NCBI RefSeq assembly: GCF_003730195.1 | Contig: NZ_QWGG01000015.1 | Location: 1 to 64,000, forward strand | DNA: 64,000 nucleotides | Source of the DNA: Halosimplex salinum | GTDB taxonomy: Archaea; Halobacteriota; Halobacteria; Halobacteriales; Haloarculaceae | Direction of reading: 5' to 3' | In this document: positions 1-64,000 of the stretch, one piece after another | Numbering within the stretch: position 1 is the first letter of the stretch | Layout of the letters: each line of letters opens with the position of its first letter | Translations under genes and position numbers: made by a program | The notes under the pieces: model-generated | Seen by the model: the letters and a program-made list of their open reading frames with translations, nothing else | What the model was told of the DNA's origin: nothing | The model's database searches: none

Positions 1-1
1 G

Positions 2-1652
2 CTGGCGACGTGGCGCCAGCAGGGACGGAATCCCTACGCGGAACTCAAGCGCGTCGTCGAAAACAACGAGATGGTCTCACAGACTCACGCTGTGCCTGCC
101 GTCGAATCCTCGGGGTAAACACATACCCTTTGCCGAAGCGACCGACGCACTTCCAAGTATCTCCCAAACTGCGATTCGTGCTGACGGTAACGAAGACTCC
201 GACTCGGAGGAGGAGGAGGGCGAGGACTCAACACTCACCGACCCTGACCGGGAGGTTGGGGAAGACCCACCCGAAGGACGTATTGCGGATATTATTGGGG
301 CTTGTCTCCCCGAAATGCCCGACGAAGAACCGCCGGGTTGGGAGACAGTCGAAGGCCGGTTGAGAGAGATAATCTCGGGTAACGACTTCGAGAGTTCGCC
401 CATCCGTGCGTTCTCCGTACCCGCCTCGATGATTGCTGGTGAAGACTGGCGGTTCGTCCCCGCCGATGAAGAAGAAGCCCTCGGGAACATCGAAGCCGGA
501 GGAACGCAGTTCCAAGAATACGCGAATGGTGAGGAACTATCGAAAAACGGTGTTCAGACGGGAGCAAACCCGATATTTAAACTCACCGAGGACACCCTGA
601 GAGACTACGACCTCGAAGACGAACTCGTGAAGGAATTGGTCAGCGGTGAGGACGTACACCGATGGCATACCGACGTTCCGGACTATCCGAAGCTCCTCTA
701 TATCGCAAACGACGACGAACTCGAAGATTACCCCGGAGCGAAAGAGTACCTGTTCGACAACAAAGACAGTCTCGAAGACCGCTACTGTGTCACCGATGAA
801 CACAGACGTTGGTTTGACTTAGCCCGGAACCGACCGGACACGTTCGGTAAGGAACTCATCTTTACGCCGGACGTTAGCTACTACAGCAACTTCTGGTACG
901 AACCGACCGGAGACGTGTACGGGTTGAACTCCATCTATGTGCTGTACATCATCGATGGGTTTGACCCCTACTACCAGCTTGGCGTCTTCAACAGCAACGT
1001 CGCGCAGTTCTTCATTCGGCGTATCGCTTCGAGCTACGGGAGCGACTACCTGAGGTATCAATGGGACTATACGAAGAAGGTTCCCCTACCCGACCCGTCT
1101 GACGTGCCCACCGAATTAGTCGAGAAGGTCAAAGATGCCGCCGAGGAACTTTCCGACCTCCGTGAGGACTACGTCGAAGCCAAACAACTTCGGGAGAACC
1201 CGGCGGAGCTACTGGACGAGTTCGAGACGAAGTCCCTGTCCTACGCCGGCTACATCGACCGGCTTGGCTTTCAGGACTTGGAGGGAGAACTACACCCAAG
1301 CCTCGATGCGGAGACTATCCGGTTCGGAGTGACCGGGGCAAGCATCGAGTTCAACGATGAACGAGCCGCTGAAATCGTGTACGAGCTGTTACAGGCTCTC
1401 GAAGTCACTACGGGCGACGAACTCCGAAGCCTCGAACTCCCCGCCCTCAAAGAAGACCTCGTGGCGGTGTACGAGCGTTACGAGGACGCACGCAACACCG
1501 TAGAGGAAGCTCCGGAGGAAGCGAAAGACCTCGAACGCGAGTACAACGAAGTCGTGTACGACCTCTACGATTTGGACGAGGACACGAAAGAACTCATCCG
1601 CGACCGCGTTGCCCGACCTGAAAATCCGCTCGAACCGCGAGAAATCGAGTAG
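2..1652 (+). pseudogene. Type IIG (Eco57I/TaqI-like) restriction-modification enzyme, 3' part, apparent frameshift
   Basis: This is the C-terminal part of a combined DNA methylase/endonuclease; the methylase core lies off the left edge. The tail looks like a TaqI-type target-recognition domain: PKLLYI, then YGLNSIYVLYI, then LGVFNSNVAQFFIRR and KKVPLPDP, the usual order of strand and helix motifs, followed by a helical, charged C-terminus (YVEAKQLRENP onward). Reading from base 2 gives plausible protein to a TAA at 116-118; the frame starting at base 3 is then plausible from about 117 to 1652. Dropping one G from the GGGG run at 112-115 joins them as VESSGKHIPF, so I infer a +1 frameshift or a sequencing error. 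From base 315 alone the open frame is 445 residues. Codon use is less GC-rich than in genes right of 4140, in keeping with transfer on an element. Confidence 0.72.
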
Positions 1653-1655
1653 TTC

Positions 1656-2192
1656 CTACCTGTTCGGCAGTTCCCGCTTCCCGTCTCTCACGCACGGCCA
1701 GCAGGGGAAGCCGTCGGATAACCCCGCACAGTCACACTCGTCGTGTTCTGCCGCATCGAGGGGTTTGGACTCCCCGCCGACTCCCTCGGTCGTTGCCCCA
1801 CCGTCTGCCCGGAGCTTGTCCGACAACGTCGATGCGTTCGACCGCTCGGGATTCCCGCTCGGCGTCGGACAATTCACCGACGCTTCGAGGACGACCGGGC
1901 CGCCGACCGTAGCGAGAGCGACTTTGTGCTTACAGTCGTACTCCTCGTTGTACTTGTCCGCCGGACACTCACACTCCGCCGGAACGAGGACGCCGTCGCG
2001 GTCTTCGACGCCGACAAGATACGAGTGGTCGGCCTTCTCGAAGCCGTAGGATGCGTTGGTGACGCGAACCAGATGCGGGGCTTCGACCGCGAACTCCCAC
2101 GACTCCCACGAGACGCGCTTCGACGTTTTCGCGCCGAAGTTCAGGTATTCAACAGCGTTGCGCTTATCTTCCGCAGGGGCATTAGTGTTCAT
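1656..2192 (-). CDS. SWIM zinc-finger domain protein
   Basis: A 178-residue protein with a SWIM-type zinc site, Cys74-x-Cys76 ... Cys87-x-His89 (within ECECPADK and YDCKHKVAL). SWIM fingers bind DNA or protein partners; the exact role here is unknown. The N-terminal 70 residues form the strand-rich region that usually precedes SWIM in haloarchaeal proteins (SWEFAVEAPHLVRVTN). The C-terminus has a second Cys cluster (CDCAGL, CWPC) that may hold another metal. I chose the start giving MNTNAPAEDK; a longer frame reaches 2255 but its extra residues look unlike the family. It converges with the restriction gene, three bases apart, so it may be its accessory or only co-cargo of the element. Confidence 0.8.
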   Translation of the reverse strand: MNTNAPAEDKRNAVEYLNFGAKTSKRVSWESWEFAVEAPHLVRVTNASYGFEKADHSYLVGVEDRDGVLVPAECECPADKYNEEYDCKHKVALATVGGPVVLEASVNCPTPSGNPERSNASTLSDKLRADGGATTEGVGGESKPLDAAEHDECDCAGLSDGFPCWPCVRDGKRELPNR

Positions 2193-2305
2193 TGCTTCGG
2201 TTGGCCCGAAGCGCGGTCGGTGTTCCAGCACCGGCCATTTCTGCGACGGCGACACCGCGCTTCGTACTCAGTAGTCTATCGGGCAGTCTATTAAAGGTTC
2301 CCAAA

Positions 2306-2320
2306 TACTACAACGTTGTA
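2306..2320. promoter_or_regulatory. TACTACAAC motif with 12-bp palindrome TACAACGTTGTA
   Basis: A perfect palindrome lies at 2309-2320 between the divergent SWIM gene and the 69-residue gene. Its left half TACTACAAC occurs again at 2702-2710. The position between two start codons suggests an operator for an element-encoded regulator; this is inference. Confidence 0.45.
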
Positions 2321-2362
2321 AGGCATAGGAACTACTAACCCCTCGCACGCAGGAGACACTAT

Positions 2363-2572
2363 ATGGTCTTTCGCCGCGCCCTGATGACGAAACGAGAACG
2401 CGAACTCATCGAGGGAGACGACGACGCCGACGACCTCCGGTATCAGGCAGTCTCCCGAGTTCGTCGGAAGATAGAGGACGAACTAACGACCGACGCGGAG
2501 ATACTACGGGAACACCACCCGGAACTCTACGCCGAACTACAGGACGCCGTCTGTTCCGACGACTCCAAATAG
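2363..2572 (+). CDS. Small conserved haloarchaeal protein, unknown function
   Basis: A 69-residue, highly charged, mostly helical protein (MTKRERELIEGDDDADDLRYQ region, then RRKIEDELTTDAEILREHHP). An AGGAG at 2351-2355 sits seven bases before ATG 2363, which supports this start; a second ATG at 2384 would give a protein beginning MTKRERELI and is the alternative. I do not recognise a domain. It lies between two motif-rich non-coding stretches inside the integrated element, so a role in element control is possible but unproven. Confidence 0.65.
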   Translation: MVFRRALMTKRERELIEGDDDADDLRYQAVSRVRRKIEDELTTDAEILREHHPELYAELQDAVCSDDSK

Positions 2573-3193
2573 TTCGACAATCGACGTACCTACTGCGGTT
2601 TCTCGAAGTTGTCTCTCCTACTGTGTCTCCTCTATGCCACCTACATAGGAGACATACTGTAGGGGAACTACTGAGTGTTCTACTGAGGTAGTGTATCGGT
2701 TTACTACAACCCCTCGATGCGTTAGAACACAGTAGTTAGACCGGAAGTGGTGAGACACCTACTGTATATACATAGTAGGAGGCCCCCTGTTCCCACCGGC
2801 AGACGGCCACCCCGCCGAACCCGACCAGCGACACCCCACCCGTTTCCCACCAGACGCCACAGCAAGCTCGCTACGGGATTCTTTTTTCGACCGAAGGGGA
2901 ATCATCATCTCGGAGAAAAGACTGGCGGAGAAAGCGCGAGAGAAGCCGCACGAATAATCAGCGTAAGATTGGCACAACCACCACAAAATAAACGACAGTT
3001 GTCGAAACAAACACCCCGGTTAGAACATTCATCCGAGTTCCGTGCGTGAGTGTTAGTAAGTCGCTCCGAGAATTTTCCCGTCTGAGGTCAGGAATACAGG
3101 TTGCCGAACCCGCCGATTTCGAGGGTTTCAGAATCCCGGAAAACGGGGCGTATGGGGACTACTCGCCGGCAAAGAAAACCGCTGGACGGCAGT
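2573..3193. repeat. 620-base non-coding stretch with a CTACTG motif cluster
   Basis: No convincing gene is seen here. Between 2590 and 2779 the hexamer CTACTG occurs at 2590, 2618, 2668, 2680 and 2759 and inverted (CAGTAG) at 2730; TACTACAAC is at 2702-2710. At 2758-2779 the arms CCTACT and AGTAGG flank a TATA-like GTATATAC core. Such spacing suggests iterons or repeated operator sites. From about 2800 to 3190 I see only weak open frames with poor codon use, plus an A-rich patch at 2980-3010. Confidence 0.5.
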
Positions 3194-3364
3194 TCAGCCA
3201 AACAGTTCTTCGGCGTTGACCTCCGTGGTGGTTGAAGCCACCTCGAAGGGTTCGGCCTCCCGTTCGGCCTGCCGGAGTTCGTCAAGCGTTCGCTCGTTCT
3301 CGATGATACTGCGTTCGATTCGGAGCGCAAGCGCGTCAAGTTCGTCGTGAATGTCTCCTGCCAT
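3194..3364 (-). CDS. 56-residue coiled-coil-like small protein
   Basis: A short but convincing gene: the translation starts MAGDIHDELDALALRIERS, continues with ENERTLDELRQAEREAEPF and ends AEELFG. The first 38 residues form one amphipathic acidic helix with heptad-spaced Leu/Ile, and the codon pattern is typical of haloarchaeal coding DNA, unlike the frame that covers it on the same strand (3088-3477). Function is unknown; by size and place it resembles small accessory or regulatory proteins of integrated elements. Start and stop are unambiguous in this frame. Confidence 0.6.
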   Translation of the reverse strand: MAGDIHDELDALALRIERSIIENERTLDELRQAEREAEPFEVASTTTEVNAEELFG

Positions 3365-3641
3365 CCATTTGACCTTCTCCCGTAGCCGGTCTTACGTGTA
3401 GCGGTTAGCCCCGATTCACGGCGTTGGTTCCAGACCCCTCGATGCGGTGGGCCGCTCAAGACGACCACCGGAATCACGCATCCTTAGGCAAGAGTCGGGA
3501 TTCGCTCATTAGTCCGAAGTACACTTATAAATAAACGCAGAGTACGAACGGGAAAGTGAGGGACGTGGGAGGGATTCGAGACGGAAGCCGTGTAGCGTTT
3601 TCCGGTGATACTGGCGCGACACGCCGGGGAGTACCCGTTAA

Positions 3642-3736
3642 CTATTTAAAACTGTGTGTAGTGTTTTCTGACATAGAGAGTCAGAAGTGGGCGAAAGCCG
3701 GCAAAGGTAGCCTCTTTCCGCCGCTGAAAGCGGCGG
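3642..3736 (+). promoter_or_regulatory. TATA element followed by three hairpins, abutting the truncated tRNA
   Basis: A TATA-like CTATTTAAA at 3642-3650 would start transcription near 3672. What follows is highly foldable: TTCTGAC/GTCAGAA stem at 3666-3686, a GGC-GAAA-GCC tetraloop hairpin near 3689-3698, and a perfect 8-bp stem CCGCCGCT-GAA-AGCGGCGG at 3718-3736 that ends exactly where tRNA homology starts. Another TATA-like element is at 3525-3533. It may be the terminus of the element or a small structured RNA. The 3365-3641 stretch holds no gene I can support. Confidence 0.4.
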
Positions 3737-3792
3737 GGTAAAGCGCGTCCTTGGTAAGGACGAGAGCCCGGGTTCAAATCCCGGCCTAGGCT
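3737..3792 (+). pseudogene. 5'-truncated tRNA-Thr (GGT anticodon), integration scar
   Basis: Anticodon arm CGTCC-TTGGTAA-GGACG gives anticodon GGT (Thr). It is followed by the T arm CCGGG-TTCAAAT-CCCGG and the 3' acceptor strand CCTAGGC with discriminator T. The matching 5' acceptor GCCTAGG and a normal D arm are absent; the hairpin 3718-3736 takes their place. A 3' tRNA fragment next to mobile cargo is the classic product of tyrosine-recombinase integration, with the intact tRNA expected at the other end, left of this window. Confidence 0.85.
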
Positions 3793-3831
3793 CTTCTCGC
3801 GAACTCACGTCGCGAAGTTCCATCTTCGCGA
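3769..3831 (+). repeat. 63-bp att-like direct repeat, copy 1
   Basis: This copy runs from the T arm of the truncated tRNA-Thr through its 3' flank. It matches 4076-4138 with two mismatches; 3788-3831 and 4095-4138 are identical over 44 bp. The flank forms a hairpin, CGCGAAG-TTCCAT-CTTCGCG, enclosed in this copy by CTCACG/CGTGAG arms (3811 region to 3842). Confidence 0.85.
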
Positions 3832-3934
3832 CTCTCGTGAGCGTGAGTGCCGATACCGGGATTTGAACCCTGGAAGTCGCAGACCCGGAACGGCCGAGCG
3901 AGAGCGAGGCCGCACGCCCGGAACGTCTTCCTCC

Positions 3935-3956
3935 GGTTCAAATCCCGGCCTAGGCT
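3935..3956 (+). repeat. tRNA-Thr 3'-end remnant, middle copy (22 bp)
   Basis: These 22 bases are identical to 3771-3792 (T arm to discriminator of tRNA-Thr), then the flank diverges. Minus-strand T-arm-like remnants lie nearby at about 3855-3873 and 4018-4036. No intact tRNA can be drawn here. Confidence 0.75.
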
Positions 3957-4075
3957 TCTTGCGGCACGCTTCTGCGAGGCGTTTCATCGCCGAGCGACGC
4001 CTGTGCCGCGAAGCCGTTCCCGGGATTCGAACACGCGAGTCCCAGCGCGAACGAAGTGAGCGACCGTCTCGCAGT

Positions 4076-4138
4076 CGGGTTCAAACCCCGGCCGAGGCTC
4101 TTCTCGCGAACTCACGTCGCGAAGTTCCATCTTCGCGA
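4076..4138 (+). repeat. 63-bp att-like direct repeat, copy 2
   Basis: Second copy of the tRNA-Thr T-arm/flank repeat, 307 bases after the first, with two substitutions in the T arm (AAAT to AAAC, CCTAGG to CCGAGG). It marks the right border of the integration scar; ordinary core genes begin at once (4144). No gene is supported between 3793 and 4143. Confidence 0.85.
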
Positions 4139-4143
4139 TCACA

Positions 4144-4530
4144 TTACGCGAAATCGGTCCGACAGGCCACCGACCAGCCACACGTTGAATCGTCGACCAG
4201 TCGGTCGTAGAAGCGGCGCAGTCCCTCGGAGTCGGTCTCGGGGAGGACGTGCAACTGGACGGCGCGGTTCCGGACGGTCACGCGGAACACGTCGCCCGTC
4301 TCGTCGTCGCGGACGAGGTACAGCAGCATCGGGAGCTCCATGAAGTCGCCCGAGCGGTAGGGGCCGGAGTCGAGGACGGACGCGACGAGCGTTTCGAGGT
4401 CGTCGTTCGGGCGGTCGTCGTCGGGGGTCAACTCGAACACCGTCTCGCCCTCGTACTCGACGCCGCCGCTCCGCGGATAGTTCCGTTCGGGCCGGCCGGG
4501 GATGGCGAACGTGGGGTCACGCGCCGTCAT
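4144..4530 (-). CDS. Conserved haloarchaeal hypothetical protein
   Basis: A 128-residue acidic soluble protein. It begins MTARDPTFAIPGRPERNYPR and has a central alpha/beta stretch (GDFMELPMLLYLVRDDETGDVFRVTV) and a C-terminal segment RRFYDRLV...CGWSV. I do not recognise a family; the alternating strand pattern suggests a small single-domain fold. It is the first core gene right of the tRNA-Thr scar and its stop is six bases from the last att-like copy, so the scar sits just beyond its 3' end. Codon use matches core genes. Confidence 0.7.
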   Translation of the reverse strand: MTARDPTFAIPGRPERNYPRSGGVEYEGETVFELTPDDDRPNDDLETLVASVLDSGPYRSGDFMELPMLLYLVRDDETGDVFRVTVRNRAVQLHVLPETDSEGLRRFYDRLVDDSTCGWSVACRTDFA

Positions 4531-4632
4531 AGAGTCGCCTCACCGGGTGATAGGGCGGGATCCCTTTTAACTTCTCGCGCACCGCTCGGGGTCAGTCGGG
4601 GACTTCGGGCGGCAAAACCGCGGGTCGACGCC

Positions 4633-6216
4633 TCAGTCGTCGGTCGTGGGTTCGGCGTCGGGGTCGGTGTCGGGAGCGGGGCCGACGCCGGGGGCGTCGT
4701 CGGTGAGGTCGGCGTCGCGCCAGGTACCGCGCCTGTACCAGGCGAAGGCGATGGCGGCGCCGGAGATGTTCGAGACGGCGAAGGCGAGCCAGATGCCCTC
4801 GTAGCCGAGGTCGAAGGCGGCGACCGCTTCGATGGGGGCGGCGAGGAGGGCCGCGAGCGGGTCGAACGGGACGGCGCCGACGATCCCGGCGATCCAGGAC
4901 CCCTCGTAGGCGAACGTCTGGGAGGCGAAGAGGGCGACGGGGAGGCGGATGGCACCGAGCATCCCGATGGAGATGAGGGCGGCGGTCATCGTCTTGCCGG
5001 CGCCGCGGAACCCGCCCTTGTAGGAGTGGAAGATGCCGGTGAACCCGAAGGTGGGCGCGACGTAGCGGAGGAAGAGCCGGCCGACCTCGACCACTTCGGG
5101 GTCGTCGGAGAAGATGGCGACGATGTTGCCGGCGCCGAGCCAGGTGAGCACGCCGACGGCGGCGAGGACGACGAACATCGCGCGGGCGGCGAAGTGGCTG
5201 GCCGAGGCCGCGCGGTCCTCCTCCTGGGCGCCGATGTTCTGGCCGGCCATCGTCTCGACGCCCCGGCCGACCGCGATGGCGGGGAGGAAAATGACCGAGA
5301 ACATGCGGACGCCGACGCCGTAGGCGGCGACGACGACGGTCGGGAACGCGCTGACGATGACGAGCATCAGGTTCACGGCGATGGCGTTGCCGGTGCCCTC
5401 GATGGAGGCGGGGACGCCGATACGGAGGAGTTTCCGCAGGTACGCCAGGTCGGGTTTCATGTCCGCGAGACGTATCTTGACGCCGCGAGTGCCCTGGAAC
5501 ATGATCCCGAGGCCGATGGCGGTCGCGAGCGCTCGCGAGGCGATAGTCGCGTAGGCGGCGCCCTCGACGCCGAGGCGGGGGAACGGGCCCCACCCGAAGA
5601 TGAGGAACGGGTCCAGCACCATGTTGACGAGGACGGTGACGAACATGACGAGCATCGGGGTGATCGTGTCGCCGTAGCCGCGCATCAGCGACATGAACAC
5701 GAAGAAGGCGAACATGAACACCATCCCGAGCGAGATGATCTCGAGGTAGGCGGTCGCGCCGGGGAGCACGTCGTCGGACGCGCCGAGCAACTGGAGGAGG
5801 TCGCCGACGATGAAGTACCCGACGGTCCCGAGGATCAGCGAGGCGATGATAGCGAACGTGACGGTCTGGGAGGCGGCGAACTCCGCCTGTCGTTCGTCGT
5901 CGGCGCCGATGTTCTGGGCGACGAGGATGCTCCCCGCGATAGAGATGCCCAGCCCCAGCGAGATGAGGAAGAAGACGACGGGGAAGGCGAAGCTGATGGC
6001 CGCCAGCGCCTCCGTGCTGTACCGGCCGAGCCAGATGGTGTCGACCAGGTTGTACATCGTCTGGAGGAGGTTCGTGATCACGATGGGGATCGAGAGGTAG
6101 AACAGCGGTCTGGCGATCCCGCCGGAGGTCAGGTCGAACTCCTCGCGGTCCTTGAACACCATGTTCACCCGCCTGCGAACGCCCGCGACGAGGCGGTCGA
6201 TGCCGGAGTCCGCCAT
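4633..6216 (-). CDS. MATE-family multidrug/cation antiporter
   Basis: A 527-residue membrane protein with about twelve hydrophobic segments in two homologous halves, as in MATE exporters that expel drugs or organic cations in exchange for Na+ or H+. The first segment pattern IARPLFYLSIPIVITNLLQ and the following LVDTIWLGRYSTEALAA are typical of the family, as is MRGYGDTITPM near residue 190. The C-terminus is an acidic tail (DPDAEPTTDD). Its ATG shares the A of the upstream tetR stop (TGATG), so the two are translationally coupled and the TetR protein is the likely regulator of this exporter. Confidence 0.93.
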   Translation of the reverse strand: MADSGIDRLVAGVRRRVNMVFKDREEFDLTSGGIARPLFYLSIPIVITNLLQTMYNLVDTIWLGRYSTEALAAISFAFPVVFFLISLGLGISIAGSILVAQNIGADDERQAEFAASQTVTFAIIASLILGTVGYFIVGDLLQLLGASDDVLPGATAYLEIISLGMVFMFAFFVFMSLMRGYGDTITPMLVMFVTVLVNMVLDPFLIFGWGPFPRLGVEGAAYATIASRALATAIGLGIMFQGTRGVKIRLADMKPDLAYLRKLLRIGVPASIEGTGNAIAVNLMLVIVSAFPTVVVAAYGVGVRMFSVIFLPAIAVGRGVETMAGQNIGAQEEDRAASASHFAARAMFVVLAAVGVLTWLGAGNIVAIFSDDPEVVEVGRLFLRYVAPTFGFTGIFHSYKGGFRGAGKTMTAALISIGMLGAIRLPVALFASQTFAYEGSWIAGIVGAVPFDPLAALLAAPIEAVAAFDLGYEGIWLAFAVSNISGAAIAFAWYRRGTWRDADLTDDAPGVGPAPDTDPDAEPTTDD

Positions 6217-6920
6217 CAGTTCTCGGCCTCCGCGGGCGTCTCGGTCGATTCCGCTTCCGCCTCCGCATCGCGTCCGGCGGTGTCATCGCCGACGTCGACG
6301 ACGACGTCCGCGTCGGGCGCGACGAGGTTCTCGCGGACGTACGCGAGGAAGGTGTTGCGGGTGCTCCCGTCGGTCTCGCCGATGGCGACGCGGCGGGTGT
6401 TCACGCCGTCGATGAGCGTGGCGACGAACGCCGCGGTGTCCCGGGGGTCGACGTCCGAGCGGACGACCCCCTCGTCGATCCCGTCGGCGACGATCTCCCG
6501 GACTCTGTCGCGGACGAACGCGTCCACTCGCTCCAGTTGGTCCCGATACGCCTCCACGTACGGGGCCTGGGCCTTGATCTCCAGATAGGCCGTCTGGAAC
6601 TCTTCCGCGCCCTCGACGTCGGACTGACAGAGCACCTCGTCGACGAACGTGACCAGTCGGTCGACGGCGTGGTCGCCCTCTGTCTCCGCGAACTTCTCGG
6701 TGAAGGAGTCGTAGAGGTGGTCGAGGAAGGCGAGCAAGAGGTCCTCTTTCGTGTCGTAGTGGTAGTGCAGCGACGCCTTGCTCTTGTCCGATTCGTCCGC
6801 GATGTCCTGCATCGTCAGATCCGCGTACCCGTGTCGACAGAGCGCGCGGTAGGTGGCCTCCATGATGGCCTCCGGCGTGTCCGAGCCGGCCCCCGCGGCG
6901 CTCTCCGTCTCTCCACTCAT
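6216..6920 (-). CDS. TetR/AcrR-family transcriptional regulator of the adjacent MATE exporter
   Basis: A 234-residue regulator. Residues about 15-65 carry the TetR helix-turn-helix (LTMQDIADESDKSKASLHYH, then YDTKEDLLLAFLDHLY). The rest is the helical ligand-binding domain, ending in a long acidic tail (DVVVDVGDDTAGRDAEAE). It precedes the MATE gene in one operon. Two near-palindromes directly before its start (6929-6948, 6961-6980) point to autorepression relieved by a substrate of the exporter; the inducer cannot be read from sequence. Confidence 0.93.
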   Translation of the reverse strand: MSGETESAAGAGSDTPEAIMEATYRALCRHGYADLTMQDIADESDKSKASLHYHYDTKEDLLLAFLDHLYDSFTEKFAETEGDHAVDRLVTFVDEVLCQSDVEGAEEFQTAYLEIKAQAPYVEAYRDQLERVDAFVRDRVREIVADGIDEGVVRSDVDPRDTAAFVATLIDGVNTRRVAIGETDGSTRNTFLAYVRENLVAPDADVVVDVGDDTAGRDAEAEAESTETPAEAEN

Positions 6921-6928
6921 TACCGGAG

Positions 6929-6948
6929 TTAACTGACTGGTCAGTCAA
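6929..6948. promoter_or_regulatory. TetR operator, proximal
   Basis: A 20-bp near-palindrome whose core CTGAC-TG-GTCAG is perfect (6933-6944) lies 9 bases before the tetR ATG. It shares its half-site with 6961-6980. Confidence 0.65.
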
Positions 6949-6960
6949 AACAGTTTCGAA

Positions 6961-6980
6961 CTGACTGACCGGTTAGTCAG
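6961..6980. promoter_or_regulatory. TetR operator, distal
   Basis: CTGACTGACCGGTTAGTCAG is a 20-bp palindrome with one mismatched pair. Its centre is 32 bp from that of the proximal site, about three helical turns, so two dimers could bind the same face. Confidence 0.7.
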
Positions 6981-7093
6981 AGCGTGACACGGTCGGGGCA
7001 TCGGACGCGAGCGCGCAAGCCCTCTCTCGACGGTCGGGAATCGGCTGCACGGTTCAAATGCGTCGAGCGCGTCGATCAGAACGGGAGCGACTC

Positions 7094-7402
7094 ATGACCC
7101 ACCACCCGGACCACGAGGTCGAACTGTACAGAGACGAGGGGGCGTACGAGGTGTACGTCGACGTGCCCGGCTACGACCGCGGGGACTTCGACCTGCGCTG
7201 GCACGACGGGCGGCTCCGCGTCACCGCGGAGCAGCGCGACGCGGAGGGCGAGACGCGCGTCTACAACCGTCACGTCTCGGTGCCGCGCCGGATCGAGGCC
7301 GACGAGATATCGGCGACCTACAGCGACGGCGTGTTGCACGTGCGACTCCCCATCTCCGCTGACGAATCACGGCCCGGCACGCGCATCGAGGTCAGCGAGT
7401 AG
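7094..7402 (+). CDS. hsp20: Hsp20/alpha-crystallin small heat-shock protein
   Basis: A 102-residue protein almost entirely made of an alpha-crystallin domain: EAYEVYVDVPGYDRGDFDL-like start (residues about 12-31), WHDGRLRVTAEQ and the C-terminal strand pair YSDGVLHVRLPI. The last residues GTRIEV supply an I-x-V-type anchoring motif. Small Hsps hold unfolding proteins in soluble oligomers in the cytoplasm. Start ATG 7094 is preferred because GGGAG lies eight bases before it; an upstream ATG at 7058 would add an Arg-rich, unlikely leader. Confidence 0.88.
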   Translation: MTHHPDHEVELYRDEGAYEVYVDVPGYDRGDFDLRWHDGRLRVTAEQRDAEGETRVYNRHVSVPRRIEADEISATYSDGVLHVRLPISADESRPGTRIEVSE

Positions 7403-7441
7403 ACGACGGCCGCGGCCGACCGGAACTCGGGACGGTCCCGG

Positions 7442-8404
7442 TCACACCCAGTCGAGGTCGGGGTCGATCCGGTCGGGCGGCGTCTCGCCGTCGAGCGCGG
7501 CCCGGACGTTGACCGCGACCGTCTCGACGAGGTCGGCGCGGGCCTCTTCGGAGTACCAGGCGGCGTGGGGCGTCAGGGTCGCGTCGTCGCGGTCGAACAG
7601 CGGCGAGTCCTCCGGGGGCTCCCGGGCGAACACGTCGAGTCCAGCGCCCGCGACCGCCCCCGCTTCGAGTGCGTCGGCCAGCGCGGCCTCGTCCACGACG
7701 CCGCCGCGACCAGTGTTGACGACGACGGCGCGGTCGGGCAGTCGTTCGAACGCGTCCCCGTCGACCATGTGCCGGGTCTCCTCGGTCAGCGGCGCGTTGA
7801 TCGACAGCAGGTCGGTCCGACCCAGCAGTTCCTCGTACTCGACCGCCTCGACGCCGTCCTCTGCCATCTCCTCGGCGTCGACGTAGGGGTCGTAGGCCAC
7901 GTACGCCAGGTCGAACCCGCTCGTCTGCTCGCGGACGCGGCGCGCGATCGGACCGTAGGAGAGAAACCCCATCGTGAGGCCGGAGAGACGGTGCGTCTCC
8001 CCGCCGACGCGCCAGTCCCACCCGCCGGCCTTCACGTCGGTGTCGTAGAGCCCCAGTTTCCGCAGGCAGGCCAGCAGCAGCGACACGGTGTGGGTGGCCA
8101 CCTCGTCGGTGCAGTACTCGGGGACGTTCGTGACGGCGACGCCGCGTTCGGCCGCGGCGCCCACGTCGACTCTGTCGATGCCGACGCCGGCGCGCGCGAC
8201 GATTTCGAGGTCGGGACAGGCCGCCAGCACGTCGGCGGTGACCGGCGTGGACACGTCGACGACCAGCCCCGCCGCACCGCTCGCGGCTTCGCGCACCGCT
8301 CGCTCGGTGTCCGTCTCGGCGACGGTGACGGTCACGTCCGCACCGAGCCTGTCGGCCAGTGCCTCGGCGTCGATCATCGGATCGTCGCTCACGACAACGT
8401 CCAT
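7442..8404 (-). CDS. D-2-hydroxyacid dehydrogenase, C-terminal-binding-protein (CtBP) type
   Basis: A 320-residue NAD-linked dehydrogenase of the phosphoglycerate-dehydrogenase superfamily. The substrate-domain loop VARAGVGIDRVDV, the catalytic Arg segment NTGRGGVVDEAAL, the Glu segment DVFAREPPEDSPLF and the His segment TPHAAWYSEEA are all present; the HAAWYSE form is characteristic of CtBP-like members. The nucleotide-binding loop reads GFLSYGPIAR, with Ser where the first Gly of GxGxxG is normal. The natural substrate cannot be inferred. It converges with hsp20 and is divergent from the AGE epimerase gene. Confidence 0.88.
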   Translation of the reverse strand: MDVVVSDDPMIDAEALADRLGADVTVTVAETDTERAVREAASGAAGLVVDVSTPVTADVLAACPDLEIVARAGVGIDRVDVGAAAERGVAVTNVPEYCTDEVATHTVSLLLACLRKLGLYDTDVKAGGWDWRVGGETHRLSGLTMGFLSYGPIARRVREQTSGFDLAYVAYDPYVDAEEMAEDGVEAVEYEELLGRTDLLSINAPLTEETRHMVDGDAFERLPDRAVVVNTGRGGVVDEAALADALEAGAVAGAGLDVFAREPPEDSPLFDRDDATLTPHAAWYSEEARADLVETVAVNVRAALDGETPPDRIDPDLDWV

Positions 8405-8567
8405 GGGGGGTCTCGGGACCGGTCGGGGATAAATGCGAACGCCGGTTCTCACCCGACGGGCAGCCGGCCGATTGCACCGGCGTCGTCGCCGCCAGCGGTT
8501 GACTGTGGCAAACAGCGGCCGTAGCGACTCACGAGCGTTGAAGTACCGGCCGGGTGAACGCCGAGTC

Positions 8568-9842
8568 ATGACACGCGACGCCGACTCGCTCGCCGAGGAG
8601 TACCTGCCGCGACTGAAGGAGAACCTGCGCGAGACGGTGATCGACTTCTGGTACCCCCGTGCCATCGACAGCGACCACGGCGGCTTCATCACCAGCTACG
8701 ACGCCGACGGCGAGTTCGCGGGCAACGACCGCAAGATGATCGTCACGCAGGCGCGGATGGTGTGGTTCTCCGCCCGGCTGTACCGCGCCGGCTACGGCGA
8801 CGAACTGCTCGACGCCGCCGAGCGCGGCTTCGACTTCCTCACCGAGGAGATGCGCGACCACGAGCACGGCGGCTACTACTGGGAGGTCGAGCGCGACGGC
8901 ACCGTGACGAAGCCGAACAAGCACATGTACGGCCAGTCGTTCGTCCTCTACGGGCTCTCGGAGTACTACCGCGCCAGCGACGACGAGGCCGCCCGCGAGG
9001 CCGCCGTCGACCTCTTCGAACTGTTCGAGGCGGAAGCGTACGACGACGAGAACGGGGGGTACGTCGAGTACTTCGAACCGGACTGGACGCCCATCACCGA
9101 CGGCGGCACCTACCTCGACAACATCGAGCCCGACTGGTCGCCCAAAGAGGAGGTCGACGCCGAACTCGACCCGACGACGAAGCTGATGAACACCCACCTC
9201 CACCTGATGGAGGCGTTCACTACCTTCTACGAGGCCACCGGGCACGACCTGGGCGGCAAGCGGCTCTCCGAGCTTCTCACGATCAACACCAACACCGTCG
9301 TCCGAAAGGGGCTGGGCGCCTGTACCGACAAGTACGCCCCAGACTGGCGACCCCTGCTCGACGACGAGGCGTACCGCATCGTCTCCTACGGCCACGACGT
9401 GGAGAACGTCTGGCTGACGATGGACGCGGCCGACGCGCTGGACTCCTCGCTCAACTACTACCGCGACCTCTACGAGACGCTGTGGGACTACTCGCTCGAA
9501 TACGGCTACGACGACGAGCACGGCGGGTTCTACTTCTACGGCCCGTTCGAGGAACCCGCCTCGAGTCGCATCAAGGCGTGGTGGGTGCAGGCCGAGGCGC
9601 TGACGAGCGCGCTCCGCATGTACGAACTCACCGACGACGACGAGTACGCCGACGTGTTCGCCGAGACCTACGAGTTTATCGACGAGTACCACGTCGACAG
9701 GGAGGTCGGCGAGTGGCACTCCGGGGTCACCGAGGATCTGGAACCCGTCGGCCGCAAGGGCGCGATGTACAAGGGCGCCTACCACAACGGCCGCGCCCTG
9801 CTGGAGTGTATCGAGGCGCTGGAGCGACTGCGGGACGCCTGA
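8568..9842 (+). CDS. AGE-family (N-acylglucosamine 2-epimerase / cellobiose epimerase-like) sugar epimerase
   Basis: A 424-residue protein with the (alpha/alpha)6-barrel signature of the AGE family: repeated GGY/GGF hairpins (SDHGGFITSY, HEHGGYYWEV, DENGGYVEYF, DEHGGFYFYG), KMIVTQARMVWFSA early, HMYGQSFVLYGLSEYY, and KAWWVQAEAL with GAYHNGRALLE near the end. These hold the sugar-binding aromatic residues and conserved His. Members epimerise or isomerise the reducing-end sugar; which sugar is not decidable. I start at ATG 8568 (MTRDADSLAEEYLPRL); the frame extends upstream but with Arg-rich, non-family sequence. Confidence 0.88.
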   Translation: MTRDADSLAEEYLPRLKENLRETVIDFWYPRAIDSDHGGFITSYDADGEFAGNDRKMIVTQARMVWFSARLYRAGYGDELLDAAERGFDFLTEEMRDHEHGGYYWEVERDGTVTKPNKHMYGQSFVLYGLSEYYRASDDEAAREAAVDLFELFEAEAYDDENGGYVEYFEPDWTPITDGGTYLDNIEPDWSPKEEVDAELDPTTKLMNTHLHLMEAFTTFYEATGHDLGGKRLSELLTINTNTVVRKGLGACTDKYAPDWRPLLDDEAYRIVSYGHDVENVWLTMDAADALDSSLNYYRDLYETLWDYSLEYGYDDEHGGFYFYGPFEEPASSRIKAWWVQAEALTSALRMYELTDDDEYADVFAETYEFIDEYHVDREVGEWHSGVTEDLEPVGRKGAMYKGAYHNGRALLECIEALERLRDA

Positions 9843-9940
9843 CGACTGCGTGAGGCCGGCCGCTCCACGGCCGGGGCGGCCGGTCGCCTCGCGGCTCGGG
9901 CGACGAAATTGTTTTGTCAGTCCGCTCGCAGATTCGCGGT

Positions 9941-10285
9941 ATGAACGTCCGGGTGCTGGTCGCGGCGGTGGCCGTCGTCGTCGCCACGGCGGTGGGCGCC
10001 GTGGTCGCCGTCGCGTCCTTCCTCGGACTCCTCCCGCGGTTCGGCCCGACACTGTTCCAGAAGGTGATCCTCCACGGCTACGGCGGCGGCCTGTTCCTGC
10101 TGGCGCTCGGATACGCGGGCTATCGGTGGCCGGCCCGGACGATGCGGCTGGCGGCCGCGACGAACTTCCGCGAGCCGGTCCGGTCGCCCGGGAGCGGCCG
10201 CGAGTGGCTGTTTCGAGTCGTCAGCGTCTGCTCGTTCGGTCTCGGGATCTTTCTGCTCGTGTGGACGACCGCACAGTGGGTGTGA
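9941..10285 (+). CDS. Small integral membrane protein, unknown function
   Basis: A 114-residue protein with three predicted membrane helices: VLVAAVAVVVATAVGAVVA at the N-terminus, GGGLFLLALGYAGYRW in the middle, and VVSVCSFGLGIFLLVWTT at the C-terminus. I recognise no family. ATG 9941 is favoured because an AT-rich element (GAAATTGTTTTG, about 9904-9916) lies the expected 27 bases upstream. It stands alone between the epimerase and the convergent HEPN gene. Confidence 0.65.
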   Translation: MNVRVLVAAVAVVVATAVGAVVAVASFLGLLPRFGPTLFQKVILHGYGGGLFLLALGYAGYRWPARTMRLAAATNFREPVRSPGSGREWLFRVVSVCSFGLGIFLLVWTTAQWV

Positions 10286-10294
10286 AGGTCGATA

Positions 10295-10672
10295 CTACTC
10301 TGTGAGGCGCTCCATCGTTTCGACGAACGGCTCGGTCTCGGCCAGCAACGCGTCGACGTCCTCGTCGACCTGCGCGTATCCGTACTCTGCCTGTTTTCGG
10401 AGCGTGGAGAGGTCGTTCAGAAAGCGGCCACGGTCACGGTCCGCGTCGCCCGCCGCAACCACTTCGGATCCGAACAGAGAGAGCACACCGCCGTAGGACT
10501 CCGGTTCGTGCCCCCGGTCGTACAGCACCGCCTGCGCGGCGTGGAAACACGCGTAGTAGAGCCGATTCACGACGACAGCGTCCGACAGATCGGCTTCGCG
10601 AGCACCGCTCGCATCGTCGAGCGCCTGTCTGGCCTGTCTGAGTTGATTCTCGACTGCGTCGGCGTCAGACAT
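10295..10672 (-). CDS. HEPN-domain protein (toxin of MNT/HEPN pair)
   Basis: A 125-residue all-helical HEPN protein. The R-x6-H motif of the RNase site is seen in [15 protein letters not shown], in the third helix region. Its start overlaps the MNT gene by eight bases (an ATG three codons upstream, 10681, is an alternative). In characterised pairs HEPN is an RNase toxin that the MNT nucleotidyltransferase silences by AMP transfer onto a Tyr near the R-x4-6-H motif; two Tyr lie inside this motif. The assignment of toxin and antitoxin is from family knowledge, not shown here. Confidence 0.88.
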
Positions 10673-11021
10673 ACGATTCACCGTCGCGGACCACGCGCCG
10701 GACGAAGGGTCGGTCGCGTCGCCGTTCGAACTCCTGTCGGGAGAGGACGTGTACCTCGACCACGGGTCCGAATTCGAGCATCACGTCGTACGCGACCTCA
10801 CGGAGTCGTTCTTCGACGGCCGTGCGGTCGGCCTCGTCCGCGACTACGGCGAGGAAGTCCACGTCGCTGGACCGCCCTGACGCGTCACCGCGAACGGTCG
10901 ATCCGAAAAGGAGGAGCCGCTCGACCCCGTCGACGCGCTCCTCGATCCGTCGGGCGAACGCTGTCGCCGCCCGTCTATGGGACCGGCCGTCCCCATCCAC
11001 CGTCGGCTTCCGCCGGCTCAT
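10665..11021 (-). CDS. MNT minimal nucleotidyltransferase (antitoxin of MNT/HEPN pair)
   Basis: A 118-residue nucleotidyltransferase-fold protein. The active-site signature is [20 protein letters not shown] followed by FLAVV, and a third acidic residue lies in PVVEVHVLS. Spacing between GS and DxD is 11 residues, one longer than the common form. It is the upstream gene of the pair and overlaps HEPN, so both proteins come from one message. I use ATG 11021 ([12 protein letters not shown]); a longer frame reaches 11147. It is divergent from gcvPA with about 170 bases between start codons. Confidence 0.88.
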
Positions 11022-11190
11022 ATCCGAGGATACGAATCCGTCTGTGATCCGTTTTCTGCTGTCGCACCTCGGTCCGGAACTCGCACTCCCCGACAGCCAC
11101 CGAAACGGGAGGCTCATGTGCGAGCGTCCGATAGGGTCGGCCATCACTCCCGACGGGGAGGCTATCAGCTATGACACGCGAGGGACACTC

Positions 11191-12522
11191 ATGACACGGC
11201 GGACGCGGGGCAGTCCGTACGCGCCACAGGACGCGGCCGACACCGAGGCGATGCTCGCGGCCGTGGGCGCCGACAGCGAGGAAGACCTGTTCGACATCCC
11301 CGAGTCGGTGCGCTTCGACGGCGCGTTCGACATCGACGCGCGGAGCGAGCGCGCGGTCCGACGCCAGGTCGAGCGCACGCTCGGGCGCAACGACGACCTG
11401 ACCGAGTTCATGGGCCGGGGCCACTACGACCACTACGTCCCGGCGCTGGTCGACGACCTGTCCAGCCGCCAGGAGTTTCTCACCTCCTACACGCAGTACC
11501 AGCCGGAGGTCGCACAGGGGTTCCTGCAGGCGCTCTTCGAGTACCAGTCGATGCTGGTCGAGCTGACGGGGCTGGGCGTCGCGAACTGCTCGATGTACGA
11601 CGCCGCGTCGGCGCTCGGCGAGGCCGCGACGCTGTCCCAGCGCGTCCGCTCGGTGTCGGGCGACCGCATCCTCGTCCCCGACCAGTTGCGCGACGGCAAG
11701 CGCGAGGTGCTCGAACAGTACGCCGCGGGCCCGGACCTGCGAGTCGAGAGCTATCCGACGGCGGCGGGGACCGTCGACGTGGACGGCCTCGCGGCGGCCC
11801 TCGACGACGACGCCGCGATGGTGTACGCGGAGAATCCCACGGTGTGCGGCGCCGTCGAGGAGTCCCTCGACGCAGTGGGCGAACTGGCCGACGACCACGA
11901 CGCACTGTTCGTCCTCGGGTCGGACCCGGTCGCGCTGGCGCTGCTGGAGCGGCCGGCGGACGTCGGCGCCGACGTGGTCGTCGGCGAGGCGAGCGCGCTC
12001 GGTGTCGGCAGCGCCTACGGGATGGGCATGGGTATCTTCGCGACGCGCGAGGAGTACCTCCGGCAGGTTCCCGGCCGGCTCGTGGGCGTCAGCGGCGACG
12101 CCACGGGTCGGCGGGCGTTCACGCTGACGCTCCAGACGCGCGAACAGCACATTCGGAAGGAGCGGGCGACGAGCAACATCTGCACGAACCAGGCGTGGGT
12201 GGCGCTTCGAACCGCGATCCACGTCGCGACGCTCGGCCCGGACGGTCTCGTGGACCTCGCCGAGGACTGCGTTCGGCTGGCCGCGGACCTCGCCGACCGC
12301 CTCGACGACGTCTCGGGGGTCATTGCGCCGGTCCACGACCGCTATCACTTCCGGGAGTTCCAGGCGAAGACGGACCAGCCCGCGGCGGCGGTCGCGAGCG
12401 ACCTGGAGGCGGAGGGGTTCGCCGTCCACGTCGTCGGCGACCACCGCATCCAGGTCTGCGTGACGGACGCGAACGAGCCCGAGATGGACCGCTTCGTCGA
12501 CGCTGTCGCGGAGGTGGCCTGA
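11191..12522 (+). CDS. gcvPA: Glycine dehydrogenase (decarboxylating) subunit 1
   Basis: A 443-residue P-protein alpha subunit of the glycine cleavage system. It begins with the family's GSPYAP segment and continues [37 protein letters not shown] and [15 protein letters not shown], all hallmark stretches of the non-catalytic-Lys half. Together with GcvPB it decarboxylates glycine and passes the aminomethyl group to lipoyl GcvH. The stop is followed one base later by the gcvPB ATG. gcvT and gcvH are not in this window. An ATG at 11171 is out of frame and rejected. Confidence 0.95.
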
Positions 12523-12523
12523 G

Positions 12524-14011
12524 ATGACCGACGGATCGGCGGACGGTGGAGATTCCCTCGACGCCGACGAACACGCCCCCGAGGCGGGGACGCTGTACGA
12601 CCAGGCACGCTGGACGGACGACGGGGAGTACGAACCGCTGCTCTCCGAGAAGGACGCGACCGAAGTGGCGATCGGCGAGGACTCGCCGCTGCCGGACGAC
12701 CTGACGCGAGACTCGCTGGAGCTGCCCGGGCTGGCCGAACCCGAACTGGCGCGCCACTACACCAGACTGTCGCAGATGAACTACGGGGTCGACAGCGGGC
12801 CGTTCCCGCTGGGGTCGTGTACGATGAAGTACAACCCGAAGTTCACCGAGCAGGCGGCGGCCGACCCGAACGCGGCGGTCCATCCCGACCGCTCGGCCGG
12901 GAGCGTTCAGGGGACGCTGGAGGTGCAGGCACAACTGCAGGACTACCTCGGGCGCATCGGCGGGATGGACGCGGTGACGCTCCAGCCGCCGGCGGGCGCG
13001 GCGGGCGAGTTCACGGGCATCCGGATCGCCAGCGCCTACCACGAGGCCAACGGCGAGGACCGCTCGGAAGTCATCATCCCGGACAGCGCACACGGGACGA
13101 ACTTCGCGACGGCGGCGATGGCGGGCTTCGACGTGGTCGAGCTCCCGAGCGCCGAGGACGGCCGCGTCGACCTCGAGGCACTGGAGGCGGCCGTCGGCGA
13201 CGACACCGCGGCGCTGATGCTCACGAACCCGAACACGCTCGGCCTGTTCGAGCGCGACATCGAGGAGATCGCCGCGCTCGTCCACGACGCGGGCGGGCTG
13301 CTGTACTACGACGGCGCGAACCTGAACGCCCTGCTCGGCCGGGCGCGACCGGGCGACATGGGCTTCGACGTGATGCACTACAACGTCCACAAGACGTTCG
13401 CGACGCCCCACGGCGGGGGCGGCCCCGGCGCGGGACCGGTCGGCGTCGTCGAGGAGCTCGCACCGTTCCTCCCGACGCCACACGTCAGGGAACAGCCCGA
13501 CGGCAGTGGCTACGAGCGGTACGAACCAGACCAGTCCATCGGCAAGGTCCACGGCTTCTCGGGCAACTGGCTCGTGCTGGTGCGGGCCTGGGCGTACATC
13601 GCTCGGCTCGGCGACGAGGGGCTCGCGGACGCGAGCGCGAAGGCGGTGCTGAACGCGAACTACCTCGCCGAGCGGATCGACTACGAGGTGCCGTACGGAC
13701 CGTTCCACCACGAGTTCGTCGCGAGCGCGGGCGACCAGGACGCGGCCGACGCGGCCAAACGGATGCTCGACTACGGCGTCCACCCGCCGACGACGAAGTG
13801 GCCCGAGATCGTCGACGAGGCGCTGATGACCGAGCCCACGGAGGCCGAGACCCGCGGCTCGCTCGACGACCTCGCTGCGGCGTTCAACGCCGTCTCGGCC
13901 GAGGACGACGCGACGCTGGAGGCGGCGCCCGAGCGGACGGCCGCCCGTCGGATCGACCAGGTGAGCGCCGCCCGGGAGCCTCGCCTCTCCTGGCAGGCGC
14001 TCGACGACTGA
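12524..14011 (+). CDS. gcvPB: Glycine dehydrogenase (decarboxylating) subunit 2
   Basis: A 495-residue P-protein beta subunit. Pyridoxal phosphate would be held by Lys290 in NVHKTFATPHGGGGPGAGP, with PDSAHGTNFATAAMAGF and YYDGANLNALLG building the cofactor site; GSCTMKYNPK near residue 100 is also conserved. It acts as a heterotetramer with GcvPA, one base upstream, so the two are co-transcribed. Length and motifs are normal. A 60-base gap separates it from the kinase gene, which has its own TATA element. Confidence 0.96.
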   Translation: MTDGSADGGDSLDADEHAPEAGTLYDQARWTDDGEYEPLLSEKDATEVAIGEDSPLPDDLTRDSLELPGLAEPELARHYTRLSQMNYGVDSGPFPLGSCTMKYNPKFTEQAAADPNAAVHPDRSAGSVQGTLEVQAQLQDYLGRIGGMDAVTLQPPAGAAGEFTGIRIASAYHEANGEDRSEVIIPDSAHGTNFATAAMAGFDVVELPSAEDGRVDLEALEAAVGDDTAALMLTNPNTLGLFERDIEEIAALVHDAGGLLYYDGANLNALLGRARPGDMGFDVMHYNVHKTFATPHGGGGPGAGPVGVVEELAPFLPTPHVREQPDGSGYERYEPDQSIGKVHGFSGNWLVLVRAWAYIARLGDEGLADASAKAVLNANYLAERIDYEVPYGPFHHEFVASAGDQDAADAAKRMLDYGVHPPTTKWPEIVDEALMTEPTEAETRGSLDDLAAAFNAVSAEDDATLEAAPERTAARRIDQVSAAREPRLSWQALDD

Positions 14012-14046
14012 GTCGCGATTCAGTTTCGATAATCGGAGGGAAGTCG

Positions 14047-14055
14047 CTAAATATC
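14047..14055 (+). promoter_or_regulatory. TATA element of the PAS histidine kinase gene
   Basis: CTAAATATC is centred 27 bases before ATG 14078, the spacing of a leaderless haloarchaeal gene. This favours ATG 14078 over a TTG at 14069. Confidence 0.5.
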
Positions 14056-14077
14056 AGGATTCGTTCGGTTGGCCTAC

Positions 14078-16738
14078 ATGGGACGGAGGGTTCTCGCTGT
14101 CGGTCCGGCGGGGGGACGCGGGTGGACGGACGAACTCGACGCGGACGGGTGGGTGGTCGACGCGGTCGGTTCGACGAGAGGGGCGCTGTCGGTGCTGGCG
14201 ACGAGCGACGTCGACTGCGTGGTCGTCGAGCACTGCGACGCGGTGGACGGGCTCGACGTCGTCACCGGCGTCCGCGAGTTCGGGTACCGCGAACCGGTAC
14301 TCCTCGTCTCGGAGCGGCCCGACGGGAAACTCGCGGCGGCGGCCACGCGGCTCGGAGTCACGGAGTACTACCCCCGTGAGGCGGCGGACGAATCGCTACC
14401 GGACCGCGTGCAGGCCCAGATCTCCGGCGGCGGCCCGGCGCCGGCGGAAACGGCGCCCTCGGACACTGCGAGCGCGCGTCACGGCGAACCGGACGAGTCG
14501 TCGTCGACCGCGGGCGCCCGGGACACGGTCAGGGCGCTGGACGCGGTCGACGACGGGCTGTACGTCCTCGACAGGCAGGGGCACTTCGTCGTCGTCAACG
14601 ACTCGCTGGCCGAGATGACCGGGTACGAGGTCGACGACCTCGTCGGCGAACACGTCTCGGCTATCACGACGGAAGCGGCGTCCGACGACGTCTTCCCTGA
14701 GATTCGTCGCGTGATCCGGGGCGAGACGGAGTCGACGACGGTGACGACGACGATCGCTCCGGCGGACGGCGACACGTTCCCCGCCGAAGACCGCGTGACG
14801 GCGGTCACCGAGGACGGCGAGGTGGTCGGCGTCGCGGGCGTCATCCGAGACATCACGGACCGGAAGGAACGCGAGCGCGAACTCCGCGAGGCCCGGGAGC
14901 GGTTCGCCGAACTGCTCGACACGTCGCGGGGGCTGCTGGGCGCGCATAGCCGCGAACGCATCGCCGAGATCGTCGTCGCCGCCGTCGAAGACGCGCTCGG
15001 ATACGACCTGAACGTGGTTCGCCTCTACGACCCGGAGACGGAGACACTACGACCGGTCGCGGGCTCCGACGAGGGCACGTTCACCGCGTCGGGACGGCCC
15101 GTGTACGCTCCCGGCGAGGGCGGACCGGGCATCGCGTTCGAGACCGGAGCGGCCCGTCACAATCCGACGGACATCGACGTGGCGGACGAGGACCTGCCCC
15201 CGGATATCGCCGAGACGCTGTACGTCCCACTCGGCGACCAGGGGACGATCAGTATCGGTGCGACCGAATCGGGGGCCTTCGACGAGCAGGACCGGTCGCT
15301 GGCGGCGATCCTGGCCTCGAACGCGGCGGTGGCGCTCGACCGCGTCGACTACGAGGACGAACTCGTCCAGTACCGGACGGTGCTGGAGAACGTCCAGGAC
15401 ATGGTGTACGTCGCCGACGAGACGGGTCGGTTCTCGCTGGTGACCGAACCGCTGGCGACGTGGCTCGGCCGCGAGCGCGCCGCGCTCGTCGGCGCGCCGG
15501 TGGCCTCGGTGCTCGGAGACGAGTCGGCGCTGTCGGCGGCCGTCGAGGGGGTCAGAGACGGCGGCGTAACCAGCAGGACGGTGGAGACGACGTTCGAGCG
15601 CGAGGACGGTGACCCCCTCCCCGGCGAGGTCGAGGTGTCGCTGCTCCCGGCCGACGAGGGGTTCGCCGGGACCGTCGGCGTCGTCCGCGACCGGAGCGAA
15701 CTCCTCGAGACGCGCGAGCGACTGGAGAGCCAGCGCGACCGCTTCACCTACCTCTTCGACAACCTCCCGGACGCGGTCGTCGAGGCGTCACACGAGGACG
15801 GGAGGCCGATCGTCAGGTCCGTCAACGACGCGTTCACGGACGTGTTCGGGTACGAGGCGGCGGCGATCGCGGGGGAATCGATCGACGAGTTCGTCCTGCC
15901 GGCCGACGAGCGCGAGAACGGTGGCGAACTCAACCGACTGGCCGCGGCCGGCGACGTCGTCCAGCGGGAGGTCCGCCGGGAGACCGCCGACGGGTACCGC
16001 GACTTCCTCTTTCGCGGGATCCCGTACGATACGGAGAACGACGGCACGCGGAGCTTCGGCATCTACACCGACATCTCCGAACAGAAGGAACGCGAGCGTC
16101 GCCTCCAGGTGCTCAACCGCGTCCTCCGGCACAACCTCAGAAACGACCTCAACGTGGTCCTCGGGTACGCCGAGATGATCGCCGACCGCGTCGAGGACGA
16201 GCGCGTCGACGAGTGGACGGAGACGCTCGTCGAGACGGCCTCGGAGGTCGCCTCGCTCAGCGACCGCGCGCGCTCGCTCGACCGCACGATGCGCGAGGGG
16301 TCGCTTCGCGACCGAACCGTCGGGCTCGCTGGCGTGATCGACAGCGTCGTGGCGGAGTACCGCCGCGAACACGCCGACGCGCAGATCGAGACCGACGTCG
16401 ACGACCTGACGGTCGTCGGCGACGGCCGGATCGAACTCGCGCTCTCGGAGCCCCTCGAGAACAGCGTCGAGTACGGCGGCGACCGGATCCGCGTCGAGAC
16501 CCACCGCGAAGCGGGACGGGTCGACGTCCGCGTCGCGGACGACGGCCCCGGCATCCCCGAGACGGAGCGCGAGGCCGTCGACGAGTCGAGCGAGATCACC
16601 CAGCTCGAACACGGCAGCGGCCTCGGCCTCTGGATCGTCCGCTGGGTGTGTGACTCCTGCGGCGGTCGCCTGCGCTTCGAGGAGAGCGACCTGGGCGGGA
16701 CGGCGGTCGTCCTCTCGCTGACTCCGGCCGACGAGTGA
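14078..16738 (+). CDS. Multi-domain PAS/GAF sensor histidine kinase
   Basis: An 886-residue soluble kinase with no clear membrane segment, so it likely senses a cytoplasmic cue. Order: receiver-like domain (about 1-110), PAS (150-270, ending in IRDITDRKERE), GAF (285-430), PAS (435-560), PAS (565-680, ending in YTDISEQKERER), then the transfer helix with phospho-accepting His685 in VLRHNLRNDLNVVLGYAEMI and a HATPase domain (ENSVEY, VADDGPGIPETE, HGSGLGLWIV). The receiver-like part lacks an Asp at the usual acceptor position (VVVEHCDAVDG), so it is probably not phosphorylated. No partner response regulator is adjacent; such orphans are common in haloarchaea. Confidence 0.92.
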   Translation: MGRRVLAVGPAGGRGWTDELDADGWVVDAVGSTRGALSVLATSDVDCVVVEHCDAVDGLDVVTGVREFGYREPVLLVSERPDGKLAAAATRLGVTEYYPREAADESLPDRVQAQISGGGPAPAETAPSDTASARHGEPDESSSTAGARDTVRALDAVDDGLYVLDRQGHFVVVNDSLAEMTGYEVDDLVGEHVSAITTEAASDDVFPEIRRVIRGETESTTVTTTIAPADGDTFPAEDRVTAVTEDGEVVGVAGVIRDITDRKERERELREARERFAELLDTSRGLLGAHSRERIAEIVVAAVEDALGYDLNVVRLYDPETETLRPVAGSDEGTFTASGRPVYAPGEGGPGIAFETGAARHNPTDIDVADEDLPPDIAETLYVPLGDQGTISIGATESGAFDEQDRSLAAILASNAAVALDRVDYEDELVQYRTVLENVQDMVYVADETGRFSLVTEPLATWLGRERAALVGAPVASVLGDESALSAAVEGVRDGGVTSRTVETTFEREDGDPLPGEVEVSLLPADEGFAGTVGVVRDRSELLETRERLESQRDRFTYLFDNLPDAVVEASHEDGRPIVRSVNDAFTDVFGYEAAAIAGESIDEFVLPADERENGGELNRLAAAGDVVQREVRRETADGYRDFLFRGIPYDTENDGTRSFGIYTDISEQKERERRLQVLNRVLRHNLRNDLNVVLGYAEMIADRVEDERVDEWTETLVETASEVASLSDRARSLDRTMREGSLRDRTVGLAGVIDSVVAEYRREHADAQIETDVDDLTVVGDGRIELALSEPLENSVEYGGDRIRVETHREAGRVDVRVADDGPGIPETEREAVDESSEITQLEHGSGLGLWIVRWVCDSCGGRLRFEESDLGGTAVVLSLTPADE

Positions 16739-16794
16739 GCGGCGCGGCTGGCCGGTCGACCGCTCGGAAAACGGTGTGAGTCGCGACGGCGCCG

Positions 16795-16968
16795 TTACAC
16801 GGAGGCCGCGCTCGTGTCGACGGTCCCGTCGATGCGGACGAACCCGTAGTCGCACTCGGGGCAGTGCCACTTGACCTTCGTGCCGATGTGGACTTTCATG
16901 CTCGCCGCCTGGTAGAACTCGCGTTCGGTCTCACAGGACGGACACTCGTGTTCCATGACCTCGCTCAT
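16795..16968 (-). CDS. 57-residue zinc-ribbon protein
   Basis: A short gene with two knuckles, ECPSCE at residues 8-13 and HCPECD at 35-40, forming a zinc ribbon with HIGTKVKW between. The residue pattern and codon use are clearly coding. Haloarchaea carry many such one-domain zinc proteins, several of which matter for motility or biofilm, but the role of this one is unknown. ATG 16968 gives MSEVMEHECPSC; a downstream ATG (MEHECP) is possible. It converges with the kinase gene. Confidence 0.8.
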   Translation of the reverse strand: MSEVMEHECPSCETEREFYQAASMKVHIGTKVKWHCPECDYGFVRIDGTVDTSAASV

Positions 16969-17062
16969 ACACTCGCCTTCAGCACGGCGGTAATTTAACG
17001 TGCTGATCCTCGCCGCGGCGTTCGGATCCGGAGTTAAGTCACTGGCCCCCCGAGCGGGGTGT

Positions 17063-17599
17063 ATGAAGATCTACACCGGCCGCGGCGACGAGGGGCTGAC
17101 GGACCTGCGGGACATGTCCCGCGTCTCGAAGACCAGTCCGCGCATCGAGGCCTACGGGACCGTCGACGAACTGAACGCCGCCGTCGGCGTCGTCCGCCCG
17201 ACCGGTCACGACGACGTCGACGACCTCCTGCGCGAGGTGCAGAACCACCTCCACGTCACGCAGGCGGACTTCGCCAACCCCGACCCGGACGAGGGCGACC
17301 CCAGCGTCCGCGAGGAGCACGTCGACCACCTCGAAGACAGCATCGACGCCTTCGACGAGGAACTCGACCCGCTGGAGAGCTTCATCCTCCCGAGCGGCTC
17401 CGAGCCGGGTGCAAAACTCCACCAGGCGCGAGCGGTCTGCCGGCGCGCCGAGCGGCGCGCTGTCGCGTTCGCGGAGGCCGAGGCGGGCGTCAACGAGACG
17501 GGCATCGTCTACCTCAACCGCCTCTCGGACCTCCTCTTCACGCTCGCTCGCGTGGTGAACAAGCGCGAGGGCGTCCGCGAGGAAGAGCCGACGTACTGA
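17063..17599 (+). CDS. Cob(I)yrinic acid a,c-diamide adenosyltransferase, PduO type
   Basis: A 178-residue enzyme that moves the adenosyl group of ATP to cob(I)alamin to make coenzyme B12. Signatures: KIYTGRGDEGLTDL at the N-terminus (ATP-binding), RIEAYGTVDELNAAVG, FILPSGSEPGAKLHQARAVCR with the RxxxRRAER region, and LNRLSDLLFTLARVVN at the C-terminus. The protein forms a trimeric helical bundle in the family. ATG 17063 matches the family start exactly (MKIYTGRGDEG). Neighbours are not cobalamin genes, so it stands alone. Confidence 0.93.
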   Translation: MKIYTGRGDEGLTDLRDMSRVSKTSPRIEAYGTVDELNAAVGVVRPTGHDDVDDLLREVQNHLHVTQADFANPDPDEGDPSVREEHVDHLEDSIDAFDEELDPLESFILPSGSEPGAKLHQARAVCRRAERRAVAFAEAEAGVNETGIVYLNRLSDLLFTLARVVNKREGVREEEPTY

Positions 17600-17620
17600 G
17601 GAAGCGCCGTCCCGACCGTC

Positions 17621-18571
17621 TCACGTCGCGCGTTCGTAGTGGATCGTCCCGTCGATCTCCCGGACATCGACGCGACCGGCCGCTTCGAGCACGTCGAGGT
17701 GGCCGACGGCTTCGCTCATCCCGGGGAACTGCTCGGTGACGGGGAGGTCGCCGAACAGTTCGGTCATCACCTCGACCGGCGTGGTCGGTTCGTCGAGGAA
17801 GCCGGCGACGCGCTCGGTGCGCTCGTCGTGTTCGTCGAGGATGGCGTCGATGCGGTCGGTGGGGTCGTCGACGAGGCCACGGTGGCCCGGATGGAAGCGG
17901 TCGTAGCCCGCGTCGCGCAACACCGCGAGGGAGTCGTTGTACGCCGGGAGGATCCGGGGGCGGTCGGCGTCGGGGCGAGGCGGTGGCTGGAGGAACGGGT
18001 TCGGCGTGATCTCCGCGAGGACGTTGTCGCCGACGATGGCCTCGTGGCCCTTCGAGCCGTCGAAGGCGAACAGTATCTCGCCGGTGGCGTGGCCGACGAG
18101 GTCGTCGACGCGCAACTCGCAGCCGTCGACGGTGACGGTGTCGCCCGCTTCGACCTGTCGGTCGACGGCGACGCTGGGGGCGTAGTGGACGAACGCCTCC
18201 GGGAGTTCGGTGACGGTCTCGGCCGTCGAGGTCGCCATGCCACAGCGCTCGAAGAACTCCGAGAAGTACGCCTGTTCGGCGTCGAGTCGGCCGGGGAAGT
18301 CGGCGGTGACCACCGCGGCGTCGGAGTGGGCGACGACGGTCGCACCGCGCTCCTGGAACCGCTTGGCGAGGCCGAAGTGGTCGGGATGCGGGTGGGTGAC
18401 GAGGACCCGTTCGACGTCCTCGGGCGCCAGCCCGCGGTCGGCGAGCGCGTCGCGGAGGTGTGACCAGGCTTCCTCGCTGTCGGGTCCGGGGTCGACGAGC
18501 GTCCGGTCGGCGAGATAGGCGTTGACGGGGCCGACCTGGAACGGCGTCGGGACGGGCACCTGTTCGAACAT
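17621..18571 (-). CDS. MBL-fold metallo-hydrolase
   Basis: A 316-residue metallo-beta-lactamase-fold protein. The metal motif is H60-P-H62-P-D64-H65 in LVTHPHPDHFG, with VDPGPD at residue 27, GHATGEILFAF in the middle and FHPGHRG further on. A C-terminal winged-helix-like segment (PVEVMTELFGDLPVTEQFP, then AVGHLDVLEAAGRV) resembles that of LACTB2-like hydrolases, which act on thioesters or RNA; the substrate here is unknown. Start ATG 18571 gives the family's MFEQVPVPTPFQVG. Confidence 0.85.
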   Translation of the reverse strand: MFEQVPVPTPFQVGPVNAYLADRTLVDPGPDSEEAWSHLRDALADRGLAPEDVERVLVTHPHPDHFGLAKRFQERGATVVAHSDAAVVTADFPGRLDAEQAYFSEFFERCGMATSTAETVTELPEAFVHYAPSVAVDRQVEAGDTVTVDGCELRVDDLVGHATGEILFAFDGSKGHEAIVGDNVLAEITPNPFLQPPPRPDADRPRILPAYNDSLAVLRDAGYDRFHPGHRGLVDDPTDRIDAILDEHDERTERVAGFLDEPTTPVEVMTELFGDLPVTEQFPGMSEAVGHLDVLEAAGRVDVREIDGTIHYERAT

Positions 18572-18734
18572 ACCTCCCGGTACCGGTTGATACAGTAAGT
18601 GTGTGGTGGACGAGTCACCGGCGGTCCACCCACTCGAGTGCACACGCCGATGCCCACCGTCGTGTGCGCATGTGACAGCGTCGTGGGACAGACAGACGAC
18701 GCGGGCCTCGGGTATCGACCACGCGCCGACGTTA

Positions 18735-18750
18735 TTTAGGTCTGCCTAAA
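18735..18750. promoter_or_regulatory. DtxR/IdeR-like palindrome TTTAGGTCTGCCTAAA
   Basis: Perfect 6-bp arms around TCTG resemble the TTAGG...CCTAA boxes bound by metal-dependent DtxR-family regulators, which haloarchaea use for iron control. It lies between the divergent MBL and 82-residue genes, 33 bp before the latter's TATA element. Confidence 0.5.
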
Positions 18751-18782
18751 ACATTATCAACCTTCCGGTGGGGACGCAAAGC

Positions 18783-18789
18783 ATATATC
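18783..18789 (+). promoter_or_regulatory. TATA element (ATATATC) of the 82-residue gene
   Basis: It is centred 26 bases before ATG 18812 and predicts a leaderless message. Confidence 0.5.
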
Positions 18790-18811
18790 TGTTGCTTTCG
18801 TACGGTCAGAT

Positions 18812-19060
18812 ATGAACAGGCACTTCGAAGACACCCTGTACTACCTGAAGAGAGCGCTCACGACGGCAAAGAAGGGCGTGACGAAGGAGGCCGAACCCGT
18901 CGAGCGGAAGGTCAAGGAGCTGACCGGTCGGGAGGACGAGCCCGAACCGGGACGCTTCGAGTCCGTGCGGGAGCGGGCCGAGAGCGAGGCCAAAGCGCTC
19001 CTCTCGGCGGTCCGCGAGACCGTCGGTTCGGTCCGCGGTCGGACCGGCGGGACGCAGTAG
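18812..19060 (+). CDS. Small charged helical haloarchaeal protein
   Basis: An 82-residue protein, MNRHFEDTLYYLKRALTTAK at the N-terminus, then a Lys/Glu-rich helix (VERKVKELTG) and AESEAKALLSAVRETVGS. The pattern is a cytoplasmic amphipathic helical protein common in haloarchaea; I can assign no function. Its promoter is well defined (TATA at 18783-18789). The upstream DtxR-like box at 18735-18750 makes metal-dependent control possible. tRNA-Val follows 55 bases later. Confidence 0.75.
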   Translation: MNRHFEDTLYYLKRALTTAKKGVTKEAEPVERKVKELTGREDEPEPGRFESVRERAESEAKALLSAVRETVGSVRGRTGGTQ

Positions 19061-19115
19061 GCGTCTCGACGGAAAGCAATTCTTAAGGGCTGGGGCGGAT
19101 TAGCCAGGAGTACCC

Positions 19116-19190
19116 GGGTTGGTGGTCTAGTCCGGTTATGACGGCTCCTTCACACGGAGCAGGCCCCAGGTTCAACTCCTGGCCAACCCA
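19116..19190 (+). tRNA. tRNA-Val (CAC)
   Basis: All arms can be drawn: acceptor GGGTTGG/CCAACCC plus discriminator A, D arm GTC/GAC, anticodon arm GCTCC-TTCACAC-GGAGC with anticodon CAC (reads GTG), and T arm CCAGG-TTCAACT-CCTGG. There is no intron. A TATA-like element (CAATTCTTAAG, about 19078-19088) lies at the right distance upstream. No duplicated 3' end is seen, so this tRNA is not an occupied integration site. Confidence 0.97.
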
Positions 19191-19295
19191 CTTCTGAGGG
19201 CGCTACCTCGCGAGAGCGGTCTGCACCTCGACGCCGTAGCATCTCCCCTGCGAGTCGCCCCAAACACGTAATCCACTGGCGCCGAGTACGACTGT

Positions 19296-19859
19296 ATGAC
19301 CGACGACCCACTCCACGAGCGGATGGCGGAGTACGAGACGCTGGCGAGGGAGGCGGCCGAGCGGGCGAGCGAGCGGGACGAGGTGGGCGCGGCGGTCGGC
19401 GACCGACTGGCGGAGTCCATCTCCGAGGCGGTCACGGAGACGGGCGTGAACGTCGAGGCGGTCGACCGGTCCGGGGACGGGCGTCGCCATCGGTTCACGG
19501 CGCGACTCGACAGAGCGGCGCTCGTGGCGGCGCTGACGGAGTCGCTCCCGAGCGGGTTCGTGGTGTCGCACGTCAACGACGACGGGTCGCTGAGCGTCGA
19601 GTGGACGGGCGAGCGGGAGACGCCGTCGAAGCGCGAACACGGCGCGGTGCTGAAAGCCATCGTCGCCGAGGAGACGACCGTCGACGACGACGGGCTGATC
19701 TCGGCGGTGCCGACGCGCGACCGGGTGATCGGGCGCGCTGTCGAGCTCGGGATCGAGGAGCGCGACGCCGAGCAGCGACTCGCGAGACTGGAGCGACTCG
19801 ACGTGGTCGATATCGCGGACGGAAAGGTGTACCCCGACGAGAACTTCTCGCGGATCTGA
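19296..19859 (+). CDS. Haloarchaeal protein with C-terminal winged-helix-like domain
   Basis: A 187-residue protein. Residues 1-50 form acidic helices (LHERMAEYETLAREAAERAS), 60-105 a strand-rich unit (FVVSHVNDDGSLSVEWTGE), and about 110-187 a likely winged helix (KREHGAVLKAIVAEETTVDD, then RLARLERLDVVDIADGKVYP). The last part recalls helix-turn-helix domains that sort small genomic islands of DNA-repair or replication proteins, but I cannot name the family. It follows tRNA-Val and converges with the next gene. Confidence 0.7.
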   Translation: MTDDPLHERMAEYETLAREAAERASERDEVGAAVGDRLAESISEAVTETGVNVEAVDRSGDGRRHRFTARLDRAALVAALTESLPSGFVVSHVNDDGSLSVEWTGERETPSKREHGAVLKAIVAEETTVDDDGLISAVPTRDRVIGRAVELGIEERDAEQRLARLERLDVVDIADGKVYPDENFSRI

Positions 19860-19911
19860 GTCCCTCGGTCGAACGGACGTCGCTCTGTCCGGGGAAGTTT
19901 CGGTCGAACAG

Positions 19912-20088
19912 CTACCGCATCTGGTCGAGCGCGACGACGGTGTCGGACATCAGGTACGCGGTGTCGCTGTCCTCGCGCTCGATACTGAGGGCGTAGAAGG
20001 AGTCACGGCCGTCGTCGACGGTGACGTGATAGGCAGATGTCGTCAGCGGATCCAGCGTCTCCGGATCCTCGGTGTCAGTGGAGGTCAC
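19912..20088 (-). CDS. Small haloarchaeal protein, unknown function
   Basis: A protein of about 58 residues ending SIEREDSDTAYLMSDTVVAL plus DQMR; this tail is very regular and coding-like. Three in-frame GTG codons (20100, 20094, 20088) could start it; I chose 20088, giving MTSTDTEDPETL, since GGTGA lies 10-14 bases before it. No methionine start is available. A TATA element (about 20151-20160) and a long palindrome (20122-20149) sit just upstream and imply a regulated promoter. Confidence 0.6.
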   Translation of the reverse strand: MTSTDTEDPETLDPLTTSAYHVTVDDGRDSFYALSIEREDSDTAYLMSDTVVALDQMR

Positions 20089-20121
20089 ACCCACCCTCAC
20101 CGACGGCCACGGTTAACCACC

Positions 20122-20149
20122 TCGATCTCGATCAATTGGTCGAGATCGA
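20122..20149. promoter_or_regulatory. 28-bp palindromic operator next to TATA element
   Basis: The arms TCGATCTCGA and TCGAGATCGA flank a CAATTG core, with one mismatched pair in 28 bp. Read on the minus strand it lies between a TATA element (GAATATATC, 20151-20160) and the start of the small gene at 20088, an ideal position for a repressor site. Confidence 0.6.
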
Positions 20150-20160
20150 TAGATATATTC

Positions 20161-20443
20161 GGATTCTTGTATGTATGTGAAGAAGATATATTTTCGATCC
20201 GCCGCAACCCGGCGATATTGGATAAAGGCGCGTAATGGGTGCTCATGCCTTCTATGTCGGCTGTTGAGAGAACGAATTACGGACCAACGAGAAAACAGCG
20301 AACGAATTCCGAAATACCGGATAAATGGAGGAGCAGCTTCTTTCGAACGGATTCTGCGGTTCGAAGGCTGAGGCCCCTCTCGAAAGGTAGTAACTTCTAT
20401 ACAACTCCTGACTAAACAATCCGAAATACGTTATGTTCGTCCG
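20161..20443. other. AT-rich intergenic stretch without a gene
   Basis: About 280 bases with much lower GC than the surroundings. Short open frames exist, but their codon use is poor and I do not support any. It lies between the small regulated gene and the 3' end of the MFS gene. Base composition suggests a remnant of inserted DNA. Confidence 0.5.
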
Positions 20444-21667
20444 TCACGAATCGGTCGAGAGGCTCGCCGTCTGCGGGTTGAGCCGTCCGGTCTGAGAGTA
20501 GACGCCGGCGACCAGCAGCAGGCCGGCGATCAGTGGTATCAGGGCGCACGCGGCGTAGACGGGGGCGAAGCCGATCGATTCGACGACGGGGAGCGAGACC
20601 ATGGGACCGAGACCGCCGCCGAGGTCGCCGAAGACGTTGTTGGTGGCCATGGCGCGGCCGGTGCGTTCGTCGGGAGTGAGGTCGGCGAGCAGGGCGATCA
20701 GCGGGCCGCTGGTACCGCCCTGCCCGGTGCCGATGAGGGCGCAGGCGGCGACCAGCGTCTCCAGCGACCCGGCGAGCGCGAGGAGGACGAATCCGGCGAA
20801 GGAGACGACGAGGAAGCCCAGCAGGGTGGGGACCCGGCCGCCGAGGTCGTCGCTCAGCTTGCCGCCGCCGAGCGTGAACACGGCGGCGGCGAGGACGGTC
20901 ACGGCCATGAGCAGGCCGGACATTCCCTGCGGGCCGTACCCCCAGACGCTGATACCCTTCTCGTCCACGAAGAGGACGAGCGTCGCGAACAGCGCGCCGA
21001 GGTACGCGAAGAAGAGGCCGAAGTTGACGAGTCCGACCGTCAGCGTCGGGAGGGCGGTGTCGACCTCCCAGGGTTTGACCGCGGTCCGCTCGCCTTCGAC
21101 GTGGGTCTCGGGGATGGTGAAGTACGCGAAGAGGCTCGCGAGCAGGGCGAAGGCGGCGGCGACGACGAACGCGGTCAACACGGAGTAGGCGTCGCTGACG
21201 ACGCCGCCCATGACGAGTCCGGCGGGGAACCCGAGGGTGATGCCGCCGCGGACGACGCCCATGTTCGTGCCGCGGTCGCCGCCGTCGCTCACGTCGGCGG
21301 CGATGGTGTAGGCGGTGGCGAACACGAGCGCGCTCCCGATCCCCCAGAGCACGCGCGCGAGGAGGAACCACGCCTCGGGCAGTGGCGCTTCCAACGCGAC
21401 GACGTACCCCAGCGTCGCCACCCCCTCGACGAAGAGGCCGACGACGAACGGCGTCCGGGTGCCGACGCGGTCGACCAGCGACCCCGCGGGCGCGTTCGCC
21501 AGGATCCGCGTGAAGCGGTTTGCGCTGAGGATGAGCCCGACGAGAAACGGCGAGATACCGAGCACGGCGCCGAGGTTCGGGAGGATGGGGAAGACGACGC
21601 CGCCGCCGAACCCGACGAAGAACGTACTCACGATGACCGACGCGACGACGGTCCGCTGTTCGTTCAT
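20444..21667 (-). CDS. MFS-family transporter
   Basis: A 407-residue carrier with about twelve membrane helices. The loop between helices 2 and 3 carries the MFS motif in modified form (AGSLVDRVGTRTP), and its repeat in the second half is GGKLSDDLGGRVPTLLG. Helix 4-5 region GIGSALVFATAYTIAADVS and the sequence ERTGRAMATNNVFGDLGGGL support a drug/H+-type exporter fold; the substrate is unknown. ATG 21667 (MNEQRTVVASVIV) starts right at the first helix. It is divergent from the aminotransferase gene. Confidence 0.9.
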   Translation of the reverse strand: MNEQRTVVASVIVSTFFVGFGGGVVFPILPNLGAVLGISPFLVGLILSANRFTRILANAPAGSLVDRVGTRTPFVVGLFVEGVATLGYVVALEAPLPEAWFLLARVLWGIGSALVFATAYTIAADVSDGGDRGTNMGVVRGGITLGFPAGLVMGGVVSDAYSVLTAFVVAAAFALLASLFAYFTIPETHVEGERTAVKPWEVDTALPTLTVGLVNFGLFFAYLGALFATLVLFVDEKGISVWGYGPQGMSGLLMAVTVLAAAVFTLGGGKLSDDLGGRVPTLLGFLVVSFAGFVLLALAGSLETLVAACALIGTGQGGTSGPLIALLADLTPDERTGRAMATNNVFGDLGGGLGPMVSLPVVESIGFAPVYAACALIPLIAGLLLVAGVYSQTGRLNPQTASLSTDS

Positions 21668-21791
21668 CGCCCGAACCTCGCGGGTAGACTCGCATAAGTT
21701 CTGCGAGCGATGCCGGAGTGGCCCGTCTCGCGGTTCGATACGCTGGCTCCCGTCCCGATACTTTTTGTCGTCGCACGCGGTGGCTTCAGGC

Positions 21792-22979
21792 ATGTCACGA
21801 CCCGAGGTCGGCGAACTCACGGTCCCGGATCGCACGCTGATGGGCCCCGGTCCGAGCGACGTCCACCCCCGGGTGCTCCGCGCGATGAGCACCCCGCTCG
21901 TCGGGCACCTCGACCCGTCGTTCGTCGAGATCATGGACGAGGTCCAGGAGCTGCTCCGGTACGCGTTCCGGACGGACAACGAGTGGACGATCCCCGTCTC
22001 CGGCACGGGGTCGGCGTCGATGGAGGCGGCCGTCGGCAACCTCGTCGAACCCGGCGACACCGCCCTCGTCCCGACGAACGGCTACTTCGGCGACCGGATG
22101 GCGTCGATGGCCGAACGCGCCGGCGGCGACGTCGTCCGCGTCGATGCCCCCTGGGGCGAACCGCTCGACCCTGCCGACGTGGCGGCCGCCTTCGACGAAC
22201 ACCAGCCCGACGTGTTCGGCTTCGTCCACGCCGAGACCTCGACGGGCGTCAGACAGCCCGACGTGCCCGAACTGACGAGTATCGCCCACGAACACGACGC
22301 GTACGTGATCGCCGACTGCGTCACCTCGCTCGGCGGGGTCGAACTGCGCGTCGACGAGTGGGGCATCGACGCCGCCTACTCGGGGCCACAGAAGTGCCTC
22401 TCCTGTCCGCCGGGCGCGAGCCCGCTCACCCTGAACGACCGCGCCATGGAGAAGGTCCTCTCCCGCGAGGAGCCGGCGCGGTCGTGGTATCTCGACCTCT
22501 CGCTGCTGGAGGGGTACTGGGGCGAGGAGCGAGCGTACCACCACACCGCGCCGGTCACGAACGTCTACGCGCTCCGCGAGGCGCTCCGTCTCGTCGCCGA
22601 GGAGGGCATCGAGGAGCGGTGGGCGCGCCACCGGCGCATCGCCGGGGTGTTGAAAGACGCGCTCGACGCGATGGGGCTCGCCCTGAACCCCGACGAGGCC
22701 CACTGGCTCCCGAGCCTCAACGCGATGGAAGTCCCGGCGGGCGTCGACGACGGCGCCGTCTGCGAGTACCTGCTCGACCGTTACGACCTCGAGATAGCGA
22801 CCGGGCTCGGCGCTCTCGAGGGCGATATCTTCCGGATCGGCTGTATGGGTCACTCGGCGAGACCGGAGAACGTGACGCTCCTCGTGCCGGCGCTGGCGGA
22901 GGCGCTCGAAGCGCAGGGCGCGGACGTCGACCCGGCGGCGGGGCTGGCGGTGATGCGCGAGCGACTCGGGGAGCGGTAG
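21792..22979 (+). CDS. Class V aminotransferase (alanine-glyoxylate / serine-pyruvate type)
   Basis: A 395-residue pyridoxal-phosphate enzyme. The N-terminal substrate motif is LMGPGPSDVHPRVLRAM, the cofactor region VSGTGSASMEAAVGNLVEPG, the Asp contact VIADCVTSLGG, and the Schiff-base Lys is in AYSGPQKCLSCPPGASP. The C-terminal Arg motif lies in FRIGCMGHSARPENV. Such enzymes make glycine from glyoxylate or act on serine, which would feed the gcvPA-gcvPB system 8 kb away, but there is no direct link in sequence. A TATA-like GATACTTTTTG lies about 30 bases upstream. Confidence 0.9.
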   Translation: MSRPEVGELTVPDRTLMGPGPSDVHPRVLRAMSTPLVGHLDPSFVEIMDEVQELLRYAFRTDNEWTIPVSGTGSASMEAAVGNLVEPGDTALVPTNGYFGDRMASMAERAGGDVVRVDAPWGEPLDPADVAAAFDEHQPDVFGFVHAETSTGVRQPDVPELTSIAHEHDAYVIADCVTSLGGVELRVDEWGIDAAYSGPQKCLSCPPGASPLTLNDRAMEKVLSREEPARSWYLDLSLLEGYWGEERAYHHTAPVTNVYALREALRLVAEEGIEERWARHRRIAGVLKDALDAMGLALNPDEAHWLPSLNAMEVPAGVDDGAVCEYLLDRYDLEIATGLGALEGDIFRIGCMGHSARPENVTLLVPALAEALEAQGADVDPAAGLAVMRERLGER

Positions 22980-23284
22980 ACGGACGAAATAGGCGTACGG
23001 ACCCGCACGGCCGCGGGTCCGTCCGGTAAAGGCGGCCGTCCCGCGGGCGACGGGACAGCCTGGCACAGGCAGCGGGCGACTGCCGTGATCGGTGTCGGGT
23101 CGCGGGTGGGGTTTCGGGTAGCGGTCGGCAAGCGCCGGGTGGAGGGCGCGCCCACCGCATCCGAACAGAGGGGTGGCCGTGATATAATCGCACCTGAAGG
23201 TGAAACAGCGATTTAACCGACCGACCCGATCTGTCGGCGGAGAGACCAGAACGGTTAACCACGCGTTGGCCCAACGCTCGTGCG
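22980..23284. other. Intergenic region with a 10-bp-stem hairpin
   Basis: ACGGACCCGC-ACGGCC-GCGGGTCCGT forms a perfect hairpin at 22997-23022, 18 bases after the aminotransferase stop; no T run follows, so it is not a typical archaeal terminator but may stabilise the message end. TATA-like GATATAATC (23181 region) and GATTTAACC (23211 region) probably serve the lipoprotein gene at 23285. Nothing else is supported. Confidence 0.5.
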
Positions 23285-24400
23285 ATGAATCGACGGAGCT
23301 TCCTCCACTCCGCGACCGGCGCCGCCGCGGTCGGGCTCGCCGGCTGTCTCGGTGACAGCGACGGGAGTACGCCGACCGAGACGGCGCGGTCGACGACAGT
23401 CGAACCGACAGCGTCCCCGCCCGAACGAACGGCGACGCCCGACGGCCCGTCCGGCGTCTACGTCCAGTCGTTCCGCGAGACGATGGTGATGCCCGGAACG
23501 GCGACGGCCGGCGACTACCGCTTCGCGCTGCTGGTCGCGGTCCCGCATCGATTCTGGACCGTCACGCTCGACGAGCGGTCAGTGACGCCAATCGAAGACG
23601 GCGAGGACGGCGACGACGTGCACCTGATGGCCGTCGTCTGGGACCCCGAGACGGGGACGGTCCTCCCGGACTCGGACCTCTCCGTCGAGATCACTCGCGA
23701 CGGCGACCTGGTCTCCCAGGAGGTCATCTACCCGATGCTCTCCCAGCGGATGGGGTTTCACTACGGCGCGAACTTCGGCCTCGACGGCGACGGCACGTAC
23801 GCGGCGCGGCTCAGCGTCGGCGGCCTGGGCGGCCGCACGACCGGCGAGTTCGACGGCCGGTTCGAGGACCCCGCCACCGCCGACGTCGAGTTCGAGTGGT
23901 CGAAGCAGGTGCGCGAACAGTTGAAGACCGAATCGATCGACGAGGCGGGCGAGCGCGGTGCGCTCCGCCCCATGGAGATGGGCGAGTTGCCCCAGGCCCG
24001 CGCACCGACGCCCGAGGACCTTCCGGGAACGGTCCTCGGGACGGGCCGGAGCGACGACGCGAAACTCGTCACGACGCAGGTGCCCGCCGCGGACGCGGAA
24101 CGCCTGACCGACGACGACCCGTACCTCGCGGTGTCGGCGCGGACGCCGTACAACAGGCTCGTGCTGCCGGCGATGAGCCTCTCGGCGACGGTCTCGCGGG
24201 ACGGCGAGACGGTGTTCGAGGGCTCGCTCCGGTCGACGCTCGACCCCGCGCTCGGCCACCACTACGGCACAGCCCTGCCCGAGCCCGTCGAGTCGGGCGA
24301 CGAGATAACCCTCTCCGTCGGGACGCCGCCCCAGCTCGCCCGCCACGAGGGGTACGAGCGGGCCTTCCTCCAGATGGACCCGGCGACGATCACCGTCTGA
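23285..24400 (+). CDS. TAT lipoprotein, P19/Tp34-like iron-binding protein
   Basis: A 371-residue exported lipoprotein. The signal is twin-arginine (MNRRSFLHSATG) with lipobox LAGC. After a Thr/Pro-rich linker, residues about 55-200 resemble the P19/Tp34 iron-transport domain: YRFALLVAVPHRFWTVTLDE, DVHLMAVVWDPETG and the metal-ligand stretch MLSQRMGFHYGANFGLDGDG. P19 proteins bind Cu/Fe in the periplasm and help Fe uptake. The C-terminal half is a second Ig-like domain. It would act on the outer face of the membrane. The next gene starts one base after its stop, so they form an operon. Confidence 0.8.
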   Translation: MNRRSFLHSATGAAAVGLAGCLGDSDGSTPTETARSTTVEPTASPPERTATPDGPSGVYVQSFRETMVMPGTATAGDYRFALLVAVPHRFWTVTLDERSVTPIEDGEDGDDVHLMAVVWDPETGTVLPDSDLSVEITRDGDLVSQEVIYPMLSQRMGFHYGANFGLDGDGTYAARLSVGGLGGRTTGEFDGRFEDPATADVEFEWSKQVREQLKTESIDEAGERGALRPMEMGELPQARAPTPEDLPGTVLGTGRSDDAKLVTTQVPAADAERLTDDDPYLAVSARTPYNRLVLPAMSLSATVSRDGETVFEGSLRSTLDPALGHHYGTALPEPVESGDEITLSVGTPPQLARHEGYERAFLQMDPATITV

Positions 24401-24401
24401 G

Positions 24402-25451
24402 ATGGTCGACCGCCTGCCCCACCCCTCCCGACCGGTCGTCGCGCTCACGCTCGCGCTCCTGCTGGCCGCGCCGCTGGCCGTCGCGACCGCTGGGGCCCAC
24501 GGCAACCACGTCGCCGTCGACTCGCAGGTGACGAGCGACGGGACCGTCGTCGTTGAGACGGTCTCATCGCCGACGCCGGGGTTCGTGGTGCTCCGCGCCG
24601 ACGACGGCGGTCGCCCCGGCGACCCGCTCGGGAACGAGTACGTCGGCCGGACGCCGAACCAGACGTTCCTGGCGGACGTCCCGATCCGGATCGACCCCTC
24701 GACGTGGGACGAGTGGGCGGGGAACCGAACGATCTGGGCCGTCCTGCACGGCGACGCGAACGGCAACGAGGCGTTCGACTACGGCGCGGACCTCGCGATG
24801 ACGGACATCAATCCCGCGGCGAGTACGCGGTTCACGGTCGGGAAGGGCGACTCGACCGAGGCGCGCGTCCTCGCCGCCGCGTTCGATCCGCTGCCGGTCA
24901 CCGACGGGGCCGTCACGCTCCGCCGGGTCGACCTGCCGGTCGCGGGCCACGTCGCCGTCCGACCGGTGGGTCAGAACGAGACCGTCGGCTCGCGCTCGCT
25001 CGACGCCGGGACCCATCGGAACGTCACCGTCTCGCTGGACGAGTCGTTCCTCGCCGAGCAGGAGCGGGACTTCCGCGTCCGGGTGGTCGCCCACCGCGAC
25101 GACGGCGACGGGACCTTCGGCCCGGACGACCCGCCGATCACCGCGGGCGGCGACCCCGTCGGGACCTACCTCAGCGTCGCGCCCGAGGAACACTCCGACG
25201 GCACCGACGAACCGCTGATCAACACGCCGTCGGCGACTGCGACGCCCGACGCGTCGTCGGGATCCGCGACCGCGATCGCCGAGGACCCGTCTGCGTCCGC
25301 GCCGACCGAAGACTCGACCCGCGAGCCGACCGACGACGAGCCGACAGCCCTCGATACCACCGTCGGATCGGGTCCCGGCTTCGGTGGGGCGCTCGCCGCT
25401 CTCGGGGTCCTGCTCGTGGCCGCGGCGCTGGTCGGTCGACGCGGCCAGTAG
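24402..25451 (+). CDS. PGF-CTERM surface protein with duplicated beta domains
   Basis: A 349-residue Sec-exported protein: signal helix VVALTLALLLAAPLAVATA, cleavage near AGAHG, two similar beta domains of about 110 residues (QVTSDGTVVVETVSSPTPGF and VDLPVAGHVAVRPVGQNETV begin them), a Ser/Thr/Pro-rich stalk, and the PGF-type C-terminal tag GPGFGGALAALGVLLVAAAL followed by GRR. Archaeosortase A would cleave the tag and attach lipid. The domains resemble haloarchaeal DUF7282 units. Operon partner of the P19-like lipoprotein; a joint role in metal capture at the surface is inference. Confidence 0.82.
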   Translation: MVDRLPHPSRPVVALTLALLLAAPLAVATAGAHGNHVAVDSQVTSDGTVVVETVSSPTPGFVVLRADDGGRPGDPLGNEYVGRTPNQTFLADVPIRIDPSTWDEWAGNRTIWAVLHGDANGNEAFDYGADLAMTDINPAASTRFTVGKGDSTEARVLAAAFDPLPVTDGAVTLRRVDLPVAGHVAVRPVGQNETVGSRSLDAGTHRNVTVSLDESFLAEQERDFRVRVVAHRDDGDGTFGPDDPPITAGGDPVGTYLSVAPEEHSDGTDEPLINTPSATATPDASSGSATAIAEDPSASAPTEDSTREPTDDEPTALDTTVGSGPGFGGALAALGVLLVAAALVGRRGQ

Positions 25452-25493
25452 CTCCACGGCCGAAAAACAGGGGGTTCGGAACCGTGAGCGGCG

Positions 25494-27722
25494 TTACAGG
25501 TAGTCGCCGTCGACGGTCACGGTGACGGACTCGCCGTCGACGAGGAGGTCGTAGTCGCCGGCCTCCACGCGGTGGCCGTCGCCGGGGGCGTAGACGCCGA
25601 ACCGTTCGGCGGGCACCTCGACGGTCACCGTCGCTTCCTCGCCGGCGTCAAGATCCACGCGCTCGAACGCCTGGAGGCGTCGCTCCGGCATGACGAGCGT
25701 CTTCGACTCCGTCGTGCTGTACACCTGGACGACCTCGGTGCCGGCGCGGTCGCCGACGTTCTGAACCGTCACGTCGAGTTCGACGGTGTCGCCCGGTCCG
25801 ACGACCGACTCGTCGACCGAGAGGTCGCCCGTCTCGAACTCGGTGTAGGTCAGGCCGTGACCGAACGGGTAGAGCGGGTCGTAGGAGTCGGGGTGCTCGT
25901 GGTCGCCGATGGGGCGGGGCTGGTGGAGGTGGTCGTGGTGGAGGTCGACCTGCGCGCCCGAACGCGGCATCGTGACCGCGAGACGGCCGCTCGGGTCGTT
26001 CTCGCCGACGAGCGTCTCGGCGACGGCCTTGCCGCCCATCGTCCCGGGGAAGTAGGCCATCAGGAGGGCGTCGGCCTGCTCGCTGAGTTTCTCGACCGCG
26101 AGGGGGCGACCGGTGACGAGGACGCCGACGACGGGCGTCCCCGTCTCGACGACGGCGTCGACGAGCGCCTGCTGTTCCTCGGCGATGTCGAGCTGCTCGC
26201 GCGTCGGGAACTCGCCGGTCTCGGTGCGCGGGGAGCCGGCGCCGAACTCGTGGAGGTACCACCCCTCACCGAGCGCCAGCACGGCCACGTCCGCGTCGGC
26301 GGCCTTCTCGGCGGCCGCGTCGACGTCGAGCGTGTCGTGGAGCCCCGCGCCCTGCTCGTAGCTGACCTCGCCGTCGACGTGATTCCGGATCTCCTCGAGG
26401 ATGGTCGTCCCGTCGACGTGTTCTTCCTCCTCGACGGACCAGCCGCCGACCTGGTGGACGAGGTCGTCGGCGTTCGGCCCGCCGACGAAGACGTCCTCCT
26501 CGCCGGAGATCGGCAGGAAGTCGTCGTTCTTCAGGAGGGTCAGCGAGTCGCGGGCGACGTCGAGGGCCACTCGCTGGTGCTCGTCGGCGCCGACCGTCTC
26601 GAGCGCTTCGTCCCTGTCGACGTAGGGGTCCTCGAACAGTCCCATGCGGAACTTGCGTTCGAGGACGCGCTCGACGCTCGCGTCGAGGACGGACTCGTCG
26701 AGGTCGCCGGACTCGACGAGGTCGACGAGTTCGTCGACCTCGATGTCGTTGCCGACGGAGGCCACGTCGAGACCCGCCGTGCGGGCGTCGTAGGTCGCTT
26801 CGCGCAGATCCGCGGCGGTCTTGTGGTCGTCGGTGAGGTGGCGGACGCCGCCCCAGTCGGAGACGATGGTGCCGTCGAAGCCCAGATCGCCCCGGAGCAG
26901 GTCGGTGAGCCAGCGCTCGGACCCGTGGACGGGCTCGCCGTTGATGGAGTTGTAACACGGCATCACCGACTCGACGCCGGCGTCCAGCGCGGCCTCGAAC
27001 GGCGGGACGAACGTGTTGCGGAGCTTGTACTCCGAGACGTCGACCGGCGCCGCGTCCTCGCCGCGTTCGGGCTCGCTGTAGGCGGGGAAGTGCTTGGCCG
27101 TCGAGACGACGGTGGCCTCGGCTTCGAGTCCGTCGCCCTGGTAGCCGCGGACCTTCGCGGCCGCCATCTCGGCGACGAGCCGCGGGCTCTCGCCGAACGT
27201 TTCGAAGACGCGGCCCCAGCGGGGGTCACGACCCACGTCGCAGGTCGGCGAGTAGTTCTGGTGAGCGCCCGTCGCCGTGACCTCGGTCGCGGTGATCCGG
27301 GCGCCGGCCTCGATAGTCTCGGGGTCCCACGTCGCCGCGGCGCCGAGTCCGTTCGGGAACACCGTCGCGTCCGCGACGTACGCGTGCCCGTGGACCGCGT
27401 CCACGTTGAGGAAGAGCGGGATCCCGAGGCGCGTCTCCTCGGTCGCCGTCTCCTGGAGTTCGTTGACGATGTCGACGATCTCGCCCACCTCGGTGCCCGC
27501 GGAGCCGCCCCACCCGAACGGCGCCGCACAGCCGAGGTGTTTCTCGCGGACGAGGCCTTTCACCTCGTCCACGTCGACGTCCCGGTGCATCTCGCCGGCC
27601 CACGTTCCGACTAGCTGACCGGCCTTCTCCGCCACTGTCATCCTGTCGAGGAGATCCGAGACCCGCCGCGAGACCGGAAGATCCGGGCGTTGATACTCGG
27701 GATCCGCGTCACTCGATGGCAT
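25494..27722 (-). CDS. Glycoside hydrolase family 3 (beta-glucosidase-type)
   Basis: A 742-residue GH3 enzyme. The TIM-barrel domain (about 20-330) has DVGRDPRWGRVFETFGE, STAKHFPAYSEPERG and the nucleophile Asp in DGTIVSDWGGVR. The alpha/beta sandwich domain (370-590) begins with SLTLLKNDDFLPI and holds PFGHGLTYTEF at its end; a fibronectin-III-like domain closes the protein. It has no signal peptide, so it hydrolyses oligosaccharides in the cytoplasm, probably beta-glucosides or beta-xylosides. ATG 27722 (MPSSDADPEYQ) is preferred to an in-frame upstream extension. Confidence 0.93.
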   Translation of the reverse strand: MPSSDADPEYQRPDLPVSRRVSDLLDRMTVAEKAGQLVGTWAGEMHRDVDVDEVKGLVREKHLGCAAPFGWGGSAGTEVGEIVDIVNELQETATEETRLGIPLFLNVDAVHGHAYVADATVFPNGLGAAATWDPETIEAGARITATEVTATGAHQNYSPTCDVGRDPRWGRVFETFGESPRLVAEMAAAKVRGYQGDGLEAEATVVSTAKHFPAYSEPERGEDAAPVDVSEYKLRNTFVPPFEAALDAGVESVMPCYNSINGEPVHGSERWLTDLLRGDLGFDGTIVSDWGGVRHLTDDHKTAADLREATYDARTAGLDVASVGNDIEVDELVDLVESGDLDESVLDASVERVLERKFRMGLFEDPYVDRDEALETVGADEHQRVALDVARDSLTLLKNDDFLPISGEEDVFVGGPNADDLVHQVGGWSVEEEEHVDGTTILEEIRNHVDGEVSYEQGAGLHDTLDVDAAAEKAADADVAVLALGEGWYLHEFGAGSPRTETGEFPTREQLDIAEEQQALVDAVVETGTPVVGVLVTGRPLAVEKLSEQADALLMAYFPGTMGGKAVAETLVGENDPSGRLAVTMPRSGAQVDLHHDHLHQPRPIGDHEHPDSYDPLYPFGHGLTYTEFETGDLSVDESVVGPGDTVELDVTVQNVGDRAGTEVVQVYSTTESKTLVMPERRLQAFERVDLDAGEEATVTVEVPAERFGVYAPGDGHRVEAGDYDLLVDGESVTVTVDGDYL

Positions 27723-27857
27723 GTTCGGATGGATTTCCGTTGCCCACATAAACATTGCGAGGTGAATCTCCCGCGTTCGCGTCCGGTTCAGCCGAACGCG
27801 GGGCGAGTTGGTGTCGAAATCCACACGTATTTGGGCCTCGGCGGGCTGGATCGCTCC

Positions 27858-28763
27858 ATGGTGGAAGACGTGTCTGAACGGGTAGAGGGGGTCGACGTCG
27901 AATCGGGCGAACTCTCGGAAGACGAGTCGGCGGTCGTCCGGGAGGCGCTCGCGTCCGAGAAGTCCTTCGTCCGCCAGAAGGGCGTGCGAGTGCTCGACGC
28001 GCTCGCCGTCGAGGACGTCTCTGCGGTCGAGCCGTTCCTCGACGACCTGCTCGCGCTCCTGGAAGACGAGCGCGTCTCCGTCGCACAGGCCGCCGGCACG
28101 GTCGTGCTCCGCGTCGCGAACGAGTCACCCGGCCTGTTCGCCGACGGCGTCTCGGAGGCCGTCTCGCTGACCGAACGCGATCTGGCCGGCATCGAGCTCC
28201 TGGGCGCCCAGATACTCGCCCAGATCGTCGTCGATCACCCCGAGTACTGTTCCGACGAGGTCGACCGACTCCTCGCCGTCCTGCAGGACCGGTCCGTCTC
28301 CTTCGACAAGAGCGAAGGCGCCGAGCAGTTCGACGATCCCAACATCGAACAGGCCCTCCGCGAACAGGACAAGGAGGAACACGAGATGCGCCTCCAGACG
28401 CAGGTGGTGCTCTCGAACGTCGTCATCGCCATCGCGGAGGGCGTTCCCGAAGCGTACGCGGACAGCGTCGACGAGGTCATCGCACTGCTGGACAGCCCGG
28501 ACACGACGATCGTCGCCGCGGGCGCCGACGTGCTCTCCGAACTCGCCGGTGAGGACCCCGAGGCCGCCGCGCCGGCCTACGACGGACTGATCGGCTGCCT
28601 CGGCCACGACGACTCGCGGGTCCGCGCCCGCGGCGTCCGCGGCCTCGGCCTCCTCGGCGACGACCGCGCCGTCGGCCCCCTGAACGACCTCGCCGAGGCC
28701 GAACCGGAGGAAGAGATCGCCGATCTGGCCGCCGAGACCGCCGAGTTCCTCGACGAGCAGTAG
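27858..28763 (+). CDS. HEAT-repeat protein
   Basis: A 301-residue acidic protein made of helical pairs: EKSFVRQKGVRVLDALAVED, FLDDLLALLEDERVSVAQAA, SVDEVIALLDSPDTTIVAAG and YDGLIGCLGHDDSRVRARGV with GLGLLGDD are typical HEAT units. HEAT solenoids are protein-binding scaffolds; no partner can be named. Its ATG is 135 bases from the divergent GH3 start. Length and regular repeats argue for an intact gene. Confidence 0.85.
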   Translation: MVEDVSERVEGVDVESGELSEDESAVVREALASEKSFVRQKGVRVLDALAVEDVSAVEPFLDDLLALLEDERVSVAQAAGTVVLRVANESPGLFADGVSEAVSLTERDLAGIELLGAQILAQIVVDHPEYCSDEVDRLLAVLQDRSVSFDKSEGAEQFDDPNIEQALREQDKEEHEMRLQTQVVLSNVVIAIAEGVPEAYADSVDEVIALLDSPDTTIVAAGADVLSELAGEDPEAAAPAYDGLIGCLGHDDSRVRARGVRGLGLLGDDRAVGPLNDLAEAEPEEEIADLAAETAEFLDEQ

Positions 28764-28828
28764 TCTCGAAAGGATATCGCGACAGCCGTCAGTTTTCCGT
28801 CGATCCCGTCCCGGAGGCGTAGCCCCGT

Positions 28829-29062
28829 CTACTCGTCCATCGCGCGGTTCGTGCAGTACCAGTAGGTGAAGCTAAACACGACGAGCGACCCGACGATCAG
28901 GACCGCGTCGAAGACGAGGATCGGGAAGGCGTCGTCGCCGGGCGAGACGAACAGCGCCGAGAGCGCCAGCAGGACCCCCATCGTGGCCATGACGGCCAGC
29001 ACCATCGGGATGTTGTCGCGCTGGGCGCAGACGAGGTCGACGGCGCTTGTTCCACCGGGCAC
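28829..29062 (-). CDS. Small two-helix membrane protein
   Basis: A 77-residue protein with two membrane helices, MVLAVMATMGVLLALSALFV and ILVFDAVLIVGSLVVFSFTY. GTG 29062 is the likely start: a TATA-like CTTCAATACC lies 25-30 bases before it, which fits a leaderless gene. The longer frame to 29158 is Arg/Ser-rich and not convincing. The tail WYCTNRAMDE is cytoplasmic or external. Function unknown. Confidence 0.6.
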   Translation of the reverse strand: MPGGTSAVDLVCAQRDNIPMVLAVMATMGVLLALSALFVSPGDDAFPILVFDAVLIVGSLVVFSFTYWYCTNRAMDE

Positions 29063-29194
29063 GTTCTGACCTGTCGGCCGCCGGTATTGAAGTCCCCGGT
29101 TCCGCCGTCCAGTGAGCCGCGACTCGAACGCGCGGCTACCGGCCGAGCGACGCGACAAAACGAAGCGGTAGTCGGTCTCCCGGTCGCCGGGCCG

Positions 29195-31420
29195 TCAGTC
29201 CCCGGCGGCCTGGTCGGTCTGGAACTCCTCGTCGGGGCCGACGAGTTCGGCGCCCTCGAGGGGTTCGCTCTGCCAGTACTCGTGGTCCGGGTCCTCACGG
29301 AAGCAGGCGGCACCGTTGCCTTCGCCGCCCTCCACGTCGTACAGCGGCGGCTTCTGCTCCGTACAGGCCTCCCGAGCGACGGGACACCGGGTGTGGAAAC
29401 GACAGCCCGACGGCGGGTCGACCGGGTCGGGCACGTCGATGGACCGCATCGGCGGTTCGCCGGCCTCGACGGCGTCGAGGTCGAGCGTCGGCGTCGCCCA
29501 GCGCAGCACCTTCGTGTAGGGGTGGCGCGGGTCCTGGATGAGTCGCTCCGCGGTGCCGATCTCCACGATCTCGCCGAGATACATCACGGCGATACGGCCG
29601 TCGCCGTGCTCCGTGAAGTACCGCGCGTTCGAGAGGTCGTGGGAGATGAAGAGGAACGAGGTGTCGAACACGTCCTGCAGTTCGAGCATCAGGTCCATCA
29701 GCTCGACGCGCAGACTCACGTCGACGGCGCTGATGGCCTCGTCCGCGAGGATCGCGTCCGGGTTCATGAGCAGCGCGCGCGTCAGCGCGACGCGCTGTTT
29801 CTCGCCGCCCGAGAGCTGGTGCGGGTACCGGTCGGCGAAATCGGCCGGCGGGTTCATCCCGACGCGGTCGAGCAGCGAGTAGATCCGGTCTCGGCGTTCG
29901 TTCCGGCTGATGTTCGGGTGGGTGTGCCGGAGCGGTTCCGACAGGATGTCGACGATCCGGCGGTTCGGATTGAGCGACGCGCCGGGGTCCTGGTGGATGA
30001 TCTGCATGGCCTGCCGGACCTCGTCGTACGACCGCTCCGTGTTGCCGGCCTTGGCCTCCCAGATGTCCGTCCCGCGGAACTTGACGCTCCCACCGGTCGG
30101 GCGCTGGAGCCCGATGGCGGTCTTGCCCAGCGTCGTCTTCCCGCATCCGGACTCGCCCAGCAGGGCGACGACGTCGTTCTCGTAGATGTCGAGGTCGATG
30201 CCGTCGACGGCCTTGACGATGTCCGGGTCGTCGCCGAAGATGTCGAACAGTCCCTGCTCCTCCTCGAAGTGGACCTCGACGTCGTCGAGCGAGAGGACGG
30301 CCTCTTCGCCGCGTTCGGGCGACACGTCGCGGTCGAACGCTTCCTGGTCGCGCTGCGCGGTCGCCGCGTCCTCGCCGTAGTTGAGGGCGATCTCCTCGCG
30401 GGCCTGTTCCCAGTGGTGACAGGCCGTCCGATGACCGTCGTCGTCGATGGTCTCGAGGGGCGGGTCGTCGCTGACACACTCCTCGGTCGCGAGCGGACAG
30501 CGGGGGTGGAAGCTACACCCTTCCGGAACGTTCACCGGAGCCGGCCCCTCGCCCTCGATGGGCTGCATCTCCGAGAGGGGCGCGTCGAGGTTCGGCGTCG
30601 CGTTCAGCAGCTTCCGCGTGTACGGGTGACCCGCGTCCGCGATGATCTTGTCGCGGGAGCCGACCTCGACGAACTGGAACGCGTAGATGATGCTCATCCG
30701 GTCGGCCAGCGCCGTGATCAGCGGCAGGTCGTGCGTGATGAACGCCAGCGTCAGGTCGTAGGTCTTCTGGAGGTCGTTCAGCAGCATCAGGATCGACCGC
30801 TGCATCAGCAGGTCGAGCGCCGCCGTCGGCTCGTCCATCACCAGCACCTCCGGTTCCAGCACGAGCGACAGCGCGATGAGCGCGCGCTGTTGCATCCCGC
30901 CGGAGAGCTCGTGGGGGTACGCGTCGAGGACGCGCTCGGGCTCGAGGTACAGGTTCTCGAGCAGTTCCCGGGCGAAGACCATCCCCTCCTCGACGTTCTT
31001 GTCGTGGGCCTTCAGGGTGTCCCGGAAGTGGGCCCCGACCTTCATCGTCGGGTTGAACGAGGACATCGCGCCCTGGAACACCATCGAGATCTCCTCCCAG
31101 CGGAACTTCCGGAGTTCCTCGTCGCTCTGTTCGAGGACGTCGACCGTCCCGCCGCTCTCCGGGTGATACAGGATCTCGCCGGTGAGTCTGCCGGGGTCCG
31201 GGATCGAGTCGAGCAGTGCCGATGCGAACATCGACTTGCCCGACCCGGACTCGCCGACGATCCCCAGCACCTCGTCGCGTTCGATGTCGATGCTCACGTC
31301 GTCGAGGACGTACGTCTCGCCGTCGTCGAAGGTCACTTTCGCGTTGTTGACCTCGACGACGGGGTCCTCGACCGTGGAGTGAACCGTCGCGTCCGCCGTC
31401 GTTCGCTGATCGGTTGCCAT
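29195..31420 (-). CDS. Fused dipeptide/oligopeptide ABC transporter ATPase (DppD-DppF)
   Basis: A 741-residue protein with two complete ABC ATPase domains in one chain. Domain 1: Walker A GESGSGKS (56-63), signature LSGGMQQRA, Walker B VLVMDEPTAALD, then the oligopeptide-family Cys motif CSFHPRCPLATEEC. Domain 2: Walker A GESGCGKTT (about 420-428), signature LSGGEKQRV, Walker B region ILADEAISAVD, and CRFHTRCPVAREAC. The Cys motifs are those that bind Fe-S or metal in DppD-type subunits. In most species these are two genes. It directly follows the permease gene (TAAATG) in a four-gene operon and would energise uptake of peptides or similar solutes. Confidence 0.94.
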   Translation of the reverse strand: MATDQRTTADATVHSTVEDPVVEVNNAKVTFDDGETYVLDDVSIDIERDEVLGIVGESGSGKSMFASALLDSIPDPGRLTGEILYHPESGGTVDVLEQSDEELRKFRWEEISMVFQGAMSSFNPTMKVGAHFRDTLKAHDKNVEEGMVFARELLENLYLEPERVLDAYPHELSGGMQQRALIALSLVLEPEVLVMDEPTAALDLLMQRSILMLLNDLQKTYDLTLAFITHDLPLITALADRMSIIYAFQFVEVGSRDKIIADAGHPYTRKLLNATPNLDAPLSEMQPIEGEGPAPVNVPEGCSFHPRCPLATEECVSDDPPLETIDDDGHRTACHHWEQAREEIALNYGEDAATAQRDQEAFDRDVSPERGEEAVLSLDDVEVHFEEEQGLFDIFGDDPDIVKAVDGIDLDIYENDVVALLGESGCGKTTLGKTAIGLQRPTGGSVKFRGTDIWEAKAGNTERSYDEVRQAMQIIHQDPGASLNPNRRIVDILSEPLRHTHPNISRNERRDRIYSLLDRVGMNPPADFADRYPHQLSGGEKQRVALTRALLMNPDAILADEAISAVDVSLRVELMDLMLELQDVFDTSFLFISHDLSNARYFTEHGDGRIAVMYLGEIVEIGTAERLIQDPRHPYTKVLRWATPTLDLDAVEAGEPPMRSIDVPDPVDPPSGCRFHTRCPVAREACTEQKPPLYDVEGGEGNGAACFREDPDHEYWQSEPLEGAELVGPDEEFQTDQAAGD

Positions 31421-32452
31421 TTAGACCATCCCCTTCGACGTCGTCTCTTCGCCTTCCTCTGCAGTCGATTCTGACTCGCCGGCGAGTCGGGTACGGACCC
31501 GCGGGTTGAACACCCGGTCGAGGCCCTGCCCGAGCAGGATCATCGACAGCGAGAGGCCGACCACGGCGATCATCGGCGCGATGATCCAGTGGGCGGCCGC
31601 GGGGACGAACAGCGCCCCGTTCTCGTAGGCCCGCGACATCGTCACGCCCCAGGTCGGATCCGAGTAGGGCAACACACCCAGGAAGAACAGCCCGACCGAC
31701 GCGAAGATCGTGTAGCGTGCGGCGAACACGAAGTTCACCGTCACGTACGGCATCAGGTTCGGGATGACGTCCTTCCAGAGGATCCGGACCGTGGAGGTCC
31801 CCATCGTCCGGGAGGCCTCGACGTAACTGTCTTCGCGGATGGTCAGCACCTGCGAGCGCAGCGACCGACCCAGCCCCGCCCAGTAGTTGATCGTCAGGAT
31901 GACCCCGACGAAGATCGGATTCTCCGGACTGAACGTGATTGCGAGGATGATCACCAGCGGGAGGCCGGGGATCGCCATGAAGAAGTCCGAGATGGACATC
32001 AGGACGGTGTCGACGGTCCCACCCTTGTAGCCGGCGAGGGTCCCGACGATGACCGCGACGCCGGTCGCCCAGACGCCGCCGGCAAGCACCATGAGCAGGA
32101 CGTCGGGCGTCGCGTGGATGATCGAGGCGGCCAGGTCGACACCCGAGTTCGTCGTCCCGAGCGGGTAGGCCCAGTTCTCGAACATCCCGAGGAGCCGGGG
32201 CGCCTGACTCGAACTCGGCGCTCGCCAGAGCCCGAGGACGGCCACCAGCGCCACCGCGACGTAGACGCCGAGCAACAGGAGGCCCAGCCGGGTCCGCATG
32301 TCCGACCACGCGACGACCCCGGGCTCGTAGATGCTTCGCTCGTAGAACTCGCGGAGGCGGTCCCCCCGAGTCATGTTCGCGCCCGAACTCTCACTCTGCC
32401 AGTCGAGCCCCTCTGCCGGGGCGTCCGATTCAGTATGCTTCACTGGAATCAC
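31421..32452 (-). CDS. dppC: Peptide-type ABC transporter permease, DppC-like
   Basis: A 343-residue inner-membrane permease. An N-terminal extension of about 50 residues precedes the first helix (RLGLLLLGVYVAVALVAVLG), the usual DppC layout. The ATPase-contact (EAA) loop is EASRTMGTSTVRILWKDVIP. Six membrane helices can be counted. The start is GTG 32452, overlapping the upstream dppB-like gene by 23 bases; a second GTG at 32443 is possible. The stop abuts the ATPase start codon. Confidence 0.93.
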   Translation of the reverse strand: MIPVKHTESDAPAEGLDWQSESSGANMTRGDRLREFYERSIYEPGVVAWSDMRTRLGLLLLGVYVAVALVAVLGLWRAPSSSQAPRLLGMFENWAYPLGTTNSGVDLAASIIHATPDVLLMVLAGGVWATGVAVIVGTLAGYKGGTVDTVLMSISDFFMAIPGLPLVIILAITFSPENPIFVGVILTINYWAGLGRSLRSQVLTIREDSYVEASRTMGTSTVRILWKDVIPNLMPYVTVNFVFAARYTIFASVGLFFLGVLPYSDPTWGVTMSRAYENGALFVPAAAHWIIAPMIAVVGLSLSMILLGQGLDRVFNPRVRTRLAGESESTAEEGEETTSKGMV

Positions 32453-33434
32453 CTTTGCTGATGCGCGGGTCTATCTTCCCGTAGGTCAGGTCAGCGATGT
32501 ACACGCCGACGACCAGCGCCACCGTGATGACGAGGAAGGTGCCCATCATCATCGGGTAGTCGTTCCTGTTGACGGCGTTGAGTAGTTCGAGGCCCAGACC
32601 GGGGTAGTTGAAGATCTGTTCGAGGATGATCGTCCCTCCCAGCCGGAACCCGAGCAGCAGCAGGAACCCGGTGTACATCGGCAGGATGGCGTTGCGCGCC
32701 ACGTAGCGGGTCGCGATCCGCCCGTCGGAGAGGCCGCGAAGTCGTGCGACCTCGACGAAGTCCTCACCGAGCACCTGGATGCTGTTGCCACGCATCGCCA
32801 GCGCCTGCGCGCCGACCCCGACGATAGTGTACGACAGGATGGGGAGCGCTCCGTGGCGAATCACGCTGATCACGTACTCGAGACTCCACTGGTTCTCGAT
32901 ACTGGGGTCGGCCGTCCCCGAGGGGGGGAACAGCGACCACCGGTACGAGAAAAACAGCAGGAGCAGGATCGCGAGCACGTAGAACGGGATCGACATCCCC
33001 GCGATCGAGACCGAAGAGACGGCCGTGTCGAACCTCGACCCCTCCCAGTAGGCTTGGATTGCCCCGAGCACGATCCCCCCCGCGAACATGAGCACCGTCG
33101 AGACGACGACGATGAAGATAGTCCACGGTGCCGCTCGTGCGACGATGTCGACGACCGGACGGCTGTAGTGGATCGACTGACCCAGGTCGAGCTGGAGCGC
33201 CGCGCTCATGTAGTCGAAGTACTGTACCCACAACGGCGCGTCCGGCTGGACGTTCTGCAGGTTTGCGATCTGCTTGTTGACCTCCTCCGGCGGTAACCCC
33301 TGTCTCAGCAACTGGACTCGCAACTGCGTGAACGGTCCTCCCGGAAGCAGACGGATCAGGCCGAAGGTGAGCGACATCACCGCAAAGATGGTGACGAACA
33401 CCCTGGCTGTCCGCCGCACGTAATAATTAACCAT
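32430..33434 (-). CDS. dppB: Peptide-type ABC transporter permease, DppB-like
   Basis: A 334-residue permease with an uncleaved first helix (ARVFVTIFAVMSLTFGLIRL), a long external loop containing PEEVNKQIANLQNVQPDAPL, and the EAA loop VEVARLRGLSDGRIATRYVA. The C-terminal region LGFRLGGTIILEQIFNYPGL is a standard DppB feature. It pairs with the DppC-like protein to form the translocation channel. It is the second gene of the operon, 118 bases after the binding-protein gene. Confidence 0.94.
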   Translation of the reverse strand: MVNYYVRRTARVFVTIFAVMSLTFGLIRLLPGGPFTQLRVQLLRQGLPPEEVNKQIANLQNVQPDAPLWVQYFDYMSAALQLDLGQSIHYSRPVVDIVARAAPWTIFIVVVSTVLMFAGGIVLGAIQAYWEGSRFDTAVSSVSIAGMSIPFYVLAILLLLFFSYRWSLFPPSGTADPSIENQWSLEYVISVIRHGALPILSYTIVGVGAQALAMRGNSIQVLGEDFVEVARLRGLSDGRIATRYVARNAILPMYTGFLLLLGFRLGGTIILEQIFNYPGLGLELLNAVNRNDYPMMMGTFLVITVALVVGVYIADLTYGKIDPRISKGDSSEAY

Positions 33435-33552
33435 GCGTCCTGTTGACGATGTTCTCCGTCAGCACTTTAAGCTTTGACGACTCGCGTCGGCAGAAACGGT
33501 TCGGTTCGAAACCGGTCTGTTCAACTGGACGATCGGACCGCCGTGGAGTCCG

Positions 33553-35400
33553 TTACTCCTTGGCGGTCAGCTTGCCCGCGCGGGGCAGCCAGAACGGCGG
33601 CCACTTGATACCGCGCTCGGGGTCGCCCTCCTGGATGTCGACGTTCCAGTCGTCGGTGGTCACCCAGGACTGCTCGAACTTGGAGACCAGCGACAGCATC
33701 GGCAGGTCGTAGTTGTTGTGCCAGGCGGCCTCCTGCACGATGGGCTGGGCCTCCTCGGTGGTCGCGACCGTCCCGATCTCCTCGACCTTCTCGAGCGGGT
33801 TGAGCGTCATCTCGCCGTCGCCGCTCATCGCCGGGATGGTCTGGTCGGACTCGGTGTCGTAGCTGTGTCCGCCGTCCAGCGCGTCCAGCACCAGCTGGTG
33901 GCGCAGCGGGAAGTACGGGAAGGTCGAACGGGCCTGGCCGGGCAGCCAGAAGAACCCGCCGAACTGGAAGTTACCCTCGATGTACTCGCCGAACAGGTCG
34001 CTGGTCGGGCGCGTCGCAATGGAGACGTCGAACCCGAAGTCGTTGAGGCGGTCGACGACCGTCTCGGTCATCGCCGTCCAGTCGGTCCAGCCACCGGGCG
34101 TGAGGTACTCGACGCTGATCTCCTCGCCGTCGGGAGTCATCCAGGTGTCGCCTTCCTTCGAGTAGCCGGCGTCCTCGAGGATCTGGGTCGCCGTCTCCTG
34201 GTCGGACTCGTCGACGCCGTAGTCGTTGAACTGGCCCTTGGTGTCGCCGAGCCACTCGTCGATGTTACGCGGCGCGATCCCACAGGGGATCTCGGCCGGG
34301 AACTTCGTGCGCGGGCCCGCGTTGTCGACCAGTTCCTGTCGGTTGACGACGTAGGCGATGGCGTGTCGGACGGCCCGGTCGCCGAAGATCGGGTCGTCGT
34401 GGTTGAAGATCATCCCGTAGCCCCACTTGGCCGGGATGGTCTGGACCTCCATCACGTAGTCCTGGAACGCGTCCACCGTCTCGGGGCCGGCGAACATGCT
34501 CCAGACGCTGTCGAACCGGCCGCCGCCGGTCGTGAAGTCCTGCTGGGGCGTCGACGCTTCCTGATAGGCGTCGAACTGGTAGTCCGAGAAGTTGACGTTC
34601 TCGATGCTGTGGAACTCCTCGTTGCGCTCGAAGTTCCACTGCTGCTGGTTCTTGTCGACGTAGCGCCAGGCGCCGCTCGTGACGACGTCGGTGTCGCTGT
34701 CCTCCCAGTTCCACTGCTGGACTTCGGAGGCGTCGGCGTCGAGGAACTGCTCGAACGCCGCGTGGGGCGTGTCGATCCACATGTTACCCAGCTGGTGTTT
34801 GACCATCACGGGGTTGGTCGGGCCAGTGAGGTTCATCTGGAACGTGTAGTCGTCGACGACCTCGGTGCTCTCGACGTAGCCCCAGATGGCGCTGCCGGTC
34901 TTCTCGAGGATCTGGAACTGGGTGTCGATGTCCTGGGTGGTCACGTCGCTGCCGTCGGACCACGAGAGGTCCTCGCGGAAGGTTAGCGTGACCGTCTCGT
35001 TCTCGAACTCCCAGTCGTCCAGCGCCGCGAGCTGGAACTCGTTGGTCTCGAAGGAGTACGCTGCGTAACGGTCGAACGCCAGCCGTCGTGCCGGCTCGGA
35101 GGCGATCTGCGTGTTGTGGTTGTTGAGCGTCCGGTTGGTCGGGTCGGCCTGGAGGCCACTCGAGTGAGTCTGGTCGACGACGGTCGTGCTACCGCCGTCG
35201 GACCCGTCGCCGCCGTCGGACCCGTCACTGCCGTCGGACCCGTCGGACCCGTCGCTGCCGTCGGACCCGCCGTCTTCGTTATCTGTCTCCCCGCCATCTC
35301 CACCACACCCTGCGAGCGCAGCGGCGCCGGATGCTCCCGCCAGTGTCAGGAACTTCCGCCGGTCGATGACGTCGCTGTACTCTTTTGTGCTGTCAGACAT
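33553..35400 (-). CDS. Extracellular solute-binding lipoprotein, family 5 (peptide type)
   Basis: A 615-residue TAT lipoprotein: twin Arg in VIDRRKFLTLAGASGAAALA and lipobox LAGC. A low-complexity linker of Gly-Ser-Asp triplets (about residues 45-70, encoded near 35185-35275) tethers the domain to the membrane. The mature part has SBP-5 features: LRFDRY-like YDRYAAYSFETNEFQ, FREDLSWSDGSDVTTQDI and ravRhAIayvVNRQELVDN-like segment around residue 350. It captures the solute for the permease/ATPase set encoded downstream. A TATA-like CTTTTATGAA lies about 30 bases upstream. Confidence 0.93.
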   Translation of the reverse strand: MSDSTKEYSDVIDRRKFLTLAGASGAAALAGCGGDGGETDNEDGGSDGSDGSDGSDGSDGSDGGDGSDGGSTTVVDQTHSSGLQADPTNRTLNNHNTQIASEPARRLAFDRYAAYSFETNEFQLAALDDWEFENETVTLTFREDLSWSDGSDVTTQDIDTQFQILEKTGSAIWGYVESTEVVDDYTFQMNLTGPTNPVMVKHQLGNMWIDTPHAAFEQFLDADASEVQQWNWEDSDTDVVTSGAWRYVDKNQQQWNFERNEEFHSIENVNFSDYQFDAYQEASTPQQDFTTGGGRFDSVWSMFAGPETVDAFQDYVMEVQTIPAKWGYGMIFNHDDPIFGDRAVRHAIAYVVNRQELVDNAGPRTKFPAEIPCGIAPRNIDEWLGDTKGQFNDYGVDESDQETATQILEDAGYSKEGDTWMTPDGEEISVEYLTPGGWTDWTAMTETVVDRLNDFGFDVSIATRPTSDLFGEYIEGNFQFGGFFWLPGQARSTFPYFPLRHQLVLDALDGGHSYDTESDQTIPAMSGDGEMTLNPLEKVEEIGTVATTEEAQPIVQEAAWHNNYDLPMLSLVSKFEQSWVTTDDWNVDIQEGDPERGIKWPPFWLPRAGKLTAKE

Positions 35401-35567
35401 GCTTCTGATAGGTTATTAGCGGGGGTTCATAAAAGTTTGGAAAGATAGTTATTGTTCGAAAGGAGAACGTTTCGTCCGTTTCGCTGAGCCGAACCGATCG
35501 GTCACGCCGACCGCCCGAATTCTCCCGGTAGAAAGAGTTTTGGGTGGCAGTCGACAACTCTCAGAGA

Positions 35568-36923
35568 ATGCTACCGGACAGAGACCGCGGCCTGAGCCGC
35601 AGGGACTTCGTCGCTGCGGCGGTCGCTATCGGTGGGTCGAGCGCTCTCTCCGCGTGTCTCGACCGCGAGGGGTCGCTTCTCGACGGCCGTGACGGGCCCG
35701 AGTCCCCGACGGCGACCGAGTCCGAAGACGCGCTCGCGGACCGCTCGGTCCCGTCGGGGGATCCGGACGCGGTCCCGGCGCGTCAGCACGCCTGGAACGA
35801 GTACATCGTCCACGACGCCCACGACAACACGGTGATCCCCCAGCAGCAAGTGTTACTCGGGCTCACCTACGAGGGCTCTGTCCCGCCGACCGAGGCGGAA
35901 CGCGAGCAGGTCGAATCGGCGCTGCAGACCCTCGAACGCGCCTTCCAGTGGGGGACCGGTGGGGACCCGACCGCGTCGTTCACGCGCGGGCTGCTGTTCA
36001 CACTGGGGTACGCGCCGCAGTATTTCGAGCGGACCGGCGACGTTCCCGATCAGCTCAGACCGCCCGAGGCAGTCCTCGAGGCCGTCGGTGAAGACCCGTC
36101 GAACGCCGACGACTTCGACGCGCTCCTGTTGCTGACGAGCGATATCGGGTCCGTCGTGATGGCCGCCGAGCAAGCGCTGTTCGGCGAAGCCGCCGTCGTC
36201 AACGGGGTCGAAGTATCCGAATCGCTGGAGGGCGTGTTCTCGCTGGCCGAACGCCGGACCGGGATCGTCGGGAAGGGGAATCCCGCCGAGGAACTCGACA
36301 ACGAGTCGATCCCGGAGGACGCCCCGCTGTCGATGGGGTTCAAGTCCGGCTTCAGAGACAGTCAGCCCTCCGAAGACCGGGTCACTATCCAGGAGGGGCC
36401 CTTCGCCGGTGGGACGACCCAGGCGGCGTCCCGGCTCCACATCGACCTCGAACGCTGGTACGACCAGCCCCACGAGGAGCGAGCCGCGGAGATGTTCTGT
36501 CCGGCCCACGACACCGACGAGATCGGCGAGATCGGCGAGCGGCTCGGCGCCGAGAGCAGGATCACGGAGGAGAACGCCGAGAACGTGGAGGCGTACGCGG
36601 AGGAGTACGGGCGCGTGGGACACACCCAGAAGGTCGCGGCCGCCCGCGACGACGAGTTCGTGCCGACGATCCTCCGGCGGTCGGAGGGCATCGCGACGGA
36701 CGTCTCCGACCTCGACGGCGGGACGGACTTCAACTTCACCAGCCATCAGCGCCACGTCGACGACTTCGTCGAGACGCGCAAGGCGATGAACACCGACGAG
36801 TACGACGACGACGTCCCCGCCGAGAACCACGGTATCATCGACTACCTCGAGACCAGGCACCGCGGAACCTTCCTGATCCCGCCCCGTGACGAACGAGCGC
36901 TGCCGACCGGTGTGGACGCATGA
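35568..36923 (+). CDS. Secreted DyP-type peroxidase-like lipoprotein
   Basis: A 451-residue TAT-exported protein: RGLSRRDFVAAAVAIGGSSA with lipobox-like LSAC. The body resembles dye-decolourising peroxidases: the distal Asp motif GFRDSQP (Asp264), then FAGGTTQAASRLHIDLERWY, which matches the DyP GGSY..R/WD segment, and a haem-ligand candidate His352 in VGHTQKVAAARDDEFVP, followed by ILRRSEG. Haem binding is therefore plausible but needs proof, since the GxxDG motif is altered. ATG 35568 is chosen over GTG 35544. Its stop overlaps the CRTAC1 ATG (ATGA), implying coupled translation. It is divergent from the ABC importer. Confidence 0.72.
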   Translation: MLPDRDRGLSRRDFVAAAVAIGGSSALSACLDREGSLLDGRDGPESPTATESEDALADRSVPSGDPDAVPARQHAWNEYIVHDAHDNTVIPQQQVLLGLTYEGSVPPTEAEREQVESALQTLERAFQWGTGGDPTASFTRGLLFTLGYAPQYFERTGDVPDQLRPPEAVLEAVGEDPSNADDFDALLLLTSDIGSVVMAAEQALFGEAAVVNGVEVSESLEGVFSLAERRTGIVGKGNPAEELDNESIPEDAPLSMGFKSGFRDSQPSEDRVTIQEGPFAGGTTQAASRLHIDLERWYDQPHEERAAEMFCPAHDTDEIGEIGERLGAESRITEENAENVEAYAEEYGRVGHTQKVAAARDDEFVPTILRRSEGIATDVSDLDGGTDFNFTSHQRHVDDFVETRKAMNTDEYDDDVPAENHGIIDYLETRHRGTFLIPPRDERALPTGVDA

Positions 36924-38578
36924 CCGGCACACCGACGGGGCGTCGGGCGGCGATGACCGTCGCCGTCGCCGCGCTCCTCGTCGTCTCGGGGTGTACCGGC
37001 GCCTTCGGCGGCACTTCGGAGTCCGACGACAGCGCCGAACTCGGCTTCGAGAACGTCACGCGGGAGGCGGGCCTCGACTACGAGGGGACGGGCACCGGTG
37101 CCGGCAACGGGAACTCCGGCGTCTACACGGCCGACGTGGACAACGACGGCTGGGAAGACCTGCTCGCGATCGGCGGCGAGCGGCCCGTGCTGTACCGCAA
37201 CACCGGCGGCGAGTTCGACCGTTCGGGCGCGCTCCCGTCGCTCGAGCGCCCGTTCAAGAGCGCGACGTTCGTCGACTACGACGGCGACGGCTGGCGCGAC
37301 CTGCTCCTGTTCGCCCACGACGGCGAAGCGGTCGCGCTCCACAACGACGAGGGGACCTTCGAGCGCGACGACGTCGGTCTCGACGACCTCACGTACCCGC
37401 TGGGCGCCACCGTCGCGGACTACGACGGCGACGGCGACCGGGACCTGTTCGTCTACCAGTCGGGCGACTGGGCCGACGAGCGGCCGGACGGCTACTTCAG
37501 CACCAACAGGTCGATCGCCGACGACAACGGCAACCCGAACGTCCTCTACGAGAACACCGGCGACGGGTTCGAGCGCGCTGACGCCCCCGGCATCGAGGGC
37601 GACCGCTGGAGTCTGGCCGCGAGCTTCGTCGACCTGACCGGCGACGGCACCCCCGACGTCCACGTCGCCAACGACTACAACAACGACACCGTCTACCTGA
37701 ACCGGGGTGACGGCACCTTCGAACAGCGCCAGCTCGGCGGTCCGACGGCCCGCAACGGGATGGCCTCCGAGATCGGGGACGTGAACGGCGACGGTCGACC
37801 GGACGTGTTCGTCACCAACATCGACATCCCCGTCTCCCGCGAGAACATGTCCGCCGAGCGCTTCGACCGCCTCAAGCGGTTCCTCGACTTCGTGATCCAC
37901 TCCGGGCGGACGAAGGGGAACACGATGCTCGTCAACGAGGGCGACGGGCGGTTCGACGATCAGGCGCCCGCGTACGGCGTCCGACAGGGCGGGTGGGGCT
38001 GGGCCGCCAGCTTCGCCGACTTCGACAACGACGGCGATCGCGACCTGCTCCACACCACGCAGATCGTCGTTCGCCTCGACATGGACAACCCCGTCTACAC
38101 GCTCCCGATGATCTGGGAACGCGAGGGCGACGACTTCGACCGCCTGAACGCCTCGGCGCGCGGGTTCGAGGAGCACGACGGCCGCGGGATGGTGACGATG
38201 GACTACGACCGCGACGGCGACCAGGACGTCGTGATCGCCAGCTACCACGGCGACTTCGCCGTCTACGAGAACACGGCCGAGGCCGCCGACGCCGTCCAGT
38301 TCGAAGTCGTCGACGGGAACGGCGCCACCGCGCTCGGCGCGACCGCCACCGTCGAGGCCGACGGCACGGAGACCAGCGTCTGGCAGAACGCCCGCACCGG
38401 CTTCCTCTCGCAGGAGTCGCCCGTCACGCACGTCGGCACCGGCGACGCCGAGACGGTGACGCTCTCGGTGACCTGGCCCGACGGCGAGGAGGCGTCCTTC
38501 GAGGTGGACGCGAACGCCCGCTACCGCGTCACGCCGGACGGCGTCGAGACGGTGGCGAACCTCACCAGCGGCGACTGA
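36920..38578 (+). CDS. CRTAC1-family beta-propeller lipoprotein (FG-GAP/VCBS repeats)
   Basis: A 552-residue lipoprotein (lipobox VVSGC, Cys25). The propeller shows seven Ca-binding loops: DVDNDGWED, DYDGDGWRD, DYDGDGDRD, DLTGDGTPD, DVNGDGRPD, DFDNDGDRD and DYDRDGDQD. The C-terminal domain (GNGATALGATATVEADG, then VTWPDGEEASFEV) is the ASPIC/UnbV type. In the family such proteins sit outside the cell and bind partners or ligands. Overlap with the DyP-like gene by four bases suggests that the two products work together at the surface; that is inference. Confidence 0.9.
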   Translation: MTGTPTGRRAAMTVAVAALLVVSGCTGAFGGTSESDDSAELGFENVTREAGLDYEGTGTGAGNGNSGVYTADVDNDGWEDLLAIGGERPVLYRNTGGEFDRSGALPSLERPFKSATFVDYDGDGWRDLLLFAHDGEAVALHNDEGTFERDDVGLDDLTYPLGATVADYDGDGDRDLFVYQSGDWADERPDGYFSTNRSIADDNGNPNVLYENTGDGFERADAPGIEGDRWSLAASFVDLTGDGTPDVHVANDYNNDTVYLNRGDGTFEQRQLGGPTARNGMASEIGDVNGDGRPDVFVTNIDIPVSRENMSAERFDRLKRFLDFVIHSGRTKGNTMLVNEGDGRFDDQAPAYGVRQGGWGWAASFADFDNDGDRDLLHTTQIVVRLDMDNPVYTLPMIWEREGDDFDRLNASARGFEEHDGRGMVTMDYDRDGDQDVVIASYHGDFAVYENTAEAADAVQFEVVDGNGATALGATATVEADGTETSVWQNARTGFLSQESPVTHVGTGDAETVTLSVTWPDGEEASFEVDANARYRVTPDGVETVANLTSGD

Positions 38579-38599
38579 GACGACCGCCGTTTTCTCCAC

Positions 38600-38962
38600 T
38601 CAGGGCCGTTCGCTGTGCATGATATCGCGGTCGCCGCGGCCGCCGTTCCAGACGACGCGAACGAGCGACCCCTCGCTGGCCTGGACGACCGCGCTGTCGC
38701 CCTCCGTTATCGGGTCGGGCCAGTCGGTCTGTCCCGCGACGCTGTCGACGGTGACTCTGACCTCTTCGGCCCGGACGGGCTCACCGCCCGCGTGGCTCAC
38801 TCGGACCGCGGTGTCGTTGATCCGTTCGACCGACCACTCGACGTCGGGCGCCTCGTTCTCCGAGGCCCCGCCGGCGAAGTTCAGTCCGACCACGAGGAGT
38901 CCGACGAGGAGCGCCGCTACCAGCCCCGCACCGACCAGGTTCAGCATCGTGTCCCCGTCCAT
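38600..38962 (-). CDS. Pilin-like single-pass surface protein
   Basis: A 120-residue protein with one N-terminal helix (NLVGAGLVAALLVGLLVVGL) and an external beta domain whose order (VSHAGGEPVRAEEVRVTVDS ... GSLVRVVWNGG) matches the C-terminal half of haloarchaeal type IV pilins. The usual prepilin-peptidase site is not obvious before the helix, so it may stay anchored. A TATA-like CATTTGG lies about 28 bases upstream of ATG 38962. Convergent with the CRTAC1 gene. Confidence 0.68.
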   Translation of the reverse strand: MDGDTMLNLVGAGLVAALLVGLLVVGLNFAGGASENEAPDVEWSVERINDTAVRVSHAGGEPVRAEEVRVTVDSVAGQTDWPDPITEGDSAVVQASEGSLVRVVWNGGRGDRDIMHSERP

Positions 38963-39088
38963 TGCGTACGTGTCTCTGCCGGAGCCAAATGAGCGTGCTG
39001 GCTCGGCGTGTCCGCGGCCGATGACCACCGGTCGCGCTTCGACGGGTCGCCGGTAAGCGTTTTCAGGGTCGGAGACGCAGAGTGAGAT

Positions 39089-40042
39089 ATGCGCTGGGTG
39101 CTCCGTGGGCTGATGGTCGTCGTCGGCGTGCTCACGCTGGCGGTGTACCTGACCGGCGCGTATCTGGTGTACCTGTTCGCGCGGGCGGTGTGGGCGATCC
39201 GGCCGCCGCTGTCGACGCTCGGGCTGTATCTGGCGGTCCTCACCGTCGTGTTCGCGTTCGTCAGCTACCGGGTCGGGACGGCCCAGATCCTGCGGGACCT
39301 GCAGGTGTGGGAGCTGCCCGAGGAGCGTGCGCCGGCGCTGTATCGGCGGCTCACGGCCTACAGCGAGGAGATGGGCGTCGACCGGCCCGGCGTGCTCGTC
39401 GCCGAGATGGGGCGGCCGAACGCGCTGGCGCTCGGCGGCGGGTTCGGGCGGGGCCACGTCGTCGTCGACCGGCGGCTGTTCGGACTCCTGACGCTGGAGG
39501 AACTGTCGGCCATCTGCGCCCACGAACTGGCACACATCGAGCGCAAGGACAGCCTGGTCCAGACGTTCGGGTACAGCGTCCTGCAGACGCTCTCGGGCGT
39601 CGTGTTCCTGGTGCTCGCGCCGGTGCTGGCCGTCGCGGCCGGGGTCGCCAGGGGCGTGGCGTTGATCCGCGGGCGGCCGGAGGCGTGGGGACAGACGCTC
39701 CCGGGAAAGCTCCAGCGGGCCGTCGGTGGGGCGGTGTCGCTGACCTTCTTCGCGCTGACGCTGGCGTTGCTGGCCCACTCGCGTCGACGGGAGTTCGCGG
39801 CCGACGACCGGGCCGCCGAGGTGACGGGCGACCCGCTGGCGCTGGCGCGGGCGCTGCGAAAGATAGAGCGGGTGAGCGAGTCGCCGTGGTCGCTCCTCTC
39901 GTCGCTGTACGTCGACGGCCGGGCGGAGGAGTCGATCACGCGGCTGCTGGCGACCCATCCGGCGACCGACGAGCGGGTCGAACGCCTCCGGGCGCGGGCC
40001 GAACGGGACCGCCGCGTCCCGGTCCGCCAGGGCCGTCCGTAG
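39089..40042 (+). CDS. M48-family membrane metalloprotease (HtpX-like)
   Basis: A 317-residue zinc protease. Two N-terminal helices (VLRGLMVVVGVLTLAVYLTG and STLGLYLAVLTVVFAFVSY) precede the catalytic domain with HELAH at 145-149, the third ligand Glu in SRRREFAADDRAAEVTG, and two further helices between them. HtpX-type enzymes remove damaged membrane proteins, with the active site in the cytoplasm. The C-terminus ATHPATDERVERLRA is conserved. Single gene; a 130-base gap precedes the GAPDH gene. Confidence 0.92.
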   Translation: MRWVLRGLMVVVGVLTLAVYLTGAYLVYLFARAVWAIRPPLSTLGLYLAVLTVVFAFVSYRVGTAQILRDLQVWELPEERAPALYRRLTAYSEEMGVDRPGVLVAEMGRPNALALGGGFGRGHVVVDRRLFGLLTLEELSAICAHELAHIERKDSLVQTFGYSVLQTLSGVVFLVLAPVLAVAAGVARGVALIRGRPEAWGQTLPGKLQRAVGGAVSLTFFALTLALLAHSRRREFAADDRAAEVTGDPLALARALRKIERVSESPWSLLSSLYVDGRAEESITRLLATHPATDERVERLRARAERDRRVPVRQGRP

Positions 40043-40175
40043 GCCGCCGAATCGGTCGGTGAACTGTCGCTACCGGCTCCGGTTCGCCGGATCCTCCGGT
40101 CCCACATCGCTGAACGCGAGGCGCGCGCGTTTCGTATTCGAAAACCCTATACTCGCCTCGGGAGACGGTTCGATC

Positions 40176-41195
40176 ATGAGTGAATCTTCCGAGGAGACGG
40201 TACGTATCGGTCTCAACGGCTTCGGTCGCATCGGGCGGAACGTCTTCCGCGCGTCGCTGGGCGACCCGCGCGTGGAAGTCGTCGGCATCAACGACGTGAT
40301 GGACGACGACGACATGGAGTACCTCGCGAAGTACGACACCGTCATGGGTCGGCTCGAGGGGGTCACGCTCGACGAGGGCGTCCTCACCGTCGCCGGCACC
40401 GACTTCGGCGCCTCCGTCCACGAGGAGACCGACCCGGCCGCGCTCCCGTGGGACGACCTCGACGTCGACGTCGCCTTCGAGTGTACCGGGATCTTCCGGA
40501 ACTACGACGACGCGGCCAAGCACCTGGAGGCGGGCGCGGACAAGGTCGTCATCTCCGCGCCGCCGAAGGGCGAGAAGCCGGTCAAACAGATCGTCTACGG
40601 CGTCAACCACGACGAGTACGACGGGGAGGACGTGGTCTCGAACGCCTCCTGTACGACGAACTCCATCACGCCGGTCGCGAAGGTGCTCGACGAGCAGTTC
40701 GGCATCGAGGCGGGCCAGCTGACGACGGTCCACGCGTACACGGGCTCGCAGAACCTCGTCGACGGCCCGAAGGCCAAGACCCGTCGCGGCCGGTCGGCCG
40801 CCGAGAACATCGTCCCGACCTCGACTGGCGCCGCACAGGCCGCCACGGAGGTCCTGCCCGAACTCGAGGGCAAACTCGACGGGATGGCCATCCGCGTGCC
40901 GGTCCCGAACGGCTCGGTCACCGAGTTCGTCGCCAACCTCGGCGATGACGTGACCGAGGAGGACGTGAACGCGGCGTTCCGCGAGGCCGCGTCGGGCGAA
41001 CTCGAGGGCGTGCTCGGGGTCACCGACGACGAGGTCGTCTCGACGGACATCCAGGGGACCCCCTACTCCTCGTACGTCGACCTGCAGTCGACCAACGTCG
41101 TCGGCGGGATGACGAAGATCCTCACCTGGTACGACAACGAGTACGGCTTCTCGAACCGGATGCTCGACGTCGCCGAGTACGTCACCGAGCAGTAG
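40176..41195 (+). CDS. gapI: Glyceraldehyde-3-phosphate dehydrogenase, type I
   Basis: A 339-residue GAPDH of the bacterial/eukaryotic class, which some haloarchaea use for glycolysis. NAD site RIGLNGFGRIGRNVFRASL, catalytic Cys159 in SNASCTTNSITPVAKVL, His in TTVHAYTGSQNLVDGP, and C-terminal WYDNEYGFSNRMLDV are complete. It oxidises glyceraldehyde-3-phosphate to 1,3-bisphosphoglycerate, the substrate of PGK encoded 430 bases downstream. A TATA-like CCCTATACTC is centred 26 bases before ATG 40176. Confidence 0.96.
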   Translation: MSESSEETVRIGLNGFGRIGRNVFRASLGDPRVEVVGINDVMDDDDMEYLAKYDTVMGRLEGVTLDEGVLTVAGTDFGASVHEETDPAALPWDDLDVDVAFECTGIFRNYDDAAKHLEAGADKVVISAPPKGEKPVKQIVYGVNHDEYDGEDVVSNASCTTNSITPVAKVLDEQFGIEAGQLTTVHAYTGSQNLVDGPKAKTRRGRSAAENIVPTSTGAAQAATEVLPELEGKLDGMAIRVPVPNGSVTEFVANLGDDVTEEDVNAAFREAASGELEGVLGVTDDEVVSTDIQGTPYSSYVDLQSTNVVGGMTKILTWYDNEYGFSNRMLDVAEYVTEQ

Positions 41196-41273
41196 ACGAG
41201 ACTCCGCGGCCCCTCGGCGTCCGCCGATGAACTGTCGACACGTTTTTGTGTAGATAATCCAACCTCTTCCCCT

Positions 41274-41549
41274 ATGGAGTCACTCGTCGAACTCCTCGCA
41301 GCCGGGGGAATCGGGGTGCTACTGGTCGGGTCGGTGGTCGCTGGGTGGCGAGAAGGGGTCTTCGCGGATCCCGAGGCGCGTCGGGCGGGGATCGCAGGTG
41401 GGGTGACCGCGCTCCTCGCGATGGCGGTGAACGAACTCTACGTGCTCCCGTGGCCGGTCGAGGCGGCGTTCGTCCTCGTGGCGGCCCTCGCGGTGAGTCT
41501 CGGGGTCCGTCGTCGCGACCGGTTGCGCGACGCGGTCGGCGTGCGGTGA
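41274..41549 (+). CDS. Small membrane protein between gapI and pgk
   Basis: A 91-residue protein with about three membrane helices (LLAAGGIGVLLVGSVVAGW; GGVTALLAMAVNELYVL; VEAAFVLVAALAVSLGV) and a basic tail RRRDRLRDAV. Function is unknown. An AT-rich element (AGATAAT, 41252-41258) precedes it. Its place in the gap locus may be only positional; haloarchaeal gap loci often hold an unrelated small gene. Confidence 0.7.
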   Translation: MESLVELLAAGGIGVLLVGSVVAGWREGVFADPEARRAGIAGGVTALLAMAVNELYVLPWPVEAAFVLVAALAVSLGVRRRDRLRDAVGVR

Positions 41550-41626
41550 GTCGACGCGAGCGGGTCGGATCACGACCGGACCACGCGGTTTTTTCTCGCC
41601 GCCGGGCGAGCGTTCAGACGAGACTC

Positions 41627-42841
41627 ATGCCTTCGTTCAAGACACTCGACGACCTCGACGACGGACAGCGCGTCCTGGTCCGCCTCGACCTGAACTCCCC
41701 GGTCGAAGACGGCGTCGTCCAGGACAATCGCCGGTTCGACCGCCACGCCGAGACCGTTCGCGAACTCGCCGACCGCGACTTCGCCGTCGCGCTCATGGCG
41801 CATCAGGGGCGACCGGGCGGCGACGACTTCGTCTCGCTCGAACAGCACGCCGAGATTCTGAGTGACCACGTCGACCACCCGGTCGAGTTCGTCGCCGACA
41901 CGTTCGGCGAGGCGGCGCTGTCGGCGATCGACGACCTCGACGGCGGTGACGTCCTCCTGCTGGAGAACACCCGGATGTGCGACGAGGAACTCCCCGAGGA
42001 GGAGCCGTCCGTCAAGGCCGACACCGAGTTCGTGACGACGCTCGCACCGGAGTTCGACGCCTACGTCAACGACGCCTACTCGGCGGCCCACCGCTCGCAC
42101 GCCTCGCTGGTCGGGTTCCCGCTCGCGCTCCCCGCCTACGCCGGGCGGGTCATGGAGACCGAGTACGAAGCCAACAGCGCCATCGCCGAGCGGGAGTTCG
42201 ACGGCCCGGTGACGATGGTCGTCGGCGGGACGAAAGCGACCGACGTGATCGACGTGATGACCGCCCTCGGCGACAAAGTCGACGACTTCCTGCTGGGTGG
42301 GATCGCCGGCGAGCTGTTCCTGCGAGCCGACGGCGTCCCCGTCGGTCGCGACCTCGAGGGGATGGACCTGTTCGACGACCAGTGGGCGGCGAACCGCGAG
42401 ACCATCGAGAGCCTGCTCGACGAGCGCCGCGACCAGATCACGCTCGCGCTCGACCTGGCCTACGAGGACGAGGACGACGAGCGCGCGGAGATCGAAGTCG
42501 GCGACATCGAGGAGAAAGACCGCGCGTTCCTCGACGTGGGGTCGAACACGGTCTCCGAGTACGCGGCTTACATCGAGGACTCCGACGCCGTCTTCGTGAA
42601 GGGGGCGCTGGGCCTGTTCGAGGACGAGCGCTTCGCGGACGGGACGGTCGGTGTCCTCGAAGCAATCTCCGAGACGGACTGCTTCTCCGTGGTCGGCGGC
42701 GGCGACACGTCCCGCGCCATCGAGCTGTACGGGATGAGCGAGGACGACTTCGGCCACGTCTCCATCGCCGGCGGCGCGTACATCCGCGCGCTCACCGGCG
42801 AGCGACTCGTCGGCGTCGAAGTGCTACAGGACCAGCGCTAG
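41627..42841 (+). CDS. pgk: Phosphoglycerate kinase
   Basis: A 404-residue PGK. N-domain signature VLVRLDLNSPVEDGVVQDN with RRFDRH, then MAHQGRPGGDDFVSLEQH; the C-domain has VTMVVGGTKATDVIDVM (nucleotide site), FVKGALGLFEDERF and the GGGDTSRAI loop. It transfers phosphate from 1,3-bisphosphoglycerate to ADP. It follows gapI and the small membrane gene on the same strand; a T-rich run (41589-41594) about 35 bases upstream suggests it may also have its own promoter. Confidence 0.96.
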   Translation: MPSFKTLDDLDDGQRVLVRLDLNSPVEDGVVQDNRRFDRHAETVRELADRDFAVALMAHQGRPGGDDFVSLEQHAEILSDHVDHPVEFVADTFGEAALSAIDDLDGGDVLLLENTRMCDEELPEEEPSVKADTEFVTTLAPEFDAYVNDAYSAAHRSHASLVGFPLALPAYAGRVMETEYEANSAIAEREFDGPVTMVVGGTKATDVIDVMTALGDKVDDFLLGGIAGELFLRADGVPVGRDLEGMDLFDDQWAANRETIESLLDERRDQITLALDLAYEDEDDERAEIEVGDIEEKDRAFLDVGSNTVSEYAAYIEDSDAVFVKGALGLFEDERFADGTVGVLEAISETDCFSVVGGGDTSRAIELYGMSEDDFGHVSIAGGAYIRALTGERLVGVEVLQDQR

Positions 42842-42854
42842 CCGAAACGCAGCG

Positions 42855-43022
42855 TTACGACCGCTCGCACCAGGCGTGTCTCGCGTGCCAGTCGTCGGCG
42901 GGCGGGTCCGCCCGGACGACCCGCCCGCTCTTCTCCCCTTCGTCGGCCGCCGCGGTGTCGACGCCCCCGTCCTCCGCGATCCGCGCGTGCCGCCGCGTCC
43001 AGTCGCCGTCGGTGTCTCCCAT
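42855..43022 (-). CDS. 55-residue small haloarchaeal protein
   Basis: A short gene starting MGDTDGDWTRRHARIAEDGG and ending DDWHARHAWCERS. The repeated W-x-R-x-H pattern at both ends (WTRRHARI, WHARHAWC) suggests an internal duplication around a flexible acidic middle, with His/Cys that could bind metal. A TATA element (AAATTTAGTC on the minus strand, 43043-43052) is centred 26 bases before ATG 43022, a strong argument that it is expressed. Function unknown. Confidence 0.62.
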   Translation of the reverse strand: MGDTDGDWTRRHARIAEDGGVDTAAADEGEKSGRVVRADPPADDWHARHAWCERS

Positions 43023-43134
43023 ACCCACGGTTAGGCGGCTGTGACTAAATTTCTTTCTCTGGGTTCTGAAATAAAGTAACTCGGCGGCGAGTTAATCTCT
43101 CGGCTGGCGGGGGAGCGTGGCCGTGGCCGGCGGA

Positions 43135-43971
43135 TCAGGACGGCGGGGCGTCCCACTCGTCGGCGGAGTCGTGGGGCTCGTAGCCGAGCACGTCGCGGGC
43201 GTGGTCGATGTCGAACCAGCGATTCTCGTTGTCGCTGACGCCGTAGAAGACGCCGAACTCGACGGTCCCGTCGTCGAGGCAGCGCTCGACCAGCTGGGCG
43301 ATATCGCGGCGGGACTGCCACATGCAGTGCATGCGCGCGATCTGTTCGTGATAGTCGTCGGAGTCGCGCTCGAACCAGCCGTGGTCGACGCCGCGTTCCG
43401 CGTCGCCGTAGGGGTGGTCGTACTCGGCGTCGCGGACGGCGCAGATCCGGAGGGCGTACACGGACATCTCCGAGGACTCGGCGGCGAGTCTGCCCAGTCC
43501 CTCGCCGTACACCTTCTCGACGCCGTACATCGAGTCGGGCCGGGGCTGGACGGTGTGGTCGACCTCGACGTTGGAGCCGTAGTAGATGTCCGGCGCGTTC
43601 TCGACCTCGTACATCCCGACGGCGTGGTTCGAGGAGGCGTAGACGAAGGTGTCCAGCCCCGTCTCGATGGCGGCGTTGTACACCGAGGCGTGGAGCCGGA
43701 GGTTCTCGAGGTGTTCCTCGCTCCAGACGACGGTCTGGTCGTCGGTGCCGCCCGTCTCCATCTGGACCCGCGCGAGGTGGACCACGGCGTCGGCGTCGGC
43801 GACGTGCTCGCGGACGAGCGCCTCGTCCGTGGCGTCGGCGACGACCGACTCGACCGATTCGTCGGGGTGTTCCTCGACGTCGAGACTCGTGAACGAGTGG
43901 TCCCCGCCGCCGAGGTGGTCGGTGATCGCCGTCCCGATCGTGCCCGCGCCGCCCGTGATGAGTACGTCCAT
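43135..43971 (-). CDS. NAD-dependent epimerase/dehydratase, uronate-dehydrogenase-like SDR
   Basis: A 278-residue extended SDR protein. Rossmann motif LITGGAGTIGTAITDHLGG, Asp at the end of strand 2 (SLDVEEHP) favouring NAD, catalytic Tyr-x3-Lys in SMYGVEKVYGEGLGRLA, and ASSNHAVGMYE carrying the Ser. The SSNHAVG and RPDSMYGVEK forms match uronate dehydrogenases (hexuronate to aldaro-lactone), though UDP-sugar epimerases cannot be excluded. Monocistronic on the minus strand; a tandem repeat lies in its 5' flank. Confidence 0.85.
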   Translation of the reverse strand: MDVLITGGAGTIGTAITDHLGGGDHSFTSLDVEEHPDESVESVVADATDEALVREHVADADAVVHLARVQMETGGTDDQTVVWSEEHLENLRLHASVYNAAIETGLDTFVYASSNHAVGMYEVENAPDIYYGSNVEVDHTVQPRPDSMYGVEKVYGEGLGRLAAESSEMSVYALRICAVRDAEYDHPYGDAERGVDHGWFERDSDDYHEQIARMHCMWQSRRDIAQLVERCLDDGTVEFGVFYGVSDNENRWFDIDHARDVLGYEPHDSADEWDAPPS

Positions 43972-43998
43972 GCGACCGATTCGGCGTGAACCCCCTTG

Positions 43999-44103
43999 AA
44001 CCCGTCACCCTGCCCGGGGAGTCCCCTCGGACCCGTCACCCCGTCCGGGGAGTCCCCTCGGACCCGTCACCCCGTCCGGGGAGCCCCCTCGAACCCGTCA
44101 CCC
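43999..44103. repeat. 31-bp tandem repeat, 3.4 copies
   Basis: Units at 43999-44029, 44030-44060 and 44061-44091, then a partial copy. Each reads roughly RACCCGTCACCCCG followed by TCCGGGGAGTCCCCTCG; units differ by one to three bases. There are no unique spacers, so it is not CRISPR. It lies between the divergent SDR and phosphoesterase starts. Confidence 0.9.
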
Positions 44104-44157
44104 GGATCGTCCGCGCGAGGGGAAGCCTTGATTGAGCGAGTGGTCGAACGTCGAGCC

Positions 44158-44649
44158 ATGCAACTGGGAATCGTCTCGGACACGCACGACGACCTGGACG
44201 CGGTCGAACGAGCGGTCGCGGTCTTCGAACGCGAGGGGTGCGATGCCGTCGTCCACTGCGGCGACTTCGTCGCCCCGTTCTCGGCGACGCCGTTCGACGC
44301 TTCGTTCGACTTCCACGCCGTCCGCGGCAACAACGACGGCGAGTGGGCGCTCGGGTCGACCGTCGACGACTTCGGCACCTACCACGGCGAACTGGGCGAA
44401 CTGACGCTCGACGGGCGCGAGTTCGCGGTGTACCACGGCACCGCCGCTCCGATCGTCGACGCGCTCGTGGACTGCGGGCGCTACGACTACGTGCTCCACG
44501 GCCACACCCACGAGTTCGCTCACGAGGAGCGCGAGAACACCGTGCGGATCAACCCCGGTGGCATCCCGTTCGAGGGCGCGCCGGGCGCCCACTACGCGGT
44601 CGTCCTCGAGACGGAAACCGGCGCGTTCGAACGGTACGAACTGCCCTGA
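44158..44649 (+). CDS. YfcE/MJ0936-type metallophosphoesterase
   Basis: A 163-residue calcineurin-like phosphoesterase. Metal ligands are in GIVSDTHDDLDAVERAV, VVHCGDFVAPF, VRGNNDGEW (GNND), YHGTAAP, LHGHTHEFAHEERENTVRIN with NPGG. YfcE-type enzymes split phosphodiesters such as bis-pNPP and some cyclic nucleotides in vitro; the cellular substrate is unknown. ATG 44158 yields the family start MQLGIVSDTH. It converges with the type II gap gene. Confidence 0.92.
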   Translation: MQLGIVSDTHDDLDAVERAVAVFEREGCDAVVHCGDFVAPFSATPFDASFDFHAVRGNNDGEWALGSTVDDFGTYHGELGELTLDGREFAVYHGTAAPIVDALVDCGRYDYVLHGHTHEFAHEERENTVRINPGGIPFEGAPGAHYAVVLETETGAFERYELP

Positions 44650-44683
44650 CAGGTCGGTCGGAGGAACTGTCGTCTCGGCCGCT

Positions 44684-45772
44684 CTATTCCGCGTCGTCGC
44701 GACCGCCGTCGGTGACGGTGGGCGGCTGGGGGACGGGGTCGCGCATCGACCGGCCGATCTGGCCGTCGAGGCCGAGCGCGTCCTCCGTGAGCGTCATGCT
44801 CTCGGCCCGGTCGGCGGTGCCGGCGATGGCGCGGATGGCATCGACGTTCTCGGGCACCACGTCGGCCTCCTGGTGGATCGCCTGGAACAGGTACAGATCA
44901 CGGCCCTCGACGGTGACGGAGTCGCCCCAGATGCAGTTTTCCCAGCAGTCGCCGCGCGGCCGTCCGGCGTCCTGCGCGAACTCCTTGAGCTTGCCCGCGC
45001 CGTCGATGTCGAGTTCGGGCGGCAGGACGTAGAGGCGCGACTCGGCGTCGAGCAGTTCCCGGACCGACTCCGCGTCGGCCTCGGACTCGAGGGTCACGTT
45101 GACCGCGTGGGTGTGCATCAGCGTCGCGGGCACCTTCATCCCCATCGTGTCCACCTCGATGTCCGGGAAGACGGTGTTCAGGTCCGGCCCGTGGTGGGAG
45201 GGGATCTCGACGGGGTCCGGGATGGTGTCGTTGATCGGGCCGCGGTTCGTCTGGCCCGGGTCGCCGCCCCGGCGGACGAGCGTGACGCGGGCCTTCTCGA
45301 CGCCGTACTCCTCGAGGATGGGCGCGAACAGGCGCGAGAGGCCCGTCGTGTTACACGAGACGACGCGGACGTACTCGGCGCCGCGCGCGGCCTCGTAGTT
45401 GGAGCGAGCGTTGAAGCTCACCTCGGCCACGTCGGCGTCCTCGCCGCCCTGGAAGATGGCGGGCGTGTCGTGCTCGCGGTAGAGCTCGGCGTTCTCGGCG
45501 CCGATGCCGGCGGGCGTGGCGTCGACCACAACGTCGCTCTCCGCGACGAGTTCGTCGACGGTTCCAGCGAGGTCGAACCCGGCGGCCCCGAACGCGTCGG
45601 TCCCGTCCTCGCCGACCACGTAGAGCGGGTAACCCCGCTCGAGTGCGACTTTCGCCTCGAAGTTCGGGCTCGTCTTGGCGACGCCGGCGACCGACATGTC
45701 CGGCTGGGCGCGTATCGCGTCCGCGACGCGCTTCCCGATTGTTCCGTACCCGTTGACGCCGACCTTGAGCAT
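44684..45772 (-). CDS. gapII: Glyceraldehyde-3-phosphate dehydrogenase, type II (archaeal)
   Basis: A 362-residue archaeal-class GAPDH, unrelated in close sequence to type [18 protein letters not shown] binds the nucleotide, Cys140 in [11 protein letters not shown] is catalytic, and [19 protein letters not shown] is a family hallmark. In Haloferax the type II enzyme serves gluconeogenesis while type I serves glycolysis, so both directions are covered by genes 4.5 kb apart. A TATA element at 45797-45803 predicts a leaderless message starting at ATG 45772. A C-terminal acidic extension is present. Confidence 0.96.
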
Positions 45773-45796
45773 GTCTACCCGTTCTCCGGGAACGGC

Positions 45797-45803
45797 TATA
45801 ATT
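45797..45803 (-). promoter_or_regulatory. TATA element of gapII
   Basis: The minus strand reads GAATTATAGC, centred 28 bases before ATG 45772. Confidence 0.6.
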
Positions 45804-46023
45804 CTTTTCACGATATTTTTCGAGAAATTAACTCACAACCGAAAAAGAAGTTCCGCCACGTGAGGGGCTGACGCTGGGAATGTCACGGAGTACCACGGGG
45901 CGAAGGGATGACCCCGATCAGGGGGCGTGGCCTGGTTCTGTCCAGTCTGCCCGGAGCGACGACAGTGGCGGTAGTGGTGACGGCGAGGTCGGTGGCGGTG
46001 GCGGAGGAGACGGTGTCGGGGGG

Positions 46024-46221
46024 AACGGTCGCGGTGCCGGTGGGAACGGTAGCGGTGCCGGTGGGAACGGTCGCGGTGCTGGGGAGAACAGTGGCGGTAG
46101 AGGAGGGGACGTTGCCGGGGGGAACGGTCGCAGTGCCGGGGGGAACGGTGGCGGTGGCAGAGGGGACGGTGCCGAGGAGAACGGTGGCGGTGCCGGGGAG
46201 AACGGTGGTGGTGCAGGAAGG
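46024..46221. repeat. 21/15-bp minisatellite, ten units
   Basis: The array has eight 21-bp units of the form AACGGTGGCGGTGCCGGGGAG and two 15-bp units (46108-46122, 46165-46179) lacking the inner GGCGGT. Boundaries fit exactly: 8x21 + 2x15 = 198 bases. All frames stay open through it, but none extends into a credible gene, so I regard it as non-coding. It occupies most of the 45773-46233 gap between the gapII promoter and the 3' end of the lipoprotein gene; 45840-46023 holds nothing else I can name. Confidence 0.85.
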
Positions 46222-46233
46222 GAGGTAGCGGCG

Positions 46234-47193
46234 TCAATCAGCGGTAGTCACGTTCACGGCCGTGGGCGGCGGGACGCGCGACGGATCGGCTGTGGGGGTC
46301 GCCGTCCCGGGAGCGCGCTCAGAGGGCGCCGCCGTTCCGTTCGTCCCGGCCGGTCCGGCGTCCGTGGCGGTACCGGGTACCCACGCCGGGCGCTCGACCG
46401 TCGTCTTGCCAACGTCGGTGTAGTCGTAGCGCCACTCGACGGCGATGCGTTCGTCGACGTTGATCAGGTCGAACTCGTAGTGGATAGCACGGACGTACCC
46501 CTCCGGTGCGATCCACACTGTCGCAGTGAAGTCGTGGACCGCGTACGCGGCGTACGTCTCGACAATCTGCGTCGGCGGGTGTTCCGAGATCACCCGCGCG
46601 TAGTGCCGTCCGTCGCGTTCGACGACGTCGATCTCGTCGTAGCCGCTCCGCAGAAACGCGAGGGCCTCGAACGTGATCGTCTTGGCGAATCGCTCGCGCG
46701 CCGGGCCCGTGTTCCGGGGTACCACTCGCGAGACGGTGGTCCCGTCGGGTCCGAGGACGCGACGATACGTCCCCTCCGGCGTGGCGTAGGTGAGTGTCTC
46801 GTTGTCGGACGCCGATCCTTCGGCCCGGCGGAGGTAGGTCTCGTCGTCCTGAACCGCGACGTGGCGCCGATACTCGCGGGTGATCGGGCCGGAGCCGCCG
46901 GCGGTCCGTCGCTCCCACCCGACCGTGTACGACCTGCTCGACAGGTAGTTGATGTGCGATGCGTACAGTCTGTCGGCGTCGACGGAACCGGTGGCCGAGA
47001 TCGACGAGTAGGCCCCGAACGCGTCGGTAGTCGACGACGGCGTGGCGGTCTCGCCGACTCCGTCGTCCGGCACCGGGGCGGGGGTCAGCGTCTCGCGTGG
47101 CGTGGACTCCTCGCCAACCGCGAAGGCGCTACAGCCGGCGAGGAGCGCGAGGGCCGCGACGACGATCAGAAGCCGACCGCCGCGCGAACTCAT
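46234..47193 (-). CDS. Lipoprotein, first of a tandem paralogous pair (downstream gene)
   Basis: A 319-residue lipoprotein (helix LLIVVAALALLAGC, lipobox LAGC). A Thr/Pro-rich linker leads to a beta-rich domain of about 200 residues (YTVGWERRTAGGSGPITREY, RHYARVISEHPPTQIVETYA, DFTATVWIAPEGYVRAIHYE), then a Thr/Ala/Pro-rich tail. The order closely parallels the adjacent protein 47190-48077, so the two arose by duplication. The layout (linker, LolA-like beta domain) suggests a surface lipid or ligand-binding role, unproved. Start ATG 47193 overlaps the stop of its paralogue (ATGA). Confidence 0.8.
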   Translation of the reverse strand: MSSRGGRLLIVVAALALLAGCSAFAVGEESTPRETLTPAPVPDDGVGETATPSSTTDAFGAYSSISATGSVDADRLYASHINYLSSRSYTVGWERRTAGGSGPITREYRRHVAVQDDETYLRRAEGSASDNETLTYATPEGTYRRVLGPDGTTVSRVVPRNTGPARERFAKTITFEALAFLRSGYDEIDVVERDGRHYARVISEHPPTQIVETYAAYAVHDFTATVWIAPEGYVRAIHYEFDLINVDERIAVEWRYDYTDVGKTTVERPAWVPGTATDAGPAGTNGTAAPSERAPGTATPTADPSRVPPPTAVNVTTAD

Positions 47194-48077
47194 CGGTCGG
47201 TCACCCCCGACTCGGGGGTCGAGTCGGTCGGCGACTCCGTCGACGGCGTCCCGTCGGTCGCGGCGGGCGTCGCCGTGCCGTTCTCCGCGAGTGTGTCGAC
47301 CCACGCGGGGCGCTCGACCGTCGTCGCGTCGAGGGCGTCGAAACCGCTCCGGAGTGACACGCGCACGTGCTCGCCCCGGAGCGTGTAGTCGTACTCGACG
47401 ACCATCGTCCGGATCAGGCCCTCGGGCGTCACGTACGCCGTCGCGGTGTAGTTGCCGATACTCTGTTTCACGTGCCCGTTCCGGAGCGTCGTCGGCGGGT
47501 GCGTGACGTGGACCCGGACGTACGTCTGACCGGAGCGCTCGACCACCGAGACGCTGGCGTTGTTCACCGAGAGGAATCGACCGACCGTCTCACGGACCGA
47601 CAGGTAGTGGCTGTAGTCGACCGGCCCGCCGAGCGACCGGCGCTCGGACGCGTCGTCGAAGGAACTCCGGAGGTATCGCCCCGTCTCGTCGGCGTACAGC
47701 GTCGCACGCTGCCCCGTGGACAGGTTCTGATCGAGGCGATACGACCCATCGGCCGCGGCGGACATGCGTTTCCGGACGGCGGCGACGGAGCCGTTCCCGG
47801 CGGACACCGTGCGCTCGTAGTCGTACGTCCAGGTGAACGACCGCCCGTCGAGCGCGCGGTAGTGCGCGTCGACCAGCGGCCCCGGATCGAGCGACCCGTT
47901 GGCGGCGACGCCCGGTGGGAGCGACCGCGTCTCGTCGGGACCGTCGGTGTCGGTCAGAACGGGGAGGGGCGTCACCGTCTGCGTGGACTGTGGATCGCCG
48001 TCGGCTGACGGTCCGATAGCGTTACAGCCGGCCAGCACCACCGCGAGCGCCACGACGACCGCGATCCGTCGGACCAT
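47190..48077 (-). CDS. Lipoprotein, second of the tandem paralogous pair (upstream gene)
   Basis: A 295-residue lipoprotein (VVVALAVVLAGC, lipobox LAGC). It shares with the next protein the segments HYRALDGRSFTWTYDYERT, YVRVHVTHPPTTLRNGHVKQ, NYTATAYVTPEGLIRTMVVE and the C-terminal TTVERPAWVDTLAENGTAT. Co-translation through the ATGA overlap suggests the pair act together or as alternatives. Haloarchaea have many such lipoproteins of unknown role. Its start is 115 bases from the divergent nuclease gene. Confidence 0.8.
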   Translation of the reverse strand: MVRRIAVVVALAVVLAGCNAIGPSADGDPQSTQTVTPLPVLTDTDGPDETRSLPPGVAANGSLDPGPLVDAHYRALDGRSFTWTYDYERTVSAGNGSVAAVRKRMSAAADGSYRLDQNLSTGQRATLYADETGRYLRSSFDDASERRSLGGPVDYSHYLSVRETVGRFLSVNNASVSVVERSGQTYVRVHVTHPPTTLRNGHVKQSIGNYTATAYVTPEGLIRTMVVEYDYTLRGEHVRVSLRSGFDALDATTVERPAWVDTLAENGTATPAATDGTPSTESPTDSTPESGVTDR

Positions 48078-48192
48078 TGTCGGGAGTAGGGACGAGCCCC
48101 ACATAAGCGACGTGGCGGGGTCCGATCGGCTCGGGCGAGGTCGGTCGCGGAGTGAACGAAAAGGCCAAGACCGCGGGGGCGAATCAGCCAGT

Positions 48193-48936
48193 GTGCGCAT
48201 CGAGAACAGCTTCATACCGGCCGACGGCGTGGGCGAACGGACCGAGCGGTCCCTCTGGGAGTCGGGCGTGACCCACTGGGACGCGTTCGACCCGTCGGCC
48301 GTCGGTGCCAGGCAGGCCGAGAACATCGAGTCGTTCGTCGCTCGCGCGGCCGAGCACCTGGACGACGGCGACGCCGCCTTCTTCCGCGAGCAGTTCCCCT
48401 CGGGGAGCCACTGGCGGTGTTACGAGAACTTCCGCGAGGACGCCTGTTTCCTCGACATCGAGACCACCGGGCTGGACCAGCACCGCCACGACGTGACCGT
48501 CGTGGGCGTCCACTCCCCGGGTGAGACGGAGGTCCTCGTCGCCGGACGGGACCTGACGGCCGAGCGCCTCCAGCGGCGCCTCGACGACGCGAAGCTCCTC
48601 GTGACGTTCAACGGCAAGCGCTTCGACGTGCCCTTCCTCGAGACTGCCTTCGACGTCGACGTCGAGATGCCCCACGTCGACCTGATGTACCCGTGTCGCC
48701 GACTCGACCTCACGGGCGGGCTGAAAGCGATCGAGAAAGAGACCGGGATCGACCGCGACCGGCCGGACCTCTCGGGCGAGGACGCCGTCCGCCTCTGGCG
48801 GGAGTACGAGCGCGGCGACGAGCGCGCGCTCGAGACGCTCGTCTCGTACAACCGCGACGACACGGAGAACCTGCGCGCCCTCGCGGACCACGTCACCGAC
48901 CGACTCGACAGCGACGTGTTCGTCACGCCGGAGTAA
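48193..48936 (+). CDS. RNase H-fold exonuclease, YprB type
   Basis: A 247-residue protein. The DEDD-type active site is visible as CFLDIETTGLDQHRHDVTVV (first Asp, Glu), LLVTFNGKRFDVPFLETAF (second Asp) and LETLVSYNRDDTENLRALAD (third and fourth). MPHVDLMYPCRR with LTGGLKAIEKETGI is typical of the YprB branch of DnaQ-like 3'-5' exonucleases. The target, DNA or RNA, is not known. The start is GTG 48193 (read as Met), as no ATG fits. A 26-bp tandem repeat follows its stop. Confidence 0.88.
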   Translation: MRIENSFIPADGVGERTERSLWESGVTHWDAFDPSAVGARQAENIESFVARAAEHLDDGDAAFFREQFPSGSHWRCYENFREDACFLDIETTGLDQHRHDVTVVGVHSPGETEVLVAGRDLTAERLQRRLDDAKLLVTFNGKRFDVPFLETAFDVDVEMPHVDLMYPCRRLDLTGGLKAIEKETGIDRDRPDLSGEDAVRLWREYERGDERALETLVSYNRDDTENLRALADHVTDRLDSDVFVTPE

Positions 48937-48949
48937 CGCCGTCCCCGAC

Positions 48950-49027
48950 GACCGGGTCACGGACAGTACCCCACGGACCGGGTCACGGACAGTACCCCAC
49001 GGACCGGGTCACGGACAGTACCTCACC
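48950..49027. repeat. 26-bp tandem repeat, three copies
   Basis: The unit GACCGGGTCACGGACAGTAC plus CCCACG occurs at 48950-48975, 48976-49001 and 49002-49027, the last with changes at its 3' end. It starts 14 bases after the nuclease stop. Confidence 0.92.
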
Positions 49028-49089
49028 GACCGCCGCGACTCCTCGGCGGATCTAAAGAAACTTAACGAGCGCTCGCGCAGTAGTTCGGT

Positions 49090-50742
49090 ATGGACGGGCC
49101 CTCCAAACGAACGGCTCGCGCGCTGTTCACCGTCGTCCTGGTCCTGGCGGCGGGAGCGGTCGCGAGCAGCTACGCCACGGCCGAGCCCAACGTCGCACAG
49201 ACGTACGGCTCGCTGGACGCGACCGACGGTTCCGCATCGCCCGGTCAGACCGGCGTCGCGGCCCCGAGCGACCGCCCGGACGGCGCGATCTCCGCCGCCG
49301 GTGGGGACGGCGCTCGCCTGACCGACACGGGCGACGGCCGGCCCGATGGCGCTGCGAGCGAGACCGACGGGCGCGTGCTCGTCGACCCCGCCGAGCACGA
49401 CCCCGAGAACCTCACCGTCGTCGGGACGCAGGGGTTCTACGCGTCCGACGAGCGAGCGGAACTGGTCGCCTTCGACCGGTCGGGAGACGTGGCGTACTAC
49501 GACGACAGCTACCGTGTGTACTTCGACGTCGACCCCGTCGAGGGGACCGACTACACCGTCGAGTACCTGGCGTCGAAACACCTCGACGGCGAGGCCTGTG
49601 CGAACGTCAGCACCGAACGGTGCACGTACAACGTGTTCAATCGAGTGAACCTCACGACCGGCGAGGAGCGCGAGGTGTACGGCGAGGTGACGCCGCGCAT
49701 CTACTCCGCGCGCTGGCACGACATCGACCGGATCAACGACACGCACGTCGCCGTCGCGGACATCCTGCGCGACAGCGTCCGCGTCGTGAACACGACGACC
49801 GACGAGACCGTCTGGGAGTGGAACGCGACCAGCCACTTCCCGAGCGAGGTCGGCGGCGCCGACGGCGACTGGACGCACATCAACGACGTCGAAGTGCTCG
49901 ACGACGGCCGGTTCATGGTCAGCGTCCGAAACATGGACCGTGTGGTGTTCGTCGACCCCGGCGAGGGCGTCGACGCGGACTGGACGCTGGGTGCGGAGGA
50001 CGACTACGATATCCTCTACGAACAGCACAATCCCGACTACATCCCGCCCGAACAGGGGGGACCGGCGATCACCGTCGCCGACTCCGAGAACGGGCGCGTC
50101 CTGGAGTACCAGCGCGTCGACCCGGACACGGGCAACACCACGACCGCGGCGGACGGCGAGTGGCGCCGCTCCTGGGGGTGGCGCGATAGCCGCATCCAGT
50201 GGCCCCGTGACGCCGACCGGTTGCCCAGCGGGAACACGCTCGTCGTCGACACGCACGGCGACCGCATCGCCGAGGTCGCGCCCGACGGGGCCGTGAACTG
50301 GAGCGTCACCGTCGGCATGCCGTACGACGTCGAGCGACTCGCCACCGGCGACGAGAGCGCCGGCGGGTCGAGCATGCGCTCGATCCGGGCGACGCGTGGA
50401 ACGACCGACGGCTCGGGGTCCCGTTCCGGCGTCGGCGTCCCGCTCTTCCAGCCGGCGAACGACGCCGGCGACGCCGGCGCGGTGCCGCCGGCCGGTCGGA
50501 TCACACACCCCGACCGCGGCCCCGCGGAGGCCGTCTGGGCGCCGTTGAAACGGCTCGCGCCGAGCATCGTCGTCAACGGACTGCTGTACGCGGCCCCGTC
50601 CTGGGTTCGCTTCACCGACCTCGCCTTCGGCGCGCTCGCCCTCCTGACGGCCCTCTCCTGGGCCAGCGTCGAACTACACTGGTCCGCCTACGCACCCGTC
50701 CGTCGGGCGCGCTCGATCCTCCGCGGACTCCGGTCGCCCTGA
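49090..50742 (+). CDS. Arylsulfotransferase-like (ASST) beta-propeller membrane protein
   Basis: A 550-residue protein with a signal-anchor helix (ARALFTVVLVLAAGAVASS) and a C-terminal membrane helix (FTDLAFGALALLTALSWASV). The extracytoplasmic part has the propeller motifs of the ASST family: TWEWNATSHFP-like VWEWNATSHFPSEV, DWTHINDVEVLDDGRFMVSV, SVRNMDRVVFVDP and EQHNPDYIPPEQGGP, plus RLPSGNTLVVDTHGDRIAEV. True ASSTs move sulfate between phenols using a His; the HN/DW sites here fit, but the acceptor is unknown. Transcribed alone. Confidence 0.85.
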   Translation: MDGPSKRTARALFTVVLVLAAGAVASSYATAEPNVAQTYGSLDATDGSASPGQTGVAAPSDRPDGAISAAGGDGARLTDTGDGRPDGAASETDGRVLVDPAEHDPENLTVVGTQGFYASDERAELVAFDRSGDVAYYDDSYRVYFDVDPVEGTDYTVEYLASKHLDGEACANVSTERCTYNVFNRVNLTTGEEREVYGEVTPRIYSARWHDIDRINDTHVAVADILRDSVRVVNTTTDETVWEWNATSHFPSEVGGADGDWTHINDVEVLDDGRFMVSVRNMDRVVFVDPGEGVDADWTLGAEDDYDILYEQHNPDYIPPEQGGPAITVADSENGRVLEYQRVDPDTGNTTTAADGEWRRSWGWRDSRIQWPRDADRLPSGNTLVVDTHGDRIAEVAPDGAVNWSVTVGMPYDVERLATGDESAGGSSMRSIRATRGTTDGSGSRSGVGVPLFQPANDAGDAGAVPPAGRITHPDRGPAEAVWAPLKRLAPSIVVNGLLYAAPSWVRFTDLAFGALALLTALSWASVELHWSAYAPVRRARSILRGLRSP

Positions 50743-51303
50743 GTCAGCGGCCGCCTGTCTCCGTTCTCTGCCCACACAGCGGAGCCTCCGCTCCGGACGC
50801 GACCCCGAGATATTGTCTGATTGTATATATAGTTATTATTCTGGTATTAAATACGATCGTACGCATCTGCTCGGCGAGGGAAACAACCCATTCGTGAGCG
50901 CGAAAGCGGCGTTAGTGGGGACATATGCGGAAACGCCGTTCGAACCGGTATGTCGCCGGCCCGTTCGCGCGGTCCACCGACCGAGCGTGCGATCCGGAAC
51001 CGTATGGCAGAAAGTAGACGGTTCAATCGCTGAAACGGCGGATATCGGGGCCTCCCGACCTCGCGGGGAGGTCGAGGCCTCGCGTTTCCCATAAATTAAC
51101 AGTACTGTTATACTATCTTCGAGGTCTCCAATGTCAAACATTTACTACGGAGCGAGTAAATATGTGGGTCGCGGCTCGGAACATCGGCCTGTCGGCGCGG
51201 ATCGGCGTCCCGGTCTCGGCGGTGATGCGGTGCGACGAGCGTCCGGGTGGTCACCGAGAGGCGGCGGCGAAAAAAGGGGCCGGTACGGAGGCGTCGGAGC
51301 CGC
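50743..51303. other. 560-base intergenic region with promoter, palindrome and strong hairpin
   Basis: No gene is supported; the longest frame (50813-51094) has atypical composition. Present are a TATA element GTATATATAG (50823 region), a strong hairpin at 51049-51079 (GGCCTC, then GACCTC-GCGGG-GAGGTC, then GAGGCC), and a perfect 14-bp palindrome TAACAGTACTGTTA at 51097-51110. A short RNA running from about 50850 to the hairpin is possible. Confidence 0.45.
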
Positions 51304-53244
51304 TCAGACTTCGGTGACGCGCTGGTAGGCGTCGTCCAGGGCCTGTGCGTCCTCTTCGAGGAGGGCGACGACCACGTACTCGGCGTACTCGGAGACGTAG
51401 TCGACGAGGCGGGCGATCCGGTCCGAGTCGATCGCCTCGATGGAGTCGAGCAGGAGGAACGGGCACACCTCGTACACGTCGTGGGTGAGATACCCCGCGA
51501 GCGCGAAGATGAGTCCGGTGACCTCCCGTTCGGACTCGGAGAGGTGGTCGATCGAGTCCTCGTACGTCGTGCCGTCCTCGGTGCTACGGACGACGTGGAG
51601 GTCGAAGACGGACTTCTCGACGCGGCGGCGCCCTTCCTTGACGCGCTGCTGTTTGCGCTCGATCCAGACGCGCTCCAGGTTCTCGTAGCCGAGCATCTCG
51701 AGCACCGTCTCCATGTGTTCGTTGAACTGCTCGACGGCCTCGACCTCGATCCGGTCGATGCGGGTGCGCAGGTCTTCGATCTCCTCCTGAAGTTCCTCGC
51801 GTTCGTCCTGGAGTTCCTCGCGCCGGTCGAGTTCGGACTCGATGTGTTCGATCTCGTCGGAGACGTCCTCGAGGTCGTCCTGGCGGCGACTGATCTCGAA
51901 CTCCAGTTCGTTGGCCTCGCGGTGGAGGTCGAGCAGGTCGCTCTGGGTCTCGTCCTGGAGCTGTTCGACCTCGCTCTCGAGGTCGTCGATGCGCTCTTCG
52001 AGCCGGTCGCGCTCTCGCTCGAGGTCCCCGACGCGATCGCGTCGGCGCTCGAGTTCGGACTCCGCTCGACTGCGACGGTCCCGGAGCTGCGAGCGCTGGC
52101 GCTGCTGTTCCTGGTAGGTCGCCTTCTCGGTCTTCAGCTCGTCTATCTCAGACTGGAGGTCCTGACGCTCGGCGAGTTTCTCCTGACGGAGTTCGCGGAT
52201 GCTGTCGAGCGTCGACTCGATGTCGGACTGGTCGACCTCGCTCCCGCAGGTCCAGCAGACCACCTGGTCGTCGACGAGGCGGTCCGTGACCTGGTCCGGG
52301 TCGTCGCCACGGAGGGCGGCGACGACGTCGGAACTCGTGCCCTCGAGCATCTCCTCGTTGAACTGGATCACCTTCTGGAGCTCGTTGACCGTCGAGTCCA
52401 GCGCCTGGCGCTGGTCGCGCAGGCGTTCGATGTGGTCCTCGACCTCGGTCACGTCGCCCGTCACTTCCTCGGGGAGCTCGTCGAGCTCTCCCTCCGTCTC
52501 TTCGATCTCCGATTCGAGCGCCGAGATGCTCTCGCGCTCGCTCTCGAGGTTGTAGCGGACGTCCTCCAGGTCCGAGCGGGCCTCGCGGAACGACTGCAGG
52601 GCGTCCTCCAGTTCGGCCTTCTGGTCGCGGGTGGTCCCCACGTCCTGGTCGGCCTCCTCGATCTGTTCTTTCTTCTCGGCGAGTTCCTCGCGCTTCGCCT
52701 CGATCTCGTCCTCGAGCTCCCGGCGACGCTGCTCCAGGTCCGGCAGGGTGTGCCGGAGCGACTGCAGGTCGTCGAGGCGCTGCTCGATCTCGTCGCGTTC
52801 GTTCTGTAACTCGTCTATCTCCGCTTCGATGGCGCCCGTGTCGACGGGCCGCATGATGAGGTCTCGCAGGTTCTCCGTCAGTTCGACGGCACGGCGAGCC
52901 TCGTTGGACTCCAGTAGAAAGACGAACAGGTCCGCGATCTCCGGGTCGTCCAGATACGGGTCCCCACTCGTGACGACAGTCCCGTTCTGTCGTTCGAGCG
53001 TCCGCGTGTACGTCTCGTCGCCCACGGTCAGTTCGACGTGGCCCTCGTCGGCGTCGCCTTTCAGCGAGACGTTGTCACTACCCAGTCCAGCCATGATGGC
53101 CTGTAACAGCGAGGTCCGGTTGGTCGCGTTCCGTCCGGTCAGGATCGTCACTCCGGCGGTGAACGAGACCGAGGTCCTGTCGATCCCCCCCACGTTCTCC
53201 ACGGCGACCTCTACAGGCTTCGCCTTACTATCAGTCGCTCCCAT
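51304..53244 (-). CDS. Archaea-specific SMC-related protein (Sph family)
   Basis: A 646-residue SMC/Rad50-like protein. N-terminal nucleotide-binding part with a changed Walker A, GRNATNRTS (37-45). Two long coiled coils (about 140-320 and 345-520) flank a CWTC motif (330-333) like the zinc hook of Rad50. The C-terminal part has the ABC signature-like HLSESEREVTGLIFALAGYL and Walker B FLLLDSIEAID. In Haloferax a related SMC-like gene stands beside rdfA and affects cell shape. It has its own TATA element (53268-53277), so it need not depend on rdfA. ATG 53244 gives MGATDSKAKPVEV. Confidence 0.9.
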   Translation of the reverse strand: MGATDSKAKPVEVAVENVGGIDRTSVSFTAGVTILTGRNATNRTSLLQAIMAGLGSDNVSLKGDADEGHVELTVGDETYTRTLERQNGTVVTSGDPYLDDPEIADLFVFLLESNEARRAVELTENLRDLIMRPVDTGAIEAEIDELQNERDEIEQRLDDLQSLRHTLPDLEQRRRELEDEIEAKREELAEKKEQIEEADQDVGTTRDQKAELEDALQSFREARSDLEDVRYNLESERESISALESEIEETEGELDELPEEVTGDVTEVEDHIERLRDQRQALDSTVNELQKVIQFNEEMLEGTSSDVVAALRGDDPDQVTDRLVDDQVVCWTCGSEVDQSDIESTLDSIRELRQEKLAERQDLQSEIDELKTEKATYQEQQRQRSQLRDRRSRAESELERRRDRVGDLERERDRLEERIDDLESEVEQLQDETQSDLLDLHREANELEFEISRRQDDLEDVSDEIEHIESELDRREELQDEREELQEEIEDLRTRIDRIEVEAVEQFNEHMETVLEMLGYENLERVWIERKQQRVKEGRRRVEKSVFDLHVVRSTEDGTTYEDSIDHLSESEREVTGLIFALAGYLTHDVYEVCPFLLLDSIEAIDSDRIARLVDYVSEYAEYVVVALLEEDAQALDDAYQRVTEV

Positions 53245-53267
53245 GTCTATGCGTGGCCGTCTCCGAT

Positions 53268-53277
53268 GCATAAATGT
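53268..53277 (-). promoter_or_regulatory. TATA element of the SMC-related gene
   Basis: The minus strand reads CATTTATGCA, centred 28 bases before ATG 53244. Confidence 0.55.
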
Positions 53278-53397
53278 ACTGCAATGATGTTCCGGTCACC
53301 GCCCGATATATCCGTTCGTTCGCCGTTCTTAGACGACCGTTTCGCTAGTCGGAACAGACCCAGTTCCCCGATTACACACATACGAGTGTAAGGCGAT

Positions 53398-54018
53398 TCA
53401 CTCTTCGACGCGACACCGACAGCCGCCTCGCTCGATGAGTTCCAGCGGGTCCTCCTGCCGGCCGCACTCCTGGCAGACGACCTGTACGTCGGCGATGACG
53501 TCGACCGGGCCGATGTCGAGCCGGTCGGTCGAGCGGAGGTTCTCCACGTTGCGCCGCGTGACGGCGCTCAGTCGGCTGGTGAGCCGCTGGATCGTCTCCA
53601 CGGACTTCTCGCGCTGGTTGTCGTCGTCGCCCGCCTCGTACTCGGCGTCCCGGTGGTCCCGGAGGTACGTGTGGACCGCGTAGTGGCTCACGAAGTCGTT
53701 CTGGAGGTCGTCGACGTCGATGCCCTCGCGCTCTAACCTGTTGCGGGCCTGCGTCCGCGCCCCCTCGGTCACGTCGTCCCCTGTCAGCAGGTCGTAGATG
53801 TTCTCCAGTTCCCCCTGGAGTGTCACGACGCCGGCCTCGTCCATCGCACTTTCCAGCACTCGGCGGTTGAAGTAGTGGGCCAGGTCCCGCAGACTCTGGC
53901 GCTCACGCCCGTCACCGGTCCACCGCCGCTCCAGTTCCCGGCCGAGGTCACCGAGGTCGTACTTGTCGACGACCCGGTCGACCTTGTTGTCCGGTTGCTC
54001 GTCCTGTCGGTTCGTCAT
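53398..54018 (-). CDS. rdfA: Rod-determining factor RdfA
   Basis: A 206-residue protein matching haloarchaeal RdfA: KVDRVVDKYDLGDLGRELER, then WTG and RQSLRDLAHYFNRRVLESAM, AREAGI-like RNRLEREGIDVDDLQNDFVS, HYAVHTYLRD and a C-terminal zinc ribbon (VVCQECGRQEDP ... RGGCRCRVEE). In Haloferax volcanii RdfA is needed to form rods. The N-terminal part may act as a helix-turn-helix. ATG 54018 is the family start. It is 153 bases upstream of the SMC-related gene on the same strand. Confidence 0.9.
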   Translation of the reverse strand: MTNRQDEQPDNKVDRVVDKYDLGDLGRELERRWTGDGRERQSLRDLAHYFNRRVLESAMDEAGVVTLQGELENIYDLLTGDDVTEGARTQARNRLEREGIDVDDLQNDFVSHYAVHTYLRDHRDAEYEAGDDDNQREKSVETIQRLTSRLSAVTRRNVENLRSTDRLDIGPVDVIADVQVVCQECGRQEDPLELIERGGCRCRVEE

Positions 54019-54467
54019 GTACTCCGGGCTACCACGGACTCGCTGATAGGTCTTCCGTTCGTCGGGGCCGCAGACGGCCCGTCGTGACCGAATTTCCGAC
54101 CGACGAGACCGCACGTCACGGGCTATCGACACCCCCGCAGACCGGTCGAACGACGAGACGTTCCAGATTTTAATATATAATTTATTTTTGTTAGTTCTGA
54201 CGAGGCGGAGATTCCCCGATTGGAGAAATCATCCCAAAAATCGCTTCTGTAGCGGTTTTACCGGCGAAGTATCTGTTCCCGTTTCGAAATCCGATTCTCG
54301 CCGGCCACTGCTCGAATATCTCTATATGGCTGGATAGAGAGCTACTGGGCCGAAAATGCGAAATTCACCTCGAATCGCGGCGAAGTGATATATTTCGTAG
54401 TGCTACAGGAAAACGTCTGGTTGATGGAGTCTTCCCGCGGTCGGGCAACTCGGTTCGCCGGCGCGTG
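54019..54467. promoter_or_regulatory. 450-base AT-rich region upstream of rdfA
   Basis: A run TTTTAATATATAATTTATTT at 54167-54186 could supply the rdfA promoter, giving a leader of about 120 bases; no nearer TATA element is convincing. A near-perfect stem (AAAATCGCT / AGCGGTTTT) lies at about 54236-54261. No gene is supported. It separates rdfA from the 3' end of the metal ATPase. Confidence 0.45.
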
Positions 54468-56858
54468 TCACTGGGTGTCGGTGTCCGGGCGAAGCCGGGC
54501 GAGTCGCATCGCGTTTCCGGTGACGGCGGTGGTCATGCCGACGTCGCCGGCGAGGACGACGAACCAGAGGGGGACGGCGACGAACGGGAGCGGGATGGCG
54601 ACGGCGAGCGCGGCCTTGACGAGGAGGCTCCCCCAGACGTTCTGCCGGATGATCCCGTTCCCGGTGCGCGCCAGGCGGTGGAGGTAGGGGAGTTTCGAGA
54701 GGTCGTCGCCCATCAGCGCCACGTCGGCGGTCTCGAGGGCGGTGTCGGTGCCCGCGGCGCCCATCGCGACCCCCACGGTAGCCGTCGCCAGCGCGGGCGC
54801 GTCGTTGATCCCGTCGCCGACCATCGCCACACTGCCGTGCTCCTCGGTGAGCGCCTCGACGCGTGCGACCTTCTCGTCGGGCAGAAGGTCGGCGGCGTAG
54901 TCGTCGACACCCACCTGTTCGGCCACCGCACGGGCGGTCCGTTCGTTGTCGCCGGTGAGCATCACGAGGTGCTCGACGCCCTGCTCGCGGAGGCGCTCGA
55001 CGGTACGGCGCGCCTCGGGGCGCACCTCGTCGGCGATGGCGACCAGCCCCTCGATCTCGTCTTCGGTCCCGACGAGCACGACCGTCTTCCCCTCGGACTG
55101 GAGGCGGGGGATAGTCTCCCAGAGGTCGACGCAGTCGTCGCGGTCGTCGCAGGGCGACTTCGCGGTCTCGACCGCGACACCCCCGTCCGTCATCGTCTCC
55201 TCGGCCGTCAGATGCACGTGGTCGAGGTCGAAGCCCAGACCCGCGAACAGGTCGGGTTTGCCGGCGTAGTGGGTCCGGCCGTCGAGGTCGGCGCGGACGC
55301 CCTTCCCGGTGATAGACTCGAAGCCGGTCACCTCGCGGTCGGGGACGCCGCGCTCGTCGGCGTGGGCGACGATGGCGTCGCCGATGGGGTGTTCGCTCCG
55401 GCGCTCGATGCTGCGCGCGCACTGGAGGACGTCCGCCTCGCTGTTGCCGTCGAGGCCGACCACGTCGGTCACCGAGAGGTCGCCGGTGGTGAGCGTCCCC
55501 GTCTTGTCGAAGGCGACGGCGTCGACGGCGCCCATCGACTCGAGGTGGTTGCCGCCCTTGATCAGGACGCCGTTCTTCGCCGCGCTGGTCACGCCGGAGA
55601 CGACGGTGACGGGCGTCGAGATGACGAACGCGCAGGGGCAGGCGATGACGAGCAGGGAGATGCCGCGGACGAACCACGTCGCCCACCCGCCGCCGAACAC
55701 GAGCGGCGCGACGAACGTGGCGAGCAGGGCCGCCGCCACGACGACGGGCGTGTAGTAGTCCGCGAAGCGCTCGACGAACTGCTCGCGTTCGGTCTTGTTC
55801 GCCTGGGCGTCCTCGACGAGTTCGACGATGCGGTCGATGGTCGTGTCGCCCGCCAGCGCCGTCGTCTCCACTGCCAGAAAGCCCTGTTCGTTGATCGTCC
55901 CCGCGAACACTTCGTCGCCGACGGCCTTGTCGACGGGGACGCTCTCGCCGGTGATCGGCGCCTGGTTGACCGCGCTCGCGCCCTCGACGACCGTCCCGTC
56001 CATCGGGATCTTCTCCCCCGGTTCGACGAGGACTGTCTCGCCGACTCGCACGTCTTCGACCGGGACTTCGACCCGTTCGTCCGCCCGGCGGACTGTCGCG
56101 ACGTCCGGCGAGAGGGTCAGCAGTTCCTCGAGCGAGTTTCTGGCCCTGTCGACGGAGTAGCGCTCCAGCAGTTCGGCGACGTTGAAGAGGAAGGCGAGCG
56201 ACGCCGCCTCGACGTAGAAGTGCAGCGACGGGACGGCGAGCGAGATCCCGGCGGCGCTGACGATCGCCACCGACATCAGGAAGTCGATGTCGAGACTCAG
56301 GTTCTTCGCCGAGTAGTAGCCGTTGCGGACGATGACCTGCCCGCCCGACAGCACCGCGACGAGATAGAGCGCGTCCGCGAGGAGCAGTTCCCGCCCGACC
56401 GCGGCGACCACCGGGTCGTTCAGCCCAGCGAGTCCGAACTGGACGAGCACGCCCAGCCCGAGGAACAGCCCGCTGATAGCGGTCTTCCGGGCGCGTGCCG
56501 TCTCCCACACGCTCTCGGCGTCGACGGTCTCGCCGTCGCCGTCACCGGCCGGGTCGACCACCCCGTACCCCGCGCGCTCGATGGCCGCGACGACCTCCGA
56601 GCGCGTCGCTCGCTCGTCGTACGTCACCGTCGCAGTCCCGGTCGTCGGGCGCAGGTCGGTCGCGACCACGCCCTCCACGTCCGCGAGCGCGCCGTCGACC
56701 TTGCTCGCGCAGGACGAACAGTCCATGTCGGGGACCGAGAACGACTCCGCAGTCCCCGCTTCGATGTCGTCTACCCGTCCGTCTCCGGCGCGAAGGCCCG
56801 TTCCTTCGTCGCCGACGCCGCCGTCGTCGCCGGATCCGTTCGGGCCGTCGTCTCTCAT
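54468..56858 (-). CDS. P1B-type heavy-metal ATPase (Zn/Cd/Co exporter, ZntA-like)
   Basis: A 796-residue metal pump. N-terminal HMA domain with DMDCSSCASK (Cys47, Cys50), eight membrane helices, the CPC channel motif in LLVIACPCAFVISTP, phosphorylation site DKTGTLTTGD, SEHPIGDAI, and hinge MVGDGINDAPAL. The transmembrane motif set fits Zn2+/Cd2+/Pb2+ rather than Cu+. An unusual Cys pair, C570DDRDDC576, lies in a loop of the nucleotide-binding domain. A TATA element 27 bases upstream (56881-56890) indicates a leaderless gene. Confidence 0.94.
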   Translation of the reverse strand: MRDDGPNGSGDDGGVGDEGTGLRAGDGRVDDIEAGTAESFSVPDMDCSSCASKVDGALADVEGVVATDLRPTTGTATVTYDERATRSEVVAAIERAGYGVVDPAGDGDGETVDAESVWETARARKTAISGLFLGLGVLVQFGLAGLNDPVVAAVGRELLLADALYLVAVLSGGQVIVRNGYYSAKNLSLDIDFLMSVAIVSAAGISLAVPSLHFYVEAASLAFLFNVAELLERYSVDRARNSLEELLTLSPDVATVRRADERVEVPVEDVRVGETVLVEPGEKIPMDGTVVEGASAVNQAPITGESVPVDKAVGDEVFAGTINEQGFLAVETTALAGDTTIDRIVELVEDAQANKTEREQFVERFADYYTPVVVAAALLATFVAPLVFGGGWATWFVRGISLLVIACPCAFVISTPVTVVSGVTSAAKNGVLIKGGNHLESMGAVDAVAFDKTGTLTTGDLSVTDVVGLDGNSEADVLQCARSIERRSEHPIGDAIVAHADERGVPDREVTGFESITGKGVRADLDGRTHYAGKPDLFAGLGFDLDHVHLTAEETMTDGGVAVETAKSPCDDRDDCVDLWETIPRLQSEGKTVVLVGTEDEIEGLVAIADEVRPEARRTVERLREQGVEHLVMLTGDNERTARAVAEQVGVDDYAADLLPDEKVARVEALTEEHGSVAMVGDGINDAPALATATVGVAMGAAGTDTALETADVALMGDDLSKLPYLHRLARTGNGIIRQNVWGSLLVKAALAVAIPLPFVAVPLWFVVLAGDVGMTTAVTGNAMRLARLRPDTDTQ

Positions 56859-56880
56859 TGCGCGGAGGTAGGCGATCCAG

Positions 56881-56890
56881 ATATATTAAC
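56881..56890 (-). promoter_or_regulatory. TATA element of the metal ATPase gene
   Basis: The minus strand reads GTTAATATAT, centred 27 bases before ATG 56858. A second AT-rich stretch lies at 56917-56938. Confidence 0.6.
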
Positions 56891-56961
56891 TCCGCTGCTA
56901 CAAAACCGGGTGTATTTACTTCTATTTATTAAAATAGTGCAGTTGAGTTAGCAACGCGGCG

Positions 56962-57213
56962 TCACTGTTCGGCGTCGGTGGGCTCGTCGGGGTCCGTGGC
57001 CCAGGGGTCACCGTCGTCGGGGGTCGGGGCGCGGAGGTCGAGCGGCCGGATCCAGAGGTACCACGCCGCGAGGACGATGGTACCGTAGCCGACGGGCCAG
57101 ACGACGGAGCCGACGACGGGAAACCCGGCGGACTTGACGAGGCCGGCGAGCTGGCCGGTCAGTGCGACCCCCACGAGCAGTGCGAGCGCCATCGCGACGT
57201 CTCCTCGGTCCAT
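56962..57213 (-). CDS. Small membrane protein
   Basis: An 83-residue protein with two or three membrane helices (VAMALALLVGVALTGQLAGL; VGSVVWPVGYGTIVLAAWYL) and an acidic C-terminal tail (PDDGDPWATDPDEPTDAEQ). I start at ATG 57213 (MDRGDVAMAL), right before the first helix; the longer frame is Pro/Thr-rich. Function unknown. Upstream of the metal pump gene on the same strand, but the pump has its own promoter. Confidence 0.7.
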   Translation of the reverse strand: MDRGDVAMALALLVGVALTGQLAGLVKSAGFPVVGSVVWPVGYGTIVLAAWYLWIRPLDLRAPTPDDGDPWATDPDEPTDAEQ

Positions 57214-57404
57214 TTGCGGGAAATTGGGCGTCGACGGAGGTAAGCGGATCGGTGCGGGCGTCGCGGGCGTCGGGGCATGCTCGGGCGTCACTGGCGTCGA
57301 GGCATCTCGTGCGTCGCTGGCGTCGCGGGAGGCGCGGGAGTTCGGGCGCCGTCCGGTCCCGCCACATCCAAAACGACTTACTCGCCGCCGCCGATGCTCC
57401 GGGC

Positions 57405-58643
57405 ATGACTGCCGCCCGCGAAGTCGAGCTGGAGGGGCACATCATCGACTCGGGGATGATGGGCGCCGCTATGGGTATCATCATGGACCTCGGTGGCTCC
57501 TTCGACGTCGAGGAGTTCCGCATCGGCCGCCACGAGAACGAGGAGTCCTACGCACGACTGCTCGTCGAGGCCGAGGACGAGGAGACCTTGCAGTCTATCG
57601 TCCACGAACTCCACCAGAACGGCGCGAACCCGTCGGACCCCAAGGACGCCACGCTCCAGCAAGCGCCCAAGGACAAGGTCGTCCCCTACGGCTTCTACTC
57701 GACGACCAACCACCCCACGGAGGTCCGCATCGACGGCGAGTGGATCGCGGTCGACGACATCGAGATGGACTGCGCCGTCATCGTCGAGGGCGTGGACGAC
57801 GAGGACGGCCCGCGCGCCTACACCGAGGTCCTCAGCGGCGTCGAGGAGGGGGACCTGATCGTCACCGGCGAGACGGGGATCCGCGTCAGCCCGCCCGAGC
57901 GGCCCCGCGACCGCGAGGGCGCCTTCGGGTTCATGCAGGGCGGCGTCTCCTCCGAGCGCCCCTCGGAGTCGACCATCCGGCAGGTCGGTGACGCCATCTC
58001 CGAGACCAAGCGGGAGGGCGGCGACGTGCTCGCGGTCTGCGGCCCGGCGCTCATCCACTCCGGCGCCCGCGAGGACCTCGCGCGCCTCGTCCGCGAGGGG
58101 TTCATCGACATGCTCTCCATCGGGAACGGCTTCGCCGTTCACGACCTCGAACGCGACCTCTACGGCACCTCTCTCGGCATGGACACCGAGAGCCTGGACC
58201 ACCCGCGGAAGGGCCACAAACACCACATCTACACCATCTCGGAGATCATCCGCGAGGGCGGCATCGAGGCGGCCGTCGAGAGCGGCACCGTCGAGTCCGG
58301 CGTCATGTACGAGTGCGTCGAGAACGACGTGCCGTTCGTCGTCGCCGGGTCGATCCGCGACGACGGCCCCCTGCCCGACACGATCACCGACTCCATCGAG
58401 GCACAGGAGGCCATCCGCGAGCAGGCCCACGAGGCCGACCTCGTGCTCATGCTCTCGACGCTGCTTCACTCGGTCGCGGTCGGCAACTGCCTCCCCTCGA
58501 CGACCCGGACCGTCTGCGTCGACATCAACCCCGCGACGGTGACCCAGCTCCTCGACCGCGGCAGCGACCAGGCCGTCGGGATGGTCACGGACATCGGCAC
58601 CTTCGTCCCGATTCTGGCGGACCACCTGCTGGACGAGGGATAG
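57405..58643 (+). CDS. TIGR00300-family protein, archaeal ornithine cyclodeaminase type
   Basis: A 412-residue protein of the TIGR00300/LOR-SDH family. The first 100 residues (EVELEGHIIDSGMMGAAMGI, SFDVEEFRIGRHENEESYAR) are the conserved N-terminal domain shared with bacterial ArgZ-type enzymes; the rest has VCGPALIHSGAREDLARLV, LSIGNGFAVHDLERDL, the GTSLGMDT stretch and VCVDINPATVTQLLDRGS, an NAD-binding unit. A methanococcal member has been shown to turn ornithine into proline. The haloarchaeal substrate is inferred. ATG 57405 fits the family; it is divergent from the small membrane gene. Confidence 0.88.
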   Translation: MTAAREVELEGHIIDSGMMGAAMGIIMDLGGSFDVEEFRIGRHENEESYARLLVEAEDEETLQSIVHELHQNGANPSDPKDATLQQAPKDKVVPYGFYSTTNHPTEVRIDGEWIAVDDIEMDCAVIVEGVDDEDGPRAYTEVLSGVEEGDLIVTGETGIRVSPPERPRDREGAFGFMQGGVSSERPSESTIRQVGDAISETKREGGDVLAVCGPALIHSGAREDLARLVREGFIDMLSIGNGFAVHDLERDLYGTSLGMDTESLDHPRKGHKHHIYTISEIIREGGIEAAVESGTVESGVMYECVENDVPFVVAGSIRDDGPLPDTITDSIEAQEAIREQAHEADLVLMLSTLLHSVAVGNCLPSTTRTVCVDINPATVTQLLDRGSDQAVGMVTDIGTFVPILADHLLDEG

Positions 58644-58856
58644 GGTACGCGAGAAACCGTCGGTAACGAGTGAAGGCGCGCGAACCCCCCGACGGACTCA
58701 AGCCGAGATTTTAGCATCCGTCGGTGCTACTTGACCCCCTTCTGTAGCGAGGAGTGGCATGACTGCCAGCCGCCCACCCTCCGACCGATTCGACGCGGAC
58801 CGCTCGACAGGAGCGGTCCACAGACAGACGTTCCTCCCCGCAACGGAGGTGACCGG

Positions 58857-59984
58857 ATGAACCAGCGCACGTACGGGACGGTCGGCGCCGTCGCCGTCGT
58901 CCTCGTCGCGGCCGCCGCCGTGGTCTCCGCGGGCGGCGTCCCGCTGGGTGGCGACGACCCGGTCGAGGCGACCGAGACTCCCGGCCAAGCCGCAAACGCG
59001 ACGACCATCGACCACGCGGGAGACCGCCTCTCGCTGGACGGCGCGCCGAACCAGACGGTCGCCGGCGAGACGGACCTGGCGCCCGGGACGGAACTCGCCG
59101 TGCGAATCGTCTCGGACGAGGCCGACAGTCCGTTCCTCGTCACGCAGACGGCCACGGTCGACGACGACGGGACGTTCGCGGCGACGGTCGACCTCGCGCA
59201 CGTCTCCGAGGACGCCGCCGCGTGGGCGACGGTCGTCCGCGACGGCGCGGAACTCGCGAACGTGAGCGCCCGAATCACGGCCGTCGAGGGCGCGACGCCG
59301 ACGGACGGTCCCGGCGAGTCCGAGAGCGGAACGAACATCGCCTACGAGGGCGACCGCCTCACGCTCGCGGCGCTCGAAAACGAGACGATTCGCGGCGAGT
59401 CCGACCTCGCCGCCGGCACCGAGGTGACCGTCCGTCTCGCGTCTTCGTCCTCTTCCTCGCCGTTCCTGATGCAGGAGACCGCGACCGTCGCCGAGGACGG
59501 CACCTTCGTGGCGTCGGTCGATCTGGTCGGCGTCGCGAACGGAACGACCTTCGAGGCGACCGTCCGCCACGACGGCGAGTCGGTCGCGGACGCCGACGGT
59601 GTCGTGATCGGTGGGCAGAACGACGTCTCACCCGTCGACGAGTCCGACGGGAACCGGACGGCGGTGCCCGTCGACGGGACCGACGACGTCGACGACCACA
59701 ACACGACGCTCGACTACGACGGCGAGACGCTGACGCTGGAGGCCGGGCCGAACCAGTCGGTCGCCGGCGAGACCGACCTCGATCCGGGGACGAACGTCTC
59801 GGTGCGACTGCGTTCCACCGGCGGAAATCCCTTCCTCGTGACTTCGACGGCGACCGTCGCCGAGGACGGCCGGTTCGACGCCGAGTTTAATATGACCGCG
59901 GTGTCACCCGGTGCGACCTTCGAGGTCACCGTTCGCCACGACGACGACCGGATCGCGACCGCCGACGGCGAGGTGGTCGAGTAA
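58857..59984 (+). CDS. Exported protein with three BGTF-like surface repeats
   Basis: A 375-residue protein with an N-terminal helix (GAVAVVLVAAAAVVSAGG) and three repeats of about 90 residues. Each starts with a DGxxLxLxAxxNQTVxGETDL-type strand pair and has PGTELAVRIVS, SPFLVTQTATVDDDGTFAA and a VVRDGAEL-like end (about residues 45-135, 160-255, 283-372). This is the BGTF domain of haloarchaeal S-layer-like proteins. No PGF-CTERM follows, so it may be anchored by its N-terminal helix. GGTGACC just before ATG 58857 is a good ribosome site. Confidence 0.82.
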   Translation: MNQRTYGTVGAVAVVLVAAAAVVSAGGVPLGGDDPVEATETPGQAANATTIDHAGDRLSLDGAPNQTVAGETDLAPGTELAVRIVSDEADSPFLVTQTATVDDDGTFAATVDLAHVSEDAAAWATVVRDGAELANVSARITAVEGATPTDGPGESESGTNIAYEGDRLTLAALENETIRGESDLAAGTEVTVRLASSSSSSPFLMQETATVAEDGTFVASVDLVGVANGTTFEATVRHDGESVADADGVVIGGQNDVSPVDESDGNRTAVPVDGTDDVDDHNTTLDYDGETLTLEAGPNQSVAGETDLDPGTNVSVRLRSTGGNPFLVTSTATVAEDGRFDAEFNMTAVSPGATFEVTVRHDDDRIATADGEVVE

Positions 59985-60075
59985 GCCCACCACATCTATT
60001 TTCGCCGGCTATCAGGCTACCACGCTCCCGTTTTCACGTTTCGGTTCTCCGTGACACGCTACGCGACGGTTGCCG

Positions 60076-60804
60076 TTATTCGCCCTCGATCGTGACGGTG
60101 AACCCCCACGTCTTCTCGTCTTCGGCGTCGCCGACGTACCACGTCGACTCGGTTCGATAGGTCCCGCTCGGAAAACAGCCGTCGTTGGAAGGATGGCCGA
60201 CTACCGAATACGTCTGGGACACTCGCTCACAGGGGCCGAGCTGGACGGCGGTAAAGTGATCTGTGAACACGATTTCGTCAGCCGCGGACCAACAGCCGTC
60301 GGTTGGCGTCGTCGGCACGGGATCGAACTCACCGTCGTCGTCGGCGTCTACGACAGAGACGGAGTCGGTCGCCCCTCCAGACTGCTGGGGAACGAACTGG
60401 AGTTCAGCGCCGCGTTCGACGTGTCGGACCTCTGTAGGCGTGAACGGAGCGACGGGCGTAAACTGAAACGTCCGGGTGGAGGGCGCTTCGTTGGTGAATT
60501 CGACCGTAATTTCGGCGGGCGAGTCGACAGTGAACTGGTTTCGGACGGTAACGGTGAAGTCGACGCGATGGCCGGTCGGTGTCTGGTCACCGGTCACCGA
60601 GAGACGCCGAAAGTTACCGTCCACGGTCGTAGATGGAGTCCTCTCAGCAGCCGATGGACAGTTTGATGCTGTCTGCTGGGGTGATGGCGACTGATCCGTC
60701 GTCGTGTCAGCGGAGGCACTGGGGTTCACACACCCGGCGCAGAGAGCGCCCGTACAACAAGTGAGACCGGTGAGAAATCGACGACGGGAGGGCGTATTCG
60801 ACAT
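60076..60804 (-). CDS. TAT lipoprotein, unknown function
   Basis: A 242-residue protein with a twin-arginine signal (NTPSRRRFLTGLTCCTGALC, lipobox-like LCAGC). The mature part is a beta sandwich of about 180 residues (VDFTVTVRNQFTVDSPAEIT, FTNEAPSTRTFQFTPVAPFT, TYRTESTWYVGDAEDEKTWG) with Cys pairs (CW..., CERV, CFPSG) that might form disulfides. The fold recalls intracellular proteinase-inhibitor-like domains of haloarchaeal lipoproteins; no function is assigned. Codon use is less GC-rich than that of its neighbours. Confidence 0.78.
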   Translation of the reverse strand: MSNTPSRRRFLTGLTCCTGALCAGCVNPSASADTTTDQSPSPQQTASNCPSAAERTPSTTVDGNFRRLSVTGDQTPTGHRVDFTVTVRNQFTVDSPAEITVEFTNEAPSTRTFQFTPVAPFTPTEVRHVERGAELQFVPQQSGGATDSVSVVDADDDGEFDPVPTTPTDGCWSAADEIVFTDHFTAVQLGPCERVSQTYSVVGHPSNDGCFPSGTYRTESTWYVGDAEDEKTWGFTVTIEGE

Positions 60805-61064
60805 GTATCCTCTCGAACACCGAGTGCAAAGTGTTTTGTGAGGAATCCGCACTGAGCGTCCGGCACCGAAGGCGCCGGTTCACCGCCGAAGGGAGCGAAG
60901 CCCCCGGAGGCGGTCTTTTTCACCCATGTTTTTGCCGCGAGTGGTTCCCGCAGCGAGTGCGAGGCGGAGCGAAGCGAGGCCTCGAAGGCGAGCGGGGACC
61001 GGAGTGACCCGCGAGCCGAAGGCTCGCGAGGAAACCCGAGCGGGAAAAAGATGGGATCCGGTCT
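60805..61064. repeat. Hairpin-rich haloarchaeal intergenic repeats
   Basis: This stretch is packed with short palindromes: ACCGCC...GGCGGT followed by CTTTTT near 60882-60920 on the plus strand, GCGAAGCGAG-type motifs near 60968-60980, and a perfect CGCGAGCC-GAA-GGCTCGCG at 61010-61028. It resembles REP-like DNA; the T run could end plus-strand transcription. Confidence 0.5.
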
Positions 61065-61709
61065 CTAGACGCCCTCGACGGTCTCGCGGAAGGCGACGAC
61101 GGACTCGTGGGCGCTCTCGATCCGGTCGGCGACGTCCTCGGTGGACTCTTCGAGGTCGTGCAGGGCGTTCTCGATGCGTGCGAGGCGGCCGTGGTCGGGG
61201 TCGCGGTCCCGCGTGGCCAGCGTGCCGAGCTGGTCGGCGAGACTCGTCAGTCGTTCGGCGGCGTCGTCGTCCGCCGTCGCCTCGGCCGCCGATTCGAGCG
61301 TGTCGCGTGCGTCCGCCAGGTTCTCGCGTGTCATAGTCGACGGTTCTCGGTACCCATCGAAAACGTTTGCGGTGGCCGCCTCGGGACCGGAGGGCGGGTC
61401 CTGGCCCCGCGCCGCCCGCTGCGACTCGGCCTCGGCCTCGGCGTGGAAGGCGAAGAACCCACAGACGAACGAACCGATCGCGATCGGGAGCCACACCGCG
61501 ACGAACCCGTTCACCACCGGACGGATCTGGTCGAGGCCGGCTTGCGGGACGAACGGGACTGACCCGTGTGCGTTCCACGCGAGTCGCTGGAGAGCGGTCA
61601 TGAGCCAGAACCGGTTCGTCTTCGCGAGTAACCACACCGTCAGTGCCCCGACCGTCAGGGCGTGCCAGAACTGCCAGTCGCCGAGGAGGTCACGGAGGTG
61701 CGAGGGCAT
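61065..61709 (-). CDS. Membrane protein fused in frame to a small helical haloarchaeal domain
   Basis: A 214-residue open frame. Residues 1-125 have two membrane segments (FWHALTVGALTVWLLAKTNR and VVNGFVAVWLPIAIGSFVCG with FFAF) and an Ala/Glu linker. From Met126 (ATG 61334) it continues as an 89-residue helical unit, MTRENLADARDTLESAAEAT ... HGRLARIENALHDLEESTED ... HESVVAFRETVEGV, which elsewhere in haloarchaea is a stand-alone protein. So either the two are fused here, or an 89-residue gene starts at 61334 and the upstream membrane frame lacks its own stop by chance. I report the long form. Confidence 0.62.
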   Translation of the reverse strand: MPSHLRDLLGDWQFWHALTVGALTVWLLAKTNRFWLMTALQRLAWNAHGSVPFVPQAGLDQIRPVVNGFVAVWLPIAIGSFVCGFFAFHAEAEAESQRAARGQDPPSGPEAATANVFDGYREPSTMTRENLADARDTLESAAEATADDDAAERLTSLADQLGTLATRDRDPDHGRLARIENALHDLEESTEDVADRIESAHESVVAFRETVEGV

Positions 61710-61820
61710 CTGTCTCTCAGGGGGTAGAGGCCGGTTCGCGGAACGCCGGGATGGGTCTTGTGGTGGCCGCGTTCAGGGGCCAACGGCGTCAGAAAAAGTG
61801 GCTTGGAGTCCCGTCGGGGG

Positions 61821-61876
61821 GAAACGGGAACGTTCTGCGAAGACGGGGGGAACGGGAGCGTTCTGCGAAGACGGGG
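61821..61876. repeat. 28-bp tandem repeat, two copies
   Basis: The unit GGAACGGGAGCGTTCTGCGA plus AGACGGGG occurs at 61821-61848 (two or three changes) and 61849-61876, and a third copy begins but breaks off. It lies in the 230-base gap between the membrane gene start and the SDR stop. Confidence 0.85.
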
Positions 61877-61939
61877 GGAACGTGGGCGTGCGTCCGGCGG
61901 AGTGGCCGGTGCGGTCTGTGCTGGGAGTCCGTGCCGTCG

Positions 61940-62578
61940 TCAGTAGCCGACGCCGAGGTGCGTGTGGACCTCGTCGTCGTTCTCCAGTTCGTCGGCGAGG
62001 GCGACGGCGTAGTCCTCGGCGGTGATGTAGCTGTCACCGTCGTCGTCGACGACGAGTTCGCCCTCGGCGGTGCGGTAGTCGCCGGTGCGCTCGCCGGGCT
62101 CGATGATGCCGGGCGGGGCGAGGTAGGACCACCGGACGTCGTCGGCCTCGCGGAGGACGTCGAAGGCGTCGATGTGTGCCTGCGCGAGCGGGACGAGTTC
62201 GTCCGGGAAGTCCTCGACCTCGACGAACTGGGTGTCCTCGGCGACGTAGAGGCTGCCGGCGCCGCCGACCCACAGGAGCCGGTCGGTGTCGGCGTCGCGG
62301 AGGCCCGTGAGGACCCCCTCGGCCATCTCGACGAGGACGTCGAGATCGGCGTCCTCGCTGGGACCGAGCGCCGAAACCACGGCGTCGTGGTCGGCGGCGG
62401 CGTCGGCGATCTCGTCGGCGTCCGTCGCGTCGAGCGCGATGGCGTCGAAGTTCTCGCCGTCGACCTGTTCGACCTCGCCGTCGCGAGAGGTGCCCGTCAC
62501 GTCGTGGTCGCGGTCGAGGAGTTCGTCTGCGATACGCTGTCCGATCGTGCCGCTCGCACCGAGTAGGAGTACGTTCAT
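61940..62578 (-). CDS. NAD(P)-binding SDR/NmrA-like protein
   Basis: A 212-residue atypical short-chain dehydrogenase. Nucleotide motif VLLLGASGTIGQRIADELLD, ALDATDADEIADAA, VVSALGP, LLWVGGAGSLYVAEDTQFVE and SYLAPPGIIEPGERTGDYRT match the YwnB/NmrA-like group, which sense or use NAD(P) and lack the full catalytic Tyr-Lys pair. ATG 62578 follows the palindrome 62591-62606 within its promoter. Role unknown, possibly redox or quinone related. Confidence 0.88.
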   Translation of the reverse strand: MNVLLLGASGTIGQRIADELLDRDHDVTGTSRDGEVEQVDGENFDAIALDATDADEIADAAADHDAVVSALGPSEDADLDVLVEMAEGVLTGLRDADTDRLLWVGGAGSLYVAEDTQFVEVEDFPDELVPLAQAHIDAFDVLREADDVRWSYLAPPGIIEPGERTGDYRTAEGELVVDDDGDSYITAEDYAVALADELENDDEVHTHLGVGY

Positions 62579-62590
62579 GGTAGGTGTCTC

Positions 62591-62606
62591 CGTGACTTCC
62601 GTCACG
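62591..62606. promoter_or_regulatory. Operator-like palindrome CGTGACTTCCGTCACG
   Basis: Perfect 6-bp arms around TTCC lie 12 bases before the SDR start codon, with outer AGGTG/CACCT halves at 62582 and 62616 that extend the symmetry. No regulator gene is adjacent. Confidence 0.5.
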
Positions 62607-62711
62607 CGTCGGTATCACCTCCGTTCGCCGGCCTCATAGGCGCTCGCGGACGTGTACGTAATCAGGGGACACGAGTGTTATCGGCCGGGACCGGTGAGCC
62701 GGCGGGGGCGC

Positions 62712-63113
62712 CTACTCGACCAGCGGGACACAGCGCACGGGCCGGTCGGCGCCGAGCAGGAGGTTCTGGCCGGTCGACCCGAAGACGACCTTACCGACGG
62801 GCGTGCGCTTGCGGATGCCGACGACGAACTCGTCAGCGTCGACCTCGTCGGCGAAGTCCAGCAGGTCCTCGACGGGCTGGTTGCCGCGGACGAACTGGTG
62901 GGTCTCGACGGTTACCGGCCGGTCCGCGAGCGCGTCGGCGACGGTCTCGATAGCCGCCTCGCCGTCGCGGATGTCCTGTCCGCTGGTGTCGTCGCCGCCT
63001 TTCAGCGAGTTCACGACGTACACCGTGTCGTCGGGGTCGGCGACCTTCGCGAGATACTCCGCCAGCGCGTCGCTCGAATCGACGGCGTCCGTCCCGACCA
63101 CGAGCTTGGTCAT
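62712..63113 (-). CDS. Universal stress protein (UspA family)
   Basis: A 133-residue single-domain Usp. TKLVVGTDAVDSSDALAEYL forms strand 1 and helix 1; DEFVVGIRKRTPVGKVVFGS and TGQNLL give the ATP-binding G-x2-G-x9-G-S/T loop in slightly changed form (GIRKRTPVGKVVFGST), and VRCVPLVE is the last strand. Such proteins bind ATP and act in stress survival. ATG 63113 is right at the family start. Transcribed alone, divergent from the hydrolase gene. Confidence 0.9.
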   Translation of the reverse strand: MTKLVVGTDAVDSSDALAEYLAKVADPDDTVYVVNSLKGGDDTSGQDIRDGEAAIETVADALADRPVTVETHQFVRGNQPVEDLLDFADEVDADEFVVGIRKRTPVGKVVFGSTGQNLLLGADRPVRCVPLVE

Positions 63114-63316
63114 ACCGGTCTCTTCGGCGACGAGGCGCATAAATCCCGTCGCTCGCTCGCCGCTCGACACGGTCTCCGGTCGACCGCACGACCCCGCGGC
63201 CCGCAACGAGAACCCCGACTACCCGGACGTGTTCGAGACCGGTTCGCGCGACAGTCGGACAGTGCGGGCTCTTCGGGAGCGGTACGTTGTTGACGGATCC
63301 AGACATATCGGCGGCC

Positions 63317-64000
63317 ATGGATCTCGAAGCCTTCCTCCGGGCGGACGGCGCGGACCAGTCCACAGGCCGCGAGGACGACGGGCCCCGGTTGGCGACGAAC
63401 GAACCCCACCCCGACGTGCAGTCCGTGATGCGCTCGCGCGAGCGACTCCGCCCGGTGTCGCTCCCCACGATGGGCGCGCGCGGCGTCCGCCTCCTCGCGA
63501 AACTCGGGCTGTGGCTCCAGGACGCTGATCCGCCCGCGGTCGGCGCGACGACGGACCTGACGATCCCCGGGCCCGACGGCGATATCGGGGTCCGGCGCTA
63601 TCGACCCGAAGGGCCGGGGCCGTATCCGACGGTGGTCTTCTACCACGGCGGCGGGTTCGTGATCGGAAACCTGGAGACGCACGACCTGCTCTGCCGGCAC
63701 CTCACGGTCGAGAGCGGCTGTGAGGTGGTCGCCGTCGACTATCGGCTGGCGCCGGAACACCCGTTCCCGGCGGCGGTCGAGGACGCGTACGCGGCGCTGG
63801 AGTGGGCGGCCGACAACCCTCCAGTGCTGGACAGCGACGGCGGGCTCGCGGTCGCGGGCGACAGCGCCGGCGGGAACCTCGCGGCGGTCGTCTCGCTGAT
63901 TGCCGCTGAGCGCGACGGTCCCGACCTCGACTACCAGAGTCTGATCTATCCGGCGGTGGGCTCCCGCGAGGACCACGAGTCGATGCGGGAGTACACGGGC
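63317..64000 (+). CDS. Alpha/beta hydrolase, HSL/esterase family (5' part, cut by window end)
   Basis: The first 228 residues of a carboxylesterase. MDLEAFLRADGADQSTGRED starts it; the oxyanion motif is in VVFYHGGGFVIGNLETHDLL, then VVAVDYRLAPEHPFPAAVED, and the nucleophile Ser sits in AVAGDSAGGNLAAVVSLIAA. The catalytic Asp and His should lie past the right edge. HSL-type enzymes split short acyl esters in the cytoplasm. The frame is open to base 64000 without a stop. Confidence 0.92.
   Translation, partial: MDLEAFLRADGADQSTGREDDGPRLATNEPHPDVQSVMRSRERLRPVSLPTMGARGVRLLAKLGLWLQDADPPAVGATTDLTIPGPDGDIGVRRYRPEGPGPYPTVVFYHGGGFVIGNLETHDLLCRHLTVESGCEVVAVDYRLAPEHPFPAAVEDAYAALEWAADNPPVLDSDGGLAVAGDSAGGNLAAVVSLIAAERDGPDLDYQSLIYPAVGSREDHESMREYTG

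Follow-up and report, generated by a model that had tools for sequence, protein, structure and literature searches.

A tRNA-Thr fragment bounding a small restriction-modification-bearing integrative element in Halosimplex salinum, and hairpin cassettes behind haloarchaeal tRNA genes

Organization of the locus

The window analysed here is a 64,000-nt stretch of Halosimplex salinum DNA at the start of contig NZ_QWGG01000015.1, which is referred to as C6 of the genome under study (G000); C22 denotes another contig of the same genome. The window opens with the right end of an IS (1..126), whose terminal inverted repeat, GTATGTGTTTA[C/G]CCC, matches a 127-nt end on C22. This end is followed by the 8-bp target duplication of the IS, CCTTTGCC (127..134, +), and the same 8 bp closes the half of a gene on C22. 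That gene encodes an Eco57I-type (type IIG) restriction-modification (RM) protein, the C-terminal part of which lies at 127..1652 (+) and the N-terminal part at C22:128-2287(-). Further to the right are a gene for a 199-aa SWIM zinc-finger protein (1656..2255, -; Pfam SWIM, 1.1e-6) and a small ORF of the element to which the Pfam scan assigned no function (2362..2574, +). A fragment of tRNA-Thr is located at 3737..3792 (+), and beyond it are found two hairpin cassettes that end in shorter copies of the tRNA-Thr tail, and a 128-aa gene (4144..4530, -), which is the first chromosomal gene to the right of the site.

The halves of the RM gene form a single 1225-aa frame with one stop codon, at its end, when the IS and one copy of CCTTTGCC are omitted, which suggests that C22 and C6 meet, across the assembly gap, through one IS copy inside the RM gene. 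Additionally, DUF7114 lies on C22 and the 128-aa gene on C6, whereas both are at one locus in the congener G005, so that synteny also links the two contigs. The IS end of 126-127 nt is found again at the ends of contigs C13, C25, C2, C12 and C9. More broadly, this multi-copy IS, recognizable by the GTATGTGTTTA repeat and the 8-bp duplication, is present at many contig ends of G000, those of C6 and C22 included, which accounts for the assembly break at the start of the window and for much of the fragmentation of the assembly. The splitting of the locus by an IS at the contig break had not been foreseen by the first-pass annotation, which was made from the letters of the window.

A tRNA-Thr fragment and its intact partner

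In the whole-genome comparison, the segment 3737-3792 corresponds to positions 17-72 of an intact 72-nt tRNA-Thr(GGT) at G000:C22:5687-5758(-), with 56 of 56 bases identical (100%). The identity ends exactly at the 3' end of the tRNA on one side and within the D loop on the other; the fragment therefore lacks the 5' acceptor strand and the greater part of the D arm, in agreement with the first-pass annotation, which had described a partial tRNA-Thr(GGT) lacking precisely these parts. ARAGORN calls no tRNA at 3737-3792, and the Rfam tRNA model scores 33 bits there versus 75 for the best intact tRNA of the genome.

The same annotation had taken the fragment as the right end of a tyrosine-recombinase element with lower-GC DNA and an RM gene on its left, and had predicted an intact tRNA-Thr(GGT) with the same last 56 bases and a neighboring integrase gene. 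All of these are borne out. The GC content of the two parts of the element is 56.7% (on C22) and 56.6% (in the window), versus 68.2% in window positions 4200-64000, with a step at both sides, and the RM gene is the Eco57I-type gene described above. The matching tRNA is that on C22, and a gene for a 401-aa tyrosine integrase (Pfam Phage_integrase, PF00589, 5.6e-14) starts 178 bp past it.

A comparison with congeners, which had also been proposed, reveals the empty site. G005 carries, in this order, DUF7114, tRNA-Thr (72/72 identical), CTTCTCGCGAACTCAC, a gene-like stretch, the 128-aa gene and MATE. The 16 bases that directly follow the tRNA-Thr of G005, CTTCTCGCGAACTCAC, are identical to window positions 3793..3808 (+), which thus represent the chromosomal DNA that stood behind tRNA-Thr before integration. 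The genes of the left side (DUF7114, an enoyl-CoA hydratase-like gene and NadE) are in G005 the neighbors of those of the right side (the 128-aa gene and MATE). The 128-aa gene is conserved in the genus, with 78-80% identity in six congeners, and ordinary genes follow tRNA-Thr in the congener G003.

In light of the matching tRNA pair, the adjacent integrase gene and the empty site, it is very nearly certain that 3737-3792 is the attR of a small integrative element of approximately 9.2 kb, plus the inserted IS, which was inserted into the 3' end of tRNA-Thr(GGT) through site-specific recombination. The incoming element would have supplied its own copy of tRNA positions 17-72, so that after the crossover the tRNA-Thr beside the integrase gene (attL, on C22) would have been complete, and the displaced 3' end of the host gene would have come to lie at attR. 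The 401-aa integrase presumably performed the integration, and the element may still be able to excise.

Gene content and relatives of the element

The gene order of the element, which measures approximately 9.2 kb with the IS excluded, is tRNA-Thr/attL, the integrase gene (401 aa), genes for a 72-aa and a 257-aa protein, the type IIG RM gene (split by the IS), the gene for the SWIM protein, small ORFs and attR. The 72-aa protein, on C22, shows a weak zinc-finger match, and for the 257-aa protein neither a Pfam family nor a phage match is found. The N-terminal part of the RM protein matches Pfam Eco57I (1.9e-26) and the C-terminal part matches TaqI_C (7.9e-5, below the cut-off); PADLOC assigns the gene to type II/IIG. 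The Pfam matches among the ORFs of the element are confined to the integrase, RM and SWIM proteins, with no virion or packaging genes.

Among the 116 relatives searched, integrases with 72-73% identity are present in G090, G029 and G073, all at tRNA-Thr(GGT) with DUF7114 upstream. A second copy of exactly positions 17-72 of the tRNA is located at a distance of 13.3 kb in G090 and of 12.4 kb in G029; the stretches examined in G073 revealed no right end of the element. The sibling cargo includes a type IIG RM system in G090, a type I HsdR in G073, and relatives (approximately 34% identical) of the SWIM protein in G090 and G029; virion genes are absent among the proteins scanned. The sibling loci at tRNA-Thr (L139, L140 and L141) carry differing restriction systems (type IIG, type I) and a SWIM protein or a small winged-helix-like gene, and tRNA-Thr(GGT) looks like a defence hotspot.

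The integrase is also found in 49 phage records, 41 of them at 60-80% identity, with the HF1-group haloviruses in the lead. This halovirus type of integrase and att site lay beyond what the first-pass annotation had foreseen. The HF1-group integrases are 72% identical to that of the element, and a partial tRNA-Thr lies 183 bp ahead of the viral integrase gene with a conserved leader, a spacing nearly identical to the 178 bp of the element; the att sequences of the element and the viruses are 92% identical over 51 nt. The partial tRNA-Thr of these viruses has been identified as attP, and two proviruses of the group reside in tRNA-Thr (PMC7230728). Since HF1 and HF2 behave as lytic in culture (PMC7230728), the islets described here supply natural integration products for this type of integrase.

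The element thus shares with the HF1-group (Hafunaviridae) viruses the type of integrase, the attP module of partial tRNA-Thr(GGT), the leader and the target gene, but these viruses measure approximately 69-78 kb, with 74-78 kb for the closest known counterparts, and carry virion genes, whereas the element measures approximately 9.2 kb, has none that could be found, and bears cargo that is not closely related. Because it has no virion gene, and because its other proteins are distant from those of phages or absent in them, it is classified here among the tRNA islands, with an integration module of viral type, and its behaviour is that of a defence islet equipped with an RM system, not that of a provirus. 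An element of this kind, in which a viral integration module is combined with genes other than virion genes, is already known. It is not fundamentally different from the tRNA-targeted tyrosine-integrase islands (Islander, PMC4383910; reviewed in PMC8371274), with which it shares the ends formed by an intact tRNA and a 3' fragment, the integrase beside the intact tRNA and the foreign cargo. A truncated tRNA-Thr1 in Haloquadratum walsbyi (PMC3119063) is likewise a copy of approximately 57 nt in which the first 15 nt of tRNA-Thr are missing; however, that copy is imperfect and has no integrase nearby, whereas the copy described here is exact and is accompanied by one.

The shared integrase, att site and leader, in addition to the type IIG RM gene that adjoins attP in the HF1-group viruses, could also mean that the element is a decayed HF1-group provirus stripped of its virion genes instead of a separate kind of element. 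This origin is considered unlikely, as identity between the RM protein and its viral counterparts is only approximately 29%, no match in phages is found for the 257-aa or the SWIM protein, and siblings in another family combine the same integrase with other RM systems and, among the scanned proteins, no virion gene. That the fragment is a mere decayed duplicate of tRNA-Thr, with no element involved, is barely credible: although partial tRNA copies are plentiful in haloarchaea, and the cassettes described below alone leave copies of 14-24 nt behind many tRNAs, such a duplicate would be at odds with the exact, sharply bounded match of 56 bases, the integrase gene beside the corresponding intact tRNA-Thr, the empty site in G005 and the identical 56-nt pair in two other genomes (G090 and G029). 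The integrative element therefore stands as an HF1-type integration module on a small RM-bearing islet, with counterparts in several haloarchaeal families, exact attL/attR pairs and an empty site.

Hairpin cassettes with tRNA tails

Beyond attR, shorter copies of the tRNA-Thr tail begin at 3935 and 4077, which the first-pass annotation had not remarked upon. Both copies (3935-3956 and 4077-4099) are preceded by an inverted T-loop sequence and form the ends of two cassettes. Cassette 1 (3859..3956, +) has the structure GGATTTGAAC-N6-AGTCGCAG, a hairpin and CGTCT-N7-GTTCAAATCC, and has the 3'-terminal 22 nt of tRNA-Thr repeated at its end; cassette 2 (4023..4099, +) terminates in a slightly mutated tail. 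The covariance model R1, built from 34 cassette sequences, matches cassette 1 with 64.6 bits (E 1.9e-15) and cassette 2 with 42.3 bits (E 2.6e-9); cassette 1 is one of the 34 units and cassette 2 lies outside the R1 alignment. A tRNA-Thr trailer hairpin repeat follows cassette 2 (4100..4138, +) as a near-copy of 3793-3831, with 97% identity over 63 bp when the tail is included. TRF reports no tandem array in 3500-4300, and in 3600-4250 only the tRNA model of Rfam exceeds its cut-off (at 3720-3792), with no family corresponding to the cassettes.

Because the element lies between the cassettes and the intact tRNA-Thr, the cassettes at 3859-4099 were, judging from their position, probably part of the tRNA-Thr locus before the element entered, and its entry would have pushed them away from the intact gene.

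The arrangement recurs elsewhere in the genome. For 21 of the 44 tRNA genes of G000, the last 14-24 nt of the gene are copied within 420 bp downstream, and the copy ends exactly at the tRNA end; for the remaining tRNAs, the copy of the own tail is 11 nt or less. In the controls, the tail of another tRNA is found in 11 of 1890 cross comparisons, and none is found in 440 shuffles.

In a scan of the whole collection, the pattern GGATTTGAAC-N6-AGTCGCAG is encountered almost only in haloarchaea. A tRNA with the same orientation lies within 400 bp upstream of 68 of the 85 matches; in 59 of those 68 cases, at least 11 nt of the tail of that tRNA are copied. As the other letters of the left arm were fixed by the search pattern, only the free positions serve as evidence of covariation: two free N positions form pairs with bases of the right arm, in 68 and 70, respectively, of the 71 units, and three to four types of pair are used. 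In the alignment of 34 sequences, 63 double-changed cells are counted versus 25.5 +/- 4.0 in shuffles. The stems of the cassette body covary, and the body also contains internal loops and a T-T (U-U) mismatch that is conserved; its folding is stronger than that of shuffled sequences (z -7.3).

R1 finds matches in 112 of 116 genomes of a class sample, with 1-36 matches per matched genome and 27 in G000; the four genomes without a match are G118, G134, G143 and G158, and the highest count, 36, belongs to G137. Of the 197 genomes sampled across the phylum, 33 are matched, all of which are haloarchaea (the genome itself, the same family or the same order) apart from one marginal match (E 7e-4). 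For the best 30 class-wide loci, a tRNA is located within 300 bp upstream in 26 and a tail copy is present in 22; at least two of the remaining four have an intron-bearing or oppositely oriented tRNA. The strand of a cassette is nearly always that of its tRNA, and the T-loop variant in the antisense arm agrees in most cases with the T loop of the own tRNA. The antisense arm was also considered as a copy of the acceptor strand of its own tRNA, which was rejected, since in the pattern-selected sample only 2-3 bases agree beyond chance. An extra base in the T loop of the copied tail (GTTCACAATCC for GTTCAAATCC) recurs across unrelated species and tRNAs (L145, L150, L162, L192, L201 and others). 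Additionally, a comparison of L020 (G000:C21:144731) with L275 and L297 reveals further small palindromes inside the cassette, as if hairpins invade hairpins.

Insertion, RNA structure or scar

Congeners differ in whether a cassette stands behind an orthologous tRNA. At C22:104741, the DNA of G000 past the tail copy (TTCTCGGATCCGT) closely matches the DNA of G005 directly after the tRNA (TTCTCGGATTCGT). At C11:345529, two units are present in G000 and none in G002, and homology restarts right after the second unit. The orthologue of C11:602761 is filled in G002 and empty in G005, with a shared motif of approximately 21 nt that differs by one base. Behind a tRNA-Glu, at L322 (1502-1590), the body of the cassette is inverted, while the tail copy keeps the direction of the tRNA, which suggests flipping at the DNA level or insertion in either direction. 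The filled and empty alleles, together with this inverted body, favour a discrete DNA insertion or a precise loss between tail repeats.

With somewhat better than even confidence, the cassettes are interpreted as an undescribed family of non-coding hairpin cassettes of approximately 100-165 bp, whose insertion takes place exactly behind tRNA genes and results in a second copy of the 14-24-nt 3' tail of the tRNA that is entered; tail-cassette-tail arrays may arise in this way. Such cassettes would be present in nearly all haloarchaea and essentially nowhere else in the phylum sample. No plasmid match and no exact pattern match in IMG/VR are found for the cassette, and no description was found in the open-access PMC literature, so that novelty is not proven.

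An appreciable but smaller probability is assigned to the cassettes being a conserved structure of the pre-tRNA trailer that acts on tRNA maturation and not mobile DNA. A role as RNA is made conceivable by three features: the stems covary, the cassette shares the strand of its tRNA in nearly all cases, and the variant in the antisense arm for the most part corresponds to the T loop of the tRNA that it stands behind. The conserved T-T (U-U) mismatch, the internal loops and the strength of folding (z -7.3 versus shuffles) point in the same direction. However, a given tRNA may be followed by a cassette in one congener and by none in another, the junctions being clean in both states, approximately half of the tRNAs have no cassette, and the inverted body at L322, with the direction of its tail copy retained, is difficult to reconcile with a trailer structure.

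The cassettes at 3859-4099 were initially read as att scars of earlier integrative elements that have since been deleted, in that they end in an attR-like 3' tail and Haloquadratum offers documented cases in which elements flanked by tRNAs were lost via repeats (PMC3119063). This reading was dropped as quite improbable, given that many different tRNAs across the class are followed by one and the same body: a conserved covarying hairpin found in 112 of 116 genomes would not be shared by unrelated scars, and the copied tail is mostly 14-24 nt, not 56.

The preferred interpretation as inserting cassettes invites comparison with two known kinds of element. Like MITEs and other non-autonomous palindromic elements, the cassettes are short and non-coding, with internal inverted repeats (the inverted pair GGATTTGAAC/GTTCAAATCC), presence/absence polymorphism (empty sites) and a duplicated target; they differ in that the target is the 3' end of a tRNA and the duplicated stretch is the own tail of that tRNA. 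Casposons and other Cas1-type insertions occur next to tRNA genes and are accompanied by target duplication. Repeated insertion of this type at the leader end would yield tail-cassette-tail arrays that resemble the cassettes, whereas the cassettes are non-coding, carry neither casposase nor PolB, and show a duplication of 14-24 nt.

If the interpretation holds, the cassettes would be mobile cassettes of a new kind that target tRNA genes, structured RNAs linked to tRNAs, or both, and they are regarded here as more important than the neighboring element. Many of the partial tRNA copies in haloarchaeal genomes would be explained by a repeat found across the class in which the tail of the host tRNA is duplicated, and cassettes of this type are liable to be mistaken for att sites during the mapping of islands. 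They also point to a novel insertion enzyme or to a novel layer of tRNA 3'-end biology.

A further feature of the tRNA genes was noted in G005, in which two near-identical clusters of about a dozen tRNA genes each are located on C3, a small contig, at 6495-9296 and 116103-118906, approximately 110 kb apart; the arrangement looks like a tRNA-rich plasmid or virus, or like an assembly duplication.

Follow-up and report, generated by a model that had tools for sequence, protein, structure and literature searches.

A near-obligate haloarchaeal pair of a predicted DyP-fold DUF7405 protein and a CRTAC1-type propeller suggests an oxidising module for carbohydrate feeding

Why should haloarchaea couple the gene of a peroxidase-like protein to that of a calcium-binding propeller, and what may such a pair accomplish at the cell surface? 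The question is raised by a locus of Halosimplex salinum in the first 64,000 nucleotides of contig NZ_QWGG01000015.1 (the window). CRTAC1 is a conserved propeller, mainly known as a marker of human cartilage and blood; to our knowledge no enzymatic activity has been assigned to it. Among the publications listed by literature searches, none connects CRTAC1/ASPIC and peroxidases in prokaryotes.

The two genes and their predicted products

The DUF7405 gene (35568..36923, plus strand) codes for 451 aa, the CRTAC1-type gene (36920..38578, plus strand) for 552 aa. As originally predicted, the two reading frames share four bases, a stop/start ATGA read at 36920..36923 of the plus strand (gacgcATGAccg). 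The identical overlap is present in 14 more co-directional DUF7405-CRTAC1 pairs from haloarchaeal loci. The ATG at 35568 is the likely start of the DUF7405 gene; an in-frame GTG is at 35544. The DUF7405 N-terminus carries a twin-arginine motif (LSRRDFVAAAVAIGGSSALSAC) and a lipobox-like LSAC, and C30 is kept in 46 of 47 aligned relatives. The N-terminus of the CRTAC1-type protein is hydrophobic and ends in VVSGC, whose Cys has an aligned counterpart in 23 of 33 relatives. These signals bear out the earlier proposal of an exported pair as far as sequence goes: both proteins are probably exported, the DUF7405 product as a Tat-type protein which would be membrane-anchored via its lipobox.

DUF7405 is a family without assigned function (Pfam PF24152). 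The window protein is a clear member (E 2.5e-121; 405.3 bits against a cut-off of 27.1), and according to the Pfam profile the family is present in 262 of the 292 genomes of the class. The AlphaFold model (pLDDT 84.6, pTM 0.88) displays the double ferredoxin-like fold of DyPs, as was expected from the original prediction. Compared with DyP/EfeB haem peroxidases, Foldseek gives E 1e-13 and VIA a Z of 26.1 (DtpAa, EfeB). All 50 matches listed in each structure search are DyP/EfeB-type proteins, the best ones including the EfeB entries 6jbn, 2y4d, and 3o72. A profile alignment by hhalign, which included nine DyPs, E. coli EfeB among them, concurs (E 1.1e-10). The predicted fold thus is that of DyPs and not the PAP2/VCPO fold of vanadium haloperoxidases. 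A sequence-only PDB search had a BURRH protein as top match (E 6.5e-8); this identity is spurious, due to weak repeats matching the signal-peptide region.

How much of the DyP active site is preserved? An alignment of 47 DUF7405 sequences (29 CRTAC1-linked, 18 other) shows that H352, the predicted proximal haem ligand already singled out by the original prediction, is invariant, as is the distal R370. Their spacing of 18 residues equals that of H329 and R347 in EfeB when read by eye, although hhalign puts a 4-residue gap there. The companion claim of a DyP-like Asp264 turned out to be wrong. The DyP catalytic Asp (EfeB D235 in G232-F-K-D235-G236) aligns with S260 (G257-F-K-S260-G261), a position occupied by Ser or Ala in all 47 sequences, i.e., the GXXDG catalytic Asp is absent. 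D264 sits four residues further on and is Asp in 23/29 CRTAC1-linked and 0/18 other sequences. The window protein scores 15 bits with TIGR01413, far below the curated cut-off of 100.5, and a search for canonical DyPs with this profile (E <= 1e-20) found none in 116 related genomes of the class. We infer from the model that DUF7405 belongs to the DyP/EfeB fold; it would bind haem and may act as a peroxidase. Because the catalytic Asp is lost, such activity may be weak or modified, or there may be none. One could go further and regard DUF7405 as a dead or non-peroxidase fold member, e.g., a porphyrin binder or a structural subunit, and the pair as a scaffold, a view to which the replacement of Asp in every sequence lends itself. 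Yet the His and the Arg are retained just as strictly, and according to a review the Arg is essential in Rhodococcus DypB and the Asp is not (PMC8197335). Further, an enzyme family takes the place of DUF7405 in two genomes (see below). We consider a dead enzyme very improbable.

The second protein has seven FG-GAP_3 stretches and a UnbV_ASPIC domain (E 2.9e-12), both above the Pfam cut-offs, and DxDxDG loops at seven positions (residues 72, 119, 167, 238, 287, 367, and 428), in accordance with the predicted seven-loop calcium propeller. Murine CRTAC1 (PDB 9etn) is matched by a sequence search (E 1.1e-10) and is the closest structure to the model (pLDDT 87.8), with Z 37.4 over 440 residues. Judged by its model, the protein is a CRTAC1-type seven-bladed Ca propeller with an ASPIC/UnbV domain. 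Further structural relatives include the fungal aldos-2-ulose dehydratase (Z 29.6), and profile matches include fungal propeller lectins of the PVL type; they are united in the VCBS superfamily (PMC8023676). Such relatives would suit a propeller which is itself a sugar-active enzyme or a lectin, with DUF7405 disposing of the peroxide from sugar oxidation, that is, protection and not attack. However, the closest match is CRTAC1, for which we know of no assigned enzymatic activity, and no oxidase gene was found to be constantly adjacent at CRTAC1 loci; we hold this to be decidedly unlikely. As to the cell-contact device once suggested, the sole point in its favour is a similarity in fold to integrin-type propellers at the superfamily level.

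Conservation of the pair and exchange of the peroxidase

Is the pair a peculiarity of this genome? Clearly it is not. Of 45 haloarchaeal CRTAC1 genes examined, 35 directly adjoin a DUF7405 gene, 28 of these co-directionally with DUF7405 first and 7 convergently (genes were called by codon usage and starts are approximate; the window CRTAC1 gene was called from 36953). The other ten comprise one at a contig edge, one tandem copy, two with a haloperoxidase instead, one with DUF7405 about 9 kb off, and five in one small genome. Excluded from these counts are 20 weak CRTAC1 matches, which form a subfamily of their own (about 450-510 aa, no evident signal peptide); none of these 20 loci has a DUF7405 gene in the surrounding 20 kb. 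Viewed from the other partner, the 31 best matches to the window DUF7405 protein in the 292 genomes (E <= 7.1e-120) are all located at CRTAC1 loci, and the next-best match (E 1.1e-106) is at a DUF7350-type locus. Within the tree, the CRTAC1-linked DUF7405 proteins form a clade separate from the DUF7350-linked ones (SH-aLRT 100). Thus, the pairing is real and near-obligate. The two findings that were to speak against the original prediction, a model without a haem pocket and genes which are not paired in other genomes, did not turn up, because the fold with its His/Arg pair is predicted and the pairing is conserved.

A different partner emerges in the haloarchaeal genomes G160 and G062, where a vanadium haloperoxidase adjoins CRTAC1 (PDB 4cit, E 5.7e-14). 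Both CRTAC1 genes nest among DUF7405-linked ones (support 99), i.e., DUF7405 was replaced by an enzyme of unrelated fold. The exchange is seen in only these two haloarchaeal genomes and possibly was one event. Two further haloarchaeal carriers of haloperoxidases had none visible beside CRTAC1; the haloperoxidase loci of G226 were poorly read, with few genes called, and a CRTAC1 gene may have been missed there.

The same combination recurs in Bacteroidota. Here the vanadium haloperoxidase gene comes immediately after that of CRTAC1, frequently at a SusC/SusD locus. Among 80 Bacteroidota CRTAC1 loci, a haloperoxidase is in the flank at 60 and immediately downstream at 52, a sample that is biased because it was seeded with one Hymenobacter CRTAC1 having a haloperoxidase nearby. 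A genome-wide count in 30 genomes drawn from this sample placed at least 55 of 121 vanadium haloperoxidases (E below about 1e-30, weaker matches dropped) within 6 kb of one of the best 150 ASPIC matches, with 1.2 expected; this is a lower bound because only the best ASPIC matches were considered. Haloperoxidases of low identity (28-35%) were near one of the listed ASPIC genes in 0 of 35 cases. Elsewhere among bacteria, sugar genes frequently adjoin CRTAC1 with no peroxidase next to it.

The pair persists even where one partner has given way to an unrelated enzyme from the same class of reaction, which suggests that selection preserves the reaction rather than a particular protein. Could the reaction be halide oxidation, in which oxidants such as hypohalous acid, produced at the cell surface, guard the nutrient source from competitors in a high-chloride brine? 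The exchanged partner is a vanadium haloperoxidase. In Arenibacter C-21, iodine uptake is reported to require glucose, oxygen, and calcium, and glucose oxidase together with a haloperoxidase has been proposed (PMC5064120). Against this, no halide activity is known for DUF7405, and the neighbouring genes are those of uptake and glycosidases, not of resistance or toxins. A defence by halide oxidation has little probability.

Neighbouring genes and the proposed function

Divergent from the pair and separated from it by 167 bp, probably a shared control region, is the gene of a solute-binding protein (SBP_bac_5, 33553..35400, minus strand; PF00496, E 1.6e-39), a neighbour which recurs in many CRTAC1 loci. 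Also on the minus strand are two oligopeptide/dipeptide-type ABC permeases with a fused ATPase (29195..33434; BPD_transp_1 twice, ABC_tran plus oligo_HPY) and a family 3 glycoside hydrolase (GH3, 25494..27641; PF00933/PF01915/PF14310), a candidate functional neighbour. Uptake system and glycosidase being both present, the locus by its gene content qualifies as one of carbohydrate utilisation. Across 40 CRTAC1 loci an ABC ATPase is encountered at 28, SBP_bac_5 at 25, GH3 within 10 kb at 15 and not within this distance at 25, and TrmB at 9.

The iron acquisition initially suggested has to be weighed here. DUF7405 could be an EfeB-like device of the cell surface, used to strip haem iron, to store it, or to oxidise ferrous iron, while the propeller serves as scaffold. 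EfeB is among the best structural matches, as noted, and 16 of 21 other DUF7405 loci have a DUF7350/Iron_transport lipoprotein gene within 10 kb, vs ABC ATPases at 2 and GH3 at none; this set favours canonical DUF7405 members, since 19 of its regions were taken from among the highest Pfam scores (the remaining two are the other DUF7405 copies in the genome of the window). The window itself has a DUF7350/Iron_transport-type lipoprotein gene (Pfam) at 23285-24400, 11 kb from the pair. Yet such a gene is within 10 kb at none of the 40 CRTAC1 loci, the CRTAC1-linked branch is a clade of its own, and a haem-free vanadium enzyme can substitute for DUF7405. Neither an EfeU/Ftr1 permease nor EfeO was among 15 other window proteins scanned with Pfam (21.8-44.6 kb, part of the window's genes). 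Iron acquisition fits the other DUF7405 branch; for the CRTAC1-linked one it is unlikely.

A conserved pair beside sugar-uptake genes, together with the peroxidase swap, suggests a new kind of carbohydrate-feeding oxidising module. We give about even chances to the view that the pair is an oxidising module of the cell surface which helps to acquire carbohydrates, and in which a peroxidase of either fold works with the propeller. DUF7405 and CRTAC1 would constitute one exported oxidising unit. H352 would hold the haem, and R370 would drive the reaction with peroxide without the usual Asp. The propeller, positioned beside DUF7405 outside the membrane, may dock the enzyme, a sugar-containing substrate, or both. 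The unit would oxidise phenolic or glycan material, or halide, by which saccharides become available; the ABC transporter and glycosidases encoded nearby may be its partners in carbohydrate acquisition.

Tentatively, and with a good deal less assurance, this can be generalised: CRTAC1-type propellers of prokaryotes may largely be dedicated partners of exported peroxidases whatever their fold, haem DyP-like in haloarchaea, vanadium-dependent in Bacteroidota and some haloarchaea. The two would work as a module for oxidative glycan utilisation, the propeller binding or chemically transforming a sugar (compare aldos-2-ulose dehydratase) and the peroxidase using the peroxide. If so, the CRTAC1 family gains a testable biochemical role. 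DUF7405 can be assigned a predicted fold with active-site residues, along with a partner in function; CRTAC1 is linked with peroxidases in both archaea and bacteria, and the role of its propellers becomes testable in culturable haloarchaea and Bacteroidota.

Comparison with known systems

With EfeB and class I (A-type) DyPs, DUF7405 has in common the predicted fold (Z 26), Tat export, the proximal His, and the distal Arg; it differs by the lack of the GXXDG catalytic Asp and by a score below the TIGR01413 cut-off. The partners of EfeB are EfeU and EfeO, whereas here the partner is a propeller. Within Pfam DUF7405 the window protein is in the CRTAC1-linked, not in the DUF7350-linked clade. The propeller shares the seven-bladed Ca domain and the ASPIC domain with the CRTAC1/ASPIC-UnbV family, yet the archaeal protein has a lipobox-like N-terminus. 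Haloarchaeal CRTAC1 genes mostly reside beside a gene of peroxidase fold, DUF7405 in 35 and a haloperoxidase in 2 of 45 cases. The CRTAC1-haloperoxidase pairs in the SusC/SusD loci of Bacteroidota likewise couple an ASPIC propeller to an exported peroxidase at carbohydrate loci, but with an unrelated peroxidase fold, a longer propeller protein (about 1100 aa), and a gene order that is usually reversed.

Predicted folds of the co-encoded proteins

The genes for P0001 (35568-36923, 451 aa), a DUF7405 protein, and P0002 (36920-38578, 552 aa), a CRTAC1-type protein, are arranged head to tail on the plus strand and share the bases ATGA, i.e., the four-base overlap of the original prediction is present. 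The N-terminus of P0001 has a twin-arginine stretch followed by a lipobox-like LSAC; that of P0002 has a hydrophobic stretch with VSGC at its end. Judged by these signals, both proteins are apparently exported and membrane-anchored.

P0001 is a member of DUF7405 (Pfam 405 bits, cut-off 27). Beyond this, sequence alone gives only two hints: a sub-threshold TIGR01413 DyP match (15 bits, residues 110-410) and, in a PDB search with a 47-row profile, DyP peroxidases at a weak E 0.05-0.15. The AlphaFold model (47 rows, pLDDT 84.6, pTM 0.88) settles the predicted fold as DyP/EfeB-type. Foldseek (E from 1.1e-13) and VIA-align (Z 24.4-26.1; best, DtpAa 8omc and EfeB 6jbn) each listed 50 matches, and every one is of this type, counting 2iiz, which is titled differently although it is a DyP relative from Shewanella. 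Profile-profile comparison against nine DyP/EfeB sequences gave a probability of 97 and E 1.1e-10 over 357 columns. The DyP-like nature proposed for the first protein thus holds as a predicted fold.

The active site differs in part from what had been proposed. In EfeB the catalytic Asp, D235, resides in the GXXDG motif G232-F-K-D235-G236, which the profile-profile comparison aligns with G257-F-K-S260-G261 of P0001. Position 260 is Ser in 29, Ala in 18 and Asp in none of 47 sequences. The supposed DyP-like Asp264 is a different residue, Asp in 23/29 CRTAC1-linked rows vs 0/18 other DUF7405 rows. His352, correctly predicted as retained, is invariant in all 47 DUF7405 sequences, as are R370/R371. 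The H352-R370 spacing of 18 residues equals that of H329-R347 in EfeB, a register read by eye in which hhalign inserts a 4-residue gap. The sampled family thus retains the presumed haem-ligand His and the distal Arg and has lost the distal Asp. A review describes Asp as critical in Bjerkandera DyP and Arg as the essential residue of Rhodococcus DypB (PMC8197335); since Arg, not Asp, is essential in the latter, peroxidase activity of P0001 without Asp is possible by analogy. Chlorite dismutases of the same superfamily are likewise described as operating with a distal Arg (PMC7611857).

P0002 contains seven FG-GAP_3 stretches and an ASPIC/UnbV domain according to Pfam. The seven-loop propeller originally proposed is well recovered: there are seven DxDxDG loops, and the model (33 rows, pLDDT 87.8) has murine CRTAC1 as top structural match (Z 37.4 over 440 residues), with ADAM22 (Z 31.1) and fungal aldos-2-ulose dehydratase (Z 29.6) below. 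Aldos-2-ulose dehydratase works on sugar oxidation products in a fungal pathway that produces peroxide. A fuel role is reported for pyranose oxidase (PMC11650716). By sequence profile, fungal propeller lectins and integrin alpha come next; a propeller survey unites these relatives as the VCBS superfamily (PMC8023676). A second CRTAC1-like subfamily (L151-L170, about 450-510 aa) is apparently cytosolic and has conserved housekeeping surroundings; DUF7405 never accompanies it in 20 regions.

Conservation of the pair and its neighbourhood

DUF7405 occurs in 262 of 292 genomes of the class, judged by their content to be haloarchaea; full-length CRTAC1 relatives (each gene's best piece at E <= 4.1e-90) comprise 39 genes in 35 genomes. 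Regions of up to 20 kb were fetched around these genes and from four further Halosimplex genomes. Together with the window, 35 of 45 CRTAC1 genes directly adjoin DUF7405, 28 of these pairs co-directionally with DUF7405 first and 7 convergently. The gene caller gives the exact 4-base overlap for 14 co-directional pairs in addition to that of the window. When P0001 was searched against the 292 genomes, the best 31 matches (E <= 7.1e-120) were exactly the CRTAC1-adjacent DUF7405 genes; rank 32 (genome G053, E 1.1e-106) lies in a DUF7350-type locus. The anticipated pairing in other genomes is therefore real. The persistence of adjacency in two different orientations favours selection on the pair over operon inertia.

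Among the ten non-adjoining CRTAC1 genes, one is at a contig edge, one is a tandem copy next to a paired CRTAC1, two neighbour a vanadium haloperoxidase, one (L115/L176) has DUF7405 about 9 kb away, and five belong to locus L116 of a single small genome. This 2.3-Mb genome (G286) carries the five CRTAC1-like genes (C53, 858-19218) among several genes of the exported family c24. Six DUF7405 matches are also present in it, together with a vanadium haloperoxidase on a contig other than that of L116.

In a tree of 57 DUF7405 sequences, a branch with SH-aLRT 100 separates the 21 other loci from 35 CRTAC1-linked ones; a copy from genome G287 sits on the CRTAC1-linked side. Of the three copies in the window's genome, one is CRTAC1-linked and two belong to the other branch. 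The neighbours differ profoundly. Within 10 kb, DUF7350, which is a lipoprotein carrying a PF10634 iron-transport stretch, accompanies 16/21 other loci vs 0/40 CRTAC1 loci. Conversely, ABC ATPases accompany 28/40 CRTAC1 loci vs 2/21 others, and SBP5 (25/40), GH3 (15/40) and TrmB (9/40) are each found at 0/21 others. In the window, SBP_bac_5 lies divergent to the pair, accompanied by two permeases and a fused oligo_HPY ATPase, and Pfam places a GH3 gene at 25494-27641. Transporters of the SBP_bac_5/oligo_HPY type carry oligosaccharides in archaea.

The SBP_bac_5 lipoprotein (33553-35400) has a long Gly-Ser-Asp repeat linker behind its lipobox. At 23285-25451 a DUF7350/Iron_transport lipoprotein gene precedes a gene for a DUF7282 protein, the C-terminal region of which weakly matches S-layer/PGF-CTERM-type models; this second iron-type cassette and the CRTAC1-linked DUF7405 are separated by only about 10 kb.

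Haloperoxidases beside CRTAC1

In genomes G160 and G062 the partner is exchanged: a vanadium haloperoxidase gene follows CRTAC1. The two haloperoxidases are 75% identical, that of G160 matches PDB 4cit (E 5.7e-14), and the CRTAC1 proteins of both genomes nest within the DUF7405-linked clade (support 99). Full-length haloperoxidase relatives amount to 5 genes in only 4/292 genomes; therefore two of the four carriers place the enzyme beside CRTAC1. In G119, of the same genus as G160, a 32-residue stretch (L174, C1:645362-645457) with 63% identity to the haloperoxidase C-terminus is possibly the remnant of a decayed copy. The haloarchaeon G226 has two vanadium haloperoxidase copies (L171, L172), one of which contains an in-frame stop; no CRTAC1 was found among the few genes called there.

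On a Hymenobacter volaticus plasmid, genes for an arabinofuranosidase, SusC, SusD, a 1091-aa ASPIC protein, a haloperoxidase fragment and GH3 follow in this order. With this ASPIC protein as query, 80 Bacteroidota loci were fetched by genome-contig search, a sample biased towards pairs by its seed, and 60 of these 80 have a haloperoxidase in the fetched flank, 52 directly downstream by script. Genome-wide, in 30 of the sampled genomes, a listed ASPIC domain is present no further than 6 kb from 55/121 haloperoxidases, with 1.2 expected from density: 45/51 of those at least 41% identical to the query, 10/35 at 35-40% and 0/35 below that range. In four loci a haloperoxidase gene stands between two CRTAC1-type genes (L190 9890-17972, L205 9896-18283, L258 9842-16350, L262 1841-8288). 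Seven CRTAC1 regions from Acidobacteria, Ruegeria, Leisingera and Streptomyces plasmid loci contain sugar, polysaccharide or enediyne genes; none has an annotated peroxidase, so the CRTAC1-peroxidase association is not universal.

Proposed function and known systems

The components of the pair belong to known folds. Our literature search found no paper on DUF7405 and none linking ASPIC/CRTAC1 to peroxidases in prokaryotes. We propose that the DyP-fold protein is produced jointly with the propeller and that both are anchored on the outside, Tat exporting the former folded with its cofactor. The peroxidase would consume peroxide that comes from the environment or from sugar oxidases, and its substrates may be phenolic, glycan-linked or halide; the propeller would bind the enzyme and/or a saccharide, and the adjacent ABC system could import the products. 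Arenibacter C-21 offers a precedent for a link between sugar, calcium and a haloperoxidase at the surface of a bacterium: its iodine uptake requires glucose, oxygen and calcium (PMC5064120).
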